Assembly (NCBI RefSeq): GCF_016918015.1
Contig: NZ_JAERMK010000008.1
Location: 124,001-188,000 of the forward strand
From: Glycomyces sp. YM15
GTDB lineage: Bacteria > Actinomycetota > Actinomycetes > Mycobacteriales > Micromonosporaceae
Reading direction: 5' to 3'
DNA: 64,000 nt
The translations under genes were made by a program, and so were the position numbers. Below the pieces are notes generated by a model. That model was given only the letters and a program-made list of their open reading frames with translations, was not told the origin of the DNA and made no database searches. Below are positions 1 through 64,000 of this stretch, one piece after another. The first letter of the stretch is position 1, and each line of letters starts with the position of its first letter.

Positions 1-1673
1 CCCGCCGCGAGCGCGGCCTGTTCGATCCCGAGCCGGCCGTGGGCGAGAGCCTGTTCGACCACTTCGTCTATGTGATCGCGTCCGACGGCGACATCGAGGA
101 GGGCGTGACCCACGAGGCCTCCGCGATCGCGGGTGTGCAGGAGCTCGGCAACCTCGTCGTCGTCTACGACGACAACGAGATCTCCATCGAGGACGACACC
201 AAGATCGCCCTGGGCGAGGATGTCGCCCAGCGCTACGAGGCCTACGGCTGGCACGTCCAGACCGTCGACTGGAAGTCCGGCTCGGAGTACGAGGAGGACC
301 CGAAGGCCCTCTTCGAGGCCATCGAGCAGGCCAAGGCCGTCACCGACAAGCCCTCGCTGATCCGCCTGAAGACCATCATCGGCTGGCCCGCGCCGAAGAA
401 GCAGAACTCGTACGCCGCGCACGGCTCCGCGCTGGGCGCCGAGGAGATCGCCGCGACCAAGGAGCTGCTCGGCTTCGACCCGGCCGTGTCGTTCAACGTG
501 CCCGAGGACGTCCTCGAGTACACCCGCGGCTCGATCGAGCGCGGCCAGGCCGAGCGCTCGGCGTGGCAGACCGCGTTCAACAACTGGGCCGCCGAGAACC
601 CCGCGAACAAGGCGCTGCACGACCGCCTGTGGGCGGGCGAGTTCCCCGAGGGCTTCGAGGACGCGTTCCCCGTGTTCGAGCCGTCCGCGAAGGGCGTCGC
701 GACCCGTTCGGCATCCGGGAAGGTCCTCTCGGCGCTCGCGCCGGTCCTGCCCGAGCTGTGGGGCGGCTCGGCCGACCTCGCAGGCTCGAACAACACCACG
801 ATGGACGGCGAGCCGTCGTTCCTGCCGCTGTCGCGCCAGACGAAGGCCTACCCGGGCAACCCGTACGGCCGCACCCTCCACTTCGGCATCCGCGAGTTCG
901 CGATGGGCACGATCCTCAACGGCATCAAGCTCCACGGCCCGACCCGCCCGTACGGCGGCACGTTCCTCGTGTTCTCCGACTACATGCGCGGCGCGGTGCG
1001 CCTCGCGGCCCTCATGAAGACCCCCGTGGTCTACGTGTGGACGCACGACTCGATCGGCCTCGGCGAGGACGGTCCGACCCACCAGCCGGTCGAGCACCTC
1101 GCCTCGCTCCGCGCCATCCCGGGCCTGGACGTCATCCGCCCCGGCGACGCGAACGAGACCGCCGTGGTCTGGAAGACCCTGCTGGGCAAGACCGACCGAC
1201 CGGCCGCGCTGGCGCTGACCCGCCAGAACATCCCGGTGTGGGACCGCACGAAGTTCGCTTCGGCCGAGGGCGCCGCGAAGGGCGCCTACACGCTCCTCGA
1301 CACCGAGGGCACCCCCGACGTGATCCTGATGGGCTCCGGCTCCGAGGTGCAGCTCGCGGTCGAGGCCGCCGAGTCCCTCGCGGGCGAGGGCGTCAAGGCC
1401 CGCGTCGTGTCCGTGCCGTCGATCGAGTGGTTCGACGAGCAGGACGAGGACTACCGCGAGTCGGTGCTGCCCAAGGCGGTCAAGGCCCGCGTCTCAGTCG
1501 AGGCCGGCATCGGACTGTCCTGGCGCGACCTCGTGGGTGACGCGGGAGTCAGTGTCTCCCTGGAACACTTCGGTGCCTCCGCGCCGTTCCAGAAGCTGTA
1601 CGAGGAGTTCGGCATCACCGCCGCCGCCGTGGCGGACGCGGCCCGCTCCTCCATCAAGAAGGCACAGCAGTAG
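1..1673 (+). CDS. tkt: Transketolase, 5' end missing
   Basis: Thiamine-diphosphate enzyme that moves two-carbon ketol units between sugar phosphates in the non-oxidative pentose phosphate pathway. The frame is already open at base 3, so the start lies outside the window; about 556 residues are present against roughly 690-700 for the family, so about 140 N-terminal residues are missing. Visible are the ThDP/metal motif ASDGDIEEG followed by NLVVVYDDNEIS, the pyrimidine-domain block GIREFAMGTILNG and the strongly conserved THDSIGLGEDGPTHQP stretch, then the C-terminal domain. It is followed 39 bases later by tal with its own Shine-Dalgarno, the usual actinobacterial tkt-tal-pgi-zwf-opcA-pgl order. 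Identification is secure. Confidence 0.97.
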   Translation, partial: RRERGLFDPEPAVGESLFDHFVYVIASDGDIEEGVTHEASAIAGVQELGNLVVVYDDNEISIEDDTKIALGEDVAQRYEAYGWHVQTVDWKSGSEYEEDPKALFEAIEQAKAVTDKPSLIRLKTIIGWPAPKKQNSYAAHGSALGAEEIAATKELLGFDPAVSFNVPEDVLEYTRGSIERGQAERSAWQTAFNNWAAENPANKALHDRLWAGEFPEGFEDAFPVFEPSAKGVATRSASGKVLSALAPVLPELWGGSADLAGSNNTTMDGEPSFLPLSRQTKAYPGNPYGRTLHFGIREFAMGTILNGIKLHGPTRPYGGTFLVFSDYMRGAVRLAALMKTPVVYVWTHDSIGLGEDGPTHQPVEHLASLRAIPGLDVIRPGDANETAVVWKTLLGKTDRPAALALTRQNIPVWDRTKFASAEGAAKGAYTLLDTEGTPDVILMGSGSEVQLAVEAAESLAGEGVKARVVSVPSIEWFDEQDEDYRESVLPKAVKARVSVEAGIGLSWRDLVGDAGVSVSLEHFGASAPFQKLYEEFGITAAAVADAARSSIKKAQQ

Positions 1674-1712
1674 CAACGTCGAAGAACTAGCTGGAAAGCT
1701 GGAGGAACACCG

Positions 1713-2828
1713 ATGAGCGCGAACGAGAACCTCGCCGGACTGTCGGCGGCGGGAGTGTCCATTTGGTTGGACGACATCTCGCGTGAACGCCTGGAGACGG
1801 GCAATCTGAAGGACCTCATCGCCGGGTCGTCCGTCGTGGGCGTCACCTCGAACCCGTCCATTTTCGCGGCGGCCCTGTCCAAGGGCGACGCGTACGACGA
1901 GCAGATCGCCGACCTGGCGGTCCGCAAAGTGAGCGTCGACGAGGCCGCTCGCGCCATCACCACCTTCGACATCCGCTGGGCGGCGGACGTCCTGGCCCCG
2001 GGCTTAGACACCCCCGGGGGCCAGGACGGCCGCGTGGCCATCGAGGGCGCCCCGCGCCTCGCCAACGAGACGCAGGCGACCATCGCCGAGGCCAAGGCCC
2101 TGTGGTGGGCCGTGGACCGGCCGAACACGCTGATCAAGATCCCCGCCACCCGGGCAGGGCTCCCCGCCATCACGGCCGCGATCGCGGCGGGCATCAGCGT
2201 CAACGTGACGCTGATCTTCTCGCTCGAGCGCTACCGCGAGGTCATGGACGCCTACATGGCGGGCCTGGAGTCCGCGAAGGCCGCCGGGATCGACCTCTCC
2301 ACGATCCGCTCCGTCGCCTCCTTCTTCGTGTCCCGTGTGGACGCGGAGATCGACAAGCGGCTCGACGGCATCGGCACCGAGCTCGCCGTCTCCCTCAAGG
2401 GCAAGGCGGCGGTCGCCAACGCGCGCTTGGCGTACCAGGCGTTCGAGAACGTCACCGCGTCCCCGCGCTGGGAGGCCCTGGCCGCGGCCGGCGCCCACCC
2501 GCAGCGGCCGCTGTGGGCCTCGACGTCGGTCAAGAACCCCGAGTACCGCGACGTGCTCTACGTCGAGGACCTCGTCGCCCCCGGCACCGTGAACACGATG
2601 CCCGAGGGCACCCTCCGCGCCTACGCCGACCACGGCGAGACCGAGCCCGACACGGTGCGCCCGTTCTACGACGACGCCGCCACGGTCCTGCTGCGCCTCA
2701 AGGAGGTCGGCATCGACTACGACGACGTCGTGCAGGTGCTCGAGGACGAGGGCGTGGAGAAGTTCATCGTCAGCTGGAAGCAGCTTCTGGACCAGATCGA
2801 ATCCAAGCTCAGTGAGAGCGGAGAATAG
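1713..2828 (+). CDS. tal: Transaldolase
   Basis: Transfers a dihydroxyacetone unit from sedoheptulose-7-phosphate to glyceraldehyde-3-phosphate in the cytosol. The 371-residue length fits the longer actinobacterial transaldolases. Lys142 in [11 protein letters not shown] is the expected Schiff-base lysine, followed by the conserved [11 protein letters not shown] strand. VTSNPSIF near residue 44 is another family hallmark. The ATG is preceded by GGAGG with normal spacing. The stop lies two bases before the pgi GTG, so the two are very likely translationally linked. Confidence 0.97.
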
Positions 2829-2830
2829 AA

Positions 2831-4447
2831 GTGAGCGATCCGATGGGAAAGATGGAAGCCGCCGGCGGCCTCGCCGTGACCACGGGCGTCGACGTGAACG
2901 GGGCCGTCGAACGGCTCCGGGCCGAAGGCATCCCGGCCAAGGTCGCCGCCAAGGACGCCACCCTGTGGGGCCCCGAAGCTGAAGAAGAGGCCGCGATCCG
3001 GCTCGGCTGGGTCGACACCTTCGTCAAGTCGAAGGAGCTCCTCGCGCCGCTCGCGAAGCTCCGCGCCGAGCTGAACGGGCAGGGCATCGACCACATCGCC
3101 CTCGCCGGCATGGGCGGCTCCTCGCTCGCCCCCGAGGTCATCTCCCGCACCCTGGACCTGGGCATCAGCATCCTCGACACCACCGACCCCGGCCAGATCC
3201 TGACCGAGTTCGGCGAGGCCAAGCTGCGGCGCACCGCCGTCGTCGTGTCCTCCAAGTCCGGGTCCACCGTGGAGACCGACTCCCAGCGCCGCGCGTTCGA
3301 GAAGGCGTTCGAGGACATCGGGATCACCGAGCACGCGGGCCGCTTCGTGTTCGTCACCGACCCCGGCTCCGCGCTCGAGGCGCTGGCGACGAAGCAGGGC
3401 TCGCACCTGTTCCTCGCCGACGCCACCGTGGGCGGCCGGTACTCCGCGCTCACCGCGTTCGGCCTCGTGCCGACCGCGCTCGCGGGCGCCGATGCGGCCG
3501 AGCTGATCGAGCAGGCCGAGGCCTTCGCGGCCACCATCGGCTCCGAAGACGACGACCCGGCGGTCGTGCTCGGCGCGGTCATCGCGGCCAAGCCGACGAT
3601 CACCATCGCCGACGACGGCACCGGCATCGTCGGCCTGGGCGACTGGGCCGAGCAGCTCATCGCCGAGTCCCTCGGCAAGGACGGCAAGGGCACGCTCCCG
3701 GTCGTCCTCGAAGGACCCGCCGCGGCGGGCGCTCGCGGCTCGGACCGCGTGTACGCCACCGTCGGCGGCTCCTCGACGGGCCTGCCGTCCTCGGGTTCGG
3801 CGCTGGCGATGCCCGACGTGGTCGTCAACGGCCCCTTGGGCGCCCAGTTCCTCGCGTGGGAACTCGCGACCGCGTACGCGGGCTACCTGATCGGCATCGA
3901 CCCGTTCAACCAGCCCAACGTGACCGAGTCGAAGAACAACACCAACCGCATCCTGAAGGACGGGCTGCCGGACGAGCGCCCGCACGCCGTCGACGGATCG
4001 GTGGAGATCTACGGCTCGCACGCCGAGACCGTCGCCGGCGCGCTCGGCGAGGTGCTCACCGACGCCGACCGCGAGGACGCGTACATCGCGGTCCTGGCCT
4101 ACCTGGACCGGATCGACGACGCCGACGTGGCGAAGCTCCGCGCCGAGCTGGCCGACCGCACCGGCGCGCCCGTCACGTGGGGCTGGGGACCGCGGTTCCT
4201 GCACTCCACCGGCCAGTTCCACAAGGGCGGCCGCCAGACCGGCGTGTTCGTGCAGATCACCGGCGAAGTCGGGCAGGACCTCGAGATCCCTGGCCGCGAC
4301 TACACGTTCGCCGGGCTCCAGGCCGCGCAGGCCGCCGGGGACCGCCAGGCCCTCGAGTCGCGCGAGCGCCCGCTCGTTCGCCTGCACCTGACCGACCGCA
4401 AGCGCGGCGTCAACCAGCTGCTCCACGCCGTGAGGGAGCTGAGCTAG
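2831..4447 (+). CDS. pgi: Glucose-6-phosphate isomerase, actinobacterial pentose-operon type
   Basis: Interconverts glucose-6-phosphate and fructose-6-phosphate. The 538-residue protein starts with GTG two bases after tal. It shows a SIS-type sugar-phosphate fold: the GGSSLAPEV loop near residue 95, SSKSGSTVET near 138 and a second SIS half ending in HSTGQFHKGG. The sequence is more like the isomerase half of tal-pgi fusion proteins than the classical E. coli-type Pgi, whose signature motifs I do not find. It abuts zwf exactly, with TAG followed directly by ATG. The organism may have another, classical pgi elsewhere; that cannot be judged here. Confidence 0.9.
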   Translation: MSDPMGKMEAAGGLAVTTGVDVNGAVERLRAEGIPAKVAAKDATLWGPEAEEEAAIRLGWVDTFVKSKELLAPLAKLRAELNGQGIDHIALAGMGGSSLAPEVISRTLDLGISILDTTDPGQILTEFGEAKLRRTAVVVSSKSGSTVETDSQRRAFEKAFEDIGITEHAGRFVFVTDPGSALEALATKQGSHLFLADATVGGRYSALTAFGLVPTALAGADAAELIEQAEAFAATIGSEDDDPAVVLGAVIAAKPTITIADDGTGIVGLGDWAEQLIAESLGKDGKGTLPVVLEGPAAAGARGSDRVYATVGGSSTGLPSSGSALAMPDVVVNGPLGAQFLAWELATAYAGYLIGIDPFNQPNVTESKNNTNRILKDGLPDERPHAVDGSVEIYGSHAETVAGALGEVLTDADREDAYIAVLAYLDRIDDADVAKLRAELADRTGAPVTWGWGPRFLHSTGQFHKGGRQTGVFVQITGEVGQDLEIPGRDYTFAGLQAAQAAGDRQALESRERPLVRLHLTDRKRGVNQLLHAVRELS

Positions 4448-5986
4448 ATGGGCGAGACCCTGCATTCCATCAACCCGCTCCGCGACCCCGCCGACCGGCG
4501 GCTGCCGCGGATCCCCGAGCCGTGCGCCCTGGTGATCTTCGGCGTCACCGGCGACCTCGCGAAGAAGAAGCTGATCCCGGCGGTCTACGACCTCGCGAAC
4601 CGGGGCCTGCTCCCGGCGTCGTTCGTGATCGTCGGCTTCGCGCGCCGCGACTGGGGCGACGAGACGTTCGAGGAGATGGCCCGCGAGGCCGCCAAGTCGC
4701 ACGCCCGCACGCCGTGGCGCGAAGAGGTCTGGGCCCGCCTGGCCGGCAGCTTCAAGTTCGTGCCCGGCACGTTCGACGACGACGAGGCCTTCGACCGCCT
4801 CGACGCCACGGTCGACGAGCTGCGCGAGACGCACGGCATCGTCGGCAATGCGGCGTTCTACTTCTCGATCCCGCCGCTGGCGTTCCCCACGGTGCTCAAG
4901 CAGCTCAAGCGGACCGGCATGTCGGACAACCGCCAGGACGGCGGCGGCTGGCGCCGCGTCGTGGTCGAGAAGCCGTTCGGCGAGGACCGCCCCTCCGCGG
5001 CCGAGCTGAACAAGCTCGTCGACGACGTGTTCACCGCGAACGACGTGTTCCGCATCGACCACTACCTCGGCAAGGAGACGGTGCAGAACATCTTCGCGCT
5101 GCGCTTCGCGAACGCCATGTTCGAGCCGATCTGGAACTCCAACTACGTGGACCACGTCCAGATCACCATGGCCGAGGACGTCGGCATCGGCTCCCGCGCC
5201 GGGTTCTACGACGACAACGGCGCGGCCCGCGACGTCCTCCAGAACCACGTGCTGCAGCTCCTGGCCATCGCGGCCATGGAGCAGCCCAACGGGTTCGAGG
5301 CCGAGGAGATCCGCACCGAGAAGCTGAAGGTCCTGCGGGCCATCAAGCTCCACGACGATCTGGAGGCCACCGCCATCCGCGGCCAGTACGCGGACGGCTG
5401 GGTCCAGGGGCGTCCCGTCCAGGGCTACCTGTCGGAGGAGAACATCCCGCAGACCTCGACCACCGAGACCTACGCGGCGGTCCAGCTCGGCATCCAGAAC
5501 CGGCGCTGGAACGGCGTCCCGTTCTACCTGCGCACCGGCAAGCGGCTCCCCAAGCGGGTCACCGAGATCGCGGTGGTCTTCAAGGAGGCCCCGCACATGC
5601 CCTTCGCCGACTATGACACCAAGACGCTCGGCCACAACCAGCTCGTGATCCGCGTCCAACCGGACGAGGGCATCACGGTGAAGTTCGGCTCGAAGGTCCC
5701 CGGCACCGGCATGGAGCTGCGGGACATCTCGATGGGCTTCGGCTACGGCGAGACCTTCACCGAGTCCAGCCCCGAGGCCTACGAGCGGCTCATCCTGGAC
5801 GTGCTCCTGGGCGACAAGACCCTGTTCCCCGACGCTCAGGAAGTCGACGCCTCCTGGGCCGTCGTCGACCCGCTCGAGGAGTTCTGGGCGGGCACCAAGC
5901 CCGAACCGTACGAGTCGGGCACCTGGGGTCCGACCGGTGCCGATCTCATGCTGCAATCGTCCGGCCGCCGCTGGCGCCGGGCCTAG
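4448..5986 (+). CDS. zwf: Glucose-6-phosphate 1-dehydrogenase
   Basis: First committed step of the oxidative pentose phosphate pathway: oxidises glucose-6-phosphate to 6-phosphogluconolactone and yields NADPH. Length 512 is typical. The Rossmann glycine motif GVTGDLAKKKL is at residues 32-42, VVVEKPFGED near 171 and the active-site signature RIDHYLGKE at 202-210, with the expected catalytic His. The start codon follows the pgi stop without a gap. The gene is followed by opcA, which in actinobacteria is needed for full activity of this enzyme. Confidence 0.98.
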   Translation: MGETLHSINPLRDPADRRLPRIPEPCALVIFGVTGDLAKKKLIPAVYDLANRGLLPASFVIVGFARRDWGDETFEEMAREAAKSHARTPWREEVWARLAGSFKFVPGTFDDDEAFDRLDATVDELRETHGIVGNAAFYFSIPPLAFPTVLKQLKRTGMSDNRQDGGGWRRVVVEKPFGEDRPSAAELNKLVDDVFTANDVFRIDHYLGKETVQNIFALRFANAMFEPIWNSNYVDHVQITMAEDVGIGSRAGFYDDNGAARDVLQNHVLQLLAIAAMEQPNGFEAEEIRTEKLKVLRAIKLHDDLEATAIRGQYADGWVQGRPVQGYLSEENIPQTSTTETYAAVQLGIQNRRWNGVPFYLRTGKRLPKRVTEIAVVFKEAPHMPFADYDTKTLGHNQLVIRVQPDEGITVKFGSKVPGTGMELRDISMGFGYGETFTESSPEAYERLILDVLLGDKTLFPDAQEVDASWAVVDPLEEFWAGTKPEPYESGTWGPTGADLMLQSSGRRWRRA

Positions 5987-6001
5987 AAGGGGAGTCTGGA
6001 A

Positions 6002-6946
6002 GTGCATCTGAAGGACACCACCACCGGCGACATCATGAAGTCGCTGTCGAAGCTGCTGCACGAGGTCGGCGGGGCCTCCGGTCTCGCCCTCAACCTGGTC
6101 GCGCTGACCACTGAGGACGAGCGCGAGGAGGTCGAGAAGGCCGCCTCGTTCGCCGCGCAGGAGCACCCGTACCGGCTCATCATGGCGATCCCGCGCGACC
6201 TGGACGCCACCGAGCCGCGCATCGACGCCGAAGTGACCGTGGGCGAACGGCTCGGCTCCGCCGAGGCGATCATCCTGCGGCTCGACGGCCCCGCCGCCTC
6301 CCACCTGACCTCGATCGTCCTGCCCATGCTGGCCTCGGACATCCCGGTCGTCACCTGGTGGCTGCTCGACCCCGTCCGCTACGGGCTCGAGCAGGAGCTG
6401 CGGAGTTTCGCGGACCGCCGTATCACCTATTCGGCCCGCGCGGCCGACCCGGTGCAGTCGCTCTACCGCCGCGCCGAGTCCTACGCGGCCGGTGACACCG
6501 ACATCTGCTGGACCCGCATCAGCCTGTGGCGCTCGCTCATCGCGAGCGCCTTCGACGGGGTGACGCACGCGGTCGAGAAGATCGTCATCAAGGCGAACGA
6601 CGACGACCCGTCGGCGCAGCTCATGGCCGCGTGGCTCAAGACGCGCCTGGGCGTCGCGCCGGAGATCGTCGACACCGAGGTGGAACGCAACTCCGAGCAC
6701 CTGCCCGCGATCGCCTCCGTGGCGTTCACGATGGCCGGCGGCGAGACCATGGAGGTCGAGCGGCAGGCCGACGGCACCACGGTGCTGCTCCAGGCGGGGC
6801 TGCCGAAGCGCCGCCAGACGCTGCAGGGCCGTACGCTCGGTCAGCTGCTCGCCGAGGAGCTGCGGCACATCGACCCCGACACCGCGTACCGGAAGGTGCT
6901 CGACACCTTCCAGGAGCAGTACGCGGCCGAGCGGGCGAGCGCATGA
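6002..6946 (+). CDS. opcA: Glucose-6-phosphate dehydrogenase assembly protein OpcA
   Basis: OpcA-family protein, which in cyanobacteria and actinobacteria binds glucose-6-phosphate dehydrogenase and supports its oligomerisation and activity. The 314-residue product, GTG start, carries the usual RVLMAIP-like block (here PYRLIMAIPRDL) and the PVVTWWLLDP segment, and ends with the LRHIDPDTAYRKVL region. GGGGAG lies just upstream. The end overlaps pgl by four bases (ATGA). No catalytic motif is expected. Position between zwf and pgl supports the assignment strongly. Confidence 0.95.
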   Translation: MHLKDTTTGDIMKSLSKLLHEVGGASGLALNLVALTTEDEREEVEKAASFAAQEHPYRLIMAIPRDLDATEPRIDAEVTVGERLGSAEAIILRLDGPAASHLTSIVLPMLASDIPVVTWWLLDPVRYGLEQELRSFADRRITYSARAADPVQSLYRRAESYAAGDTDICWTRISLWRSLIASAFDGVTHAVEKIVIKANDDDPSAQLMAAWLKTRLGVAPEIVDTEVERNSEHLPAIASVAFTMAGGETMEVERQADGTTVLLQAGLPKRRQTLQGRTLGQLLAEELRHIDPDTAYRKVLDTFQEQYAAERASA

Positions 6947-7674
6947 GCCGTACGGGTGCGGTGATCGTCCACAACGACGCCGACGTGCTGGCGGAGGCGG
7001 TCGCGTCGCGGCTGCTCAACCGGCTCGCGGACGCGCAAGCGCACCGCGGCGAGGCGTCGATCGTGCTGACGGGCGGGCGGATCGCGGCGAAGGTGTACCA
7101 GAACATCCTGGGCTCGCCGATCCGCACGGTCGTGGACTGGTCGAAGGTCGACTTCTGGTGGGGCGACGAGCGGTTCCTGCCGTCGGGCGACCCGGAGCGG
7201 AACGAGACGCAGGCCCGGGAGGCGTTCCTGGACCACCTGCCGGTGGACCCGAAGCGCGTGCACCCGATGGCGGCCTCCGATGCGGTCGGCACGCCCGAAG
7301 AGGCGGCGGAGCGGTACGCGGCCGAGCTGGGCTCGGAAGTACCGGCGTTCGACCTGCTGCTCTTGGGCATCGGCGAGGACGGGCACGTCGCGTCGCTGTT
7401 CCCGGGGAACCCGGCGCTCGACGTCGACGGCGTCGCGGTCGTGGGGGTGCGTCACTCCCCCAAGCCGCCGCCGGAGCGCGTCTCGCTGACGATGAGCGCG
7501 ATCAATTCGGCCACGGCCGCATGGATCATCGCCTCGGGCGAGGGCAAGGCGTCAGCAGTCGACGAGGCCTTGTCGAAGGGCGAGCTTCCCGCGGGTCGTG
7601 TGAAGGCGACGGGCCACACCAGGTGGCTCATCGACAAGGACGCGGCTTCGCAGCTGAAGCACTTGGAGTTCTAG
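6943..7674 (+). CDS. pgl: 6-Phosphogluconolactonase
   Basis: Hydrolyses 6-phosphogluconolactone to 6-phosphogluconate, the step after Zwf. The 243-residue protein belongs to the SOL/DevB, glucosamine-6-phosphate-isomerase-like fold. Recognisable blocks are VLTGGRI near residue 40, DFWWGDERFLP near 70, and LLLLGIGEDGHVASLFPG near 138, which holds the active-site region. The ATG lies in the ATGA overlap with opcA. It is the last gene of the operon and is followed by a long perfect-looking hairpin. A gnd gene is not present in the window. Confidence 0.96.
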   Translation: MSRTGAVIVHNDADVLAEAVASRLLNRLADAQAHRGEASIVLTGGRIAAKVYQNILGSPIRTVVDWSKVDFWWGDERFLPSGDPERNETQAREAFLDHLPVDPKRVHPMAASDAVGTPEEAAERYAAELGSEVPAFDLLLLGIGEDGHVASLFPGNPALDVDGVAVVGVRHSPKPPPERVSLTMSAINSATAAWIIASGEGKASAVDEALSKGELPAGRVKATGHTRWLIDKDAASQLKHLEF

Positions 7675-7682
7675 GCGGACGC

Positions 7683-7727
7683 GAGGGCCCGGCTCCGTTC
7701 CTGAAACAGGAGCGGAGCTGGGCCCTC
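7683..7727. terminator. Bidirectional hairpin terminator between pgl and rbpA
   Basis: Arms of 21 bases at 7683-7703 and 7707-7727 are complementary except for two G-T pairs, with an AAA loop. It lies 8 bases after the pgl stop and about 75 bases beyond the convergent rbpA stop. No strong U-tract follows, as is common in high-GC actinobacteria. Confidence 0.8.
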
Positions 7728-7801
7728 GATCACGTCGGCGGCGCATCGCCCAACCTTGCGATGCGGGGCCGCTTGCCCGGTGCGCCTCTTGGCTGTGCCT
7801 T

Positions 7802-8155
7802 CTAGAACAGTGAACGCTCGCCGCGGGCGGCGGCGCGTGCGGCGAGGGCTTCGGCGAGGAGGTCTTCCGCCTCCTCCTCGCTGCGGCGCTCGCGTACATA
7901 GGTGAGATGGGACTTGTACGGCTTGGCGGTGCGGCGTTCCGGAGGGTTGTCCTGGTCGGGGCTGGCGGGCCAGCCGCAGCAGGTGCAGTCCCACTCCTGC
8001 GGGACCTCGACGTAGAGCGCGAACGACAGTGCGGTCTCGTGTCCGTTGGCGCACCAGTACTTGATGTGCTGCCGGGGCACCGGCTCGCCGCGTTCCGAGT
8101 GAAGGCCCGGGGTGGCGCCTATGCGGGTGCCTCGGATGGCCTGTCCGTTGGACAT
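7802..8155 (-). CDS. rbpA: RNA polymerase-binding protein RbpA
   Basis: Actinobacterial transcription factor that binds RNA polymerase together with the principal sigma factor and stabilises the open complex. The 117-residue protein begins MSNGQAIRGTRIG, has the zinc-fold part YWCANGHET and WDCTCCGWPA (Cys and His ligands visible), and the basic sigma-interacting C-terminal part KSHLTYVRERRS. Length is close to the usual 110-125. A GAGGAG ribosome-binding site lies about 10 bases before the ATG. The 255 bases upstream hold its promoter, but I could not place a convincing -10/-35 pair. Confidence 0.96.
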   Translation of the reverse strand: MSNGQAIRGTRIGATPGLHSERGEPVPRQHIKYWCANGHETALSFALYVEVPQEWDCTCCGWPASPDQDNPPERRTAKPYKSHLTYVRERRSEEEAEDLLAEALAARAAARGERSLF

Positions 8156-8365
8156 ATGTGTGATCGCTCCTCACAGACGGGGGATCTTCTGTGGATATCA
8201 ACCGGACACGGCCACGGGAGGAGTATGCGGGGAAGAGACCGCGCGACTCCCCTCAGCGTCGCCGTGGAGTCACCGATCGGAGCGGCTGGGGCACCGCCCT
8301 CAGCAATTCTATGACGTGAAGCACACACTGTAAAGACGATGACGAAATGGTTTCACATAAAGGCG

Positions 8366-8391
8366 GGGGCCGCGCAATCACGCACGGCCCC
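8366..8391. terminator. Short hairpin after the oxidoreductase gene
   Basis: GGGGCCG (8366-8372) pairs with CGGCCCC (8385-8391) around a 12-base loop. It lies about 20 bases beyond the stop of the minus-strand gene ending at 8411. Rho-independent function is plausible but there is no clear U-tract. Confidence 0.5.
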
Positions 8392-8410
8392 TTCGCGAAT
8401 CCGTCCGTCC

Positions 8411-9334
8411 CTAGGAGATACGCAGAACGATCTTGCCCCTGGTCCGGCCGGTCTGACTCGCCCGCCACGCATCGGCCGCCTGTTCCAGCGGATACGTCTC
8501 CGAGATCGGCACGACCAGCTCGCGCGTCTCGGTGAGCGCGGCGAGCTGCCGCAGATCTTCCGAATCCGCGCTCACGAACACGTACTCCCCGCCATGATCC
8601 CTGATCGCGGGGTCCATGATCGAGACGACCCGCGAAGGATCGGTCCCGGCCTCGATCGACAGCTCGATCGCATCGCCGCCGGCCGCGTCAAGAGCCGCGT
8701 CCGGCCCGTCCGGCACCAGCCAGCGAACGCGCTCGAGGAGACCGGGACCGTATTCGACCGGCTCGGCCCCGAACGCGACGAGGTGGTCATGGTTGCGGGC
8801 GCTGGCGGTACCGATGACGCGGGCACCGCGGGACTTCGCGATCTGGACCGCCATCGTCCCGACACCGCCCGCGGCGGCGTGGACGAGCACGGTGTCGCCT
8901 TCCTTGACCCGCACGGTATCGAGGCATTGCAGCGCCGTCAGACCGACGAGGGGAAGCCCCGCGGCGGAACCCCAGTCGAGGTTCGCGGGCTTCCTGGCGA
9001 TCATGCCGGGCTCGGCGATCGTGTACTCCGCGTAGGTCCCCCACTTGGCGATCGGGCGGCGCACGTAGCCGAACACCTCATCGCCGACCGCGAACTCCGC
9101 GACCTCTGGGCCCACCTCGGTGATGACACCGGCGGCGTCCCATCCGGGAACGAGCGGGAACTGCCCCGGGATCGCGGCGTCGAGATACCCGGCCCCGACC
9201 TTCCAATCGACAGGGTTGACCGAGGTCGCCCTGAGTTCCACGAGCACTTCCCCGGCCCCGCAAGGCGGTCGAGGAAGATCGATGACTTCGAGTTCGTCGG
9301 CCCCGCCGTATCGGGGCAATACCACTGCCTTCAT
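8411..9334 (-). CDS. Zinc-independent quinone oxidoreductase-like (MDR superfamily) enzyme
   Basis: Medium-chain dehydrogenase/reductase of the NADPH:quinone reductase branch, 307 residues. It has the N-terminal GroES-like domain (SVNPVDWKVGAG, VPGWDAAGVI) and the nucleotide-binding motif AAAGGVGTMAVQIAKSRGA near residue 150, without the cysteine/histidine ligands of structural or catalytic zinc. The substrate is not predictable. I start it at the ATG at 9334 (MKAVVLP) because GGTGGG lies 9 bases upstream; an in-frame ATG three codons earlier overlaps that site. It stands alone, bounded by hairpins on both sides. Confidence 0.85.
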   Translation of the reverse strand: MKAVVLPRYGGADELEVIDLPRPPCGAGEVLVELRATSVNPVDWKVGAGYLDAAIPGQFPLVPGWDAAGVITEVGPEVAEFAVGDEVFGYVRRPIAKWGTYAEYTIAEPGMIARKPANLDWGSAAGLPLVGLTALQCLDTVRVKEGDTVLVHAAAGGVGTMAVQIAKSRGARVIGTASARNHDHLVAFGAEPVEYGPGLLERVRWLVPDGPDAALDAAGGDAIELSIEAGTDPSRVVSIMDPAIRDHGGEYVFVSADSEDLRQLAALTETRELVVPISETYPLEQAADAWRASQTGRTRGKIVLRIS

Positions 9335-9399
9335 ATGTGGCATCCCACCACGAATCGGCAGCCGGGACGCCGAAACGGCCCGCACCGCACCCGTGCCCT

Positions 9400-9437
9400 C
9401 TCGGCCTCCGCCGGGAACGAGCCCGGCGGAGGCCGAG
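9400..9437. terminator. Perfect 16-bp hairpin
   Basis: CTCGGCCTCCGCCGGG at 9400-9415 pairs perfectly with 9422-9437 around a 6-base loop. It lies just beyond the stop of the minus-strand gene at 9448, separating it from the oxidoreductase gene. Confidence 0.75.
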
Positions 9438-9447
9438 ACGGCAGGCG

Positions 9448-9687
9448 TCACGCTGCGGCGAACTGGCGGCGGTCGCTCCCGGCCCGACGGGACCCCGCGC
9501 ATTCGTCGCAGTCGTGTTCGCCTTCGAGATCAGGCCCGACACGCCACCCCTCGGCCTCAGCGGCCGCGCACAACACCCGCCAACTGAAATAGGAGTCGTC
9601 GCCGCATCGGAACAGCGTTCCGCACCGGTCGCAGCGCAGCTCGTACTCAATGCCGCCGTTGAAGTGGCTGTAGCACTCTCCACTCAT
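9448..9687 (-). CDS. Small cysteine-rich, probably metal-binding protein of unknown function
   Basis: A 79-residue protein starting MSGECYSHFNGG. It has CDRCGTLFRC near residue 20 and CDEC near residue 65, with two further Cys and a His, a spacing that suggests a zinc-ribbon-like site. I do not recognise the family. The ATG at 9687 has GAGGGA about 11 bases upstream; a GTG 11 codons earlier has no ribosome-binding site. Coding is supported by third-position GC and by tight hairpins before and after. It could be a stress accessory to the adjacent hsp20, but nothing shows this directly. Confidence 0.65.
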   Translation of the reverse strand: MSGECYSHFNGGIEYELRCDRCGTLFRCGDDSYFSWRVLCAAAEAEGWRVGPDLEGEHDCDECAGSRRAGSDRRQFAAA

Positions 9688-9706
9688 GCTGGTTCGCTCC
9701 CTCAGG

Positions 9707-9740
9707 GGGGCGCCCGGCACCGCCCAGGGCCGGGCGCCCC
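9707..9740. terminator. Hairpin terminator after hsp20
   Basis: GGGGCGCCCGGC (9707-9718) and GCCGGGCGCCCC (9729-9740) form a perfect 12-bp stem with a 10-base loop, 20 bases beyond the hsp20 stop. Confidence 0.75.
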
Positions 9741-9759
9741 GATCATCCGGGTACGGTCG

Positions 9760-10176
9760 CTACCGCTCGATCTCGCGCTTCCCTGCGCTGATGAGCACCT
9801 TGCGGGGTTTGGCCTCCTCGGCCATCGGGATCCGCAGGCGGAGCACACCGTCCTTATACGACGCCTCGACCTGCTCGGTGTCGAGCGCGTCGCTGAGGAA
9901 GATCTGGCGCATGAACTCGCCGGCGGGTCGCTCGGCGTGGACGACCTCGCGGTCGCCGAGCTCCACCTGACGGCGTTCGGCCCTGACGGTGAGGACGTTC
10001 CGTTCGACCTCGAGGTCGATGTCCTCTTCCCGCACGCCCGGCAGATCGAGCTCCACCGTGAACTCGTGGCCCTCCTTCCACGCGTCCATCGGCATCATGA
10101 GCTGAGAGCCGTCGCGGGAGAACAACTGCTGAGCGAGACGGTCGAACTCGCGGAACGGGTCCGTGCGCATCAGCAT
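9760..10176 (-). CDS. Hsp20/alpha-crystallin family small heat shock protein
   Basis: ATP-independent holdase of 138 residues that keeps unfolding proteins soluble in the cytosol. Residues about 35-130 are the alpha-crystallin domain: EFTVELDLPGVREEDIDLEVE opens it, and the C-terminal strand GVLRLRIPMAEEAKPRKV contains the I/V-x-I/V-like tail region. A very strong AGGAGGTGA lies 7 bases before the ATG. The gene is transcribed away from a MerR/HspR-like regulator and has a near-consensus promoter (see 10225-10253), so heat-inducible repression by the neighbour is the natural inference. Confidence 0.93.
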   Translation of the reverse strand: MLMRTDPFREFDRLAQQLFSRDGSQLMMPMDAWKEGHEFTVELDLPGVREEDIDLEVERNVLTVRAERRQVELGDREVVHAERPAGEFMRQIFLSDALDTEQVEASYKDGVLRLRIPMAEEAKPRKVLISAGKREIER

Positions 10177-10224
10177 TGCAGGTCACCTCCTGTATGAGAC
10201 CTTCAAAACCAACCGACATGAAAA

Positions 10225-10253
10225 TATATAGCGCAGGATTGAGATTTTGTCTA
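10225..10253 (-). promoter_or_regulatory. hsp20 promoter
   Basis: On the minus strand TAGACA (10253-10248) is followed after exactly 17 bases by TATATA (10230-10225). This AT-rich patch stands out in the GC-rich background and lies 49 bases before the hsp20 ATG. Confidence 0.7.
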
Positions 10254-10268
10254 CTCGAAGCCTATAGG
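10238..10268 (+). promoter_or_regulatory. Regulator promoter overlapping a HAIR-like inverted repeat
   Basis: TTGAGA (10239-10244) and TATAGG (10263-10268), 18 bases apart, could be the -35 and -10 of the regulator gene. The stretch ATTGAGA ... ACTCGAAG (10238-10260) is an imperfect match to the HspR-associated inverted repeat CTTGAGT-N7-ACTCAAG. It overlaps the -35 of both divergent promoters, a suitable place for one repressor to control both genes. Confidence 0.5.
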
Positions 10269-10307
10269 TAAACTGGTATCCGAAGACATCGAGTTGGAGG
10301 TACACAC

Positions 10308-10649
10308 GTGGTCCGCAAGCCCGAGGGAGCACCGCCGCCGTTCGGCAGGTACGCGCCCGACCAGGCCGTGTACGGCATCTCGGTCGCGGCCGAACTGATG
10401 AACCTCGCGCCGCAGACACTGCGCGTCTACGAGGCCCGGGGCCTGATCGAGCCCACCCGGACGTCCGGCGGCACCCGTCGGTACAGCGACGACGACCTCG
10501 GCCGCATCCAGCACATCAACGAACTTCTGGAGATCGGACTGAACCTGGCCGGCATCAAGCTCGTGCTGGAGATGGAAGTGGAGAACCAGCGCCTGCGGGC
10601 GGAGCTCGGCGAAACCCGCGCTCGCCTGGAGCGATACGAGGACTCCTGA
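10308..10649 (+). CDS. MerR-family transcriptional regulator, HspR-like
   Basis: DNA-binding regulator of 113 residues, GTG start with GTTGGAGGT upstream. The winged-helix MerR domain runs from about residue 22 (YGISVAAELMNLAPQTLRVYEARGL) through the wing SGGTRRYSDDDL and the helix LNLAGIKLVLEMEVE, followed by a short coiled coil. There are no cysteine clusters for metal or redox sensing. HspR repressors of actinobacterial chaperone genes have this architecture and size. The divergent position to hsp20 and the HAIR-like repeat in between support a heat-shock repressor; named hspR only by inference, so no symbol is given. Confidence 0.85.
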   Translation: MVRKPEGAPPPFGRYAPDQAVYGISVAAELMNLAPQTLRVYEARGLIEPTRTSGGTRRYSDDDLGRIQHINELLEIGLNLAGIKLVLEMEVENQRLRAELGETRARLERYEDS

Positions 10650-10666
10650 CCCGCAGGGCACGACGA

Positions 10667-10695
10667 AGGCCCCGACCGCATCACGGTCGGGGCCT
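10667..10695. terminator. Hairpin terminator between the convergent regulator and secG
   Basis: AGGCCCCGACCG (10667-10678) and CGGTCGGGGCCT (10684-10695) form a perfect 12-bp stem with a five-base loop, between two convergent genes. Confidence 0.85.
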
Positions 10696-10716
10696 ACGTC
10701 GAAGTCTGTCTGCCGT

Positions 10717-10965
10717 CTAGACGAGGGTGCGCAGGAGCAGCCCGTAGGCCACGATGCAGGCGAACCAGATGACCCCGACGCCGATCGTGATCCGGGTGAG
10801 GTTCTTCTCCGCCACCGAGGAACCCGAGGCCACCGAGGACATGCCGCCGCCGAACATGCTCGACAGACCGCCGCCCTTGCCCTTGTGCAGCAGCACCATG
10901 AGGATCAGGACCGCGCTGGAGAGCAGCAGCAGGATCAGCAGGGCGTAACTCAGAACCGTCATCAT
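10717..10965 (-). CDS. secG: Preprotein translocase subunit SecG
   Basis: Small membrane subunit of the SecYEG channel, 82 residues. Two membrane helices are visible (about residues 3-23 and 58-78), joined by the typical glycine/serine-rich cytoplasmic loop HKGKGGGLSSMFGGG. It lies downstream of gap-pgk-tpiA as in many actinobacteria, but 233 bases and two strong hairpins separate it from tpiA, so it probably has its own promoter. Two ATG codons in tandem begin the frame; either may be used. Confidence 0.95.
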   Translation of the reverse strand: MMTVLSYALLILLLLSSAVLILMVLLHKGKGGGLSSMFGGGMSSVASGSSVAEKNLTRITIGVGVIWFACIVAYGLLLRTLV

Positions 10966-11030
10966 CGGTGATCGGGTGTCCTCTCAGCAATTCTGGCCCG
11001 TTATGGGGCGCGGGCCGGGTCCGAGTCTAG

Positions 11031-11058
11031 CCGGTTGTCCCGACCTCGGGACAACCGG
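11031..11058. terminator. Hairpin between tpiA and secG (1)
   Basis: CCGGTTGTCCCGA (11031-11043) and its exact complement (11046-11058) form a 13-bp palindromic hairpin. Confidence 0.7.
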
Positions 11059-11125
11059 TGTCTCGACCTCGCGACGCCTTTCCAAGGGTGCCGACAGCGA
11101 GCAACGCGGGCCTGAACGCGAAGGA

Positions 11126-11151
11126 GCCGCCGTACAACGCTGTACGGCGGC
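11126..11151. terminator. Hairpin between tpiA and secG (2)
   Basis: GCCGCCGTACA (11126-11136) pairs perfectly with TGTACGGCGGC (11141-11151) around ACGC, 48 bases beyond the tpiA stop. It is the likely terminator of gap-pgk-tpiA. Confidence 0.8.
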
Positions 11152-11198
11152 CCTGCATGAAGTCCGCGACGCCTTGCGGCGCCGCGGACCGAACCTGC

Positions 11199-11984
11199 TT
11201 ACGCTCCCGCGTGTTCGGGGAAGCGCACGATCTTGGCGAACTCCTCAGCGTCGAGGCTCGCGCCACCCACGAGGGCGCCGTCGATGTCGGGCTTGGCCAT
11301 GATCTGGGCGACGTTCGAGGACTTGACCGAACCGCCGTAGAGGATCCGGACCCGCTCCGCGACCGCGCCGAACTTGTCGGCGAGCGCGCGGCGCAGGGCT
11401 CCGATGACCTCTTGGGCGTCCTCGGCGCTGGCCGTGCGGCCGGTGCCGATGGCCCAGACGGGCTCGTAGGCCACGACGACCTTGGCGAGCTCGTCCTCGG
11501 TGAGGCCGTCAACGGCAGCGATGAGCTGGCTGACGGAGTGCTCGATGTGGTTGCCGGCCTCGCGCACGTCGAGGGCCTCGCCGACGCAGAGGATCGGGCT
11601 GATGCCGTTGTTGAGGGCCTGGCGGACCTTGGCGGCCACCAGTTCGTCGCCCTCATCGTGGTACTGGCGGCGCTCGGAGTGGCCGACGGCCACGTAGGAG
11701 CAGCCGAGCTTCGCGAGCATCGAGCCGGCGATCTCGCCGGTGTAGGCGCCCGACGGGTGCGCCGACAGGTCCTGGGCGCCGAAGCCGATGGTCAGCTTGT
11801 CGCCGTCGACGAGCGTCTGCACGCTGCGGATGTCGACGAACGGCGGCAGGACGACCGTCTCGACCGCTTCGAGCTGCTCACGGGTGAGGCTGAAGGCGAG
11901 CTTCTGCACCAGTCCGATCGCTTCGAGGTGGTTGAGGTTCATCTTCCAGTTGCCGGCGATGAGCGGCTTGCGGGTCTCAGTCAT
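11199..11984 (-). CDS. tpiA: Triosephosphate isomerase
   Basis: Interconverts dihydroxyacetone phosphate and glyceraldehyde-3-phosphate. The 261-residue TIM barrel keeps the catalytic Lys14 in GNWKMN, His in [10 protein letters not shown], Glu in [11 protein letters not shown] and the phosphate loop [11 protein letters not shown] use the ATG at 11984, with GGAGA upstream; a TTG two codons earlier is less likely. It starts 2 bases after the pgk stop, so pgk and tpiA are co-translated. Confidence 0.97.
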
Positions 11985-11986
11985 CT

Positions 11987-13183
11987 TCAATTCTCCAGTG
12001 CGTCCAGGCCGGGCAGGGTCTTGCCCTCGAGGTACTCGAGGCTCGCTCCTCCGCCGGTCGAGATGTGGCCGAAGCCGTCCTCGGGCAGGCCGAGGGTGCG
12101 GACCGCGGCGGCGGAGTCGCCGCCGCCGACCACCGAGAACGCCTCGGAGTCCACGAGCGCCCGCGCGACGGTCTTGGTGCCGGCGGCGTAGTCGGGGAAT
12201 TCGAAGACGCCCATGGGGCCGTTCCAGAACACGGTCTTGGCTCCGGCGATCCGCTCGGCGAAGAGCTTCGCGGACTCGGGGCCGATGTCGAGGCCCATCC
12301 GGTCGGCCGGGATCGCGTCCACGCCCACCGTGAGCGGCTCGGCGTCGGCGGCGAACTCGGCCGCGGTGGTCGTGTCGACCGGCAGCAGCAGTTCGACGCC
12401 GAGTTCCTCGGCGCGCTCGAGGTAGGTCTTGCAGACCTCGATCTGGTCCTTCTCGAGCAGCGAGGAGCCGACCTCGAAGCCCTTGGCGGCGAGGAAGGTG
12501 AACATCATGCCGCCGCCGACGATGAGGGTGTCGACCTTGTCGAGCAGGTTGTCGATGACCGCGAGCTTGTCGGAGACCTTCGCGCCGCCGAGGATGACGA
12601 CGTACGGCTGCTCAGGCTTGCCGGTGAGCTTCGAGAGGACCTCGACCTCCTTGGCGATGAGCCAGCCCGCGTAGTGCGGGAGCAGCTTCGCGACGTCGTA
12701 GACGGAGGCGTGCCCCCGGTGCACGGCGCCGAAGGCGTCGTCCACGTACACGTCGCCGAACGCGGCCAGTTGGCCGGCGAACTCGGCCCGCTGGGTGTCG
12801 TCCTTGCTGGTCTCGCCCTTGTTGAAGCGCAGGTTCTCCAGCAGGAGGACGTCGCCGTCGCTCTGGGCGACGGCCTTGGTCTCGGCGTCCGTCCCGACGG
12901 TGTCGGTCGCGAAGGCGACCTCGCGGCCGAGGACCTCGCCGAGGCGCTGGGCCACGGGGGCCAGCGAGAAGGCGGGGTCGGGCTCGCCCTTCGGGCGGCC
13001 CAGGTGCGAGCACACCACGACACGGGCGCCGGCTTCGGCGAGCGCCTTGACGGTGGGCGCGACGGCGCGGATGCGGCCGTCGTCGGTGATGTTCTTCCCG
13101 TCGAGAGGGACGTTGAGGTCGGCGCGTACGAGTACGCGCCGACCGTTGACGCCCTCCTGCAGGAGTTCGTCGAGCGTCTGCAT
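11987..13183 (-). CDS. pgk: Phosphoglycerate kinase
   Basis: Transfers the acyl phosphate of 1,3-bisphosphoglycerate to ADP. The 398-residue protein has the N-domain signature [13 protein letters not shown] near residue 20, CSHLGRPKG near 60, the hinge/nucleotide domain with [14 protein letters not shown] and GGGMMFTFL, and the C-terminal GGGDSAAAV. It starts 7 bases after gap in the gap-pgk-tpiA operon. Confidence 0.98.
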
Positions 13184-13190
13184 CAGACCG

Positions 13191-14395
<1,205 letters not shown>

Positions 14396-14469
14396 CGCGG
14401 TTAAGCGTATAGGTTGATCGGCCGTCGGTTCGGGTTACCGCGCCCAAGGACGGGCAGGTCGTGCACGCG

Positions 14470-15456
14470 TCAGGCGACGAGCATTTCCTCTTCCGCGACA
14501 ACGTCGTCGGGGCCGGGGATGCCGTGCTCCTGGGCGCGCTTGGTCGCCATGTTGATGAGGCGGCGGATGCGGCCGGCGATGGCGTCCTTGGTCAGGGGCG
14601 GGTCGGCGAGGGCGCCGAGTTCCTCGAGGGAGGCCTGGCGGTGGTCGAGGCGCAGGCGCCCGGCGGAGGCGAGGTGCTCGGGGACGTCGTCGCCGAGGAC
14701 TTCGAGGGCGCGGGTGACCTTCGCGGCGGCGGCGACGGCGGCGCGCGCGGAGCGGCGCAGGTTGGCGTCGTCGAAGTTGGCGAGGCGGTTGGCGGTGGCC
14801 CGCACTTCGCGGCGGACGCGCCGCTCCTCCCAAGTGAGGACCGAGGAGTGGGCGCCGAGGCGGGTGAGCAGTTCGCCGATGGCGTCGCCGTCGCGGATGA
14901 CGACGCGGTCGACGCCGCGCACGTCGCGGGACTTGGCGGCGATGCCGAGCCTGCGGGCGGCGCCGACGAGCGCCAGCGCCGATTCGGGGCCGGGGCAGGT
15001 GACCTCGAGCGAGGAGGAGCGGCCGGGCTCGGTGAGGGAGCCGCGGGCGAGGAAGGCCCCGCGCCAAGCGGCCTCGGCGCAGCACGGGTAGGCGCCGACG
15101 ACGTGGTTGGGCAGCCCCCGGACGGGGTAGCCGCGCTGGTCGGTGAGGCCGATCTGCTTGGAGAAGGCCTGGCCGTCGGCCATGACGCGCAGCAGGTAGT
15201 GGTTGTTGCGGCGCAGCCCCGCGGCCACGAGCACGTGGATCTCGGACTCGTAGTGGTAGAGCTGGTCGATCATGCGCTTGGCGCGGCGGGCGACGTTGCC
15301 GGCGTCGACCTCGGCCTCGACGACGACGTTGCCCTGGCCGACGAGGTGGAGGCCTCCGGCGAACCGGAAGAGCGAGCCCAGTTCGGCGCGCTGGCAGCAG
15401 GATTTCGTCACCTCGATGCGACTGAGTTCGTCCTTGACCTCCGAGGTCATCGCCAT
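14470..15456 (-). other. whiA: Possible internal whiA start within the YvcK-WhiA frame
   Basis: In relatives WhiA begins MAMT, which here is the ATG at 15456, giving a normal-length 328-residue WhiA. A weak GATGGTGG lies about 8-9 bases upstream. Independent initiation at this codon would give free WhiA even if the frame is fused. Confidence 0.55.
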
Positions 15457-16377
15457 TCGTAAACCACCATCTTCGACCAGCAGGTTTCCCAATACGGCAG
15501 CCAGCGCGGCGACATCGTGCGTCACGCCGTCGGAGGCGAGATCCGCCGCCACGAGCTGGGCCTCCAACGATTGTGCCGCACTGTTCAACGATCCGGGGTC
15601 GGCGAGGGTTCGGGTGTCGCCCGAGACGACGTAGTGAAACCGGACACCTTCCGCGTATCGGCGCAGCGTGTCGAGATGTCCCGCGAGGGTGAGGCCGTCG
15701 GTCTCCTTCTCCTCGGAGAGGTTGAGCACGACGATGCGGCGGGCTTTGGAGGCGCCGACGGCCTCGCGGAGATCGGGGAGGAGGAGGTGCGGGATGACGG
15801 AGGTGTACCAGGAGCCGGGGCCGAAGACGTGCCAGTCGGCTTCGGCGACGGCTTCGAGGGTCTCGGGGCAGGCGGTGGCGTCGGCGGGGAGGAGCCGCAC
15901 GTCCATGACGTTGCCGTCGGCGACGGCGACGTCGTGCTGGCCGACGATGGTGCGGGTGCCGGGGCCCTCTTCGAGGTCGGCCTCGATGTCGAGCGGGGTG
16001 CGGGACATGGGGAGGACGCGGGCGCGTGAGCCGAGGAGGCGGGCGGCGAAGTCGAGGGCGTCCACGGGGTTGTCGTGGAGTTCGAGGAGGCCGGTGAGGA
16101 CGACGTTGCCGACGGGGTGGCCGGTGAGGAAGTCGTGGCCGCCGAAGCGGTGGGAGAAGAGGCGGGCGGTCTCGGATTTGGCGGGGTCCGCGGTGGCGAC
16201 GAGGGCTTTGCGCAGGTCGCCGGGGGGCAGGACGGGCCGGGTGGCGCGGATGTCGCCGGTGGAGCCGCCGTCGTCCGCCACGGTGACCACGGCGGTGAGG
16301 TCGACGTCGAGCCTGGTGAGGGCGCGGAGCGCGGCCGAGAGGCCCCGACCGCCGCCGAACGCGACGACTCTGGTCAT
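14470..16377 (-). CDS. YvcK (UDP-GlcNAc-binding) and WhiA in one continuous reading frame
   Basis: One uninterrupted frame of 635 codons covers two proteins that are normally separate. Residues 1-307 are YvcK/GlmR-like: [36 protein letters not shown] and [14 protein letters not shown] are the family's binding loops; this family binds UDP-N-acetylglucosamine and controls cell-wall precursor flux. Residues 308-635 are Whi[22 protein letters not shown] at the start, a homing-endonuclease-like N-terminal fold, then the helix-turn-helix part ending [14 protein letters not shown]; WhiA is a sporulation and division activator. No stop codon lies between them. GAGGTG lies 7 bases before the first ATG. 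Either a true fusion or a read-through arrangement with an internal whiA start; a lost stop by sequencing error is also possible. Confidence 0.9.
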
Positions 16378-16480
16378 GCGGTCACCTCGGGTGTGGGGCG
16401 TTCGGGGCGGGGACGAAGGGCGTCCGGAGGACCCGTGTGGGCGGCGTGGCCGTTGCGGCCGGGTCCTGCGGGCGCGTCGG

Positions 16481-17380
16481 TCACTCGTTGCCCCGGTCGC
16501 GGTGGTGGGTGTTGGCGGGGAACCCGGCGGCGTTGAGGCGCTTCGCGAGCGATTCGGCGATGGCGACGGAGCGGTGCTTGCCGCCGGTGCAGCCGATGGC
16601 GATCGTCATGTAGCGCTTGCCTTCCCGTTCGAACCCTTGGGTGGTGCCGAGCAGCAGGGAGGCGTAGGCGGCGACGAATTCCTCGGCGCCGTCCTGACCG
16701 AGGACGTAGTCGGAGACGTCCTGGTCGGTCCCGGTGTGCTCGCGCAGGGTGGGAACCCAGTACGGGTTGGGAAGGAATCTTACGTCGGCCACGTAGTCCG
16801 CATCGCGCGGGATGCCGTACTTGAACCCGAAGGACATGCAGGTGAACTGGAGTCCCGGGGTGGAGGGCGCGAGGAAGGCCTCCTCGACGCGGGAGCGCAG
16901 CTGGTTCTCGTTCATGTGCGTGGTGTCGAAGAGGGTGTCGGCCGAACCGCGGGCCGGTTCGAGGATGCGGCGCTCGGCGGCGATGCCGTCGGCGAGCATG
17001 CCGTCGCCTTGGAGCGGGTGGGCGCGGCGGACCTTCTCGAAACGGCGGATGATGATGTCGTCGTCGGCGTCGACGAACACGAGGTGGGGTTTGAAGCCGC
17101 CTTTGCGGAGGTCTTCGATGACGCCCACGAGGTCGGTCATGAACGCGCGTGAGCGCACGTCGAGGACCATCGCGGTGCGCCGCACCTCCGCTCCCCCGGC
17201 CGCGGCCAGCTCGGCGGCCTGGCCGACGAGCGATTCGGGGAGGTTGTCGATGACGTAGTAGCCGACGTTCTCCAGTGCGCGCGCCACCGTCGAGCGGCCG
17301 CCTCCGGAGATGCCGGTGACGATCACCAGGTCCAATTCGCTGCGGTCGGTCCCGTCCGCTTGCACTGCTGCCACACCCAT
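16481..17380 (-). CDS. rapZ: RapZ/YvcJ-family RNase adapter, nucleotide-binding protein
   Basis: P-loop protein of 299 residues; in enterobacteria RapZ controls amino-sugar synthesis via small RNAs, in other bacteria the role is less defined. The Walker A region reads GISGGGRST, with Arg where classical loops have Lys, as I recall being usual in actinobacterial members. The C-terminal domain carries [21 protein letters not shown] and the conserved [12 protein letters not shown]. The order rapZ-yvcK-whiA is conserved in Gram-positive bacteria; here uvrC precedes it. The 103 bases between its stop and the yvcK start hold no clear hairpin. Confidence 0.93.
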
Positions 17381-17473
17381 AAGTCCAGTATCCCCGAGTT
17401 CGTTCCTGCCGCCGTGGTGACACGGCTTCGACGTGCTTGCCGAACTGACAAGCGTATTACTACCTACCGCTTC

Positions 17474-19357
17474 TCAAGCCCCGTTGTCGTCGGGATTACG
17501 CAGATGTGTCTGCAAAGCCACGGCCAGTTTGGGGCCGATCCCCGGAACCGCTTCCAAATCGGACAGTTCGGCTTCGCGGATGCGCTTGACGGAGCCGAAC
17601 TGCTTGAGGAGGGCCTTGCGCTTGGACTCGCCGAGCCCCGGCACGCCGTCGAGGGCCGAGTTGATGAGGCTCTTGCGCCTCCTGGTGCGGTGCAGGGAGA
17701 TCGCGAAGCGGTGGGCCTCGTCGCGGACGCGCTGCATGAGGTACAGGGCCTCGGAGGTGCGCGAGAGGATCACCGGGTAGTCCTCGCCGGGGAGCCAGAT
17801 CTCCTCGAGGCGCTTGGCGAGCCCGGCGAGGTTGATCGTGTCGATGCCGAGTTCGGCGAACACGGCCTCGGCCGCGGCGACCTGCGGCTGGCCGCCGTCG
17901 ACGACGAGCAGTTGCGGCGGGTAGTGGAAGCCGCGCTTGGGCTCCTCGTCCTCCTCGGTGGGCGAGCCGGTCGGCTGGTCGGCGAGCTTCGCGAGGCGGC
18001 GGCGCAGGGTCTCCTGGAGGCTCGCGAGGTCGTCCTTGCGCTCGCCTTTGATGACGAAGCGGCGGTACTCGCTCTTGCGCGGCAGGCCGTCCTCGAAGAC
18101 GACCATAGACGCGACCACGTCCTCCCCTTGGGACTGCGAGACGTCGTAGCATTCGATCCGCAGCGGCGCCTCGGGCAGGTCGAGGGCGTCCGCGAGCTCT
18201 TCGAGGGCCTTCGAGCGGGCGGTGAGGTCGCCGGCGCGCTTGAGCTTGTGGCGCTGCAGGTTCTCGATGGCGTTCTTCTCGACGGTCTCGGCGAGCGCGC
18301 GCTTGTCGCCGCGGCGGGGCACGCGCAGGTCGACCTTGGCGCCGCGCCGTTCGGAGAGGAGTTCGGCGAGGGCCTCGGCGTCGCCGGGGAGGGCCGGGAC
18401 GAGCACCTCGCGGGGCACGACCTCGTTCTGCTCGCCGTAGAACTGAAGGCAGAAGGCCTCCACGATCCCGGGAAGGTCGACCGGTTCGGCCTTGTCGATG
18501 ACCCAGCCGCGCTGGCCGCGGATCCTGCCGTTGCGGACGTGGAAGACCTGGACGGCCGCTTCGAGCTCGTCGTCGGCGACGGCCATGACGTCGCAGTCGA
18601 CGTCTTCGGCGAGGACCACGACCTGCTGTTCGAGGACCTTGTCGAGTGCGCCGATGTCGTCGCGCAGGCGCGCGGCCTTCTCGAATTCGAGGGCTTCGGA
18701 GGCCTCCTGCATCTCCTTGAGGAGCCGACGGCGCACGGGGGCGTGGTCGCCGGACATGAAGGCGCAGAAGCCGTTCACGAGTTCGCGGTAGTCCTCGGCG
18801 GAGATGCGGCCGACGCAGGGGGCGGAGCATTTGCCGATGTCGGCGAGGAGGTTGGGACGGCCGATCCGGTTGCAGCGCTTGAACTCCGAGTCGGAGCAGG
18901 TGCGGATCGGGAAGACCCGGGTGAGGAGGTCGAGGGTCTGGCGGATGGCCCACGCGGAGCCGAACGGTCCGAAGTAGCGCACGCCCTTGCGTCGGGCGCC
19001 GCGCATGACCTGGGCGCGCGGGAACTCCTCCCCCACGGTGACGGCCAGCCACGGGTAGGACTTGTCGTCCTTGAACATGACGTTGAAGCGCGGGTCGTAC
19101 TCCTTGATCCAGGTCCACTCCAGTTGGAGGGCCTCGACCTCGGTGGCGACCACGGTCCACTCGACGCTGCGGGCGGTGTTGACCATGCGGCGGGTGCGCT
19201 CGTGCAGCCGCGACTCGTCGGCGAAGTACGAGTTCAACCGGTTGCGGAGGTTCTTGGCCTTGCCCACGTAGATGACGCGCCGGTCGCGGTCCCGGAAGCG
19301 GTAGACGCCCGGCTCGGTCGGGATGGTGCCGGGGGCGGGACGGTAATCAACTGCCAC
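17474..19357 (-). CDS. uvrC: UvrABC system protein C
   Basis: Dual-incision nuclease of nucleotide excision repair. The 627-residue protein has the GIY-YIG domain at about 14-92 ([22 protein letters not shown]), the UVR helical motif around 205-240 that contacts UvrB ([18 protein letters not shown]), the RNase-H-like endonuclease domain with [15 protein letters not shown], and a C-terminal helix-hairpin-helix pair ([26 protein letters not shown]). It begins with GTG and TATCCT lies six bases upstream, so translation may be leaderless. It lies just upstream of rapZ, the common actinobacterial order. Confidence 0.97.
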
Positions 19358-19394
19358 ACCACAAGGATATGACCCGCCCCCGACACACCCGTGA

Positions 19395-20321
19395 CTACGG
19401 CATGGCGGCCAAGGCCTTCAGCTCCGCTTGGAGGTCGTCGACCTCGTCACGGGCGATGCCGCGCCCGGTGAACCACGACCCGAGGTTCTCGACGTCCCTG
19501 GTGAGGAAGTCGAAGCCCAGCGGATTCGCGTACAGGTCCACGACCTGCGGGAGGTCGAGGACGACGAGCCGCCCGTCCTGCACGACCGTGTTGTAGGACG
19601 AGAGGTCGCCGTGGGCGAAGCCGAGCTCGGTCATGCGCCGCAGCGCCTCGGCTGCCTGCTCCCACAGGTTCTCGAGCTCGACCTCGTCCGGTCTGGTCTC
19701 GGCGAGCCGCGGCGCGGCCGTGCGGCCCTCGCCGATGAACTCCATGACGACCTCTCGGCCGAGGATCTGGACCGGGTACGGGACCGGGACGCCGGCGTTG
19801 TACATGGTCTTGAGCGCGTCGAACTCGGCGGCGGCCCAGCGGCCCGCGGCCTGCTCGAGGCCGAACGTGGTGCGCTTGGCCATGGCGCGGGCGTCGCGTG
19901 AGCGTTTCGCGCCGCGCCCGGCCATGTAGTCCCCGGCCCGGTTGAACTGGGTGTGCTCGGCGCTGCGGTAGCGCTTCGACGCGAGGATCACGGCCCGGTC
20001 GGTGCCGGGGACGACGCGTTCGATGAGGAAGACGTCGGCTTCCTTGCCGGTCTTGAGGACCCCGAGTTCGTAGTCGACGGCCCCGTGGTCGGTGATGACC
20101 CAGTCCGGGCGGGGTTCGGGGCCGCGCTGCAGCGGCTCGGAGTCCCACCAGATCGACCACCGGTCGCCGGCGGGCGGGCCGTCGTCCTGCGGCGTCTCGT
20201 CGAACTCGGTGCGCATCTCCTCGAACCGCGCGTGGTCCTCCGCTGAGAAGACCTGGCGGTTCTTGGACTTGCGGCTTTTGATGGATTGGAAGGATTCGGA
20301 AAAGTCAGACTTGCGTGCCAA
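19395..20321 (-). CDS. RIO-like serine/threonine protein kinase
   Basis: Atypical protein kinase of the RIO1 type, 308 residues. The N-terminal 70 residues are basic and charged ([11 protein letters not shown]). The kinase core has [15 protein letters not shown] (ATP-binding loop), ILASKRYR (likely the ATP-binding Lys), the catalytic loop [11 protein letters not shown] with the Asp, and the metal-binding [15 protein letters not shown]. Bacterial RIO kinases are known but their targets are poorly defined. The gene is a single unit; the downstream neighbour is uvrC, 37 bases away on the same strand, so co-transcription is possible. Confidence 0.88.
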
Positions 20322-20542
20322 GGTGGCGAGCTCCTGGAGGAAGGTCCGTCGCTCGCTGCGGAATCAGCGCGAGCCGACGGGAGGTGAACTGAGTTTCAAG
20401 GCATGAACGCGGACGACGACAGCCATCAGTGACACCTCCAATCCTCAAGAGTCCCAAGGCGACACGCCTCGGGCAACAGCGAGAACCCTAGCGGACCGCC
20501 CCGGAACCGCGCAACTGGTTTTTTCGCGTGAGCCGCGACACG

Positions 20543-21328
20543 TCAGTGTCCCGCGGATTCGTATCGGCGCAGGCCCGCCTTGGCCACCAGGACGGCGGCG
20601 CCGAAGAGGACCAGGGCGACCATCGGCGGGATCGCCAGCCACCACGCGGGGAGAGCGCCGGTGAGGATCCGGACCGGGATGTAGTTGACGAAGGCGAGCG
20701 GCACGGCCCAGGTGAGCAGGGCGCGGACCGCCCTGGGGTAGATCGTCAGCGGAAAGCGCGTCGCGGTCTCCTGGGTCTGCGCGGTCAGCCAGGCGAAGAT
20801 CGGGCTCGGGCCCTTGAGCCAGAAGTTCGCGCAGTTCATCGTCGTGATGATCGTCAGCTGCACTACGACGGCGCAGAGGAAGAGCAGGATCGCCGCGGGG
20901 ATCATCGACGGCGCGATGCCCGCGCCGCTCCAGCCGATGGCGATCATCGTCGCGCCGGTGGCCAGGTTCGCCGCCGACTGCATGCCGATGGCGCTGGCGC
21001 CGATCTGCATCATCACCGGGGCCGGCCGGACGACGGCGTAGTCGAGGCCGCCGTCGACGATCATGCGGCCGACCCGCCACATGCCGTCCCAGCCGACCTC
21101 GGTCACCGAATCGGTCAGGACCATGAAGCCGATGAGCAGGAGCATCTCCGGGAAGCCCCAGCCGTCGAGGGTCGTGATCTGCGCGAAGATCACCGCGATG
21201 AAGGCGAGCTGCGCGGCCTGCTGGACCAGCGCGACCGAGATCATCGTCCAGAAGTCGGCCGGGTACTCGGTGATGGAGCGGAACTGCGCGGTGATCAGGC
21301 GGGTGTAGACGGCGGCGGTATGGCGCAT
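20543..21328 (-). CDS. ABC exporter permease, second-type subunit, cassette copy 3
   Basis: Six-helix ABC-2-type membrane protein of 261 residues, the partner of the permease encoded just upstream. It resembles the subunits at 23519 and 25105 throughout: start RHTAAVYTRL, RSITEYPADFW, and the common end YESAGH. These proteins belong to the uncharacterised ABC2_membrane_6/DUF990-like permeases that work with a COG4586-type ATPase. I start at the ATG at 21328 because GGAGG lies 5 bases before it and the same TGA-C-ATG junction is seen elsewhere in the cluster; an ATG four codons earlier is possible. Substrate unknown. It is the last gene of the cluster. Confidence 0.85.
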   Translation of the reverse strand: MRHTAAVYTRLITAQFRSITEYPADFWTMISVALVQQAAQLAFIAVIFAQITTLDGWGFPEMLLLIGFMVLTDSVTEVGWDGMWRVGRMIVDGGLDYAVVRPAPVMMQIGASAIGMQSAANLATGATMIAIGWSGAGIAPSMIPAAILLFLCAVVVQLTIITTMNCANFWLKGPSPIFAWLTAQTQETATRFPLTIYPRAVRALLTWAVPLAFVNYIPVRILTGALPAWWLAIPPMVALVLFGAAVLVAKAGLRRYESAGH

Positions 21329-21329
21329 G

Positions 21330-22148
21330 TCAGCCTCCATGGATGGTGACGGCCCGGACCGCGCGGCTCCACAGCCAGCGCCCGAGGAACCAGAGGGCGA
21401 CCGCCCATGCGGCCTGGGCCGCGATGAGCCCGAGCGCGCCGAGGGCGTCGACCCGGCCGAGGTAGATCTGGGACGGAGTGGTCGTGAAGTGGACGAACGG
21501 CAGGCACCAGGCGAGGACCTGCAGCGGGCCAGGCATGATCGCCAAGGGCACCATCGCCCCCGAGAAGAACGCCACGACGGTCTGCCGGGCCCACATGATG
21601 CCGTGGTAGCTGCGGGTCCAGAAGCACAGCATGGTGGACAGGTACACGACGCTGAACGCGATCGGGGCGATCAGGGCGATGCTGACGAGGGTGAGCAGTC
21701 CCGCGGCGACGGAGGCCGGCGGCAGCGGCGTGAAGAAGATCAGGGCGATCGTGAGCCCGACGGCCATCGTCGGGAGCGAGCCGGCGAGGCCGCCGTAGAA
21801 CTCGGCGGCGCGGGCCCGCTGGAAGTCGACGGGCTTGAGCAGGTCGATCGCGACGCTGCCGTCGAGAATGCGCTGGGCGGTGTCGGAGCCGCTGAAGACG
21901 AAGGTGCCGGTGACGAAGCCGATCACGTAGTAGGTGCGCATGGCGTCCCAGTCGTAGCCGGCGACCGATCCCTGCTCGGCGAGGATGGTGCCCCAGAGCG
22001 TGAGGGAGACGAGGAGTTCGCCGCCGCCGAGCACGACGCTGAAGATCCAGTTCAAGCGGTAGGCGAGGCGCCGTTTCAGGGCCACGACGGCCAGCGCGAG
22101 GTCGACGGAGAACGCGCGGGGGCGCGCTCGGACGGGGATTGCGGTCAA
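21330..22148 (-). CDS. ABC exporter permease, first-type subunit, cassette copy 3, uncertain start
   Basis: About 272 residues, paralogous to the proteins encoded at 24315 and 25919: DLALAVVALKRRLAYR at the start of homology, SGSDTAQRILDGSVAIDLLKPVDFQRARAAEF, HFTTTPSQIYLGRVD, and the end VTIHGG. Six membrane segments. No ATG or GTG lies upstream of the conserved part; TTG at 22148 (or 22196) is the best available start and neither has a good ribosome-binding site. The similarity ends where the toxin locus begins, so the native 5' end may have been altered by insertion of that locus. Expression of this copy is therefore in question. Confidence 0.75.
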   Translation of the reverse strand: MTAIPVRARPRAFSVDLALAVVALKRRLAYRLNWIFSVVLGGGELLVSLTLWGTILAEQGSVAGYDWDAMRTYYVIGFVTGTFVFSGSDTAQRILDGSVAIDLLKPVDFQRARAAEFYGGLAGSLPTMAVGLTIALIFFTPLPPASVAAGLLTLVSIALIAPIAFSVVYLSTMLCFWTRSYHGIMWARQTVVAFFSGAMVPLAIMPGPLQVLAWCLPFVHFTTTPSQIYLGRVDALGALGLIAAQAAWAVALWFLGRWLWSRAVRAVTIHGG

Positions 22149-22265
22149 GGTGCATCCAGGGATCAGGGGGAGGCGGTAGACCAGCTTGCACTGCAAGGGG
22201 TTGCCGAGTCAAAGCCAATTCCAACGACCGGATCACGGCACGGGCCTTGTCGATCCCGTCCGCGG

Positions 22266-22360
22266 CCGTCGCATAGCGGGACATCAAGAGCATCCCCGCC
22301 GCCTCTGGCGCCGCTTCAAGCCAGGAAATCCTCGACGAACTGCGCGAGGACCGGTTTTGA
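22266..22360 (+). pseudogene. C-terminal remnant of an antitoxin gene upstream of the PIN toxin
   Basis: The frame that ends with TGA at 22358-22360 reads SSQEILDELREDRF before its stop, which looks like the C-terminal toxin-binding tail of Phd/VapB-type antitoxins. The stop overlaps the toxin TTG, the usual coupling. Upstream in the same frame a TAG at 22274-22276 interrupts and no N-terminal DNA-binding part or start codon is visible. The antitoxin appears truncated. Confidence 0.45.
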
Positions 22361-22749
22361 TCTACTTCGACACCTCGGCACTGATGAAACTCGTGGTCAC
22401 CGAGGACGAGACGGCCGCCCTCGAAGCGTGGTTGGATGGCCATCCGGAGCAGCCTTGGGCCACAAGCGATCTGACGCGAGTTGAACTGCTCCGCGGTGTG
22501 ATGCGCAGGCAGCCCATGGCGCTGCTGCAAGCCCAGCAGCTCATCACCCGCATGGTCCGAGTCCCGCTTTCGGACGGCATCCTGCTCTACGCGCCCACGT
22601 GCCAACCGCCGCTTCTGCGATCACTCGACGCAATCCACCTGGCATCCGTAATGGAGTTCCGCAAGGAGATCGATTGGATGCTGGTCTACGACAAGCGACT
22701 CCTCGAAGTCGCGAACCTCAACGGCATCAACGTCGCCTCGCCTTCCTGA
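22357..22749 (+). CDS. PIN-domain toxin (VapC-like), without an intact antitoxin
   Basis: Predicted ribonuclease of 130 residues. The acidic residues of the PIN active site are all present: Asp5 in IYFDTSALMK, Glu in TRVELLRG, Asp in SLDAIHLAS and Asp in VYDKRLL. The start is the TTG at 22357, whose last two bases overlap the TGA of the antitoxin remnant. The open frame extends further upstream but that part has no toxin features. It is the only plus-strand gene inside a minus-strand exporter cluster, and converges with the vapBC pair. Gene without working antitoxin suggests either a trans-acting antitoxin or a toxin that is hardly expressed. Confidence 0.8.
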   Translation: MIYFDTSALMKLVVTEDETAALEAWLDGHPEQPWATSDLTRVELLRGVMRRQPMALLQAQQLITRMVRVPLSDGILLYAPTCQPPLLRSLDAIHLASVMEFRKEIDWMLVYDKRLLEVANLNGINVASPS

Positions 22750-22815
22750 CCCCTGCCGGGTGCTCGGGTCGGTGGCCGGCGAGGTCGCAGGCCCTCGATC
22801 CTGCTCGGATCCGCC

Positions 22816-23223
22816 TCAGGAGCAGTCGATGTGCAGGCAGTCGATCTGTGCACGGATCGCCGTGTCCGCCAGGCCCTTGTCGCCCGTCAGCAGCGTCGCG
22901 TCGAACTCTTTGGCAAGCGCCGCATAGCAGGCGTCGTAAGCCGAGAGGTTGTGGAACCAGCGCACGGCCTCCAGCAGCAGCCTCGGACTCTCCAGCGGGA
23001 TTCGCCGGATCGGGGCGGCGGCGAGCCGGGCCGCTGCGATTCGCAGGTCCCCCATGGTGAGATGCCTACCGAGCATCCGGCCCCGGAGCGCTGACAGCAC
23101 CTCCGCATCCAGATGCGCCGGGGCGATCACGTCCGAATCGCGGTGCAATTGCTCGGCGATCGTAGTCGTAGCCGCATTGCCGGTCAGCAGCGCGAGGACG
23201 ACGCTGGCGTCGACCACGATCAC
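22816..23223 (-). CDS. vapC: VapC-family PIN-domain toxin
   Basis: Ribonuclease toxin of 135 residues with PIN acidic residues in IVVDASVVLALL (Asp5), LDAEVLSAL (Glu), SAYDACYAALA (Asp) and LLTGDKGLA (Asp). The GTG start overlaps the antitoxin TGA by 4 bases (GTGA), so the pair is translated together. VapC enzymes cleave specific tRNAs or rRNA; the target here is unknown. It sits with its antitoxin between permease cassettes 2 and 3. Confidence 0.9.
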   Translation of the reverse strand: MIVVDASVVLALLTGNAATTTIAEQLHRDSDVIAPAHLDAEVLSALRGRMLGRHLTMGDLRIAAARLAAAPIRRIPLESPRLLLEAVRWFHNLSAYDACYAALAKEFDATLLTGDKGLADTAIRAQIDCLHIDCS

Positions 23224-23480
23224 CCCGCGTCCCCCAGGTTCCGGCGGATCTGCTCGTCGCGTTCAGCGCGAGCTTCGGTGATCGCCTCCGCCGCGTTGAA
23301 CGGCTGCCCGATCGGGTCGGCCGTCACGTCCTCAAGCCATGAGGCCATGCTCGGTTGGTTGACGTCGCGCCGAATCAGATTCCTGACGTAGGTCGACAGA
23401 TCGACCCCGAGCTCTGCTGCGCGTCGCTTCGCGGCCTCGCGGAGCTCCTCCTCAACGTTTCTGACCTGGATGAACACCAT
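23220..23480 (-). CDS. vapB: VapB-family antitoxin, ribbon-helix-helix
   Basis: An 86-residue protein starting MVFIQVRNVEEELREAAKRR, the FitA/ribbon-helix-helix N-terminus of VapB antitoxins, with LSTYVRNLIRR completing the DNA-binding unit. The charged C-terminal part binds and neutralises the toxin. CTGGAG lies upstream of the ATG. Together with vapC it forms a complete module that would also repress its own promoter. Confidence 0.88.
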   Translation of the reverse strand: MVFIQVRNVEEELREAAKRRAAELGVDLSTYVRNLIRRDVNQPSMASWLEDVTADPIGQPFNAAEAITEARAERDEQIRRNLGDAG

Positions 23481-23518
23481 GACTCCAGGTTAGCATGCGC
23501 ATCGCATGCTCATGGCGA

Positions 23519-24325
23519 TCAGTGGCCGGCGGAGTCGTAGGCCTTCAGGCCCGCCCGGAAGGTCCCGATCGCGATGGCCACGGTCGCCGCCGCTGCGATC
23601 GGAGCGGTGAGGAGCCACCATTCGGAGAGCCTGCCGGTGAGGATCTGGGCCGGGATGAAACTGGCGAACGCGAGCGGCAGACCGAAGGTCAGGGCCAGGC
23701 GCACCGCGGCCGGGAAGATCGTCAGCGGGAAGCGCAGGGCCTCGTTCTGCAGTTCGGTCAGCGCGAACGCGATGACCGGCGTGCGCCCCTTCATCCAGAA
23801 GTTCACGGCGTTCGCGATGGTCAGCAGCGACGCCTGGATGACGATCGCGCACGCGAGGAGGAAGAGCCCCACCGGGATCGCCGCGAGGCCGAGCCCGGCG
23901 CCGGTCCAGCCGATCACGAGCATCACCAGGCCCATGGTCACCTCGCCGAAGACCTGCATGCCGACGTGCTTCGAGCCGACCTGGACGAGCACGGGCGCGG
24001 GCCGGGTGATCCGGTAGTCCATGTCCCCTTCGACGACCATCTTGCCGGTGTCCCAGATCCCGTCCCACAGCAGCGAGGTGGCCGACCAGGAGGTGGCGAG
24101 GAAACCCGCGAGGACGAGCATCTCGTGGTAGTCCCATCCGGCGATGGCCTGGACGTTCGCGAACAGGATGCTCAAGAACGCGAACAGCATGCTCTGCCAG
24201 AAGGTCCCCGAGACGGTCATGACCCAGAAGTCCGCCGGGTACTCCCCGATCGACCGGAGGTAGGCGCCGATGGAGCGGCGGTAGACGCCCGCGGCGTGGA
24301 GAGCGGCAGTTCCCTTATCCGCCAT
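23519..24325 (-). CDS. ABC exporter permease, second-type subunit, cassette copy 2
   Basis: Membrane protein of 268 residues with about six helices, starting MADKGTAALHAAGVYRRS and ending AYDSAGH. RSIGEYPADFWVM near residue 25 and the DYRITRPAPVLVQVGSKHVG block align with the copy-1 partner. The gene overlaps the preceding permease by 11 bases (AAGGTGA lies before the ATG within it), a sign of coupled translation and a heterodimer. The vapBC locus begins 38 bases beyond its stop. Confidence 0.88.
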   Translation of the reverse strand: MADKGTAALHAAGVYRRSIGAYLRSIGEYPADFWVMTVSGTFWQSMLFAFLSILFANVQAIAGWDYHEMLVLAGFLATSWSATSLLWDGIWDTGKMVVEGDMDYRITRPAPVLVQVGSKHVGMQVFGEVTMGLVMLVIGWTGAGLGLAAIPVGLFLLACAIVIQASLLTIANAVNFWMKGRTPVIAFALTELQNEALRFPLTIFPAAVRLALTFGLPLAFASFIPAQILTGRLSEWWLLTAPIAAAATVAIAIGTFRAGLKAYDSAGH

Positions 24326-25103
24326 GGACGGTCACCTTCTTGACGAGCCGGCGCCAGATGAGGCGCCCGATCACCCAGAGGCCGACGGCCCAGGCGGCTT
24401 CGGCGGCGATGAGGCCGAGTGCGCCCGCGGTGTCGACCCGGCCCAGGTAGATCGAAGCGGGCGTGGTGGTGAAGTGGACGAACGGCAGCGCCCAGGCGAC
24501 GCCCTGGAGCCAGACGGGCATGAGCGCGACCGGGATCATCATCCCGGAGAAGAACGCGACCATGCTGTCCTTGGCCCACTGGATGCCGAGGAACCGCTGC
24601 GTCAGAAAGCAGGCGAGCGTCGCGAGGTAGCTGATGCCGAAGGCCAGCGGGAAGATGAACAGCAGGCTGAACGCGGTCAGCGCCGCCGCGAGCGGCGAGA
24701 CCGGGCCCGCGGGCCGGAAGAGCAGCGCCGCGGCGGCGGTCCCGAGGATCGCGGAGGGGATCGAGGCCGTCATGCCGCCGATGTACTCCGCGGCGCGCGC
24801 CCGCTGGAAGTCGACCGGTTTGGTCAGGTCGATCGCGACCATGCCGTCGAGGATGCGACCGGCCATCTCCCAGTCGGACCCGGCCCAGGCGAGCGTCCCG
24901 GTGAGGAAGCCGATGATCAGGTACGCCTTCATGGCGTCCCAGTCGTAGCCGCCGATCTCACCGTCGCCGATGAGGTGGTTCCACACGGCCAGGCCCGCCA
25001 GGAGCGACCACTCTCCGAAGAGGACGGAGAAGAACCAGGTGGACTTGTACGCGATCTTGCGTTTGAACGAGATGGTCGCGAGCGCGACGTCCAGGTTCGC
25101 CAT
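24315..25103 (-). CDS. ABC exporter permease, first-type subunit, cassette copy 2
   Basis: Membrane protein of 262 residues starting MANLDVALATISFKRKIAYKS. It has the cluster's common motifs KPVDFQRARAAEYIG, FVHFTTTPASIYLGRVDTAG and the ending KVTVHGG. A stretch of more than 40 bases around 24420-24470 is almost identical to the matching part of copy 1 at 26020-26060, so the duplication is fairly recent or has been homogenised. It starts 1 base after the stop of the copy-1 partner. Confidence 0.88.
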   Translation of the reverse strand: MANLDVALATISFKRKIAYKSTWFFSVLFGEWSLLAGLAVWNHLIGDGEIGGYDWDAMKAYLIIGFLTGTLAWAGSDWEMAGRILDGMVAIDLTKPVDFQRARAAEYIGGMTASIPSAILGTAAAALLFRPAGPVSPLAAALTAFSLLFIFPLAFGISYLATLACFLTQRFLGIQWAKDSMVAFFSGMMIPVALMPVWLQGVAWALPFVHFTTTPASIYLGRVDTAGALGLIAAEAAWAVGLWVIGRLIWRRLVKKVTVHGG

Positions 25104-25104
25104 G

Positions 25105-25926
25105 TCAGTGTCCCGCCGAGTCGTAGGCGCGCAGGCCGAGCCGGTAGACGCCCGCGGCCAGCGCCACCGCCGCCACCGCGGCGAGCGGCACGCCGACCAG
25201 CCACCAGGCGGTCATGTGGCCGGTGAAGACCGCGACGGGAACGACGTTGATGAACGCGACCGGCACGATGAACAGCGCGACGACCCTGACCGCTGCCGGG
25301 AAGACGCCGAGCGGCAGCTTCATCGCGCCGCCCTGGAGCTGGATCAGGAGGAACGCGAAGATCGACATGGGGCTCTTGATCCAGAAGTTCACGGCGCAGA
25401 ACGCGGTCACGAGCGCCGTCTGGATGAGGGCCGCGCAGACGATCGCCAGCGCGCCGACCGGAATCCACGCCATGCCGACTCCGGCGCCGATCCAGCCGTA
25501 GACCAGCATCGCGAAGCCCAGAGCCAGCTCGCCGAACGACTGGAGTCCGATGTGCGAGGACCCGACCTGGAGGATCACCGGGGCGGGCCGGGTGATCCGG
25601 TAGTCGATGTCGCCCTTGATGACCATGCTGCCGGTGTTCCAGGCGCCGTCGAAGCACAGCGCGTTCGCGCCGCCGGCGATGCTCAGGAGGCCCGAGAGCA
25701 TGAGCATCTCGTGGAAGCCCCAGCCTTCGATGTGCGGGACGTTGGCGAACAGCACGGCGAGGAACGCGAACTGCAGGACGTTCCACACCGCTCCTGCCGT
25801 GGCCATGATCCACAGGTCGGCCGGGTATTCGATGACGGAGCGGACATGCGCCGCCAGCGCGCGCCAGTAGACGCCGGAGGCGTGCCGGATCGGCACCGTC
25901 CTGCTGATGGACGAGACGTCAGCCAC
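25105..25926 (-). CDS. ABC exporter permease, second-type subunit, cassette copy 1
   Basis: Membrane protein of 273 residues, GTG start inside the end of the preceding gene (8-base overlap). Motifs: RSVIEYPADLWIM, DIDYRITRPAPVILQVGSSHIG, and the common C-terminus RAYDSAGH. It pairs with the permease at 25919. Same family as 20543 and 23519. Confidence 0.88.
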   Translation of the reverse strand: MADVSSISRTVPIRHASGVYWRALAAHVRSVIEYPADLWIMATAGAVWNVLQFAFLAVLFANVPHIEGWGFHEMLMLSGLLSIAGGANALCFDGAWNTGSMVIKGDIDYRITRPAPVILQVGSSHIGLQSFGELALGFAMLVYGWIGAGVGMAWIPVGALAIVCAALIQTALVTAFCAVNFWIKSPMSIFAFLLIQLQGGAMKLPLGVFPAAVRVVALFIVPVAFINVVPVAVFTGHMTAWWLVGVPLAAVAAVALAAGVYRLGLRAYDSAGH

Positions 25927-26716
25927 CGTGCACCGTCACTTTCCTGACCGCGAAGCGGAAGACGAGCCGGCCCGCGTACCAGAGGCCCACGACCCAGGCG
26001 GCCTCGGCGGCGATGAGGCCGAGCGCGCCCGCGGTGTCGACCCGGCCCAGGTAGATCGCGGACGGGGTGGTCGTGAAGTGCGGGAACGGCAGGGCCCAGG
26101 CCGCGGCCTGGAGCCAGCCCGGCATGAACGCGAGCGGGATCATGAGTCCGGAGAAGAAGCTGAGCAGGGCCTCGCGCAGCCACATGATCCCCAGGTACCG
26201 CTTGGTCCAGAAGCACACCAGGACCGAGAGGTAGGTGATGCCGAAGGCCAGGGGGAACAGGAGGACGAAGCTGAGAGCGGTGAGCAGGCCCGCCGTCGGC
26301 GTGACCGGTCCGGGCGGATCGAACAGCAGCCAGGCCCCGAGGACGCCGAGCGCGGCGGTCGGGGCGGTGGAGATCATCGAGCCGATGTACTCGGCGGCGC
26401 GGGCCCGCTGGAAGTCGACGGGTTTGGTCATGTCGACCGCGATGTGGCCGTCGAGGATGCGGTCGGCGATCTGGTAGTCGGCGGCGCCGAAGACCATGGT
26501 GGCGGCGATGAAGCCGATGATCGTGTACGCGCGCATCGACGCCCAGTCGTAGCCGTTCAGCGATCCGTCGCCGAGCAGGTTCTGCCACATGGTGAGCGAG
26601 ATGAGCATGGAGCCGCCGCCGAGGGCGAGGCCGAAGATCCAGCCGGATTTGTAGGCGAGTCGGCGCTTGAACGCGATGACCACGAGCGCGCGGTCGACCG
26701 CGAGGGCGTGGGTCAT
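25919..26716 (-). CDS. ABC exporter permease, first-type subunit, cassette copy 1
   Basis: Membrane protein of 265 residues, starting MTHALAVDRALVVIAFKRRLAYKS; about six helices, ending RKVTVHGG. It is the permease closest to the ATPase gene, 55 bases downstream of it. KPVDFQRARAAEYIGSM and HFTTTPSAIYLGRVDTAG match copies 2 and 3. Confidence 0.9.
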   Translation of the reverse strand: MTHALAVDRALVVIAFKRRLAYKSGWIFGLALGGGSMLISLTMWQNLLGDGSLNGYDWASMRAYTIIGFIAATMVFGAADYQIADRILDGHIAVDMTKPVDFQRARAAEYIGSMISTAPTAALGVLGAWLLFDPPGPVTPTAGLLTALSFVLLFPLAFGITYLSVLVCFWTKRYLGIMWLREALLSFFSGLMIPLAFMPGWLQAAAWALPFPHFTTTPSAIYLGRVDTAGALGLIAAEAAWVVGLWYAGRLVFRFAVRKVTVHGG

Positions 26717-26771
26717 CTTCGTCTGCTCCGGTTCGGTGCGTCGTGCGGTCGGGCGGTGCGGCGCATACGGC

Positions 26772-27770
26772 TCACTTGGTGAGCTCCCCCGCGTACAGGC
26801 GGCGGATGACGTCCTCGATGGACGGCTCGGAGAGCGACAGGTCCCGCGGGGAGAGCTGGGCGGTGAGCGAGCCGAGGACCTCGGCGGTGGTGAAGCGGCC
26901 CGACTCGTAGGTGACGGTGACCTCGGAGGGCGCTTCGCCGGCGGTCCACTCGTAGTCGGGGAACTTCTCGGCCAGGGCCGGGACGTCCGCGGTGCCCTCG
27001 AGGTAGAGGTTCACGGCCTTGGTGGTGATGTAGTGGGCCTTGAGTCGCTCGATGGAGCCGTCGTAGGCGATGGCGCCCTTGTCGATCACGACGATCCGCT
27101 CGCACACCTCCTCGATGTCGGCCAGGTCGTGGCTGGTAAGAAGGAGCGTGGTGCCGTCGTTGACGAGTTCGCGCAGGAACGCGCGAAGGCGGTCCTTCAC
27201 GGAGATGTCGAGGCCGATGGTGGGCTCGTCGAGGTAGACCATCTTCGGGTCGTGGATGAGCGCGCACGCGAGGTCGGCCCGCATCCGCTGGCCGAGGGAG
27301 AGGGTGCGGGCGAGCGCGGGCATGAACTCGTTCAGGTCGAGCAGCTCGTCGAACTTGGCGATGCGGCGTTGGTAGTCGGCGTCGGAGACGCCGTACATGT
27401 GCTTGAGGAGTTTGAGGGACTCTTCGACGGGCAGGTCCCACCAGAGCTGGGTGCGCTGGCCAAAAAGAACGCCGATGTCGTGGGCGTTGGCGATGCGCTC
27501 GGTGTGCGGGTCGCGGCCCATCACCCGAACGGTGCCTTCGGAGGGCCGGAGGATGCCGGTGAGGAGCTTGACGGTGGTGGACTTGCCGGCACCGTTGGGC
27601 CCCACGTAGGCCACCGATTCGCCCGCGTCGATCGAGAGGTCGATCCCGTCGACGGCGGTGTAGTTCTTGAATTTGCGCTGCATCAGGTGTTTGACGGCGC
27701 CCTTGAACCCTGAGGCCTTGTCAGGCCTGCGGAAGGTCTTGGTGAGGGATCGGGCTTCGAGAATCGGCAT
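26772..27770 (-). CDS. ABC transporter ATP-binding protein (COG4586-like), sole ATPase of the cluster
   Basis: Cytosolic ATPase of 332 residues that should drive export through the neighbouring permeases. Walker A GPNGAGKST is near residue 58, the Q-loop region VLFGQRTQLWWDLP, the signature LSLGQRMRADLACAL, Walker B KMVYLDEPT and the H-loop TSHD are intact. A C-terminal extension of about 90 residues follows the core (residues 245-332). The FGQRTQLWWD variant is characteristic of the ATPases paired with DUF990-type permeases. It is the first gene of the seven-gene exporter cluster, and only this ATPase is present for three permease pairs. Substrate unknown. Confidence 0.92.
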   Translation of the reverse strand: MPILEARSLTKTFRRPDKASGFKGAVKHLMQRKFKNYTAVDGIDLSIDAGESVAYVGPNGAGKSTTVKLLTGILRPSEGTVRVMGRDPHTERIANAHDIGVLFGQRTQLWWDLPVEESLKLLKHMYGVSDADYQRRIAKFDELLDLNEFMPALARTLSLGQRMRADLACALIHDPKMVYLDEPTIGLDISVKDRLRAFLRELVNDGTTLLLTSHDLADIEEVCERIVVIDKGAIAYDGSIERLKAHYITTKAVNLYLEGTADVPALAEKFPDYEWTAGEAPSEVTVTYESGRFTTAEVLGSLTAQLSPRDLSLSEPSIEDVIRRLYAGELTK

Positions 27771-27800
27771 GCTCCCACCGTAGGAAGATTCGGTGGGAGC
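27771..27800. terminator. Perfect hairpin between the HTTM gene and the ABC ATPase gene
   Basis: GCTCCCACCG (27771-27780) and CGGTGGGAGC (27791-27800) form a perfect 10-bp stem directly upstream of the ATPase ATG. It ends transcription of the HTTM cluster, or, being next to the start codon, may act in the ATPase leader. Confidence 0.65.
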
Positions 27801-27821
27801 GGGCCACTCGTTTTCCGCGGG

Positions 27822-28769
27822 TCAGGACGTCGGTTCGGGCTCCCGCGTCGTCGTCCCGGAAGTCGTCTGCGCTGGTATCGCCTTGCGGGCCTGGAGTTTG
27901 CGGCGGATCCGGCCGGGGAGCCGCGGCACTTTGCGAATCAGCTCACGCGGATCGATGCGCTCCAGCGGGAGGAAGCAGGCCATGGCGACCATATGGGGCA
28001 GGAAGCTGATCTCGACGGCGAGGAAGACCGTGAGATGGAAGCAGTAGAAGAAGGCGACGATGCCGTATCTGAGGCGTTTGGCGGCCGCGAACATCACGAT
28101 GGGGCTGAGCAGCTCGAACCCGACCATCCCCCATTGGGAGAGGCGCAGCAGCCACGGGTAGTCGAGGAGCCAGGTCGAGAACTCGGTGCCGCGGCGGATG
28201 ATCGCCCAGGTCATGGTCGCGGAGTTGACCCATTCCCAGCCGCCGTAGCGGATCTTGGCCCAGGCCGCGAAGAAGTAGGTGCAGACCACGCCGATCTGGA
28301 CGAGGTTGAAGCCCCAGCCGACGTGCTCGGAGAGGTTCCGGCGGTCGCCCCAGCGGGCTTTCGGCATGGTGGGCAGGAGGAACAGGAGGATGAGGAAGGC
28401 GAACTTGCCGTGGTCGACCTTCCCGTAGGACATCGCGATGATCATCCACTCGAAGTAGGCGACCGCGCAGATCCACCCGAAGAGGCGCGGGGCCTTGTTG
28501 AACATCATGGGGATCGAGGCCGCGAGGAGCACGACGAGGGTGCCTACGACGATCTCGTAGGTGGGGACCGGGAAGACGGGGAGCACGCGGGCGATGAAGA
28601 GCGGCTGGTAGAGCTCGCCGGGGACGTGGCGGTGGCCGAGGATCCACGGCATGTACCACCACCAGTCGACCCAGATGAACGCTCCGGCGAGGAAGCGCAT
28701 CGCGGCGACGCGGCCGAGCGCGACGGGCTGGAAGAACCAGCCGGCGGCCCTGGTGGTCAGCGGGGTCAC
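27822..28769 (-). CDS. HTTM/vitamin K-dependent gamma-carboxylase-like membrane protein, copy 2
   Basis: Polytopic membrane protein of 315 residues with about six or seven helices, beginning VALGRVAAMRFLAG and including SYGKVDHGKFAFLIL, VGWGFNLVQIGVVCTYFFAAWAKIRYGG, and FLPHMVAMACFLPLERIDP. These are features of the HTTM domain related to gamma-glutamyl carboxylases. The bacterial role is not established. GTG overlaps the preceding gene by four bases. The whole gene is paralogous to the one at 29271. Confidence 0.85.
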   Translation of the reverse strand: MTPLTTRAAGWFFQPVALGRVAAMRFLAGAFIWVDWWWYMPWILGHRHVPGELYQPLFIARVLPVFPVPTYEIVVGTLVVLLAASIPMMFNKAPRLFGWICAVAYFEWMIIAMSYGKVDHGKFAFLILLFLLPTMPKARWGDRRNLSEHVGWGFNLVQIGVVCTYFFAAWAKIRYGGWEWVNSATMTWAIIRRGTEFSTWLLDYPWLLRLSQWGMVGFELLSPIVMFAAAKRLRYGIVAFFYCFHLTVFLAVEISFLPHMVAMACFLPLERIDPRELIRKVPRLPGRIRRKLQARKAIPAQTTSGTTTREPEPTS

Positions 28770-29227
28770 GCGTCGGCTCCTTCGCGGGTGTAGCTGGCCT
28801 CGACGACCTCGGTGACCTCGCCGGTCTGGTGGCCGTCCTCGAGGCGGTAGCGGCGTTCGATGATCTCGACGGTGACGATCTCGGGCTTGTCGGGGTTGGT
28901 GTTCTCGTACGCCTGGGCGAGGTACTCGAGCAGGCTCGGGTCCTCGACGAAGCGGCTCTTCTGGCCCTCGACCTCGGCGCGGCGGAAGCCGGTGGCGGCC
29001 TCGGTGAGGCTGAAGCGCTCGCCCAGCTCGTTGACGGCTTCGACGCGGGTCGATCCGGCCCAGCCGTCGAGTTCTTTCGAGAACGAGTACATCTTGAAGG
29101 GCGCGAAGGGGAAGAAGTCGTCGCCGCCCCAGAAGGTGGTGGCGGTGACGAGGGCGAGCACGACCATGGTGATCGTGACCCGCACCGCCCGCCCGAGCGG
29201 TCGGACCTTCGCGTACTGGGTATCCAC
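28766..29227 (-). CDS. Small membrane-anchored protein paired with the HTTM protein, copy 2
   Basis: About 153 residues: one N-terminal membrane helix (VTITMVVLALVTATTFW), then an exported domain opening with WGGDDFFPFAPFKMYS and containing TGFRRAEVEGQKSRFVEDPSLL. I do not recognise a named family. It is about 40% alike by eye to the protein at 30188, and in both the gene is followed by an HTTM gene with a 4-base overlap. Start GTG at 29227: CATACT lies 8 bases upstream in both copies, which suggests a leaderless mRNA; GTG at 29254 is an alternative. Confidence 0.72.
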   Translation of the reverse strand: MDTQYAKVRPLGRAVRVTITMVVLALVTATTFWGGDDFFPFAPFKMYSFSKELDGWAGSTRVEAVNELGERFSLTEAATGFRRAEVEGQKSRFVEDPSLLEYLAQAYENTNPDKPEIVTVEIIERRYRLEDGHQTGEVTEVVEASYTREGADA

Positions 29228-29270
29228 GGCAAGAGTATGGCACGGGTGTGCCACAGGGGACTTCCCCGAG

Positions 29271-30191
29271 TCAGCCGGTGGCGGTGAGTTCGGGGTCCGG
29301 TTCGTCGCGATCGCGTGGCTTCGGATCCCCTTCGCGGCCTTTGCGTCCCGAGCGGACGCGGCGGACGAAGCGCTTCGGGTCGATCCGTTCGAGCGGCAGG
29401 AAGCAGGCCATGGCGAACAGGTGCGGGAGGAAGCTGATCGTGAGCGCGGCGAAGATCCCGACGTGGAACACGTAGAAGAACGCGATGATCGAGTACTGGA
29501 TCCGCTTCCAGGGGTAGACGAAGAGCACGAGCGGGGTGAGCAGTTCGAACGCGATCATGCCCCACTGGGCGGCGATGAGGAGCTGCGGGAAGTCGAGCAG
29601 CCAGTCGGAGAAGACCGTGCCGCGGCGGATGATCGCCCAGGTGAAGACCCCGGAGTTGGCCCAGTCGAAGCCGCCGTAGCGGAACTTGGACCAGGTCGAG
29701 AGGAAGTAGGTGCACACGACGGCGATCTGCACCAGGTTGAAGCCCCACCCGACGCGTTCGGAGACGTGCACGCGGTCGCCCCAGCGGGCTTGGTCGGGCA
29801 TCATGCAGAGCACGAGCAGGAGCACCATGAACCCGAAGCTCGCGTGGTCGACCTTGCCGTACGAGTTGTAGATGAGCATCCACTCGAAGTAGGCGATGAA
29901 GAGGATCCACCCGAACAGGCGCGGGCGGTAGCCGAACATCACCGGCAGCGCGGCCGCGAGCATGACGACGAGGGTGCCGGTGACGATCCAGTAGTTCGGG
30001 GCGGGGATCGGCAGCACTCTGCCGACGAGGAGCGGCTGGTACAGGTCTTCGGGGAGGAAGCGGTGCTGGATGATGAACGGCTTGTAGGCCCACCATTCGA
30101 TCCAGACGAAGAGCCCGGCGAGGAAGCGCATCGCGGCGACGCGGCCGAGGGCCACGGGCGTGAAGAAGAAGCCGTTCACGTAGCGGGTCAC
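29271..30191 (-). CDS. HTTM/vitamin K-dependent gamma-carboxylase-like membrane protein, copy 1
   Basis: Membrane protein of 306 residues, about seven helices, with VALGRVAAMRFLAGLFVWIEWW, YNSYGKVDHASFGF, VGWGFNLVQIAVVCTYFLSTWSKFRYGG and SFLPHLFAMACFLPLERIDP. It is paralogous over its whole length to the protein encoded at 27822. The GTG overlaps the preceding small gene by four bases, so the two are probably made as a complex. A charged C-terminal tail of about 35 residues follows the last helix. Confidence 0.85.
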   Translation of the reverse strand: MTRYVNGFFFTPVALGRVAAMRFLAGLFVWIEWWAYKPFIIQHRFLPEDLYQPLLVGRVLPIPAPNYWIVTGTLVVMLAAALPVMFGYRPRLFGWILFIAYFEWMLIYNSYGKVDHASFGFMVLLLVLCMMPDQARWGDRVHVSERVGWGFNLVQIAVVCTYFLSTWSKFRYGGFDWANSGVFTWAIIRRGTVFSDWLLDFPQLLIAAQWGMIAFELLTPLVLFVYPWKRIQYSIIAFFYVFHVGIFAALTISFLPHLFAMACFLPLERIDPKRFVRRVRSGRKGREGDPKPRDRDEPDPELTATG

Positions 30192-30655
30192 GGCGCATCG
30201 GGCCCTTCGGTCCAGACCGCGGCGATCTCGGTCCGCTCGGCGCCGGTGCGCTCGCCGTCTTTGAGCTCGTAGTGGACGATGCGCACTTCGGCGGCGACGA
30301 TTTCGGGGCTGCCCGGGTGGGCGTCCTCGTAGGCCTCGGCCACGAGCGCCAGGAGGGCGGGGTCCTCGCGGAAGCGGCTCAGCTGGCCTTCGAGTTCGGC
30401 GCGGCGGAAACCGGTGTCGTTGTCGCCGATGGGGAAGCTGCGCCCGGTGGCGTCGGTGAGGATGAGGCTCGTGCTGTTCGCCCAGCCGTCGGGGTCGTGC
30501 GCGTGCGAGTACATCTTGAACGGCGCGAAGGGGAAGAAGTCATCGGTGCCCCACAGTGAGGTCTCCATGAGCGCGAGGGTCATCGCGAGGGTCGCCGCGA
30601 TCCGCGCGAGCTTCCCTCGGCGCGTCAGCGGTGGCTCGGCGGCGACGTTCGGCAC
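30188..30655 (-). CDS. Small membrane-anchored protein paired with the HTTM protein, copy 1
   Basis: About 155 residues: basic N-terminus, one helix (IAATLAMTLALMETSLW) and an extracytoplasmic domain beginning WGTDDFFPFAPFKMYS with the later block TGFRRAELEGQLSRFREDP. The conserved PFAPFKMYS motif is shared with the copy at 28766. Start GTG at 30655 chosen because CATACT lies a few bases before it as in the paralogue. It follows the DCC oxidoreductase gene by 45 bases. Confidence 0.72.
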   Translation of the reverse strand: MPNVAAEPPLTRRGKLARIAATLAMTLALMETSLWGTDDFFPFAPFKMYSHAHDPDGWANSTSLILTDATGRSFPIGDNDTGFRRAELEGQLSRFREDPALLALVAEAYEDAHPGSPEIVAAEVRIVHYELKDGERTGAERTEIAAVWTEGPDAP

Positions 30656-30700
30656 CGGGCGAGTATGCCATATCCGGGTCAACCAGCTTGGGACGGAATG

Positions 30701-31090
30701 TCAGTTGCCTTGGAGGCGGTCCCGTTCGGCCTGTGGCAGCGAGCACGCGGCGGTGCCGCCGGGGAGCCGGTGGCGGTTGCGGGCGATGAGCCGGTAGACC
30801 GGCCAGGCGAGCTTCGAGACCCATCCGAACGAGAGGACCCAGCCGAAGGGCTTCCAGTACCACTGGGCGCGGCGCAGGACCACGGCGATCGCGTCCGGCC
30901 CGGACTTCTGGAAGTTGGACTCGATCCACATCACCGCCTCCTCGGCCTCGGCCTGGGTCACGTCGAGCCCGTCGAGGTCGGCCCACTGCCAAGGGGTGAT
31001 CTCGGCGGTGGTGCGGATGTGCTTCTCCATGAACTGGGCGGCCTTGGTGCAGAACGCGCAGTCCCCGTCGTAGAGGAAGGTGTGGTCCAT
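30701..31090 (-). CDS. DCC-family (DUF393) thiol-disulfide oxidoreductase
   Basis: A 129-residue thioredoxin-like protein with the DxDC-x-x-C signature: FLYDGDCAFCTKAAQFM near residue 5. The family is DUF393/YuxK. Its partner gene types include HTTM proteins, which are immediately downstream here, so this is consistent with a five-gene unit (DCC, then two small-protein/HTTM pairs). A hydrophobic stretch WYWKPFGWVLSFGWVSKLAWPVY suggests contact with the membrane. Confidence 0.88.
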   Translation of the reverse strand: MDHTFLYDGDCAFCTKAAQFMEKHIRTTAEITPWQWADLDGLDVTQAEAEEAVMWIESNFQKSGPDAIAVVLRRAQWYWKPFGWVLSFGWVSKLAWPVYRLIARNRHRLPGGTAACSLPQAERDRLQGN

Positions 31091-31128
31091 GCCGGTCTCG
31101 ATTCAGCGTTCGGTCAAGGGGAGCGGGG

Positions 31129-31947
31129 TCATGAGGTCCTTCTCGACGGTACCGCTCCGTAGAGCGCCTCGCGCATCGCCGTGACCGGGGCCTCGTCGAG
31201 TCCGGTGAACTGGGTCCACTGCCGCACGGCCTGCGCGAGCAGCAGCGCGAGCCCGTCGAGGACCCGCACGCCCTGGTTCTCGGCCTCGGCGGCGAGCGGG
31301 GTCGGCCACGGGTCGTAGAGGATGTCGAACAGGACCGCGCCGGGCTTCCACTTCAGGCGCAGGGTGTCCGTGACGCCCTTCGGGACGGTGGCGATCACCA
31401 GGTCGGCGTCGCCGACGTGCACGGCCTCCTCCCAGCTGCGGGCCTCGAGCCGCAGCCCGAGTGCGGAGGCGACCGGTTCGAGCTCGATGATCGCCTCGCG
31501 GCGGCGGGCGTAGACCTGGACGGCGCCCGCACCGAGCTGGTGGGCGGCGGCCAGCGCCGCGCGGGCCGAACCGCCCGCGCCGAGCACGGCGACCTCTTCG
31601 GCCTCGCGCAGTCCGATCTCGGCCAGCGCGTCCACCATCCCGGGCGCGTCGGTGTTGTCGGCGAGGCGCCGCCCGCCGCGCAGCACGAGCGTGTTGGCCG
31701 CGCCGATCGCCTCGGCCACCGGCGTGGCCTCATCGGCGACGGTGAGGGCGATCTCCTTGAGCGGCATGGTGAGCGAGAGCCCGGCCCAGGTCTCGTCGAG
31801 CGAGTCGACGAAGCGGGCGAGCGCCGGCTCGTCGCATTCGTGGCGCGTGTAGGTCCAGTCGTGCAGGCCCGCCGCGAGGTACCCGGCGTTGTGGATGACC
31901 GGGGACAGCGAGTGCTCGATGGGCTTCCCGAGGACGGCGGCGCGCAT
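31129..31947 (-). CDS. aroE: Shikimate dehydrogenase
   Basis: NADPH-dependent reduction of 3-dehydroshikimate in the chorismate pathway. The 272-residue protein has the shikimate-binding GKPIEHSLSPVIHNAG near residue 7, the catalytic Lys/Asp region LTMPLKEIAL and LADNTDAPGM, and the Rossmann VAVLGAGGSARAALAA. The ATG overlaps the mltG stop by one base. In many actinobacteria aroE follows alaS-ruvX-mltG as here. Confidence 0.95.
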   Translation of the reverse strand: MRAAVLGKPIEHSLSPVIHNAGYLAAGLHDWTYTRHECDEPALARFVDSLDETWAGLSLTMPLKEIALTVADEATPVAEAIGAANTLVLRGGRRLADNTDAPGMVDALAEIGLREAEEVAVLGAGGSARAALAAAHQLGAGAVQVYARRREAIIELEPVASALGLRLEARSWEEAVHVGDADLVIATVPKGVTDTLRLKWKPGAVLFDILYDPWPTPLAAEAENQGVRVLDGLALLLAQAVRQWTQFTGLDEAPVTAMREALYGAVPSRRTS

Positions 31948-33215
31948 CAGGCCATACCGTTCTCGCGGGCGATCGCGGTGTTGTCCTCATGATCGTCGTG
32001 GTCGTGCGCGAACAGGGCCCTGCCGTCCTCGTAGGCGGTCACGAAGAAGAGCCAGTCGCCGTCGACGGGGTTGGCGGCGGCTTCGAGCACGGCCGCGCCG
32101 GGGTTCGAGATGGGGGTCGGCATGTATCCGGCGTTCTCCCGGGCGCTCGCCGCCCATGGGTTGTCGGGGTCGCGCATGACCTCGAACCAGTTGATGTCCT
32201 CGTGAGAGGTGATCGCCTCTTCACCGTCGTAGAGGCGACCGTAGTTCCAGATCGCCTCGGACTCGAAGCAGTTGCAGTTCGTCTGACCGTGATCGATCCA
32301 GCTGAGGTAGAGCTTGTTGTACATGACCCGTGCGATCTTCGCGTCGTCCTCGGCGATGCCGGACTCCGACTGGACGATCGAGGCGATCTGGAGCGCCATC
32401 CACGGGTAGATCTTGAACTCCCCGTTGGTGGGCGGGTTGAACGTCTGCTCGGGGAGGGTGCTGGGGTCGAAGCCGGGGTCGGGGTCGGGGATGTTCTGGA
32501 TGTCCTCGAGGAAGCCGATCTCCGCGATCTCGGTGTTGAACCGCTCGATCATGGCCTTCAGCATGTCCTCGGCGGTCCAAGTCTCGTCGAACTCGTACGT
32601 GGAGGGGAACAGGAACCCCTCGACGGACTTCACCTGGCGGTCGCCGAAGCCCTCGAACCAGATGGGGTCGACGCCGAGCGCCTCCGGGTCCCCGGCCAAC
32701 GCCTCGAAGTCCTCGACTGGGACGCCGGTGTGCTCGGAGAGCCTCGCGAAGACCTCGAAGATGCGGAATCCCTCGGGGATGGTGACCGCGTTGGTCATGC
32801 GGTTGGCCTCGTCGAGGAGGTAGGCCAGCGCTGAGGCGGCCGACATCTCCGCTTGCATGGTGTAGGTGCCCGGCTGGATCTCCTGGCCCGAGTTGCCGTC
32901 GTCCTCGGAGGCGTTGAGGAACGCCTTCGCGGAGGCGACGACGCCTTCCTCTTGGAGGTGGTTCGCGATGTCGGAGACGAACCAACCGTCCTCGACGGTG
33001 ATGGTGACCTCGGTGCCGTTCCCATCGCCGGAGTAGTCCTCGGCGACGAAGTAGTCCTTGATGACGTTGTCGTACGCCCACCAGCCGCCGACGCCGATGA
33101 TCGCGAACAGGGCCACGACCAGGGTCATGGCGATCACGGACTTGCCGGAGTCCTTGCGGCGGTGGCTCCTGGGAGCATCCGCCCGCTCGTCCTCGGTCCT
33201 AAAATCGCCGAGCAT
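31947..33215 (-). CDS. mltG: Endolytic transglycosylase MltG, divergent
   Basis: Membrane-anchored peptidoglycan transglycosylase thought to end nascent glycan strands. The 422-residue protein has a cytosolic basic tail, one helix at about 27-48, a LysM-like part, and the YceG/MltG domain. The catalytic-region motif reads LQIASIVQSESGIAEDD: the second Glu of the usual ASIVEKE is kept, the first is Gln. The normally conserved LQ(S/T)D-type stretch is replaced by HGQTNCNCFESEAIWNYG, with two Cys. The C-terminal PTPISNPGAAVLEAAANP and the domain end are normal. ATG at 33215 has GGAGGT 12 bases upstream. Confidence 0.85.
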   Translation of the reverse strand: MLGDFRTEDERADAPRSHRRKDSGKSVIAMTLVVALFAIIGVGGWWAYDNVIKDYFVAEDYSGDGNGTEVTITVEDGWFVSDIANHLQEEGVVASAKAFLNASEDDGNSGQEIQPGTYTMQAEMSAASALAYLLDEANRMTNAVTIPEGFRIFEVFARLSEHTGVPVEDFEALAGDPEALGVDPIWFEGFGDRQVKSVEGFLFPSTYEFDETWTAEDMLKAMIERFNTEIAEIGFLEDIQNIPDPDPGFDPSTLPEQTFNPPTNGEFKIYPWMALQIASIVQSESGIAEDDAKIARVMYNKLYLSWIDHGQTNCNCFESEAIWNYGRLYDGEEAITSHEDINWFEVMRDPDNPWAASARENAGYMPTPISNPGAAVLEAAANPVDGDWLFFVTAYEDGRALFAHDHDDHEDNTAIARENGMA

Positions 33216-33223
33216 CCTGTTCT

Positions 33224-33703
33224 CTACCTCCGCCGCTGGTCCAACCAATGCTGGAGGATCTCCACCGCCGCCGCCTGATCGACGATGGAGCGCTTCCGCT
33301 TGCCGCGCACGCCGCCCTCATTGAGTCTGCGGGTCGCGACGGCGGTGGTCATGCGCTCATCGGTCAGGGTCACCGGAACGGGTGAGACGTGGTCGGCGAA
33401 TCGCTGCACCCAGGCTCGGGTGTGAGCGGCGGCCGGCCCCTCCTCACCCGAAAGAGTAACGGGTAGGCCAACGACGATTTCGACAACCTCGTACTCGCGG
33501 GCCGTTTCGGCGATTTCCCGGATATCGCTGGGAATGTCCTCACCAGCGGTTTTGAGGTCGCGACGAACTGTCGCGACTGGAGTGGCGAGGAGTCCGTCCG
33601 GGTCGCACACGGCGACACCGATACGCGCTTTGCCCAGATCGATGCCGAGACGGCGGCCCCGCACCCATTGCACGGGTGCGGGGCCGTTCGCTGTGTCGTT
33701 CAT
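33224..33703 (-). CDS. ruvX: RuvX/YqgF-family Holliday junction resolvase-like nuclease
   Basis: RNase H-fold nuclease of 159 residues, linked to rRNA 5' processing and recombination. Acidic motifs: RRLGIDLGKARIGVAV (first Asp), IVVGLPVTLSGEEG, and LTDERMTTAVATRRL with the C-terminal IVDQAAAVEILQHWL. It starts at the base after the alaS stop and is followed by mltG 8 bases later: a tight four-gene operon. Confidence 0.95.
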   Translation of the reverse strand: MNDTANGPAPVQWVRGRRLGIDLGKARIGVAVCDPDGLLATPVATVRRDLKTAGEDIPSDIREIAETAREYEVVEIVVGLPVTLSGEEGPAAAHTRAWVQRFADHVSPVPVTLTDERMTTAVATRRLNEGGVRGKRKRSIVDQAAAVEILQHWLDQRRR

Positions 33704-36385
33704 CTAGGCGTTGATCGCGCCGGTGACGGCCGCGAGCAACTGCGGGGCCTGGTCGGCCGGGACGCCGCCGCCCTGGGCGACCTCGTCGTTGCCGCCGCCC
33801 TTGCCGGACAGCGCGGCCTTCACGAGCGCCTGCGCCGAGACGTGCTGCGCCTGCGCGGCCTTGTTGGCCGCTACGACGATGCTGGCCTTGCCGCCGGCGG
33901 TCGCCACGACCGCGGCGACGCCGGGCTGGTCCTCGGGCAGGTGCCCGCGGATCTGCATGGCGAGGTTGCGGACGTCGCCGCCCTTGGTGCCCTCGGGCGC
34001 CTGCACGGCCGCGACCTTGACGGCCCCGACCTGCTTCGCGGCGGCGGCGAACTCGGCGGCGCGGCCGGAGACGGCCTTCGCCTGGAGGTTCGCCAGCTCG
34101 CGCTCGGCGTCCTTGGTGCGCTGCAGGATGGCGCGCACGCGTTCGAGCACGTCGCCTCGCTGGGCGCCGATCTCTTCGGCGATCTGCGTGACGAGGTCGC
34201 GTTCGCGCGCCAGGTACTTGTAGGCCTCCATGCCGGTGGCGGCCTCGACGCGGCGCTGGCCGGAGCCGACCGAGGACTCGGCGGTCAGGACGAGCGGGCC
34301 GATCTGGGCCGAGCGCGACACGTGCGTGCCACCGCAGAGCTCGCGCGACCAGGGGCCGCCGATCTCGACGACGCGCACGGTCTCGTCGTAGGTCTCGCCG
34401 AACAGCGCGACCGCGCCGAAGTCCTTGGCCTCCGGGAGCGTCATGTACTGGACGGCGACCGGCAGGTCGTCGCGGACGGCGCGGTTGGAGACCTCTTCGA
34501 TCTCGCTCTTCGTCTCGTCGGAGAGCTTCGAGCGCCACGAGAAGTCGAGGCGCAGGTAGCCGGGCCGGTTGAACGAACCGGACTGGAGCGCGGTCGGGCC
34601 GAGCACCTCGCGCAGGGCCGCGTGGACCACGTGCGTGCCGGAGTGCGCTTGGCGCGCACCGAGACGCCACTCGGGGTCGACCGAGGCCTCGACCTTGTCG
34701 TCCAGGACGAGCTCGCCTTCGAGGACGCGGACCTTGTGGACCACGAGCTTCTTGACCGGGCGCTGCACGTCGAGGACCTCGGCGAACAGGCTCGGGCCGA
34801 CGAGCTTGCCGGCGTCGGCGTGCTGGCCGCCGGACTCGGCGTAGAACGGGGTCCGGTCGAGCACGACCTCGACGATGTCCCCGGCCTTGGCGAGCGGGAT
34901 CGGCTGGCCGTCCTTGAGGACGCCGATGACGCGCGACTCGGTGTCGAGGGTCTCGTAGGCCTTCCAGTCGGTGGGGCCCTGCTCCTGGAGAAGCTGCCAG
35001 TACGCCGACAGGTCCGCGTGGCCGGTCTTGCGGGCCGCCGCGTCCGCCTTCGCGCGCTGGCGCTGCTCGGTCATGAGCTTGCGGAAGCCCTCCTGGTCGA
35101 CCGAGAGGCCCTGCTCCTCGGCCATCTCCAGGGTCAGGTCGATCGGGAAGCCGTACGTGTCGTGCAGCTCGAACGCCTTGGAGCCGGAGAGGGTCTTGCC
35201 GCCCTCGGACTTGGTCTCGGACACGGCGGTGTCGAGGATCGTCGTGCCGTGCTTGAGGGTCTTGAGGAAGGCCTCTTCCTCGCCGTACGCGTAGGAGGAG
35301 ATCCGCTCGAAGTCGGTGCGGAGCTCCGGGTACGCGGCGGACATGCGCTCCATGGCGACCGGCAGCAGCTCCGGCATCGCGGGCTTGTCGTAGCCGAGGA
35401 GGCGCACGGCGCGGATCGCGCGGCGCATGAGGCGGCGCAGCACGTAGCCGCGGCCCTCGTTGGAGGGCACGACGCCGTCGCCGATGAGCATCAGCGAGGA
35501 GCGCACGTGGTCGCCGATCACCCGGAAGCGGATGTCGTCCGGGTGGGACTCGGAGGCGGTGTGCGAGGTCGAGACGCCGTAGCGCTTGCCGGTCAGTTCC
35601 GAGGCCTTGTCGATGATCGGCCGGACCTGGTCGGTCTCGTACATGTTGTCGACGCCCTGGAGGAGCGCGGCCATGCGCTCCATGCCCATGCCGGTGTCGA
35701 TGTTCTTCTTCGGCAGGTCGCCGGTGATCTCGTAGCCCTCCTTGGCGGGGCCGCCGCCGCGGATGTTCTGCATGAACACGAGGTTCCAGAACTCGAGGTA
35801 GCGGTCCTCGTCGACCTCCGGGCCGCCTTCGGGGCCGTAGTCGGGGCCGCGGTCGTAGTACAGCTCGGAGCAGGGGCCGCAAGGGCCGGGGATGCCCATC
35901 GACCACATGTTGTCGGCCTGTCCGCGGCGCACGATGCGGTCGAGCGGCAGCCCGATCTGCCGGTGCCAGATGTCGATCGCCTCGTCGTCGTCGAGGTAGA
36001 CCGTGGCCCAGATCTTGTCGCCGTCGAGGCCGAGGCCGCCGGACTCGATGGAGCCGGTGGTGAGGTCCCAGGCGTAGCGGATCGCCTGCTCCTTGAAGTA
36101 GTCCCCGAAGGAGAAGTTGCCGTTCATCTGGAAGAACGTGCCGTGGCGGGAGGTCTTGCCGACCTCGTCGATGTCGGGCGTGCGGATGCACTTCTGCACC
36201 GACGTGGCGCGGCTCCACTCAGGGGTCGCCTGGCCCAGGAAGTAGGGCACGAACGGGACCATGCCCGCGGGCACGAACAGCAGGTTCGGGTCCTCGAAGG
36301 CCGGCAGCGGTGCGCTGGGGACCACCGTATGGCCGTTGGACTCGAAGAACTTCAGAAACCGGCGTTGGATTTCAGCGGTCTCCAT
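33704..36385 (-). CDS. alaS: Alanine-tRNA ligase
   Basis: Charges tRNA(Ala). The 893-residue protein has the class II catalytic core ([27 protein letters not shown]), the ATP-binding [15 protein letters not shown], the editing-domain zinc ligands in [13 protein letters not shown] and [16 protein letters not shown], and a C-terminal DHHA1-like domain. Length is typical (about 880-900). GGAGGTGCCCC precedes the ATG. It heads the alaS-ruvX-mltG-aroE operon; no T-box is visible in the 29-base gap upstream. Confidence 0.98.
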
Positions 36386-36414
36386 GGGGCACCTCCTTCA
36401 AGGGCTCGAAACTG

Positions 36415-36705
36415 CTAGAACGACCGGCCGCGGGCCGGGTCGCCCTCTTCTTCGTCTTCAGTGAGGAGCGGCGTGATGTCCTCGCCGCGCTCGATCGCTT
36501 CGAACAGCTCGGCCTCCTTGGCCTGCTTGGCCTCAGAGACGTCCGCCCAGAACGCTTTGAACGATGCCCTCATTTCAGCACCGGCGTCGCCCACACGCTC
36601 GGCGACCCCGCCGGGAGTGACCGACTCCGCCGCCTTCGTGACCTTGCGGACCACGATCACGCCGACCGCGATACCGATGCCTACCCAGATCATCCGTTTC
36701 AACAC
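36415..36705 (-). CDS. Small membrane protein of unknown function (DUF6167-like)
   Basis: A 96-residue protein with one N-terminal helix (MIWVGIGIAVGVIVVRKV) and an acidic, soluble remainder. Genes of this type sit between a DUF948 gene and alaS in actinobacteria. The only motif is the recurrent ASFKAFWADVSEA. No function can be assigned. Confidence 0.75.
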   Translation of the reverse strand: MLKRMIWVGIGIAVGVIVVRKVTKAAESVTPGGVAERVGDAGAEMRASFKAFWADVSEAKQAKEAELFEAIERGEDITPLLTEDEEEGDPARGRSF

Positions 36706-36738
36706 GGGTACTCCTCAAGCCGTTTTGTCGCGTGCGGT

Positions 36739-37245
36739 CTACTCGCCGGACTTCCGGCGGGCCTTCGCGGCCCGCTTCGCCTGGCGCTTGGTCTGGCGCG
36801 AAGCCTCGACCATGCGCCGCACCTGCTGCTCGTCCACGTCCTGGTGGCGCTTCTTGACGGCCGTGCGCAGGCCGAACCCGAACGCGGCGGCCTTCACCAG
36901 CGGGGAGCCGACGGCCGAGACGACCAGGCTCGTGATGTTGGCGACGTTCGAGGAGATGTGCGCTGCGTTCCCGGTGATCGTGCCGACCTTCTCCAGCTCG
37001 CCCTCGACCTGGGTGAGGGAGCCGTTGACGTTGTCGAGGGTGGTGTTCACGTTCCGCAGGATCGGGCCGATCTCGTGATCGACCTTGTCGAGCGTCTTGT
37101 TGACGCGATTGAGGGTCGCGGTGGCCTTGTTGATGAGGCGGAAGGCGAGCATCACGCACAGGAGGAAGAAGCCGAGCCCTGCGAGCAGGACCCCCAGCTC
37201 CCAGACGCTCCCGGTCCATCCTGCCGCCAAGGTCTCCTCAGGCAC
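36739..37245 (-). CDS. DUF948 family protein
   Basis: A 168-residue protein with one helix (VWELGVLLAGLGFFLLCVMLAF at about 13-34), then a long heptad-like segment of repeating N/D-rich turns (LNRVNKTLDKVDHEIGPILRNVNTTLDNVNGSL), typical of DUF948, and a basic C-terminus. The function is not known; the coiled segment suggests an envelope scaffold. GTG start with GGGGGA upstream. It sits upstream of the DUF6167-like gene, then alaS. Confidence 0.85.
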   Translation of the reverse strand: MPEETLAAGWTGSVWELGVLLAGLGFFLLCVMLAFRLINKATATLNRVNKTLDKVDHEIGPILRNVNTTLDNVNGSLTQVEGELEKVGTITGNAAHISSNVANITSLVVSAVGSPLVKAAAFGFGLRTAVKKRHQDVDEQQVRRMVEASRQTKRQAKRAAKARRKSGE

Positions 37246-37449
37246 GGTTTCCCCCTGTGTCGCGATACCGCCGGTGCTGTGACCCGGCGATGCAGTGTGT
37301 GGTCTCGGCCCTTTCGAGCCCGAACGCGCCGGCCGTACGGTGCCGTCGGCGAAGCCGGGCTCTCACGCAGGAGCGGCGCGGTGTCGACCTTACCTTGCGG
37401 GATCGGACATCCGGCGCAACGGGGCGGTCAGTCCACAAGCCAGTGCTCG

Positions 37450-38010
37450 CTAGGTCGACATGCGCTCCTCGGCGAGGCGCGGCAGGGCCGCCTGCGCGGC
37501 GACCACGGCGGTGACCTCGGCGCCGACGCACAGCTCGTAGCGGTCGCCGCAGTCGACCGGGACGACCCACAGCTCTAGGTACAGCTCGTCCCGGACGTAG
37601 CAGCCCTCCTCGCCGAAGCCGCCCACGCACTCCTCCGGGTCGGCCGGAATCCAGCCCGCGTTCAGGACCGCCTGCCAGTACTCGTTCGCCGTGTCGTCCA
37701 CTGTGCCTTCAGAAGTCCACGTGCGCATCCGGACCCGGCACTCCCCCAGGCACCAGCGGCTGCCATACGTCTCGTCGTGCACGCTCACCGCGGCCCAGCC
37801 CGGCACCGCGAGTTCGTCGACCGCCCGGCGCGTCGGGTCGACGCTGAGGGCCCGGCCCAGCCACAGGACGGCCGCGACCAGGAGCACCGCGAGGACTGCG
37901 ATCACCGCCACCGTCATGCGCAGGCGCTCGATCCGCGCCCCGGAGCGCTCCAGGTCGGCGGCGAGGCGGTCCGAGGCGCGCCCGTCGCGGCGCGGCGGGT
38001 CAGTCGCCAT
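37450..38010 (-). CDS. Membrane-anchored protein with an extracytoplasmic Cys-rich domain, unknown function
   Basis: About 186 residues. A basic N-terminus is followed by one helix ([19 protein letters not shown] at about 34-52) and a domain with six Cys: [28 protein letters not shown], and [10 protein letters not shown], likely to form disulfides outside the cell. The ATG lies within the end of rarA (11-base overlap), so it is probably translated with it. No recognised family. The 204 bases downstream to the DUF948 gene show nothing clear. Confidence 0.7.
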
Positions 38011-39367
38011 CGGCCGGTCTGCGCACGATCCGGCGCAGCTTCTCGAGGCGCTCGCCGATCTCGGCCTCCAGGCCGTGTCGGGTCGGGCGGTAGTAGTCGC
38101 GCCCGGCCACGACGTCGGGCGCGTACCGCTGCGGGACCACACCGCGCGGGTCGGAGTGCGGGTAGACGTACGCCTTGCCGTGCCCGAGGGAAGAGGAGCC
38201 CTGATAGTGGGCGTCGCGGAGGTCGGCCGGGACGGGGCCGATCTTCCCTTGGCGCACATCGCGCATCGCCTCGTCGATCGCGGTGATGACCGCGTTCGAC
38301 TTCGGGGCCGTGGCGAGGTGCGCGACCGCCTGGGCGAGGTTGATGCGGGCCTCGGGCAGGCCGATGCGCTCGACCGCCGTGGAGGCGGCCGTGGCTGCCA
38401 GGAGCGCGGTCGGGTCGGCCATGCCGACGTCCTCGGAGGCGAAGATGACCAGGCGGCGGGCGATGAACCGCGGATCCTCCCCCGCCACGAGCATCCGCGC
38501 CAGGTAGTGCATCGCGGCGTCGACGTCGGATCCGCGGAGGCTCTTGATGAAGGCGCTGGCCACGTCGTAGTGGCCGTCGCCGTCGCGGTCGTAGCGGACC
38601 GCGGCGGTGTCGATCGCGGCCTCGACGATCGCGACGGTGATCTCGGGTTCGCTCCCGGCGGTGAGCGCGGCGGCCTCCAGGGCCGTCAAGGCCTTCCGCG
38701 CGTCCCCGGCGGCGGTGCGCACGAGGTGGTCGCGGGCCTCCTGCTCCAGGGTGACCTCGCCGTTCAGTCCGCGTTCGTCCTCGACGGCGCGGTCGACGAG
38801 CTCGCCGATGTCGGTGGCGTCGAGTTCGCGGAGGGTGAGGAGGACGCAGCGGCTCACGAGCGGGGCGACCACCGAGAAGTACGGGTTCTCGGTGGTGGCG
38901 GCCAGGAGTGTGACGGTGCGGTCCTCGACCGCGCCGAGCAGGGAGTCCTGCTGGGTCTTGGTGAAGCGGTGCACCTCGTCGATGAAGAGGATGGTCTGCG
39001 GTCCGCCGGTGCGGCGGACGCGGCGGGCCTCGTCGATCGCGGCGCGCACGTCCTTCACGCCGGAGTTCAGCGCGGACATGGCGCGGAAGCGCCGGTCACC
39101 GGCCTGGGCGACGAGGTGCGCGATGGTGGTCTTGCCGGAGCCGGGCGGGCCCCACAGGATCACCGACAGCGGCTGGCGGCCCTCCACGACCTGGCGCAGC
39201 GGCGACCCGGCACCGAGGAGGTGGTCCTGCCCGACGAGCTCGTCGAGCACGCGCGGTCGCATCCGCACGGCGAGGGGCTCGTCGCCGGAAGCGGAGCCGG
39301 TGCCGAGGATGCCCGAGCTCTGCGGCTCCGGCGGCGCGGCCGTATCGAACAACCCAGGTGCGTCCAT
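38000..39367 (-). CDS. rarA: Replication-associated recombination protein A (RarA/MgsA)
   Basis: AAA+ ATPase that acts at stalled replication forks. About 455 residues. Walker [13 protein letters not shown] near residue 75, Walker [12 protein letters not shown], sensor [10 protein letters not shown], arginine-finger region LVSRC, and the C-terminal MgsA domain with [15 protein letters not shown]. The ATG at 39367 has GGTTGGG close upstream; one at 39388 adds seven residues. TACGCT nine bases before the ATG could be a -10 for a short or absent leader. An iron-uptake gene is divergently oriented. Confidence 0.95.
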
Positions 39368-39438
39368 AACCCAACCAGCGTAAGCCATCTGCGAGTGGTC
39401 ATCGAATCACGAGGGGTTGCTTGAATCTTGAATTGAAC

Positions 39439-39457
39439 TTAGGTTAGGCTTGCCTGG
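39439..39457 (+). promoter_or_regulatory. IdeR/DtxR-type iron box
   Basis: TTAGGTTAGGCTTGCCTGG matches the IdeR/DmdR consensus TTAGGTTAGGCTAACCTAA at 15 of 19 positions, with the left half perfect. It lies 51 bases before the iron-binding lipoprotein gene, and also within the space shared with divergent rarA. Iron-loaded IdeR would repress the importer. Confidence 0.85.
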
Positions 39458-39507
39458 CCTGTTCGGACCGCGAACATGCATGGCTCATTTCTGTGAAAGG
39501 CCCGGCC

Positions 39508-40557
39508 ATGTCAGCACTGATCACCCGTCGAGGATTCGCCCTCCTCGGTGCCACCGCCCTCGCCGCCCCCTTGGCGGCGTGCGGCTCCGACGACACCCCC
39601 GCGGGCGAGGAGAGCGCCGCCGAGGACCAGCCCGTGGTCCTCTACAGCGGCCGCAACGAAGAACTGATCCAGCCCCTGCTCGACCAGTTCACCGAGGCCA
39701 CCGGCGTCGAAGTGGACGTCCGCTACTTCGACTCCGCGGAGGCCGCCGGCCTGCTGCTCGAAGAGGGCGACCGCAGCCCCGCCCACCTGTTCCTCTCCCA
39801 GGACGCGGGCGCGCTCGGCGCGGTCGCGAAGGCCGGGCTGCTCACCGAACTCGACGGCGGGCTGCTCGAGCGCGTCCCGGAGGCCTACCGGGCGTCCGAC
39901 GGCACCTGGGTCGGCCTGACCGGCCGCTCCCGGGTCATGGTCTACGACCCCGCCAAGATCACCGCGGCCGAACTGCCCGCGTCGGTCTGGGACCTCACCG
40001 GCGAGGAGTGGGACGGCCGCGTCGCCATCGCCCCGCTCAACGGCTCCTTCCAGGCGTTCGTGACCGCGCTGCGCGTCACCGGCGGCGACGAGGCCGCGGC
40101 CGCATGGCTCGAGGGCATGGCCGACGCCCCCCAGAAGGAGAAGAACGGCCCCATCGTCGAGGGCGTCGCCTCCGGTGAGCTCGAAGCGGGCCTGGTGAAC
40201 CACTACTACATCTACGAGAAGGCCGCCGAAGCCGGCGTCCCGGTCGAGGAGTACGGACCGGCGCTCCACTACTTCGCCCCCGGCGACCCCGGTGGTCTGG
40301 TCAACGTCTCCGGCATCGGCGCGCTCGGCGACTCGGCCGAGAACGCGAACGTCGCCGCACTGCTGGACTACCTGCTGGCGACCGACGCGCAGACCTACTT
40401 CGCCGAGACGACCTTCGAGTACCCGCTCATCGAGGGCGTGGCCGGTCCCGCGGGACAGCCCGCGCTCACCGAGCTCGCCGGCCCCGCGATCGACCTGAAC
40501 GACCTCGACGACCTCGAGACCACGGTCCAGATGATCCAGGAAGCCGGGCTCGCGTAG
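39508..40557 (+). CDS. Iron(III) ABC transporter substrate-binding lipoprotein
   Basis: Periplasm-side ferric-ion binding protein (FbpA/SfuA type), 349 residues. Signal: TRRGFALLGATALAAPLAAC, Tat-like RR pair with lipobox Cys25. The mature part has VLYSGRNEELIQPLLDQFTEATGVEV, and HYYIYEKA, where the two adjacent tyrosines correspond to the iron-coordinating pair. Start ATG at 39508 with GAAAGG upstream; a GTG five codons earlier lacks a site. First gene of a three-gene importer controlled by the IdeR-like box. Confidence 0.93.
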   Translation: MSALITRRGFALLGATALAAPLAACGSDDTPAGEESAAEDQPVVLYSGRNEELIQPLLDQFTEATGVEVDVRYFDSAEAAGLLLEEGDRSPAHLFLSQDAGALGAVAKAGLLTELDGGLLERVPEAYRASDGTWVGLTGRSRVMVYDPAKITAAELPASVWDLTGEEWDGRVAIAPLNGSFQAFVTALRVTGGDEAAAAWLEGMADAPQKEKNGPIVEGVASGELEAGLVNHYYIYEKAAEAGVPVEEYGPALHYFAPGDPGGLVNVSGIGALGDSAENANVAALLDYLLATDAQTYFAETTFEYPLIEGVAGPAGQPALTELAGPAIDLNDLDDLETTVQMIQEAGLA

Positions 40558-40583
40558 GACCCGGCACCGACAATCGAAGCGGC

Positions 40584-42173
40584 ATGCGCATGACCTCGAC
40601 CGCTCACCGCGACCGCGCGGCGACCAGCCCGCCCGGCCGGGCGCTCCTGCGCCGGGCCGGGTCGGCCGCCGCGTGGCTGTGGTGCCTGCCCGCCGTCGCC
40701 GCCGCGCTGGTGCCGCTGGTCTACCTGACCTGGCGCACCGCCGAAGCCGGGGGCGCGGCGGTCCTCGAGCAGCTGGCGCGCCCGCGCCTGGCCCAGATGA
40801 CCCTGAACACGCTGCTGCTGTCCGGGGCCGTCACGATCAGTTGCCTGGTCATCGGTACCACCACGGCCTACCTGGTCTCGCGGACCGATCTGCGCGCCCG
40901 AACGGCGGTCCACCTCGCGGCCTCGCTGCCGCTCGCCGTCCCCACCTACGTCGCCGCCTTCGCATGGCGGGCGGCGTTCCCGGACGCCGACGGGTTCTGG
41001 ATCTCCGCGCTCGTGCTGACCGTCTCCAGCTTCCCGTACGTCCACCTGCCGGTCGCCGCGGCGCTCATGCGCACCGACCCGGCCCTGGAGGAGCAGTCCC
41101 GGATCCTCGGCGACGGGCCCTGGCGGACCTTCTTCAAGGTGACCCTCCGCCAGATCGCCCCGGCCGCGGTGGCCGGAGCGCTGCTGTGCGCCCTCTACGT
41201 GTTCCACGACTTCGGCGCGGTCTCGATCCTCCGCTACGAGACGTTCACGACCGCGATCTACTCGGCCTGGAAGCTCGGATTCGACCGCACCGGCGCACTG
41301 GTCCTGTCCACCGCGCTCGCGGCGCTGGCGCTGGTCCTCCTCACCGCGGAATGGGCCGCCGCCGCACCGGGCAGGCGGGCCCGGCGCGACAGCGCCTCCG
41401 GGCGCGAGCCGACCCGGCTGCGCCTCAGGCGCACCGCTCCGCTCGCCTACCTCGCCCTCGCCGGTCTCACCGCGCTCTCGCTGGGCGTCCCCGCCTGGAG
41501 CCTCGTCCGCTGGACCCTCGACGGCGTCTCCACCGCCGATCCGGCCGAAGTGTGGGCCGCGGCGTGGACCTCACTCAGCCTGTCGGCCGCCGCGGCGGCC
41601 CTCACCGTCGCGCTCGTCGTCCCCGTCGGGCTCTACGCCGCCCGGCACCGGAGCGTCCTCGCCGCCGCCACCGAACGCGTCGTCTACCTCGGATACGCCC
41701 TGCCGGGAGTGGTCATCGGCCTGTCGCTGGTGTTCCTGGCGATCAATGTCGATTGGATCTACGAGCGCTTCTACCAGTCGGCCCCGCTCCTGGTGTTCGG
41801 CTACGCCGTGATGCTGCTGCCGCTGGGAGCCGGTGCGGTCAAGGCCAGCGCGGCGCAGGCGTCCCCGCAGCTGGGGCAGGTCGCGGCGTCGCTCGGCGCG
41901 GGTCCGGTCCGGCGGCTCGCGACGATCACGCTGCCGCTGACGGCGCCGGGCATCGCCGCCGGTGCGGCGCTGGTGTTCCTGACGGCGATGAAAGAGCTTC
42001 CGGCGACGCTGCTGCTGCGTCCGGCCGGGACAGAGACCCTGGCGACGCGTCTGTGGACGTACACCGACATCGCCGCCTTCTCCGCGGCCGCGCCGTACGC
42101 CACGCTGATCGTCGTGGTCTCGGCGGTGCCGATCTGGTTGCTGGGCAGAAGAATCGGGAGGCTCCGGCCATGA
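40584..42173 (+). CDS. Iron(III) ABC transporter permease (FbpB/SfuB-like)
   Basis: Membrane permease of 529 residues with two related halves, each about six helices, as in FbpB. The first half has EEQSRILGDGPWRTFFKVTLRQIAPA and the second VAASLGAGPVRRLATITLPLTAPG: the EAA loops that contact the ATPase. Start ATG 40584 or 40590. It overlaps the ATPase start by four bases (ATGA). Confidence 0.94.
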   Translation: MRMTSTAHRDRAATSPPGRALLRRAGSAAAWLWCLPAVAAALVPLVYLTWRTAEAGGAAVLEQLARPRLAQMTLNTLLLSGAVTISCLVIGTTTAYLVSRTDLRARTAVHLAASLPLAVPTYVAAFAWRAAFPDADGFWISALVLTVSSFPYVHLPVAAALMRTDPALEEQSRILGDGPWRTFFKVTLRQIAPAAVAGALLCALYVFHDFGAVSILRYETFTTAIYSAWKLGFDRTGALVLSTALAALALVLLTAEWAAAAPGRRARRDSASGREPTRLRLRRTAPLAYLALAGLTALSLGVPAWSLVRWTLDGVSTADPAEVWAAAWTSLSLSAAAAALTVALVVPVGLYAARHRSVLAAATERVVYLGYALPGVVIGLSLVFLAINVDWIYERFYQSAPLLVFGYAVMLLPLGAGAVKASAAQASPQLGQVAASLGAGPVRRLATITLPLTAPGIAAGAALVFLTAMKELPATLLLRPAGTETLATRLWTYTDIAAFSAAAPYATLIVVVSAVPIWLLGRRIGRLRP

Positions 42174-43162
42174 GCGAACTGCGTATCGAAGGCCTGCGCA
42201 AGACATTCGGCGACACCGTCGCCGTCGACGGCGCGGACCTGACGGTCGCCGAGGGCGAGCTGGTCGCCGTGCTGGGGCCCTCGGGTTGCGGGAAGACCAC
42301 GCTGCTGCGTTGCGTGGCCGGGTTCGAACGGCCCGACGCCGGTTCGATCGCGATGGCGGGCAGGCGGATCGATCACCTGCCTCCGCAGGCGCGGCGGGTC
42401 GGCGTGGTGCCGCAGGAGGGTGCGCTGTTCCCGCATCTGTCGGTGGGCCGCAATGTCGGCTACGGGTTGCGGGGGTCGGGCCGTGCGGGGCGGGTCGCCG
42501 AGGTGCTGGAGCTGGTGGGCCTGGGCGGGTACGAGCGTCGGATGCCGCATGAGCTGTCGGGGGGGCAGCGGCAGCGGGTGGCGCTGGCGCGGGCGATGGC
42601 GCCCAGGCCCGAGTTGATCCTGCTCGACGAGCCGTTCAGCGCGCTCGATGCCGGTCTGCGGCAGTCGGTGCGGGGTGAGGTGGCCGCGGCGCTGCGGGCC
42701 GACGGCGCGACGGCGGTGCTGGTGACGCACGATCAGGACGAGGCGTTGAGCATGGTCGAGCGGGTGGCGGTGATGCGCGAGGGCCGTATCGTCCAGTTCG
42801 CTCCTCCGGCGGAGGTGTACCGGTTCCCGGTCGATCCGTGGACGGCGTCGTTCGTGGGCGATGCGGTCTGGCTGGACGGCGACGTGGCCGCGGGCGCGGC
42901 GTCGACCGTGGTCGGCGAGGTCGCGGCCGAGGGCCCCGACGGTCCGGCTCGTCTGCTGCTGCGGCCCGAGCAGCTGCGGTTGGGCGAGGGCGAGCCCAAT
43001 GCGACGGTATCCGAAGTGGAGTATTTCGGCCACGACGCGCTGGTGACGTTGGCGTTCGCGGGCGGTGTGCGGTTGCGGTCGAGGGTGCTGGGCGGGGCTC
43101 CGGCTGCGGGGCAGCGGGTTTCGGTCGCGGTGGACGGGGCTGCGCGGGTGTTCGCGCCCTGA
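42170..43162 (+). CDS. Iron(III) ABC transporter ATP-binding protein (FbpC-like)
   Basis: ATPase of 330 residues energising the importer. Walker A GPSGCGKTT, signature LSGGQRQRVALARAM, Walker B LILLDEPFSALD and the H-loop VTHDQ. After about residue 240 comes a regulatory TOBE-like domain (LLLRPEQLRLGEG, SEVEYFGHDALVTL). The base composition of the second half is somewhat less C-rich, more G-rich, than upstream genes. The operon ends here; a promoter for cstA follows at once. Confidence 0.95.
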   Translation: MSELRIEGLRKTFGDTVAVDGADLTVAEGELVAVLGPSGCGKTTLLRCVAGFERPDAGSIAMAGRRIDHLPPQARRVGVVPQEGALFPHLSVGRNVGYGLRGSGRAGRVAEVLELVGLGGYERRMPHELSGGQRQRVALARAMAPRPELILLDEPFSALDAGLRQSVRGEVAAALRADGATAVLVTHDQDEALSMVERVAVMREGRIVQFAPPAEVYRFPVDPWTASFVGDAVWLDGDVAAGAASTVVGEVAAEGPDGPARLLLRPEQLRLGEGEPNATVSEVEYFGHDALVTLAFAGGVRLRSRVLGGAPAAGQRVSVAVDGAARVFAP

Positions 43163-43173
43163 TCGTCCGGGCA

Positions 43174-43203
43174 TTGACAGGTGCGAATGCGCACCTCTAC
43201 GGT
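43174..43203 (+). promoter_or_regulatory. cstA promoter with an operator-like palindrome between -35 and -10
   Basis: TTGACA (43174-43179) and TACGGT (43198-43203) are 18 bases apart. The spacer contains AGGTGCG-AATG-CGCACCT at 43179-43196, a perfect 7-bp-arm inverted repeat. Its location would let a bound repressor block RNA polymerase. The start codon is 46 bases further on. Confidence 0.6.
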
Positions 43204-43248
43204 GAACACATTCCTCAGTAGCGCACGTCACATTCACATTGGGAGGCA

Positions 43249-44997
43249 ATGATGCCCGCAATGGTCCTGGCGATAGCGGTCCTCGCGCTCTTCGCGTGCG
43301 GATTCCTCTTCTACGCCCGATACCTCTCGCAGAAGGTCTACCGGCTCGACCCGGAGTACGTGACCCCCGCCCACCGCTTCAACGACGGGGTCGACTTCGT
43401 CCCCACCAACAAGCACGTCCTGTTCGGACACCATTTCACCTCGGTCGCCGGAGCCGCCCCCATCGTCGGCCCGGCCATCGCCGTCTACTGGGGCTGGCTG
43501 CCCGCGCTCATCTGGATCGTCGTCGGCACCATCGTCGCCGCCGGCGTCCACGACATGGGCGCCCTCGTGCTCTCCGTGCGCCACAAGGCGAAAGGCATCG
43601 GCACGCTCACCAAGGACGTGGTCGGCCGCCGCGCCGGCACGCTGTTCCTGATCATCATCTTCTTCCTGCTGACCCTCGTGAACGCCGTGTTCGCCGTGGT
43701 CATCGGGAACCTCCTGGTGGCCTATCCCGGGGCCGTGATCCCGATCTTCGGCGAGATCCCCATCGCGATCGCCATCGGCTACTACGTCTACAAGCGGCGC
43801 GGTGCGGCCCTCGTGCCGAGCCTCCTCGGCGTCGCAGCCCTGTACGTCCTCATCTGGATCGGCGACGCGGTGCCGCTCGACATCACCCCGCTCGCCGAAG
43901 GGCTCGGGATCGACAACCCGCGCAACGTGTGGATCGTGATCCTGTTCGCCTACACCTTCGTCGCCGCCCGCATCCCGGTGTGGGTGCTGCTGCAGCCCAG
44001 GGACTACATCAACTCCCACCAGCTGTTCGTGGCACTCGCGCTGGTGCTCCTCGGCGTCGGCGTGGGCTGGAACACGATCGTCGCGCCCGCGCTCAACACG
44101 GTGCCCGAGGACAGCCCGAGCATGTGGCCGTTCCTGTTCATCACCGTCGCGTGCGGCGCGATCTCCGGGTTCCACTGCCTCGTCTCCTCCGGGACCTCCT
44201 CGAAGCAGCTCGACAAGGAGACCGACGCCAAGTACGTCGGCTACGGCGGCGCGCTCGGCGAAGGCAGCCTCGCGCTGTGCTCGATCCTGGCGGTCAGCGC
44301 CGGTGTCGCAGCGACGCAAGCGGACTGGCAGTCGCTCTACCCCGACTTCGCGACCGCTTCGGGCGGCGCGACCTCGAACTTCGTGAACGGCATCGCGGTG
44401 TTCGCGAACAACCTCGGCATCCCGCTCGACATCGCCGCGATCTTCGCGGCGGTCGTGGTGATCTCCTTCGCGGCGACCACCATGGACACCGGGGTGCGGC
44501 TCCAGCGGTATGTGGTGCAGGAGATCGCGGAGATGGCCGGCTGGCGGAAGGTCGCGAACCACCTGACGCTCGCCACCGCCGTCGCCGTCGCCATCCCGCT
44601 CGCCTTGGCGCTCATGCCCGGCGGCGAGGACGCCGGGTACGCGTTCGGCGTCCTGTGGCAGCTGTTCGGCACCACCAACCAGCTCCTGGCGGGCCTCGCG
44701 CTCGCCGTGATCGCGGTGTGGGTGACCAAGCGGCGCGCCAACCCGATCGCGATCCTCGTGCCGCTGGTGTTCCTGGTGGGCATGACGACCTGGGCGCTCA
44801 TCGAGAACCTGGGCCGCTTCATCGAACAGGGCGAATGGGTGCTCGCTCCGCTCGACGCGATCATCTTCCTGCTGGCGCTCTGGATGATCGTCGAGGCCGC
44901 CCGCGGCCTCGCGGCCGCCTGGAACGACCGGCCGGGACCTGCGCGCACGGCCCCGTCGGAAGAGGACGAGCCGGTCGCCGAACCGGCCGCCGAATAG
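43249..44997 (+). CDS. cstA: Carbon starvation protein A, peptide/pyruvate transporter family
   Basis: Polytopic membrane protein of 582 residues (family usual about 550-700); members import peptides or pyruvate on carbon limitation. Conserved blocks: PAHRFNDGVDFVPTNKHVLFGHHFTSVAGAAPIVGPAIA near residue 44, DMGALVLSVRHKAKG, and FHCLVSSGTSSKQLDKETDA. More than ten hydrophobic segments. Two ATGs stand in tandem (43249, 43252); GGGAGG favours the second. The small partner protein often found after cstA is absent. Confidence 0.95.
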   Translation: MMPAMVLAIAVLALFACGFLFYARYLSQKVYRLDPEYVTPAHRFNDGVDFVPTNKHVLFGHHFTSVAGAAPIVGPAIAVYWGWLPALIWIVVGTIVAAGVHDMGALVLSVRHKAKGIGTLTKDVVGRRAGTLFLIIIFFLLTLVNAVFAVVIGNLLVAYPGAVIPIFGEIPIAIAIGYYVYKRRGAALVPSLLGVAALYVLIWIGDAVPLDITPLAEGLGIDNPRNVWIVILFAYTFVAARIPVWVLLQPRDYINSHQLFVALALVLLGVGVGWNTIVAPALNTVPEDSPSMWPFLFITVACGAISGFHCLVSSGTSSKQLDKETDAKYVGYGGALGEGSLALCSILAVSAGVAATQADWQSLYPDFATASGGATSNFVNGIAVFANNLGIPLDIAAIFAAVVVISFAATTMDTGVRLQRYVVQEIAEMAGWRKVANHLTLATAVAVAIPLALALMPGGEDAGYAFGVLWQLFGTTNQLLAGLALAVIAVWVTKRRANPIAILVPLVFLVGMTTWALIENLGRFIEQGEWVLAPLDAIIFLLALWMIVEAARGLAAAWNDRPGPARTAPSEEDEPVAEPAAE

Positions 44998-45003
44998 GCG
45001 AAA

Positions 45004-45035
45004 GGGCCGCCGCACCGAAACCGGTGCGGCGGCCC
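45004..45035. terminator. Hairpin terminator between cstA and the convergent lipoprotein gene
   Basis: GGGCCGCCGCACCG (45004-45017) pairs perfectly with CGGTGCGGCGGCCC (45022-45035) around a four-base loop. Confidence 0.9.
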
Positions 45036-45050
45036 TGCCCGATGCGGGGG

Positions 45051-45935
45051 TTACATGCCGCCGAGGCCGGCGGCGAGCTCCTCGAAGTCGTGCAGGTTCG
45101 TCGACTCGGGGGCCTTGATGTCGTAGGTGCCGCCGATCTCGACGATCTCGCTGTTCATCTCCATGACCATGCCCTCCATCTCGGGCATCGTCATGCTCAT
45201 CGACTTGAGCAGGCCGGCGTCGTCGAGGGTCACGGTGACCTCCGTGCCGTCGATCGCGGCGGCCGCGTCCGCGCCGCCCATCGCGGAACCGGACAGGGCC
45301 GACATGGCCTCGGAGTCGGCGCTGAGCGTGCCGGTGAAGGTGTTGTCGCCGGTCTCCTCGACGTTCTCCAGCTCCGAGAGCATGAGCTCGGTCTGCTGCG
45401 CGAGGTCCATGCCGCCGTACTGGGCGTAGACCTGGGCCATCTGCTCGTCCGAGGTGAGGTCCATCGTGAACCAGGCGTCCTCGCCGAAGCTCTCGGACAG
45501 GGCGTCGAACATGCCGCCGCTCATCTGCATGTACATGACCTTGTCGACGACGACCGTCTCGGTGTGCATGTCGCCGAGCAGACCGGCCATCATGGCCTCT
45601 TCCTCGGCGGTCATCGTCTCGCCCGAGGCCTCCATCATGGCGCCCATGAAGATGTCGGCGCTGGCCTGGGAGTTCTCGCCTTCGTACATGCCGGTCATGG
45701 CCATGAAGTCGACGCCGTCGATGGTCATGGTCGACTCCATCTTGTACGAGGAGGCGTTGAGGTTCTCGACCGAGGCGAGGACGGCGTCGGCGGGGCTGAG
45801 CGCGGCGGCCGCGCCTTCTTCAGCGGCGGTGGTCGCCTCTTCGGAGGGCTCTTCGGCGCCGCAGGCGGCCAGTCCGAGACCGAGGGCGGGGACGGCGAGC
45901 GCGCCGATCAGACGGGTGGCGGTACGGGAGGACAT
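45051..45935 (-). CDS. Methionine-rich lipoprotein of unknown function
   Basis: A 294-residue lipoprotein: signal MSSRTATRLIGALAVPALGLGLAAC with lipobox, then an acidic linker rich in E, T and A, then a domain with many Met (MTMPEMEGMVMEM; also FMGAMMEASGETMTAEEEAMM). The alternating strands YKMESTMTIDGVDF and VTVTLDDAGLLKSMSMTM resemble the LppX/LprG-like fold that carries lipid cargo in actinobacteria, but the similarity is by eye. GGAGCAACC is placed before the ATG. Alone between two terminators. Confidence 0.78.
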   Translation of the reverse strand: MSSRTATRLIGALAVPALGLGLAACGAEEPSEEATTAAEEGAAAALSPADAVLASVENLNASSYKMESTMTIDGVDFMAMTGMYEGENSQASADIFMGAMMEASGETMTAEEEAMMAGLLGDMHTETVVVDKVMYMQMSGGMFDALSESFGEDAWFTMDLTSDEQMAQVYAQYGGMDLAQQTELMLSELENVEETGDNTFTGTLSADSEAMSALSGSAMGGADAAAAIDGTEVTVTLDDAGLLKSMSMTMPEMEGMVMEMNSEIVEIGGTYDIKAPESTNLHDFEELAAGLGGM

Positions 45936-45983
45936 GGTTGCTCCTGGGTTTCGGGGAGATCTGAGTTCCGTTGCCGAGCATAA

Positions 45984-46021
45984 GGGAGGGCCTCCACACC
46001 ACCGGGTGCAGAGGCCCTCCC
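45984..46021. terminator. Hairpin terminator after the LamG/GH43-like gene
   Basis: GGGAGGGCCTC (45984-45994) and GAGGCCCTCCC (46011-46021) form a perfect 11-bp stem, 13 bases beyond the stop of the minus-strand gene. Confidence 0.85.
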
Positions 46022-46033
46022 ATCACAGAATGG

Positions 46034-48226
46034 TTACCAGGCTTGTTGCAGCCGTTCGTATTCCGCGGCAGTGATCGGCAGCACCGTGCCGTGGCGCGGA
46101 CTCGAAGGCAGGTCGAAGTCGGCCACGGGGGTCCATTCGCCGGAGGCGAGGTCGGTGGTCTCGAACGGGACGTAGCCGCGCCCGCCGAACTCGTCGATGA
46201 ACAGGTACCACCTGTCCTCCGTGTTGGACTTGAAGACCAGCGGCCCTTCGCCTGCGCTGATGGCGCCGGAGCCGATGCAGTCGGCGAGGAATTGCCATTC
46301 GGCGTCGACGGCGAGGGAAGTGGCGGTCTCGGCGAGGATGAACTTGCCGCACGGGGTCGAGGCGGAATTCGAGCGCTCGTCCTTGGTGAAGCGGTAGTAC
46401 ACGCCGTCGGACTCGATCATCGTCGAGTCGATCGTCGAGTAGCCCTGGTCGACCCACACCTGCGCTTCGGAGAAGTTCACGAAGTCGCGGGTCGTCGCGT
46501 ACATCATGCGGTGGTAGAAGCCCTCGGAGTGGTCCTCGGTGGTGAACAGCGGGGAGGCCCAGTAGACGACGTAGGCGTTCTGGGCGGCGTCCCAGTAGGC
46601 CTCGGGAGCCCAAGTGGCGCCGGCGTTCTCGGGCGAGACCTCGACGAGGCGGCCTTCGCTCCAGTTCACGAGGTCGTCGGATTCCCAGACCATGATGCTG
46701 AGGCTGCCGTGGCGCTGGGCCCGGTTCCAGTCGCCGTTGCCGTTGATCTTGAGGTCGGTGGCTATGAGGAAGAACCGGTCGCCTTCGGGCGAGCGGATGA
46801 GGAACGGGTCGCGCACGCCCTGCTCGCCCTGGTCGGAGGTGAGGATCGGCTTGGCGTCGTTCAGTTCGGTGAAGCTGAGCGGATTGTCGCCGTCGCTCAA
46901 CGCGCCGTAGACCTGCTCGCCGGTGGGCGTGCCCTCACCGGTGAAGTAGGTGAAGAAGTAGCCGGTGTAGTCGGCCTCGGCCGGGAGCGGCGGCACGGTG
47001 GCGATGAAGGTGAGCTTCTGCTTCTCGCCGCCGCGTTCGACGGTGGCCTTGAGCTTGACGGTGTAGGTCTCGCCGCCCGGCTCGGCGCGGTGCACCAGGC
47101 CGTCGTTCGCGATGACCGCCCGGTTGTCGGACTTCCATTCGATCGTGGAGCCGTTGGCGCCCTCGGTGGGCAGGTGGATCGCCGAGCGCACGTCGTCGAG
47201 GTTCGGGATCGAGACGGCGGCGGCGTCGAGGGCGACGGCCTCTTCGTCGTCGTATTCGGCGAGGACGGTCGCCGTGAAGTCGCGTTGTTCTTGCACGGAA
47301 CCGAGGATAGCGGTTGCCGTTAGGGTGACCGTCGCGTCGTCGGCGTCCATCGCCGGACGGGTGACCGAGCCGTCAGTGCCGATCACCTCGGGATCGCTAG
47401 AGGCCCAAGTGATCTGGGAGCCGTTCGCGCCCCGCGTCGGCAGGTCGAGATCGGCGATGACGGCCGTCGTGTCGCCGAGGTCGATCGCGGCGGCGTCCTC
47501 GGCGGCCTTCTCGGCGCTGATGTGGGCGGCCTGCTCGCCGATCTCGGCGCCGGAGAGCGCGCCGTCGTAGATCCGGAAGTCCGCGAACGCGCCCTTGAAG
47601 TAGCGGTCACCCCTGTAGAGGGAGCGGCCGAGGTAGTTCGCGGTGGTGGCACCGGCGCCGATGTCGCCGGGGGTGATGGTGACGGCCTCGTTGCGAGCCA
47701 CTTCCTGGCCGTTGAGGTAGAGGACGGCCGTGCCGCCTTCGAGCGTGTAGGCGAGGTGGTTCCAGGTGCCGCGGGCGAGGTTCTGGCCGCTCGAGGCGTT
47801 CTGCTCGCAGGTCCAGTGGCAGGTGGAGATCGAGGTCCGGTAGCCGTTGCCGGTGGTGAAGAGGTAGCCGCTGCCCCAGTCGCCACTCGAGTTGCCGAGG
47901 CCGTAGATGAAGTACGGGCTGGCCTGGTCGGGCTCGATGTAGACCTCGGCCGTCACGGTGATCGCGTCGAGACCGGCGAGGAGGTCGTCGGGCAGGTCGA
48001 CGTAATCGTCGACGCCGTCGAGGTGGAGGCCTTCGTTCCAAGTACCGCCGCCGACGAGGGCGCCGTCGCGGCCGTTCCCGGAGGCGTCGGCGACGACGGA
48101 GCCGCTCGCCTCGTCGAACTGGTACCAGAGAAGCGGGCCGTCGGATGGGGCGGCGACCGCCGCCGAGGCCGGAAGCGCCACTGCCGCAATGGCGGCGAGG
48201 GCGCCGATGAATCGTTTAGACGTCAC
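46034..48226 (-). CDS. Secreted LamG, bacterial Ig-like and GH43-like glycosidase protein
   Basis: A 730-residue exported protein. Signal peptide FIGALAAIAAVALPASAAVAAP; a LamG/concanavalin-like domain at about 30-240 (LLWYQFDEASGSVVADASGNGRDG, ADFRIYDGALS); two Ig-like repeats at about 245-320 and 325-415, each with DLPT(R/E)GANGS(Q/T)I; then a five-bladed-propeller GH43-like part at about 420-730 (QGVRDPFLIRSPEGDRFFLIATDL, TWAPEAYWD, STIDSTMI). GH43 enzymes cleave arabinans or xylans. Start GTG at 48226. The gene is divergent from a sugar dehydrogenase gene. Confidence 0.85.
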   Translation of the reverse strand: MTSKRFIGALAAIAAVALPASAAVAAPSDGPLLWYQFDEASGSVVADASGNGRDGALVGGGTWNEGLHLDGVDDYVDLPDDLLAGLDAITVTAEVYIEPDQASPYFIYGLGNSSGDWGSGYLFTTGNGYRTSISTCHWTCEQNASSGQNLARGTWNHLAYTLEGGTAVLYLNGQEVARNEAVTITPGDIGAGATTANYLGRSLYRGDRYFKGAFADFRIYDGALSGAEIGEQAAHISAEKAAEDAAAIDLGDTTAVIADLDLPTRGANGSQITWASSDPEVIGTDGSVTRPAMDADDATVTLTATAILGSVQEQRDFTATVLAEYDDEEAVALDAAAVSIPNLDDVRSAIHLPTEGANGSTIEWKSDNRAVIANDGLVHRAEPGGETYTVKLKATVERGGEKQKLTFIATVPPLPAEADYTGYFFTYFTGEGTPTGEQVYGALSDGDNPLSFTELNDAKPILTSDQGEQGVRDPFLIRSPEGDRFFLIATDLKINGNGDWNRAQRHGSLSIMVWESDDLVNWSEGRLVEVSPENAGATWAPEAYWDAAQNAYVVYWASPLFTTEDHSEGFYHRMMYATTRDFVNFSEAQVWVDQGYSTIDSTMIESDGVYYRFTKDERSNSASTPCGKFILAETATSLAVDAEWQFLADCIGSGAISAGEGPLVFKSNTEDRWYLFIDEFGGRGYVPFETTDLASGEWTPVADFDLPSSPRHGTVLPITAAEYERLQQAW

Positions 48227-48419
48227 TGTCCAACCAATCTTCGCTCAAACGATCATGCAGGTCGGAACCTGCGTGATCGGTAACCGTCAGGGGCTGCGAT
48301 CAGCTTATTCCGACCCTCGGCATAAGCGAACGTTCCAATGTCACGATTCTCGATCGATTTCGACGATTCCGGCCGCCTGGACATCCGTCCTCATCCGCGC
48401 TTACGATGGCAATTAGATT

Positions 48420-48435
48420 GATATACCTCTATATC
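48420..48435. promoter_or_regulatory. AT-rich inverted repeat upstream of the sugar dehydrogenase gene
   Basis: GATATA-CCTC-TATATC is a perfect 6-bp-arm repeat 50 bases before the ATG at 48486, in the most AT-rich part of the 259-base divergent intergenic region. It may contain the -10 or an operator. No other clear element was seen in this stretch. Confidence 0.4.
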
Positions 48436-48485
48436 AGATTTTCTTCGCTTTCTTCACCCGGCACCAAGAGAGACAAGGAGCAGCC

Positions 48486-49556
48486 ATGCGACGCAGACTG
48501 CCCGCCATCGGCGCGGCGTTCGCGGGACTCGCCCTGGCCGTCGGCACGGCCACGGCATCAGCCCAGGAAGGCCCTGAGATCGAACCCCTCCAGGACCCCG
48601 AGTTCGACTTCAGAACCGGCGACACGGTCGCCACCGGCCTCACGATCCCGTGGGGGCTCGGCTTCCTCCCCGACGGATCCGGAATCGTGGCCGAGCGCAA
48701 CTCCGGCGACGTGCTCCGGATCGGCACCGACGCCGACCCGGTGGTCCTCGGGAACCTCGAGGTCGTCGCCGGCGCGGGCCAGTTCGACGAACGCGGGCTT
48801 CTGGGCCTGGCGATCTCGCCTACCTTCGCGACCGACGGCTGGGTGTACGCGTATCTCTCGACCGCCGAGGACAACCGGGTGGTGCGCTTCCACCTCGACA
48901 CATTCGAACCCGAACCGGTCCTCACCGGGATCCCCTCGGCGCTCAACCACAACGGCGGTCGCCTGGCCTTCGGCCCGGACGACAAGCTGTACATCACCAC
49001 CGGCGACGCGAACGACACCGCGAACTCGCAGGACCTCGAGAGCCTCGGCGGCAAGATCCTGCGCGTCAACGCGGACGGATCGGTGCCCGAGGACAACCCG
49101 ATCGCAGGCTCGCCGGTCTACAGCTACGGGCACCGGAACGTGCAGGGACTCTCATGGGGCCCGGACGGCGAGATGTACGCGACCGAGTTCGGCCAGAACA
49201 CCTGGGACGAACTCAACCACATCCGACCCGGGGCGAACTACGGCTGGCCCGAGGTCGAGGGGACGGGAGGCGATCCGGAGTACGTCGACCCGCTGGTCAC
49301 CTGGACCACCGCCGAGGCCTCGCCTTCAGGGGGCGAGGTCGTCGGCGACACCATGTACGTCGGAGCCCTGCGCGGCCAGCGCCTGTGGACGGTGCCGGTG
49401 GCGGGAGGCGAGGCCGGTGACCCTGTGGCCGTGCTGGAATCGGCGCTCGGCCGCATCCGCACGGTCGAGCTCGGCCCGGACGGCTGGCTGTGGGTGACCA
49501 CTTCGAACGGCGGCGACCAGGACAAGGTGGTGCGATACCGGCCGATCGGCGGCTAG
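48486..49556 (+). CDS. PQQ-dependent sugar dehydrogenase family protein (soluble aldose dehydrogenase-like)
   Basis: Secreted six-bladed beta-propeller of 356 residues in the GSDH family. Signal peptide MRRRLPAIGAAFAGLALAVG...ASAQ. Landmarks: GLTIPWGLGFLPDG, ERGLLGLAISPTFATDGWVYAYLS, NHNGGRLAFGPDDKLYITTGDA (the conserved NHNGG with the catalytic His), SYGHRNVQGLSW, TEFGQNTWDELN and GANYGWP. Oxidises sugars with PQQ, if PQQ is available; this genome segment does not carry PQQ synthesis genes. AGGAGCAGCC before the ATG. Confidence 0.9.
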   Translation: MRRRLPAIGAAFAGLALAVGTATASAQEGPEIEPLQDPEFDFRTGDTVATGLTIPWGLGFLPDGSGIVAERNSGDVLRIGTDADPVVLGNLEVVAGAGQFDERGLLGLAISPTFATDGWVYAYLSTAEDNRVVRFHLDTFEPEPVLTGIPSALNHNGGRLAFGPDDKLYITTGDANDTANSQDLESLGGKILRVNADGSVPEDNPIAGSPVYSYGHRNVQGLSWGPDGEMYATEFGQNTWDELNHIRPGANYGWPEVEGTGGDPEYVDPLVTWTTAEASPSGGEVVGDTMYVGALRGQRLWTVPVAGGEAGDPVAVLESALGRIRTVELGPDGWLWVTTSNGGDQDKVVRYRPIGG

Positions 49557-49577
49557 CGCCCGCAATGCGTTGACGAA

Positions 49578-49605
49578 CGGGGCCCGGGGAAGATCCCGGA
49601 CCCCG
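49578..49605. terminator. Hairpin terminator between the convergent dehydrogenase and kinase genes
   Basis: CGGGGCCCGGG (49578-49588) pairs with CCCGGACCCCG (49595-49605) with one mismatch. Confidence 0.75.
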
Positions 49606-49620
49606 ACATCGTTGCTGCCG

Positions 49621-50982
49621 TTAATCAGCGGCTGGACTGCCTTCAGTCGTGGGCGGACCTTCCGTGCTCGGCTCAGGGTCCTCGGACGTCGGCGGGTCGG
49701 AGGTCGGCTCCTCAGTGGCCGGCTCCTCAGTCGTCGGAGTCTCCGAAGGCGTCTCGCTGGGTGTCTCGGAGGTCTCCTCCTCGGTGGTGGGATGCCAGTC
49801 GTTGTCGTCGTAGTCTTCCTCGGAGGTCTCGTCTTCCGTAGGCGACGGCGACTCTGAGCTCTGCACGGATGTGGACGACGGCTCGGGGCTGTCGATCTCC
49901 ACGCTGGGAGTGCCGTTTCGGTCGTCGAGCCAGATGAGCAGACCGATGATGGCCAGGATCATGATCACCGCCGCGGTGATGATCCATGGTGTGGCGCTTC
50001 GATTCTCCTCTTCCTGCGCCATCGCGCCGGTGGGCTGCTCGGCGGTGTTGCCGCCGCCTCCGACGCCGGCGCCGAGGAGGGCGGTCTGGTCCGAGCCGAA
50101 GTACTGGGTCCGCTGGCCGTCGGGCGGGGTCGTGGGCGAGACGGGGATGCCGCCGGTGACGACGCGGCCTTCGCGGGCCGAGCGGGCCATTTCGGCGGCC
50201 GAGGTGTAGCGGGCGCGCGGGTCTTTCTGGAGGGCCTGGAGCACGACTTGGGCGACCCCGGCCGGGATCTCGCGGGAGAGCGGCGGCGGGGCCTGGGTCA
50301 TGTGGCCGTTCATGACCGCGACGGGCGTGTCGGAGACGAACGGCGGGCGGCCCATGAGCGCTTCGTACGCGACGATGCCGAGCGAGTAGAGGTCGCTGGC
50401 CCCGGTCAGCTCGGCGCCGTTGAGCTGCTCGGGAGAAGCGTAAGCGAGCGTGCCCATGACGGTGCCGGTCTCGGTGAGGCCGGAGGCGCCGCGGGCGGCG
50501 GAGATGCCGAAGTCGACGATCTTGGCCGCGCCGGTCTCTTCGTCGACGAGGAGGTTGGCGGGCTTGATGTCGCGGTGGATGATGTCGTGGCGGTGCGCGG
50601 TCTCGAGGGCGTCTGCGGCGGCCGCGACGATGCTCATGACCTCCGCGGGGGGCAGTGTGCCGCGGTCGCGGAGGATCTCGGCGAGCGAGCGGCCCCGCAC
50701 GAGTTCCATGATGAGGTAAGAGACTTCGCCGTCGTCGTTGGTCTCTTCGCCGTAGTCGTAGAGCGCGACGATGCCGGGCGACTGGAGGGCCGCGACGGCG
50801 CGGGCCTCGAGCTGGAAGCGGGTGCGGAACTTGTCGTTGCTCGACAGTCCAGCATGGAGGATCTTGATGGCCACGGAGCGGCCGAGCCGGGTGTCGGTGC
50901 CCTTCCAGACCTCCCCCATGCCGCCTGCGGCAATCCGCTCATCCAATCGATAGCGACCCGCCACCAAGGTCCCGCTCTGCAC
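49621..50982 (-). CDS. Transmembrane serine/threonine protein kinase (PknB-like)
   Basis: Hanks-type kinase of 453 residues. Kinase domain at about 10-270: GRYRLDERIAAGGMGEVWKG, AIKIL (ATP Lys), IIHRDIKPANLL catalytic loop, KIVDFGIS, and TLAYASPEQLNG. After a linker, one membrane helix (WIITAAVIMILAIIGLLIWL at about 333-352) leads to an extracellular tail of about 100 residues made of T, E, S, P (TSETPSETPTTEEP). No PASTA domains. GTG start with GAGGA at -12. Tail is a wall-spanning stalk by composition; the ligand is unknown. Confidence 0.93.
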   Translation of the reverse strand: MQSGTLVAGRYRLDERIAAGGMGEVWKGTDTRLGRSVAIKILHAGLSSNDKFRTRFQLEARAVAALQSPGIVALYDYGEETNDDGEVSYLIMELVRGRSLAEILRDRGTLPPAEVMSIVAAAADALETAHRHDIIHRDIKPANLLVDEETGAAKIVDFGISAARGASGLTETGTVMGTLAYASPEQLNGAELTGASDLYSLGIVAYEALMGRPPFVSDTPVAVMNGHMTQAPPPLSREIPAGVAQVVLQALQKDPRARYTSAAEMARSAREGRVVTGGIPVSPTTPPDGQRTQYFGSDQTALLGAGVGGGGNTAEQPTGAMAQEEENRSATPWIITAAVIMILAIIGLLIWLDDRNGTPSVEIDSPEPSSTSVQSSESPSPTEDETSEEDYDDNDWHPTTEEETSETPSETPSETPTTEEPATEEPTSDPPTSEDPEPSTEGPPTTEGSPAAD

Positions 50983-51118
50983 GTCGAACCCGCTCCTCTT
51001 ACTCCTGCATCGGCCGGATGTTACATATAGCAGCCGTCAGCGGTCCGCGGCGGCCGCCTTCACGGACTCCTGCCAGTCGGAATTGGCTGAGGGGCAACCG
51101 GGCACGCATCGAACGAAC

Positions 51119-51147
51119 GGCGGCCCGGGCCGCAGGCCCGGGCCGCC
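51119..51147. terminator. Hairpin terminator after aspS
   Basis: GGCGGCCCGGGCC (51119-51131) and GGCCCGGGCCGCC (51135-51147) form a perfect 13-bp stem with a GCA loop, 19 bases beyond the aspS stop. It is the main feature of the 183-base gap before the kinase gene. Confidence 0.85.
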
Positions 51148-51165
51148 CACTACGACATCGTAGGG

Positions 51166-52953
51166 CTAACCGGCAACCGCCTCGGTACCCGCTTCCTCTT
51201 CGGGCACGAAGTCGATGCCGGCCTCGGCGCGCTGCTCGGGCGTGATCGGCGTCGGAGCCGAGGTCAGCGGGTCAGCGCCGCCGCCGGACTTCGGGAACGC
51301 GATGACGTCGCGGATGGAACTGGAACCGGCCAGCAGCATGCAGACGCGGTCCCAGCCGAGGGCGATGCCGCCGTGCGGCGGGGCGCCGTACTTGAGGCCG
51401 TCGAGGAGGAAGCCGAACTTGTCCTCGGCCTCTTCGTGGCTGATGCCGAGGAAATCGAAGACGCGGCTCTGCACGCTGCTGTCGTGGATACGGATCGACC
51501 CGCCGCCGAGCTCGTTGCCGTTGCAGATGATGTCGTAGGCGTAGGTGAGCGCGTTCTCAGGGTCGGTCTCGAACTTGTCGATCCATTCCGGGTTCGGCGA
51601 GGTGAACGGGTGGTGCGGCGAGGTCCAGCCGCCCTCGTCGGTGCGCTCGAACATCGGGAAGTCGACGACCCAGCAGAACGCCCAGGCGTTGGGATCGATG
51701 AGGCCTGTGCGCTTGCCGACTTCGAGGCGGGCCGCGCCGAGCAGCTCCTGGGCCTCGCGGCGGTCGGTGGAGGCCGCGAAGAAGACCGCGTCCCCGGCCT
51801 TGGCGCCCACGGCGTCGGCGAGACCGGCCAAGTGTTCCTCGGAAAGGTTCTTCGCGACAGGGCCCTTCGGCTCCCCAGTCTCGGCGTTGAAGGTGATGTA
51901 GGCGAGGCCCTTGGCGCCGCGCGCCTTGGCCCAGTCCTGCCAGCCGTCGAGCTCCTTGCGGGTCTGGGAGGCGCCGCCGGGCATGACGACCGCGCCGACG
52001 TAGCCGCCGGCGTCGATCGCGCCCGCGAAGACGCGGAACTCGGTGCCGCGCAGGTAGTCGGTGAGTTCGACGAGCTCCTGGCCGAAGCGCAGGTCGGGCT
52101 TGTCGGAGCCGTAGCGGTCCATGGCCTCGCGGAAGGTGAGCTTCGGCAGCGGACCAGGCAGTTCGTAGTCGGCGAGTTCCCGCCACAGGGCGCCGACGAT
52201 GCGCTCGCCGAGGCCGATGACGTCCTGCTCGGTGACGAAGGAGGCCTCGATGTCGAGCTGCGTGAACTCGGGCTGGCGGTCCGCGCGGAAGTCCTCGTCG
52301 CGGTAGCAGCGGGCGATCTGGTAGTACTTCTCGAATCCGCCGACCATGAGGAGCTGCTTGAACAGCTGCGGGGACTGCGGGAGGGCGTACCAGGTGCCGG
52401 GCTGGAGGCGCACGGGCACCAGGAAGTCACGGGCGCCCTCAGGGGTGGAGCGGGTCAGCGTCGGAGTCTCGATCTCGACGTAGCCCTCCTCCTCCAGGAG
52501 GTTGCGGGCGATGTGGTTGGCCTTCGAGCGCAGGCGGATCGCCTCGTTGGGGCCGCTGCGGCGCAGGTCCAGGTAGCGGTGGCGCAGGCGGATGTCCTCG
52601 GAGACGTCCACGTGGTCGTCGATCTGGAACGGCAGCGGCGCGGCCTCGGACAGCACCTCGAGGCCGGTCGCGGTGATCTCGATCTGGCCGGTCGGCAGGT
52701 CCGGGTTCTCGTTGCCTTCGGGGCGGCGCGCGACGGTGCCGGTGACGGAGACGCAGTACTCGTTGCGGAGTTTCTGGGCGGCCTCCGCGGCCTCCGAGTC
52801 TCGGAAGACGACCTGGACGACGCCCGAGGCGTCGCGCAGGTCCACGAACTCCACCCCGCCGTGATCGCGGCGACGCGCCACCCATCCGGCGAGGGTGACT
52901 TGCTGGTCGACGTCAGCGGCACTCAACGTGCCGGCGAGGTGTGTCCGATACAC
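51166..52953 (-). CDS. aspS: Aspartate-tRNA ligase
   Basis: Class II synthetase of 595 residues. N-terminal OB-fold anticodon domain ([16 protein letters not shown]), then motif 2 [25 protein letters not shown], the GAD insertion domain, and motif 3 [14 protein letters not shown]. The GTG at 52953 (YRTHLAG) follows GAGGAG with suitable spacing. Its 560-base upstream region on the minus strand is unusual, with a repeat tract and the hairpin at 53045-53061; no T-box was found. Confidence 0.97.
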
Positions 52954-53044
52954 GGGTTCAAAACTCCTCGAAGGAAACGGTTGGTCGATTGGACCGGCGG
53001 AGCCGGTTCGCGGCGTGCGGTGCTCGTTCGAAATACCGCGCCGA

Positions 53045-53061
53045 GGCCCGCTTCGCGGGCC
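53045..53061. promoter_or_regulatory. UUCG-capped hairpin in the aspS leader
   Basis: GGCCCGC (53045-53051) and GCGGGCC (53055-53061) form a perfect stem with a TTC loop about 95 bases before the aspS start. It could end transcription from the HEPN gene or attenuate aspS. No companion antiterminator was identified. Confidence 0.45.
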
Positions 53062-53370
53062 GGGGACGATGACATTCTCTCGAGAATCCGGTGCCAGCAG
53101 CAATCGTATAACCGCGCGCAGCGCAGTGACTCGGCCGTGCCGCCCGCCACGGCGGACGTCACGCAGGTCACGCCATGAGCCGACGGCGACGAGGTCTGGA
53201 CGACGGAGGCGCCGGTCGCCTGACGCGCGAACGGGTGGCTGCGCTTCCTCCCGAAGCGGGTGCCGCATCGGCTGCGCGCGCTGTGTACTCGTCGGTAGCG
53301 AGAGGTGCGGCAAAGCCGCAGCGCTTCAGCGTCGACGCCGACCTACCATGCCGCACTCGCGCCTCGATGC

Positions 53371-53530
53371 GCGAGCGCGCTGCTAAGCCATTGCATCGAC
53401 GCGCCGCTGTGGCTCTCTTCGGCGCGCAGGCGCGCTAGCCCGCCGATCCTTGCTCGCAAGCGCGCTGATCAGCTCCTACTTCAGCCCGCGAGCGCGCTCC
53501 TGCGCCTCGGCTTCAGCGCGCGAGCGCACT
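53371..53530. repeat. Degenerate tandem repeats with a GC(A/G)AGCGCGCT core
   Basis: The 11-base core, containing the palindrome AGCGCGCT, occurs at 53371, 53426, 53456, 53488 and 53520, the last four spaced 30-32 bases. A weaker copy is at 53271. The sequence between cores is poorly conserved (CTTCAGC recurs twice). The last repeats overlap the end of the HEPN gene. The rest of 52954-53370 has no gene that I can support. Confidence 0.7.
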
Positions 53531-54031
53531 GAAGCCGAGCAGCCTCACCACCACGTCGAGGAAGCGGCGGGCGTCGGCGACGATCGCGTCCGCCTCCTCA
53601 GGGGTGACGATGTCGGGGATGCCTGCCTGCGCGAGGACCCGCTTGCGGGCGGTGCGGGCGAAGTACGAGGCCCACTCCTCCAGTTCCGGGGCCACACCCC
53701 GCAGGAGCTCCCAGGTGCTCGACGGGCGGCCGGGCCGCCGCCTGCCCGTGGCGTCGCCCGCCCGCACGGCGAGGACGGCCACGGCCACCCTGAGGGCCGC
53801 GAGGTGAGCCTCCGCATAGCGTTCGCCGGGGCGGGTGCGTTCCGCCGCGTCGTCAAGGTCGACGCGGGCGGTGGCGAGGAGTTGGAGCGGGGAGCGGTTG
53901 GGAAGCTGGTCGGCGGGAATGCGCAGGCGCGAGTTCTGCACGGTGCCCGCCTGCACCAGTCGGGGCCCGCTCGCGCCGCGGGCTCCCACGGGCGAGGCGG
54001 ATCGAGTTACGGCGGGTCGAGAAGCTGCCAT
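53513..54031 (-). CDS. SAV_6107-type HEPN domain protein
   Basis: A 172-residue protein. The first 40 residues are low complexity and basic. The rest is helical and resembles the SAV_6107-like HEPN family: AEAHLAALRVAVAVLAVRAGD, then WELLRGVAPELEEWASYFARTARKR, and ADAIVADARRFLDVVVRLL. HEPN domains are often RNases or nucleotide-binding proteins, but I cannot identify the R-x4-6-H motif clearly. Strong AGGAGG 10 bases before the ATG. A perfect LexA box lies 23-38 bases upstream of the start (54054-54069), so DNA-damage induction is likely. Confidence 0.78.
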   Translation of the reverse strand: MAASRPAVTRSASPVGARGASGPRLVQAGTVQNSRLRIPADQLPNRSPLQLLATARVDLDDAAERTRPGERYAEAHLAALRVAVAVLAVRAGDATGRRRPGRPSSTWELLRGVAPELEEWASYFARTARKRVLAQAGIPDIVTPEEADAIVADARRFLDVVVRLLGFSALAR

Positions 54032-54053
54032 GACGTGGGCCTCCTAAACCTGT

Positions 54054-54069
54054 TCGAACTTGCGTTCGA
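54054..54069. promoter_or_regulatory. LexA/SOS box upstream of the HEPN gene
   Basis: TCGAAC-TTGC-GTTCGA is a perfect match to the actinobacterial SOS-box consensus TCGAAC-N4-GTTCGA. On the minus strand CATATT, a candidate -10, lies just before it, so LexA would sit over the transcription start. Confidence 0.85.
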
Positions 54070-54186
54070 GAAATATGGAACCACAGAGGTGCGACATTTC
54101 CAACCCCCATCGTCGCCTGAAATCAGCGAACGGCTACGGAGTGTCGTGCATCCGACAGCATTCCCATTGCACGACAACAGAAAAGG

Positions 54187-54210
54187 GCCGCGAACCTTAC
54201 AGTTCGCGGC
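54187..54210. terminator. Terminator hairpin with U-tract, minus strand
   Basis: GCCGCGAAC (54187-54195) and GTTCGCGGC (54202-54210) form a perfect 9-bp stem; on the minus strand it is followed by CCCTTTTC. Downstream of the TPR gene. Confidence 0.8.
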
Positions 54211-54239
54211 TCCTGGAATTCGCCTGCGGCACACCTGTT

Positions 54240-54287
54240 GTTCGAACGAACCCGGGCGGCCGCGCTAAGCCGCCCGACGGTTCGAAC
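54240..54287. repeat. Nested inverted repeat after the TPR gene
   Basis: GGGCGGC/GCCGCCC (54254-54260, 54269-54275) lies inside a pair of GTTCGAAC palindromes (54240-54247, 54280-54287). Immediately beyond the TPR gene stop at 54291; probably a second terminator element. Confidence 0.6.
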
Positions 54288-54290
54288 GGT

Positions 54291-54671
54291 CTATTCGGCG
54301 ATCTCGTCGATCATGCGGAGGTGGCCGCGCGCCTCGTCGGCGCGGCCGAGCCGCTGCAAGGTGCGGCCGAGCAGCCTGCGGGCGTAGAAGTCCGCCGGGT
54401 TGGCCTCGACCATCTTCTCGGAGAGCTCGAGCGCCCGGTTCAGCTGCGCGGACTTGAAGTACGCGCGCGCGGCCGCGAGCATGACGTCCGGGTGGTCCGG
54501 GTGGTCGCGCAACAGCGGCGCGAGGAACTGCAGGGCCCCGAGCGGGTCCTTGAGGGCCAGCATCTCCTCGGCGTCGCGCAGCCGCCGAACCTCCTCCGGG
54601 ATCTGGCGCGGACGCGAGTCGGAGTCGATGAAAGCGGCGATCTGGTCGTCGGTGATGTCGTCGTAGCGCAT
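54291..54671 (-). CDS. Tetratricopeptide-repeat protein
   Basis: A 126-residue soluble helical protein starting MRYDDITDDQIAAFIDSD. After a lead-in, about two and a half TPR-like helical hairpins: DPLGALQFLAPLLRDHPDHPDVMLAAARAYFKSAQLNRALELSEKMVEANP with the canonical A, L, Y spacing, then DFYARRLLGRTLQRLGRADEARGHL. The role would be protein binding; partner unknown. Forty bases downstream of the membrane-protein gene, same strand. Confidence 0.82.
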   Translation of the reverse strand: MRYDDITDDQIAAFIDSDSRPRQIPEEVRRLRDAEEMLALKDPLGALQFLAPLLRDHPDHPDVMLAAARAYFKSAQLNRALELSEKMVEANPADFYARRLLGRTLQRLGRADEARGHLRMIDEIAE

Positions 54672-54712
54672 GCCGTGGACAACGCAGGCGCGCTTCGGAT
54701 CATTCCCTGCGA

Positions 54713-55372
54713 TCAGTCGTTGCGCAGCGCCGTCGCGACCACGATCACCAGCTGCAGCAGCCCCAGCGCGGCCAGCAGCAGCCAGGCGGTCACCGCGATC
54801 GTGATCGCGCCGCCGATCCACTGCTCGTACTGCCCACCGCCGGCGACGGCGATCACGCCCGCCGCGCCGAAGCCGAGGGCGACCACGAGTTCGCGGACCG
54901 ACCGCTCCCCCATCGTGGTCATGCCGAGGTCGCGCAGGCCGACCTGCCGGGCCCGGTTGCGGGTGAGCACGTACATCCAGCACAACGCGCCGGTGACCGT
55001 GACACTCCAGCCGGGCGCGCCGAGGAACCACAGCGCGAGGAGCCACGACCCTTCGGAGAGGCGCGCGGCGAGCGGCTCGAACACCAGGACCCGGCGGGTG
55101 AGGCTCGTCGAGCGCGCCGCGAGCAGCGCGTACGAGGAATCGGCCAGCGCGGTGATCGCGATGAGCGGCAGGGAGACCAGGATGATCGGTCCCCCGAGGA
55201 GGACGCATATGGGAATGAGGAGGCTGGCGACGAGGCCGACGCCGACAACGGCCCCGGGCTGGAACCGGGTGGAGAGGATGACCCTGCCTACAAGGGAGTC
55301 GGCGGGCACACGGGTGCGCATGGATGTTGTTGTAGCAGACGGCATCAACCGCGCATTCGCAGCATCGAACAT
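54713..55372 (-). CDS. Integral membrane protein of unknown function
   Basis: About 219 residues with five or six hydrophobic segments (VVGVGLVASLLIPICVLLGG, IILVSLPLIAITAL, LLALWFLGAPGWSVTVTG, VVALGFGAAGVIAVAGGG, AVTAWLLLAALGLLQLVIVVA) and the cytosolic part TRNRARQVGLRDLGMTTMGERSVREL. No family recognised. Start uncertain: ATG at 55372 has TAGAGT eight bases upstream (leaderless); ATGs at 55345 and 55321 are alternatives. Confidence 0.65.
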   Translation of the reverse strand: MFDAANARLMPSATTTSMRTRVPADSLVGRVILSTRFQPGAVVGVGLVASLLIPICVLLGGPIILVSLPLIAITALADSSYALLAARSTSLTRRVLVFEPLAARLSEGSWLLALWFLGAPGWSVTVTGALCWMYVLTRNRARQVGLRDLGMTTMGERSVRELVVALGFGAAGVIAVAGGGQYEQWIGGAITIAVTAWLLLAALGLLQLVIVVATALRND

Positions 55373-55433
55373 AAAAGAGGACTCTACGTGCCCGAGCGGT
55401 GACCGCAATCCCTCGATCGGGTAGCCGACAGTC

Positions 55434-56339
55434 CTAAGGGCGGAGGTTCTGCCAGACGCGCCGGGTGGAACGGGAGTGGTTCAAGGTCGTGAAGTGCAGT
55501 CCCGGGGCGCCTTCGGCGAGGAGCCGGGCGCCCATGTCGGTGGCGACTTCGACGCCGATGTCGCGGATGGCGTCGCGGTCGTCCTCGACGGCGCGGAGGC
55601 GTTCGGCCAGCGCTTCGGGGAAGCTCATGCCGGTGAGGACGGCGAAGCGCTCGATCTGCTTGATGTTGGTGACGGGCATGATGCCCGGGACGATCGGAAT
55701 GTCGCATCCGGATGCCGCGACGGCATCGCGCAGGCGGAGGTAGTCGTCGACGTCGTAGAAGATCTGGGTGATCGCGAAGTCGGCCCCGGCGCGGCATTTC
55801 TCGACGAAGTGGCGCACGCCGGTGTCCCAGTCGAGGTCGCGCGGGTGGCCTTCGGGGAAGGCGGCGACGCCGACGCTGAAATCGCCGGACTCCTTGATGA
55901 GTTCGACGAGCTCGCGGGCGTGGAGGACGCCTTCGGGGTGCTGGACCCAGTCGGCGCGCGGGTCGCCCGGCGGGTCGCCGCGCACGGCGAGGATGTTGCG
56001 CACGCCGACGTTGGCGAAGTGGCCGATGAGGTTGCGCAGTTCGGCGATCGAGTGGTTCACGGCCGTGCAGTGGGCCATGGTCAGGAGGGTGGTCTCGGAG
56101 TTGATCCGCTCGGTGGTCTCCACGGTCTTCAGCCTGGTGGAGCCGCCCGCGCCGTACGTGACGGAGACGTAGTCGGCGCCCAGGCCCTCGAGGGCTCGGA
56201 TGGTGCGCCAGAGGACCGAGTCGGCCTGCTCGTCGCGGGGCGGGAACATCTCGAAGGAGAACTTCGGCATGCCAGAGCGCAGCAGATCACCGATCTTGGC
56301 GGTCTTCTGCGGCATCACGCTGGGCACTCCGAGAGTCAT
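55434..56339 (-). CDS. metF: Methylenetetrahydrofolate reductase
   Basis: FAD enzyme reducing 5,10-methylene- to 5-methyl-tetrahydrofolate for methionine synthesis; 301 residues. Landmarks: KFSFEMFPPRDEQ near residue 26, ADYVSVTYGAGGSTR, LTMAHCTAVNHS, NILAVRGDPPGD, GADFAITQIFYD and VPGIMPVTN. ATG at 56339 has TACATT seven bases upstream, a probable leaderless start. Divergent from the polyprenyl synthase gene; the 96-base gap holds both promoters. Confidence 0.96.
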   Translation of the reverse strand: MTLGVPSVMPQKTAKIGDLLRSGMPKFSFEMFPPRDEQADSVLWRTIRALEGLGADYVSVTYGAGGSTRLKTVETTERINSETTLLTMAHCTAVNHSIAELRNLIGHFANVGVRNILAVRGDPPGDPRADWVQHPEGVLHARELVELIKESGDFSVGVAAFPEGHPRDLDWDTGVRHFVEKCRAGADFAITQIFYDVDDYLRLRDAVAASGCDIPIVPGIMPVTNIKQIERFAVLTGMSFPEALAERLRAVEDDRDAIRDIGVEVATDMGARLLAEGAPGLHFTTLNHSRSTRRVWQNLRP

Positions 56340-56435
56340 GCCTGCAAATGTAACGGCTCGGGTACACGTGTTCTGACCTGCACTGGCGACCACCCAATAG
56401 TTGGGACGGAGCGCCGGTCTCCTAGGGTTCGGTCC

Positions 56436-57488
56436 GTGGAGCTCAACGACCGCATCGACGCCGCCCTGACCGTCTTCCTCGACCGTCAGGCCGCCGTGAT
56501 CTGCGGGATCGACGACAGTCTCGGCGCGTATGCGGACGCGGTGCGCGATTTCGTGCTGCGGGGCGGCAAGCGGCTGCGTCCCGCGTTCGCGTATTGGGGC
56601 GCGCGGGGGGCGGGGCTCGCCGATTCCCCGGAGCTCGTCGCGTGCGTGGCTTCGCTGGAGCTGCTGCAGGCGTCGGCGCTCATGCACGACGACCTCATCG
56701 ACGGTTCGGACACGCGCCGGGGGATGCCGTCGATCCACCGGCGTTTCGCGGCGCTGCACGAGGCCGAGGGCTGGTCGGGCCGGCCCGGCGGGTTCGGGGC
56801 CGCGGCGGCGATCCTGCTCGGGGACCTGTGCCTGGCGTGGTCGGACGAGCTGTTCTGCTCGGCGGGGATGCCGTTCGCGGCGGTCGCGGCCGCGAGGGGC
56901 GACTTCGACCTGATGCGCACCGAGGTGAGCGCCGGGCAGTATCTGGACGTGCTCTCGGAGGTGCGCCGGGACGTCTCGGAGGCGACGGCGGCGAAGGTGG
57001 CGCGGTACAAGTCGGCGAAGTACACGATCGAGCGGCCGATGCTGATCGGCGCGTCCCTGGCGGGCGCTCCCGAGCGGGTCCGGGCGCATTATTCGGCGAT
57101 CGGGCTCCCGTTGGGCGAGGCGTTCCAGTTGCGCGACGACGTGCTCGGCGTGTTCGGCGACCCGGTGCAGACCGGTAAGCCCGCCGGGGACGACCTGCGG
57201 GAGGGCAAGCACACGTTCCTCATCGCGCGGGCTTCGGCGGCGGCGGACGCGGCGCAGCGGGCGGCCCTGGACTCGGGTCTGGGCGATCCGAACCTCGACG
57301 CGGAGGGGGTGGAGCGGCTGCGGGCGGTCCTGATGGACACGGGGGCACTGGCCGACACGGAGGAGCGAATCGGCGCTCTGGCGGCGGAAGCCGAAGCGGC
57401 GCTGGAGGACTCGCGTGCGGATGTGGATCCGGCGGCGCTGCAGGTGTTCGCGGGCCTGCTGGTCAAGGCCGTGAAGCGGGACTTCTAG
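56436..57488 (+). CDS. Polyprenyl (geranylgeranyl/farnesyl-type) diphosphate synthase
   Basis: Adds isopentenyl units to an allylic diphosphate; 350 residues. First Asp-rich motif HDDLID with DTRRG at 84-94, second FQLRDDVLGVFGD near 230, and LRGGKRLRPAF at the start for substrate binding. Product length cannot be told from the sequence alone. GTG start with TAGGGT seven bases upstream and TTGGGA 16 bases before that, so likely leaderless. The next gene, an anchored acidic protein, follows after 148 bases. Confidence 0.94.
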   Translation: MELNDRIDAALTVFLDRQAAVICGIDDSLGAYADAVRDFVLRGGKRLRPAFAYWGARGAGLADSPELVACVASLELLQASALMHDDLIDGSDTRRGMPSIHRRFAALHEAEGWSGRPGGFGAAAAILLGDLCLAWSDELFCSAGMPFAAVAAARGDFDLMRTEVSAGQYLDVLSEVRRDVSEATAAKVARYKSAKYTIERPMLIGASLAGAPERVRAHYSAIGLPLGEAFQLRDDVLGVFGDPVQTGKPAGDDLREGKHTFLIARASAAADAAQRAALDSGLGDPNLDAEGVERLRAVLMDTGALADTEERIGALAAEAEAALEDSRADVDPAALQVFAGLLVKAVKRDF

Positions 57489-57636
57489 CCGCCGTCCACG
57501 TTGGATTTCGTGTCTTTCGGTCGCTTCGGTTCACCCGAATGGGCTGAATCACACCCGCACGGGTGACGCAACGGTTACCACCGGTCCCCTCGCTCGTTGA
57601 TTCGAGTGAAGGACTTGAAATGGACGGTGGAACACC

Positions 57637-58296
57637 ATGGGACTCTTCGGCGCCATCGGGCGCGAGACGAGGGGCGCGTTCCGTTCCCTCGGTTACGATC
57701 TGCGCCAGTCGCGGCGCTTCCGGCGGGCCGGTGCGATCGCGGTGGTGGCGGTCGCCGGCGGCATGATCGCGACGGGGGCGCTGCTGCGCGAGCCCGTGCC
57801 GGGCCTTCAGGGTCTCGGCGGCGAAGGCTCGGACATCACCGAGGGCTGGTTCGGCCTGGGTGCCGACACGACCGGTCAGGACGCGGAGTCCTCGGAGCAG
57901 GAGACCTCGCAGTCGCCTTCCGCTGCAAGGGAATCCGACGATCCCGAGGTCGCGTCCTCGTCGCCTGCGGCGGATGCGCGGGGCACGAATCTCGGTGAGG
58001 CGCCCGGACTGGTGCCGGTCGGCGAGGAGGGCTCGGACCCGGTCGAGGAGCACTCGCCGACGCCGACGCAGGAGCCCACCGAGGAGCCGACGGACGAGCC
58101 GACCACCGGCGCGCCGAGCGAGACGCCCACGGAGGAGCCCACGACGGACGCTCCCACGACCGAGGAACCGACGCCGAGCGCTTCGGTGCCCACGAGCGAG
58201 GGCCCCACGCAGGAGACGACCTCCGAACCGACGGCGGAGCAGGCCCCGCGCGGCTCGACGGCACCGACCCCCCGCAAGGGCCCCATCGGAGGCTGA
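57637..58296 (+). CDS. Membrane-anchored protein with a T/E/P-rich extracellular region
   Basis: A 219-residue protein. Cytosolic basic start (GRETRGAFRSLGYDLRQSRRFRR), one helix (AGAIAVVAVAGGMIATGALL at about 31-50), then a low-complexity outside part with about 90 residues of T, E, P, S (TEEPTDEP and TEEPTTDAP units). Similar in style to the tail of the kinase at 49621. GGTGGA lies 5 bases before the ATG. Function unknown; likely spans the cell wall. Confidence 0.72.
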   Translation: MGLFGAIGRETRGAFRSLGYDLRQSRRFRRAGAIAVVAVAGGMIATGALLREPVPGLQGLGGEGSDITEGWFGLGADTTGQDAESSEQETSQSPSAARESDDPEVASSSPAADARGTNLGEAPGLVPVGEEGSDPVEEHSPTPTQEPTEEPTDEPTTGAPSETPTEEPTTDAPTTEEPTPSASVPTSEGPTQETTSEPTAEQAPRGSTAPTPRKGPIGG

Positions 58297-58394
58297 CGCC
58301 TGATCGCGTTGCAGCGCTGCGGCGTTCATGGCGCTGCCGGTGCCGCGCCGACCCGGGCCCCACGTCCTGGGAACGGCGCGCGCCGCGTGCTGCG

Positions 58395-59567
58395 CTACGA
58401 GGCCTTCTCATCGGCCAGCTCGGCCCTGATCGCGGCGATGTTGCGCTTGACGGCGGCCACGTCGGGCCCGTCCTCGCCCGTCTCGCCCCGCCGCTGGTCG
58501 CGGGCGACGAGCGTCGCCAGGTTCACCAGCTCCCGGTGCAACTGCCCGAGCAGATGCGAGGCCTCCTTGCCCCACCGCTTGTGCGCGCGCTGCCGGGCCT
58601 TGCGTCTGCTGCGCAGCGACCGCATCTCCGTGAGGTCGTCGGCCGTGATCACCGATTCGTCCTGATCGGACATCGTGGTCACGAACCAGTGCCATTCCGC
58701 GCGGGCCGCGAAATGGTAGAGCACGAAGAACAGCCCGAGAATGATCAGGCCCTTGCCGTAGCTGAGCGGAATCCCCAGCGCGGGCGGCATGCTCGACGGC
58801 AGCGGCAGGTTCCACAGGCCGTGCATCGCGAGGGCCAGGGCGTACAGGCCGACCGCGACGCCGAGGCGGGTGCTGAAACGCCGCCTGGTCTGGGTCACGA
58901 AGAACGCGATGCCGAGCCCGGCCGCGCCGGTGTACAGCGGGTGGGACCAGGGCCCGGCGACGAGGACCCGGGTGAACGTCACGGTGAGCGCCCCGGTGAG
59001 GTCGGAGTTGGGGTTCATGACCGCGTACTTGATGGCGTACGTGAGGTTCTCGACCACTTGGAAGCCCAGTCCGACGAGCGCGCCGTAGATGAGGCCGTCG
59101 ATCGACCGGTCGAAGTGCTCGCGCACGATGAGGACGAGCATGGCCACGCCCATGGCCTTGAGCCATTCCTCGTTGAGCGGCCCAGCGATGGGCGGGCCCC
59201 AGGTGCGGGCCCATTGGGTGTCGGTGAACTCGGCGAGGACGACGAGCGCGGCGTCGTTGGCGAACATGGCGAAGGGGACGGCGGCGAGGCCGCCCCAGCA
59301 CATGGCCGCGGCGCGGACGGTGGGCGGTTCGCGTTCGAAGAGGTCGAGGCGGGCGAGGATGTCGAGGAAGAAGAACGCGAGGACCGCGTTCACGCCGATG
59401 GAGGCCCACAGGGCGGTGGCGATGTCGCCGTAGTCGGGCGAGAGGACGCGGCCGAGTTCGAGCAGGCCGTAGACGAGGCAGGCGACGAAGAGCCAGTAGG
59501 CGGGGCGCCGTATGCGGACGAACGCGCCCTGGCTCTCGACGACGACGCGTTCGGTCCGGACGATCAC
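58395..59567 (-). CDS. PrsW-family intramembrane metalloprotease-like protein
   Basis: Integral membrane protein of 390 residues, about eight helices. PrsW-type active-site motifs are present: PLNEEWLKAMG (two Glu), FQVVENLTYA and GPWSHPLYTGAAG (His), plus MHGLWN near the end. A soluble charged tail of about 90 residues follows (RSLRSRRKARQRAHKR). PrsW cleaves anti-sigma factors in bacilli; here the target is unknown. GTG start overlaps the preceding gene by four bases. Confidence 0.86.
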   Translation of the reverse strand: MIVRTERVVVESQGAFVRIRRPAYWLFVACLVYGLLELGRVLSPDYGDIATALWASIGVNAVLAFFFLDILARLDLFEREPPTVRAAAMCWGGLAAVPFAMFANDAALVVLAEFTDTQWARTWGPPIAGPLNEEWLKAMGVAMLVLIVREHFDRSIDGLIYGALVGLGFQVVENLTYAIKYAVMNPNSDLTGALTVTFTRVLVAGPWSHPLYTGAAGLGIAFFVTQTRRRFSTRLGVAVGLYALALAMHGLWNLPLPSSMPPALGIPLSYGKGLIILGLFFVLYHFAARAEWHWFVTTMSDQDESVITADDLTEMRSLRSRRKARQRAHKRWGKEASHLLGQLHRELVNLATLVARDQRRGETGEDGPDVAAVKRNIAAIRAELADEKAS

Positions 59568-60181
59568 TCGCCCTCCAGCTTGAACGCGCCGATGAAGGGG
59601 TCGGGGTCGACGGTGGCGCTGGCCGGGTCGTCGCCGGGGGCGATGAGGATGAGGATCGCGGCGGCGCCGCCGTCCTCGCCGACGACGGTGATCGACCCGG
59701 CGGTGTCGATGCCGACGATGTCGGCGCGGTAGCCCGAGAGGCCGGTGGCCGCGTTCTCGTAGGGCCGTTCGTTGTTGTAGGCGTAGCCGCGTTCGGCGGT
59801 GATCGGGTCGGCGCGGCGGATGAGGAGGTTCTTGAGGCTCTCCACGTGGGTGTCGACCTCGACGGTGGCGGTCAGGGCGCCGTGGCGGAAGTCCTGGCGC
59901 TGGTCGGCCATGTGGATGCCCGGGGAGGTCCAGCCTTCGCCGGGGAGCTTGAACTCGAGTTTGGCGCCGATGACGGGGTAGGACTGGAGGTAGAGGGTCT
60001 CGCCCTTGTCGATGTCCTGCACCGAGTCGCCGAGGGCGCGTTCGATGCCGATCCAGAACACCAGCGGCAGTGCGATCGCGAGGGCCGCGACCACGGCCTG
60101 CCACATGCGGCCGTGTTCGACCCCGAACCGGTTCAACCGGATGGTGGCCTCGCCCAAAGTCCCCTCCCCGAGCCTTGACAC
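59564..60181 (-). CDS. Membrane-anchored protein of unknown function coupled to the PrsW-like gene
   Basis: A 205-residue protein with one helix (WQAVVAALAIALPLVFWIGI at about 27-46) and an outside beta-rich part (SYPVIGAKLEFKLPGEGWTSPGIHMA, ALTATVEVDTHVESLKNLL, AAILILIAPGD). No family recognised. Overlap with the protease gene suggests they act together; it could be a substrate or regulator. The GTG at 60181 is the only start upstream of the helix with long coding potential. Confidence 0.7.
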   Translation of the reverse strand: MSRLGEGTLGEATIRLNRFGVEHGRMWQAVVAALAIALPLVFWIGIERALGDSVQDIDKGETLYLQSYPVIGAKLEFKLPGEGWTSPGIHMADQRQDFRHGALTATVEVDTHVESLKNLLIRRADPITAERGYAYNNERPYENAATGLSGYRADIVGIDTAGSITVVGEDGGAAAILILIAPGDDPASATVDPDPFIGAFKLEGE

Positions 60182-60275
60182 GCGTGGATATCAAGGTACG
60201 GGAAGGGGACCGGGATTGGCCCCGATTTCCGGCGACGGGGCGGTTCAACCTCCCTGTCGCGGAAGGAGGGTGGGC

Positions 60276-61373
60276 TCAGACGACCTTGGTGGCCCAGCCG
60301 TGGGTGTCCTCGGCGCGGCCGTGCTGGAGGTCGAGGATGGTCTGGCGCAGTTGCATGGTGAACTTGCCGGCCTCGCCGCCGTTGACCTGGAACTCGCCGC
60401 TGCGGCCCTTGACGGTGCCGACCGGGGTGATCACGGCGGCGGTGCCGCACGCGAAGGCCTCGGAGAGCACGCCGGACTGCGCGTCCTCGCGCCAGCGGGC
60501 GAGCGAGTAGTCGGTCTCGCGGACCTCCCAGCCCGCTTCGGTGGCGAGCGTGAAGATCGCGTCGCGGGTGATGCCGGGGAGGATCGTGCCGAGCTTCGGC
60601 GTGTACAGGACGCGTTCGTTCTCGTAGGCGAAGAACAGGTTCATGCCGCCGAGTTCGTCGACGTACTTGTACTCCACGGCGTCGAGGAAGACCACCTGGT
60701 CGCAGCCGTGCTCGATGGCCTCGGCCTGCGGGAGCAGGCTCGCCGCGTAGTTCCCGCCGCACTTGGCGGCGCCGGTGCCGCCCGGTCCGGCCCGGTTGAA
60801 CTCCTCGGAGACCCACAGCGTGAGCGGCTTGGGGCCGTGCTTGAAGTACGCGGCGGCCGGGGAGGCGATGACCAGGTACGTGTACTCCTTGGCGGGGCGC
60901 ACGCCGAGGAACGCCTCGGAGGCGAACATGTACGGCCGCAGGTAGAGGCTGGCCTCCTCCTGGCTGGGCACCCAGTCGCCGTCGACGGCGAGGAGCTCGC
61001 GGATCGAGGCGAGGAACCACTCCTCGGGCAGATGCGGCATGGCCATGCGCTCGGCCGAGAGGTTGAGGCGGTGGGCGTTGGCCTCGGCGCGGAACAGGCC
61101 GATGCCGCCGTCGGGGTAGCGGTAGGCCTTGAGGCCCTCGAAGATCTCCTGGGCGTAGTGGAGGACCGCCGCGGCCGGGGAGAGCGTGAGGGGCCCGTAG
61201 GGCTTGACGGTGGCGCTGTGCCAGCCGCGGCCCTCGGTCCAGGTCATCTCGAACATGTGGTCGGTGAAGTTGGTGCCGAAACCCGGGTTCGCGAGGATGC
61301 GGTCGCGCTCCGCGGCCGGGGTCGGGTTCGGGTGCGGCTCGCGCCGCAGGTCGGGAAGACCGTCGCTGGTCAT
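60276..61373 (-). CDS. ilvE: Branched-chain-amino-acid aminotransferase
   Basis: PLP enzyme transferring amino groups to and from Val, Leu and Ile; 365 residues. Motifs: YGPLTLSPAAAVLHYAQEIFEGLKAYR, LYLRPYMFASEAFLGVRPAKEYTY, FLDAVEYKYVDELGGMNLFF containing the PLP Lys, and LSEAFACGTAAVITPVG. ATG at 61373 has AAGGACA upstream; a TTG five codons earlier is poorer. Downstream of leuB on the same strand but after its strong terminator. Confidence 0.97.
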   Translation of the reverse strand: MTSDGLPDLRREPHPNPTPAAERDRILANPGFGTNFTDHMFEMTWTEGRGWHSATVKPYGPLTLSPAAAVLHYAQEIFEGLKAYRYPDGGIGLFRAEANAHRLNLSAERMAMPHLPEEWFLASIRELLAVDGDWVPSQEEASLYLRPYMFASEAFLGVRPAKEYTYLVIASPAAAYFKHGPKPLTLWVSEEFNRAGPGGTGAAKCGGNYAASLLPQAEAIEHGCDQVVFLDAVEYKYVDELGGMNLFFAYENERVLYTPKLGTILPGITRDAIFTLATEAGWEVRETDYSLARWREDAQSGVLSEAFACGTAAVITPVGTVKGRSGEFQVNGGEAGKFTMQLRQTILDLQHGRAEDTHGWATKVV

Positions 61374-61489
61374 AGATCTGTCCTTCAATGCAGGTGGCTC
61401 GGGTGCGGTGCTGTATTTGGTCCTGATGCCTAACTTACCGCTCGTTCAGGTGGTCGGGCGGCGCGTGGGCCGGTCGGGCTTCGACACGG

Positions 61490-61537
61490 AAAAACGCCCG
61501 GCGAGGCGCTCTTGTCGGAGCGCTGGCCCGCCGGGCG
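61490..61537 (-). terminator. Intrinsic terminator of leuB
   Basis: CGCCCGGCG (61495-61503) and CGCCGGGCG (61529-61537) form the outer stem, GCGCTC/GAGCGC an inner one. On the minus strand TTTTTCC follows, a U-tract, so this is a true rho-independent terminator. Confidence 0.9.
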
Positions 61538-61556
61538 CTTGATGCAGCTGGGTTTG

Positions 61557-62594
61557 CTAGCTGAGCTGTCCGGCGACGTCGGCGGCTACTCGGTCGCCTA
61601 CCTCGCCGGTGCGGATCTTGGCGCCGGAGTCGCGTCCGGCGAGTTCGCGCTCGACCGCGGCGTTCACCGCGATGGCGGCGTCAGTGCGGCCCAGGTGCTC
61701 CAGCAGGAGCGCGGTGGAGGAGATCGCGGCGACCGGGTCGGCGATGCCCTGACCGGCGATGTCGGGCGCCGAGCCGTGCACGGGCTCGAACGTCGACGGG
61801 TGCGTGTGGTCGGGGTTGATCGAACCGGTGGCGGCCAGGCCGATCCCGCCGGTCACCGCGGCCGCGATGTCGGTGAGGATGTCGCCGAACAGGTTGTCGG
61901 TGACGATGACGTCGAACGTGTGCGGCCGGTTCACCAGGAACATGGCGGCGGCGTCGACGTGCTGGTACTCGGTGGTGATGTCCGGGTACTCGGCGGCGAC
62001 CTCGTCGAAGGTGCGCTTCCAGAGCCCGCCGGCGTGCACGAGCACGTTGGTCTTGTGGACCAGGGTGAGGTGGCCGCGGCGGCGCTTGGCGCGCTCGAAG
62101 GCGTCGCGGATGACCCGCTCGGTGCCGTAGCGCGTGTTGAGCGACTCCTCGGTGGCGATCTCGGCGGCCGTACCGGTGTGGAGGTTGCCGCCGGCGCCGG
62201 TGTACAGGCCCTCGGTGCCCTCGCGGACGACCACGAAGTCGATGTCGCCGGGCTTCACGTCGGCCAGCGGCGTGGGCGCGCCCGGGTAGAGGCGGCTGGG
62301 GCGCAGGTTCACGTACTGGTCGAACTCGAAGCGGAGCTTCAGCAGCAGGCCGCGCTCGAGGACGCCCGGCGGGACCGACGGGTCGCCGATGGCGCCCAGG
62401 AGGATCGCGTCGTGCCCGTCCAGTTCGGACAGCACACTCTCGGGGAGGACCTCACCGGTGCGGTTGTACAGGCGGGCGCCCAGGTCGTACTCGTTCGACT
62501 CGTAGCCCGGAAGGGCCACGGCGAGCACCTTCTGCGCCTCGGCGATGACCTCTTGCCCGATCCCGTCGCCCGGGATGACCGCGATCCTGCTCAT
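61557..62594 (-). CDS. leuB: 3-Isopropylmalate dehydrogenase
   Basis: Oxidative decarboxylation of 3-isopropylmalate in leucine synthesis; 345 residues. N-terminal [21 protein letters not shown], substrate-binding [61 protein letters not shown] (metal Asp), and [19 protein letters not shown]. Start ATG at 62594. Preceded by serA with a 241-base gap and a long hairpin. Confidence 0.97.
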
Positions 62595-62697
62595 GCTGCC
62601 TCTCTGATTTCGTCCTCAGTCGCTGACGCGAACTGGTGCGCCGCTTCCGGTCGCAGACCGGCCCGTTCCCCTTCGGCCGGTTCTACCCAGGGAAACG

Positions 62698-62746
62698 CGG
62701 AATGCGGGCGAGTGCGTTCACCTTAACGCACCCGTCCCGCATTCCG
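62698..62746. terminator. Long hairpin between serA and leuB
   Basis: CGGAATGCGGG at the left end (62698-62708) pairs with CCCGCATTCCG (62736-62746); GTGCGTT (62712-62718) pairs with AACGCAC (62725-62731). About 90 bases beyond the serA stop. Confidence 0.8.
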
Positions 62747-62835
62747 ACGAACGACTCTCAGCAGGTGGAACCGGACCGGTGAACGCCACAGGAGCGGCCA
62801 CCGGGAGGCCCGAGGGCCTGCTCACCGGACAGGCC

Positions 62836-64000
62836 CTAGTCCTGCAGGGTCACCGTCTTGACGCCCTTGGCGCCGACCGATTCCTTGATGCGGCCGAGCA
62901 GTTCGGACGGCACCGGGGCGTCGAGGGCCATCGCCATGACCGCTTCGCCGCCGGCGGCCTTGCGGGCCACCTGCATCGCCGCGATGTTGATGCCCAGGTC
63001 GCCGAGCGCGCCGCCGATGAGGCCGACGACGCCGGGCCGGTCGGTGTAGCGCAGGAACAGCAGCGAACCGTCCAGGTCGATGTCGAGCTCGAAGCCGTCG
63101 ATCTCGGTCAGGCGCAGGCCGCCGTGCGGGCCGGGGCTGATCGTGCCCGACACCGTGAGGCTCCGGCCGTCGACGAGCGCGCCGCGCAGCGTCAGCAGCG
63201 TCTGGTACTCCGGCGATTCCTTGGTGGCGAACAGGCCGACCTCGACACCGCGCTGGTCGGCCACGAGCGGGGCGTTCACGTAGGTGACCGAGTCGGCCAC
63301 GTCCACGAACAGGCCCTTGGTGGCAGCGAGCTGCAGCACCGTGACGTCGTGGTCGACGACGTCGCCGCGGACCTCGACCGTCAGCGACTGCACCGGCGCG
63401 CCGGTGAGCGCGTTGAACGTGCGGCCCAGGCGCTCGGCGAGCGGCAGCAGCGGGCGCACGTCCTCGTGGACGACACCCCCGGCCTGCACGTTCGCGGCGT
63501 CCGGTACGAACTCGCCGGAGAGGGCGAGGCGGACGCTCTTGGCGACCGCGAGACCCGCGTTGTCCTGCGCCTCACGGGTGGAGGCGCCCAGGTGCGGGGC
63601 CGCCACCACGTTGTCGAGGGCGAACAGCGGCGAGTCGGTGCACGGCTCCTTGACGAACACGTCGAGGCCGGCGGCGGCCACGCGACCGTCCTGCAGTGCC
63701 GCCGCGAGCGCCTCTTCGTCGATGAGGCCGCCGCGCGCGGCGTTGACGATCCGCACGCCGGGCTTGACCTTGTTGAACGCGTCCTCGCCGAGGATCCCGA
63801 CGGTCTCGGGGGTCTTCGGCAGGTGGATCGTGATGAAGTCCGCGGAGGCGAGCAGCGTGTCGAGGTCGACGAGCTTCACGCCGAGCTTCGCGGCGATCGC
63901 GGGCTGGGCGTACGGGTCGTAGGCGACGACGTCCATGTCGAAGGCCTGCATGCGGGTCGTGACGAGCTGCCCGATCTTGCCGAAGCCGATGACGCCGAGG
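62836..64000 (-). CDS. serA: D-3-phosphoglycerate dehydrogenase, 5' end outside the window
   Basis: First step of serine synthesis. The frame is open to the end of the window, so the start is missing; about 388 residues are present of roughly 525-530. Present are the Rossmann glycine motif GFGKIGQLV at the very end of the window, INAARGG-like VNAARGGLIDEEAL, DVFVKEPCTDSPL, VVAAPHLGASTREAQ (catalytic His), the long intervening (ASB) domain and the C-terminal ACT domain ending KGVKTVTLQD, which binds serine. This is the long, type 1 actinobacterial SerA. Confidence 0.97.
   Translation of the reverse strand, partial: LGVIGFGKIGQLVTTRMQAFDMDVVAYDPYAQPAIAAKLGVKLVDLDTLLASADFITIHLPKTPETVGILGEDAFNKVKPGVRIVNAARGGLIDEEALAAALQDGRVAAAGLDVFVKEPCTDSPLFALDNVVAAPHLGASTREAQDNAGLAVAKSVRLALSGEFVPDAANVQAGGVVHEDVRPLLPLAERLGRTFNALTGAPVQSLTVEVRGDVVDHDVTVLQLAATKGLFVDVADSVTYVNAPLVADQRGVEVGLFATKESPEYQTLLTLRGALVDGRSLTVSGTISPGPHGGLRLTEIDGFELDIDLDGSLLFLRYTDRPGVVGLIGGALGDLGINIAAMQVARKAAGGEAVMAMALDAPVPSELLGRIKESVGAKGVKTVTLQD

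Follow-up and report, generated by a model that had tools for sequence, protein, structure and literature searches.

The genes for YvcK and WhiA adjoin across Gram-positive bacteria, for reasons that are not settled. In actinobacteria they belong to a described rapZ-yvcK-whiA cluster with glycolytic neighbours (PMC4255298), and the YvcK residues reported to bind UDP-sugars in Bacillus subtilis are Thr14, Asn218, Tyr265 and Arg301 (PMC5482804). For whiA itself, work on Streptomyces venezuelae places the sporulation promoter of Streptomyces, whiAp2, just inside the upstream gene, and reports that a strain with an N-terminal 3xFLAG-WhiA sporulates with a delay, and does better when a flexible linker is included (PMC3781837). 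Among the literature matches listed, from a coverage that most subscription journals fall outside, no title or abstract opening names a natural YvcK-WhiA fusion.

In the stretch of Glycomyces sp. YM15 analysed here (64,000 nucleotides, hereafter the window), the two genes lie on the minus strand and are read as one frame (Table 1). This 635-codon frame is real: both the ORF listing and our re-translation follow it from its ATG through 635 residues with no stop codon inside, frame 1 of the plus strand over the same interval does contain stops, and the same stop-free frame was recovered on searching the window's own assembly, a draft of 5,672,275 bases in 62 contigs that is 99.65% complete. NCBIfam profiles recognise both halves above their family thresholds, YvcK with 247.4 bits against a cut-off of 196 and WhiA (residues 311-611) with 330.4 bits against 44.1, whilst Pfam finds CofD followed by PF10298, PF14527 and PF02650, so that the WhiA part has the N-terminal, LAGLIDADG and HTH domains required of its family. 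A chance open frame is ruled out by these matches; what is read as one frame is two conserved proteins, with a computed mass of 67.7 kDa when joined (31.9 for the YvcK part and 35.5 for the WhiA part). The preliminary description, made from the letters alone, had proposed 635 stop-free codons encoding YvcK and then an entire WhiA starting with an ATG at 15456, and this stands in full, with the strand now given as minus and the ATG as residue 308 of the joined frame. Around the join, codons 304-310 read GGT GGT TTA CGA ATG GCG ATG. Upstream lie rapZ and uvrC and downstream gapA (Table 1), in keeping with the arrangement known from actinobacteria (PMC4255298).

Table 1. Features of the yvcK-whiA locus and its neighbours, in window coordinates.
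Feature	Position	Strand	Basis and remarks
gapA, downstream neighbour	13191..14186	minus	TIGR01534, 433.1 bits, cut-off 367.2
Joined YvcK-WhiA open frame	14470..16377	minus	635 codons and the TGA stop (14472-14470); ORF list and re-reading
WhiA part	14473..15456	minus	328 codons (308-635) from the ATG at 15456; TIGR00647 and three Pfam domains
Codon 306, TTA	15460..15462	minus	Other genus genomes: TAA in 15/21, TGA in 1/21
GGTGG, ribosome-site-like	15464..15468	minus	7 bases before the whiA ATG; putative function
YvcK/GlmR part	15463..16377	minus	Codons 1-305; TIGR01826 on residues 4-256
rapZ, upstream neighbour	16481..17380	minus	NF003828, 332.5 bits, cut-off 244
uvrC, upstream neighbour	17474..19357	minus	NF001824, 1005.4 bits, cut-off 451

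Comparison of the junction across 22 genomes of the genus, the 21 others all belonging to other species, leaves the window's genome as the only one without a stop. By alignment, YvcK ends at the position of codon 305 in 16 of the 21 relatives, G016 being the one with TGA at the place of codon 306. Four others (G019, G018, G004 and G017) have TAA one codon later, immediately 5' of the whiA ATG; G021 likewise carries TAA, its WhiA lying in a different frame. Thus in 20 of 21 relatives yvcK and whiA share a frame and are separated by a stop codon only, with three bases from the yvcK stop to the whiA ATG in most. The sister genome, Glycomyces luteolus NEAU-A15 (G009), has TAA in a junction one base apart from that of the window, and its YvcK and WhiA are 97% and 99% identical to the window's. 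Four bases lie between stop and ATG in G021 (loci L022 and L023), the sole genome of the 22 in which the frames differ, and in L104 (Glycomyces xiaoerkulensis). The expectation that relatives carry separate adjacent genes is therefore borne out in 21 of 21 genomes. The suggestion that a fusion ties UDP-GlcNAc sensing to WhiA fares less well: 20 of the 21 relatives have a stop at codon 306 or 307 and the remaining one has TAA too, the search of close genomes called for in the preliminary description rules out a fused frame common to relatives (0/21), and stops between residues 300 and 308, which that description had named as refuting its own proposal, are present in genus genomes of other species.

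Beyond the genus, our searches took in 200 genomes of the family (199 matching), 397 of the order (392) and 148 of the class (143), sets that overlap each other and the genus and together make 679 distinct genomes (G000 to G678). Among the matches listed for these genomes, no other full-length stop-free YvcK-WhiA frame was found. In the wide searches, scoring took in the top 3 to 8 first-look candidates of each genome; a joined match would be expected to score above split ones. Since a fusion might go unnoticed where WhiA alone matches within a long open frame, we also read the junction DNA of listed WhiA-only matches in open frames of about 570 residues or more; fusions with a long linker were ruled out at 40 of 40 loci, each from a different genome and each with separate genes, with G581 left out as its match reaches the contig end. 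Altogether 132 loci were compared, of which 131 are separate and one, the window's, is joined; since several genomes are counted under two numbers in this set, and the way it was found enriches it for same-frame arrangements, we draw no frame statistics from it. Junction spacing varies widely, from an overlap in which whiA covers the last 10 bases of yvcK in another frame, seen at 11 actinobacterial loci (L155-L157, L159, L216-L218, L220, L221, L223 and L226), to a gap of 636 bases in L207.

When did the stop disappear? A maximum-likelihood whiA tree of the 22 genomes makes the window's genome and G. luteolus sisters (support 97/91). Because the latter and the next relatives have TAA, these sequences place the loss of the stop on the terminal branch to the window's genome, provided that the base is correct. 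The sisters' yvcK genes are distinguished by 35 of 918 bases and, leaving the stop aside, nine amino acids, their whiA genes by 34 of 987 bases and two amino acids, which makes YvcK the less constrained half. The changes unique to the window's genome comprise five synonymous ones and the stop change in yvcK (nine sequences), and five synonymous ones and one amino-acid change in whiA (ten sequences). These changes give no sign of decay in either gene; each half appears to be whole, and the sequence at the join bears no obvious mark of adaptation to a fused state.

Counted across heuristic ORFs of the entire contig, the sisters differ by about 6% of 167,540 aligned bases; with that much divergence, it would be no surprise for one of a stop codon's three bases to have changed. 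For ORFs whose alignment covers 80% or more of their length, the stop positions coincide in 133 of 144 from the sister (another 62 of its 206 matched partially or not at all) and in 130 of 140 from the window's genome (13 of 153 likewise), some of the exceptions at least being alignment ends. Scanning sister ORFs for pairs joined in the window's genome returned none, a weak control in that an antisense ORF was picked over whiA in the sister and the yvcK-whiA pair itself was missed; the converse scan returned one pair that is separate in the window's genome and joined in the sister. There, two ORFs at G000:C61:105849-107645, on the window's contig and outside the window, correspond to a single 598-residue ORF at G009:C46:222211-224007, which has no Pfam match, with TGA in the window's genome against CGA in the sister, the opposite direction to the yvcK change. 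Stop differences of the yvcK-whiA kind may therefore not be unique.

What would a cell make from such a frame? The whiA ATG and the GGTGG before it are unchanged in the window's genome; of the 22 genus genomes, 21 share GGTGG, the exception being G021 with GGTGA close by, and G016 retains it although the preceding end of yvcK has diverged. Computed pairing of the 30 upstream bases with a 16S tail scores -11.4 in the window, -12.0 in the sister and -11.4 in the L017 genome, whose yvcK stop lies one codon further on. Given the retained start signals, and a Streptomyces whiA promoter within the upstream gene, WhiA is expected to arise from internal starts and is probably still made in free form from its own ATG, as the preliminary description had also allowed. 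GACAC boxes were rejected as evidence for a whiA promoter within yvcK: over the last 300 bases of yvcK, GACAC or GTGTC occurs in all 22 genus sequences, at varying places, and the motif has been called very frequent (PMC3781837). By analogy with tagged WhiA, a YvcK joined directly might be tolerated, though possibly at a cost, as a linker-less N-terminal tag slowed sporulation in S. venezuelae (PMC3781837).

We consider it likely that this is a recent stop loss, confined to one species or strain and tolerated there, with free WhiA still being made. If the base is right, an A-to-T change on the branch to this species or strain would have turned the yvcK stop from TAA to TTA; ribosomes finishing yvcK would then run on into whiA and yield a 67.7-kDa YvcK-WhiA protein, whilst free WhiA would most likely come from its own ATG and GGTGG, as well as through any promoter that whiA has within yvcK, and free YvcK would be lost. 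The domains would fold independently around a short, probably disordered join, and both may work, so that the change would be tolerated. Considering how many bases separate the sisters in both genes, substitutions are plentiful. The main rival, which we regard as unlikely, is that the T in the middle of codon 306 is an error that arose in sequencing, in assembly or during culture, the species itself having an ordinary TAA. In its favour, this is the lone stop-free case among the matches listed from 679 genomes, one record stands behind the T, the junction is a single base from that of the sister, and the assembly is a draft in 62 contigs; out-of-frame alignment gaps against the sister contig affect 28 of 144 aligned ORFs in one direction and 30 of 140 in the other, a heuristic count that pools real, alignment and error gaps. 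However, the change is a substitution and not a homopolymer indel, consensus substitutions should be rare in such draft assemblies, this one is almost complete, and elsewhere both genes are intact and under constraint.

It could also be that the fusion is used: YvcK would sense UDP-sugars and signal to the joined WhiA, alone or beside free WhiA, the change being favoured now or later. Both domains are complete, the wide conservation of the cluster has been taken to indicate that YvcK and WhiA may act in one process (PMC4255298), and S. venezuelae tolerates N-terminal additions to WhiA (PMC3781837). Yet the joined frame is common to none of the 21 genus relatives and its join is without adaptation. 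A model of the joined protein, built from 39 sequences, predicts two mostly confident separate folds (mean pLDDT 88) around a join at residues 304-308 with pLDDT under 50, and its pTM of 0.53 gives no confident mutual placement of the two domains, and hence no predicted fixed arrangement. The UDP-sugar-binding residues are covered in part by alignment to the solved protein 2hzb: the Asn is kept, Thr13 of 2hzb aligns with Arg in the window's YvcK, and the Tyr and Arg fall past the aligned part. Functional YvcK-WhiA coupling is unsupported, and we judge a used fusion decidedly improbable. A further version turns on the new codon itself. TTA codons have a regulatory role in Streptomyces through bldA, and most of the conserved TTA-containing genes found in that study are confined to Streptomycineae (PMC4255298). 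The leucine codon TTA is rare: in the 153 heuristic ORFs of the window's contig, it accounts for 15 of 59,540 codons, and codon 306 is the only one in the joined frame. Perhaps, then, a UUA-reading tRNA gates the completion of YvcK-WhiA beside free WhiA, giving two forms of WhiA, one of them coupled to UDP-sugar binding and developmental tRNA supply? With TTA at the join, the joined product would depend on tRNA-Leu(UAA), for which there is one match among the 47 tRNA matches in the genome (about G000:C12:198343-198425); TTA is also one of seven sense codons a single step from TAA, and we hold such gating to be extremely improbable.

Loss of the intervening stop is a general mutational route by which same-frame neighbours fuse, and the window's case follows it: same-frame neighbours with a 3-base spacing in most relatives, one substitution apart, whose frame is continuous in the window's genome and interrupted by a stop in the sister and outgroups. 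It differs in being seen in a single genome and in showing no trace of having been kept for long or tuned; an established fusion would be joined in more than one species, and here the joined arrangement is found in none of the 21 genus relatives and, among the matches listed from 679 genomes, in none besides the window's. If the base is wrong, the ordinary cluster alone remains; if it is real, two same-frame neighbours have become one frame through a single substitution, and the strain would offer a natural test of whether covalently joined YvcK and WhiA work. Each half resembles its own family. The window's YvcK passes the YvcK/GlmR cut-off but bears WhiA at its C-terminus; its WhiA has the same three Pfam domains as other members, aligns with the solved WhiA chains 8dy7_I and 8dy9_I over residues 310-630 of the joined protein, and differs by the in-frame YvcK before it. 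The gene order, too, is that of the actinobacterial rapZ-yvcK-whiA cluster (SCO1952, SCO1951 and SCO1950 in S. coelicolor), whereas in the window the yvcK stop is a sense codon, and the two genes form one frame.
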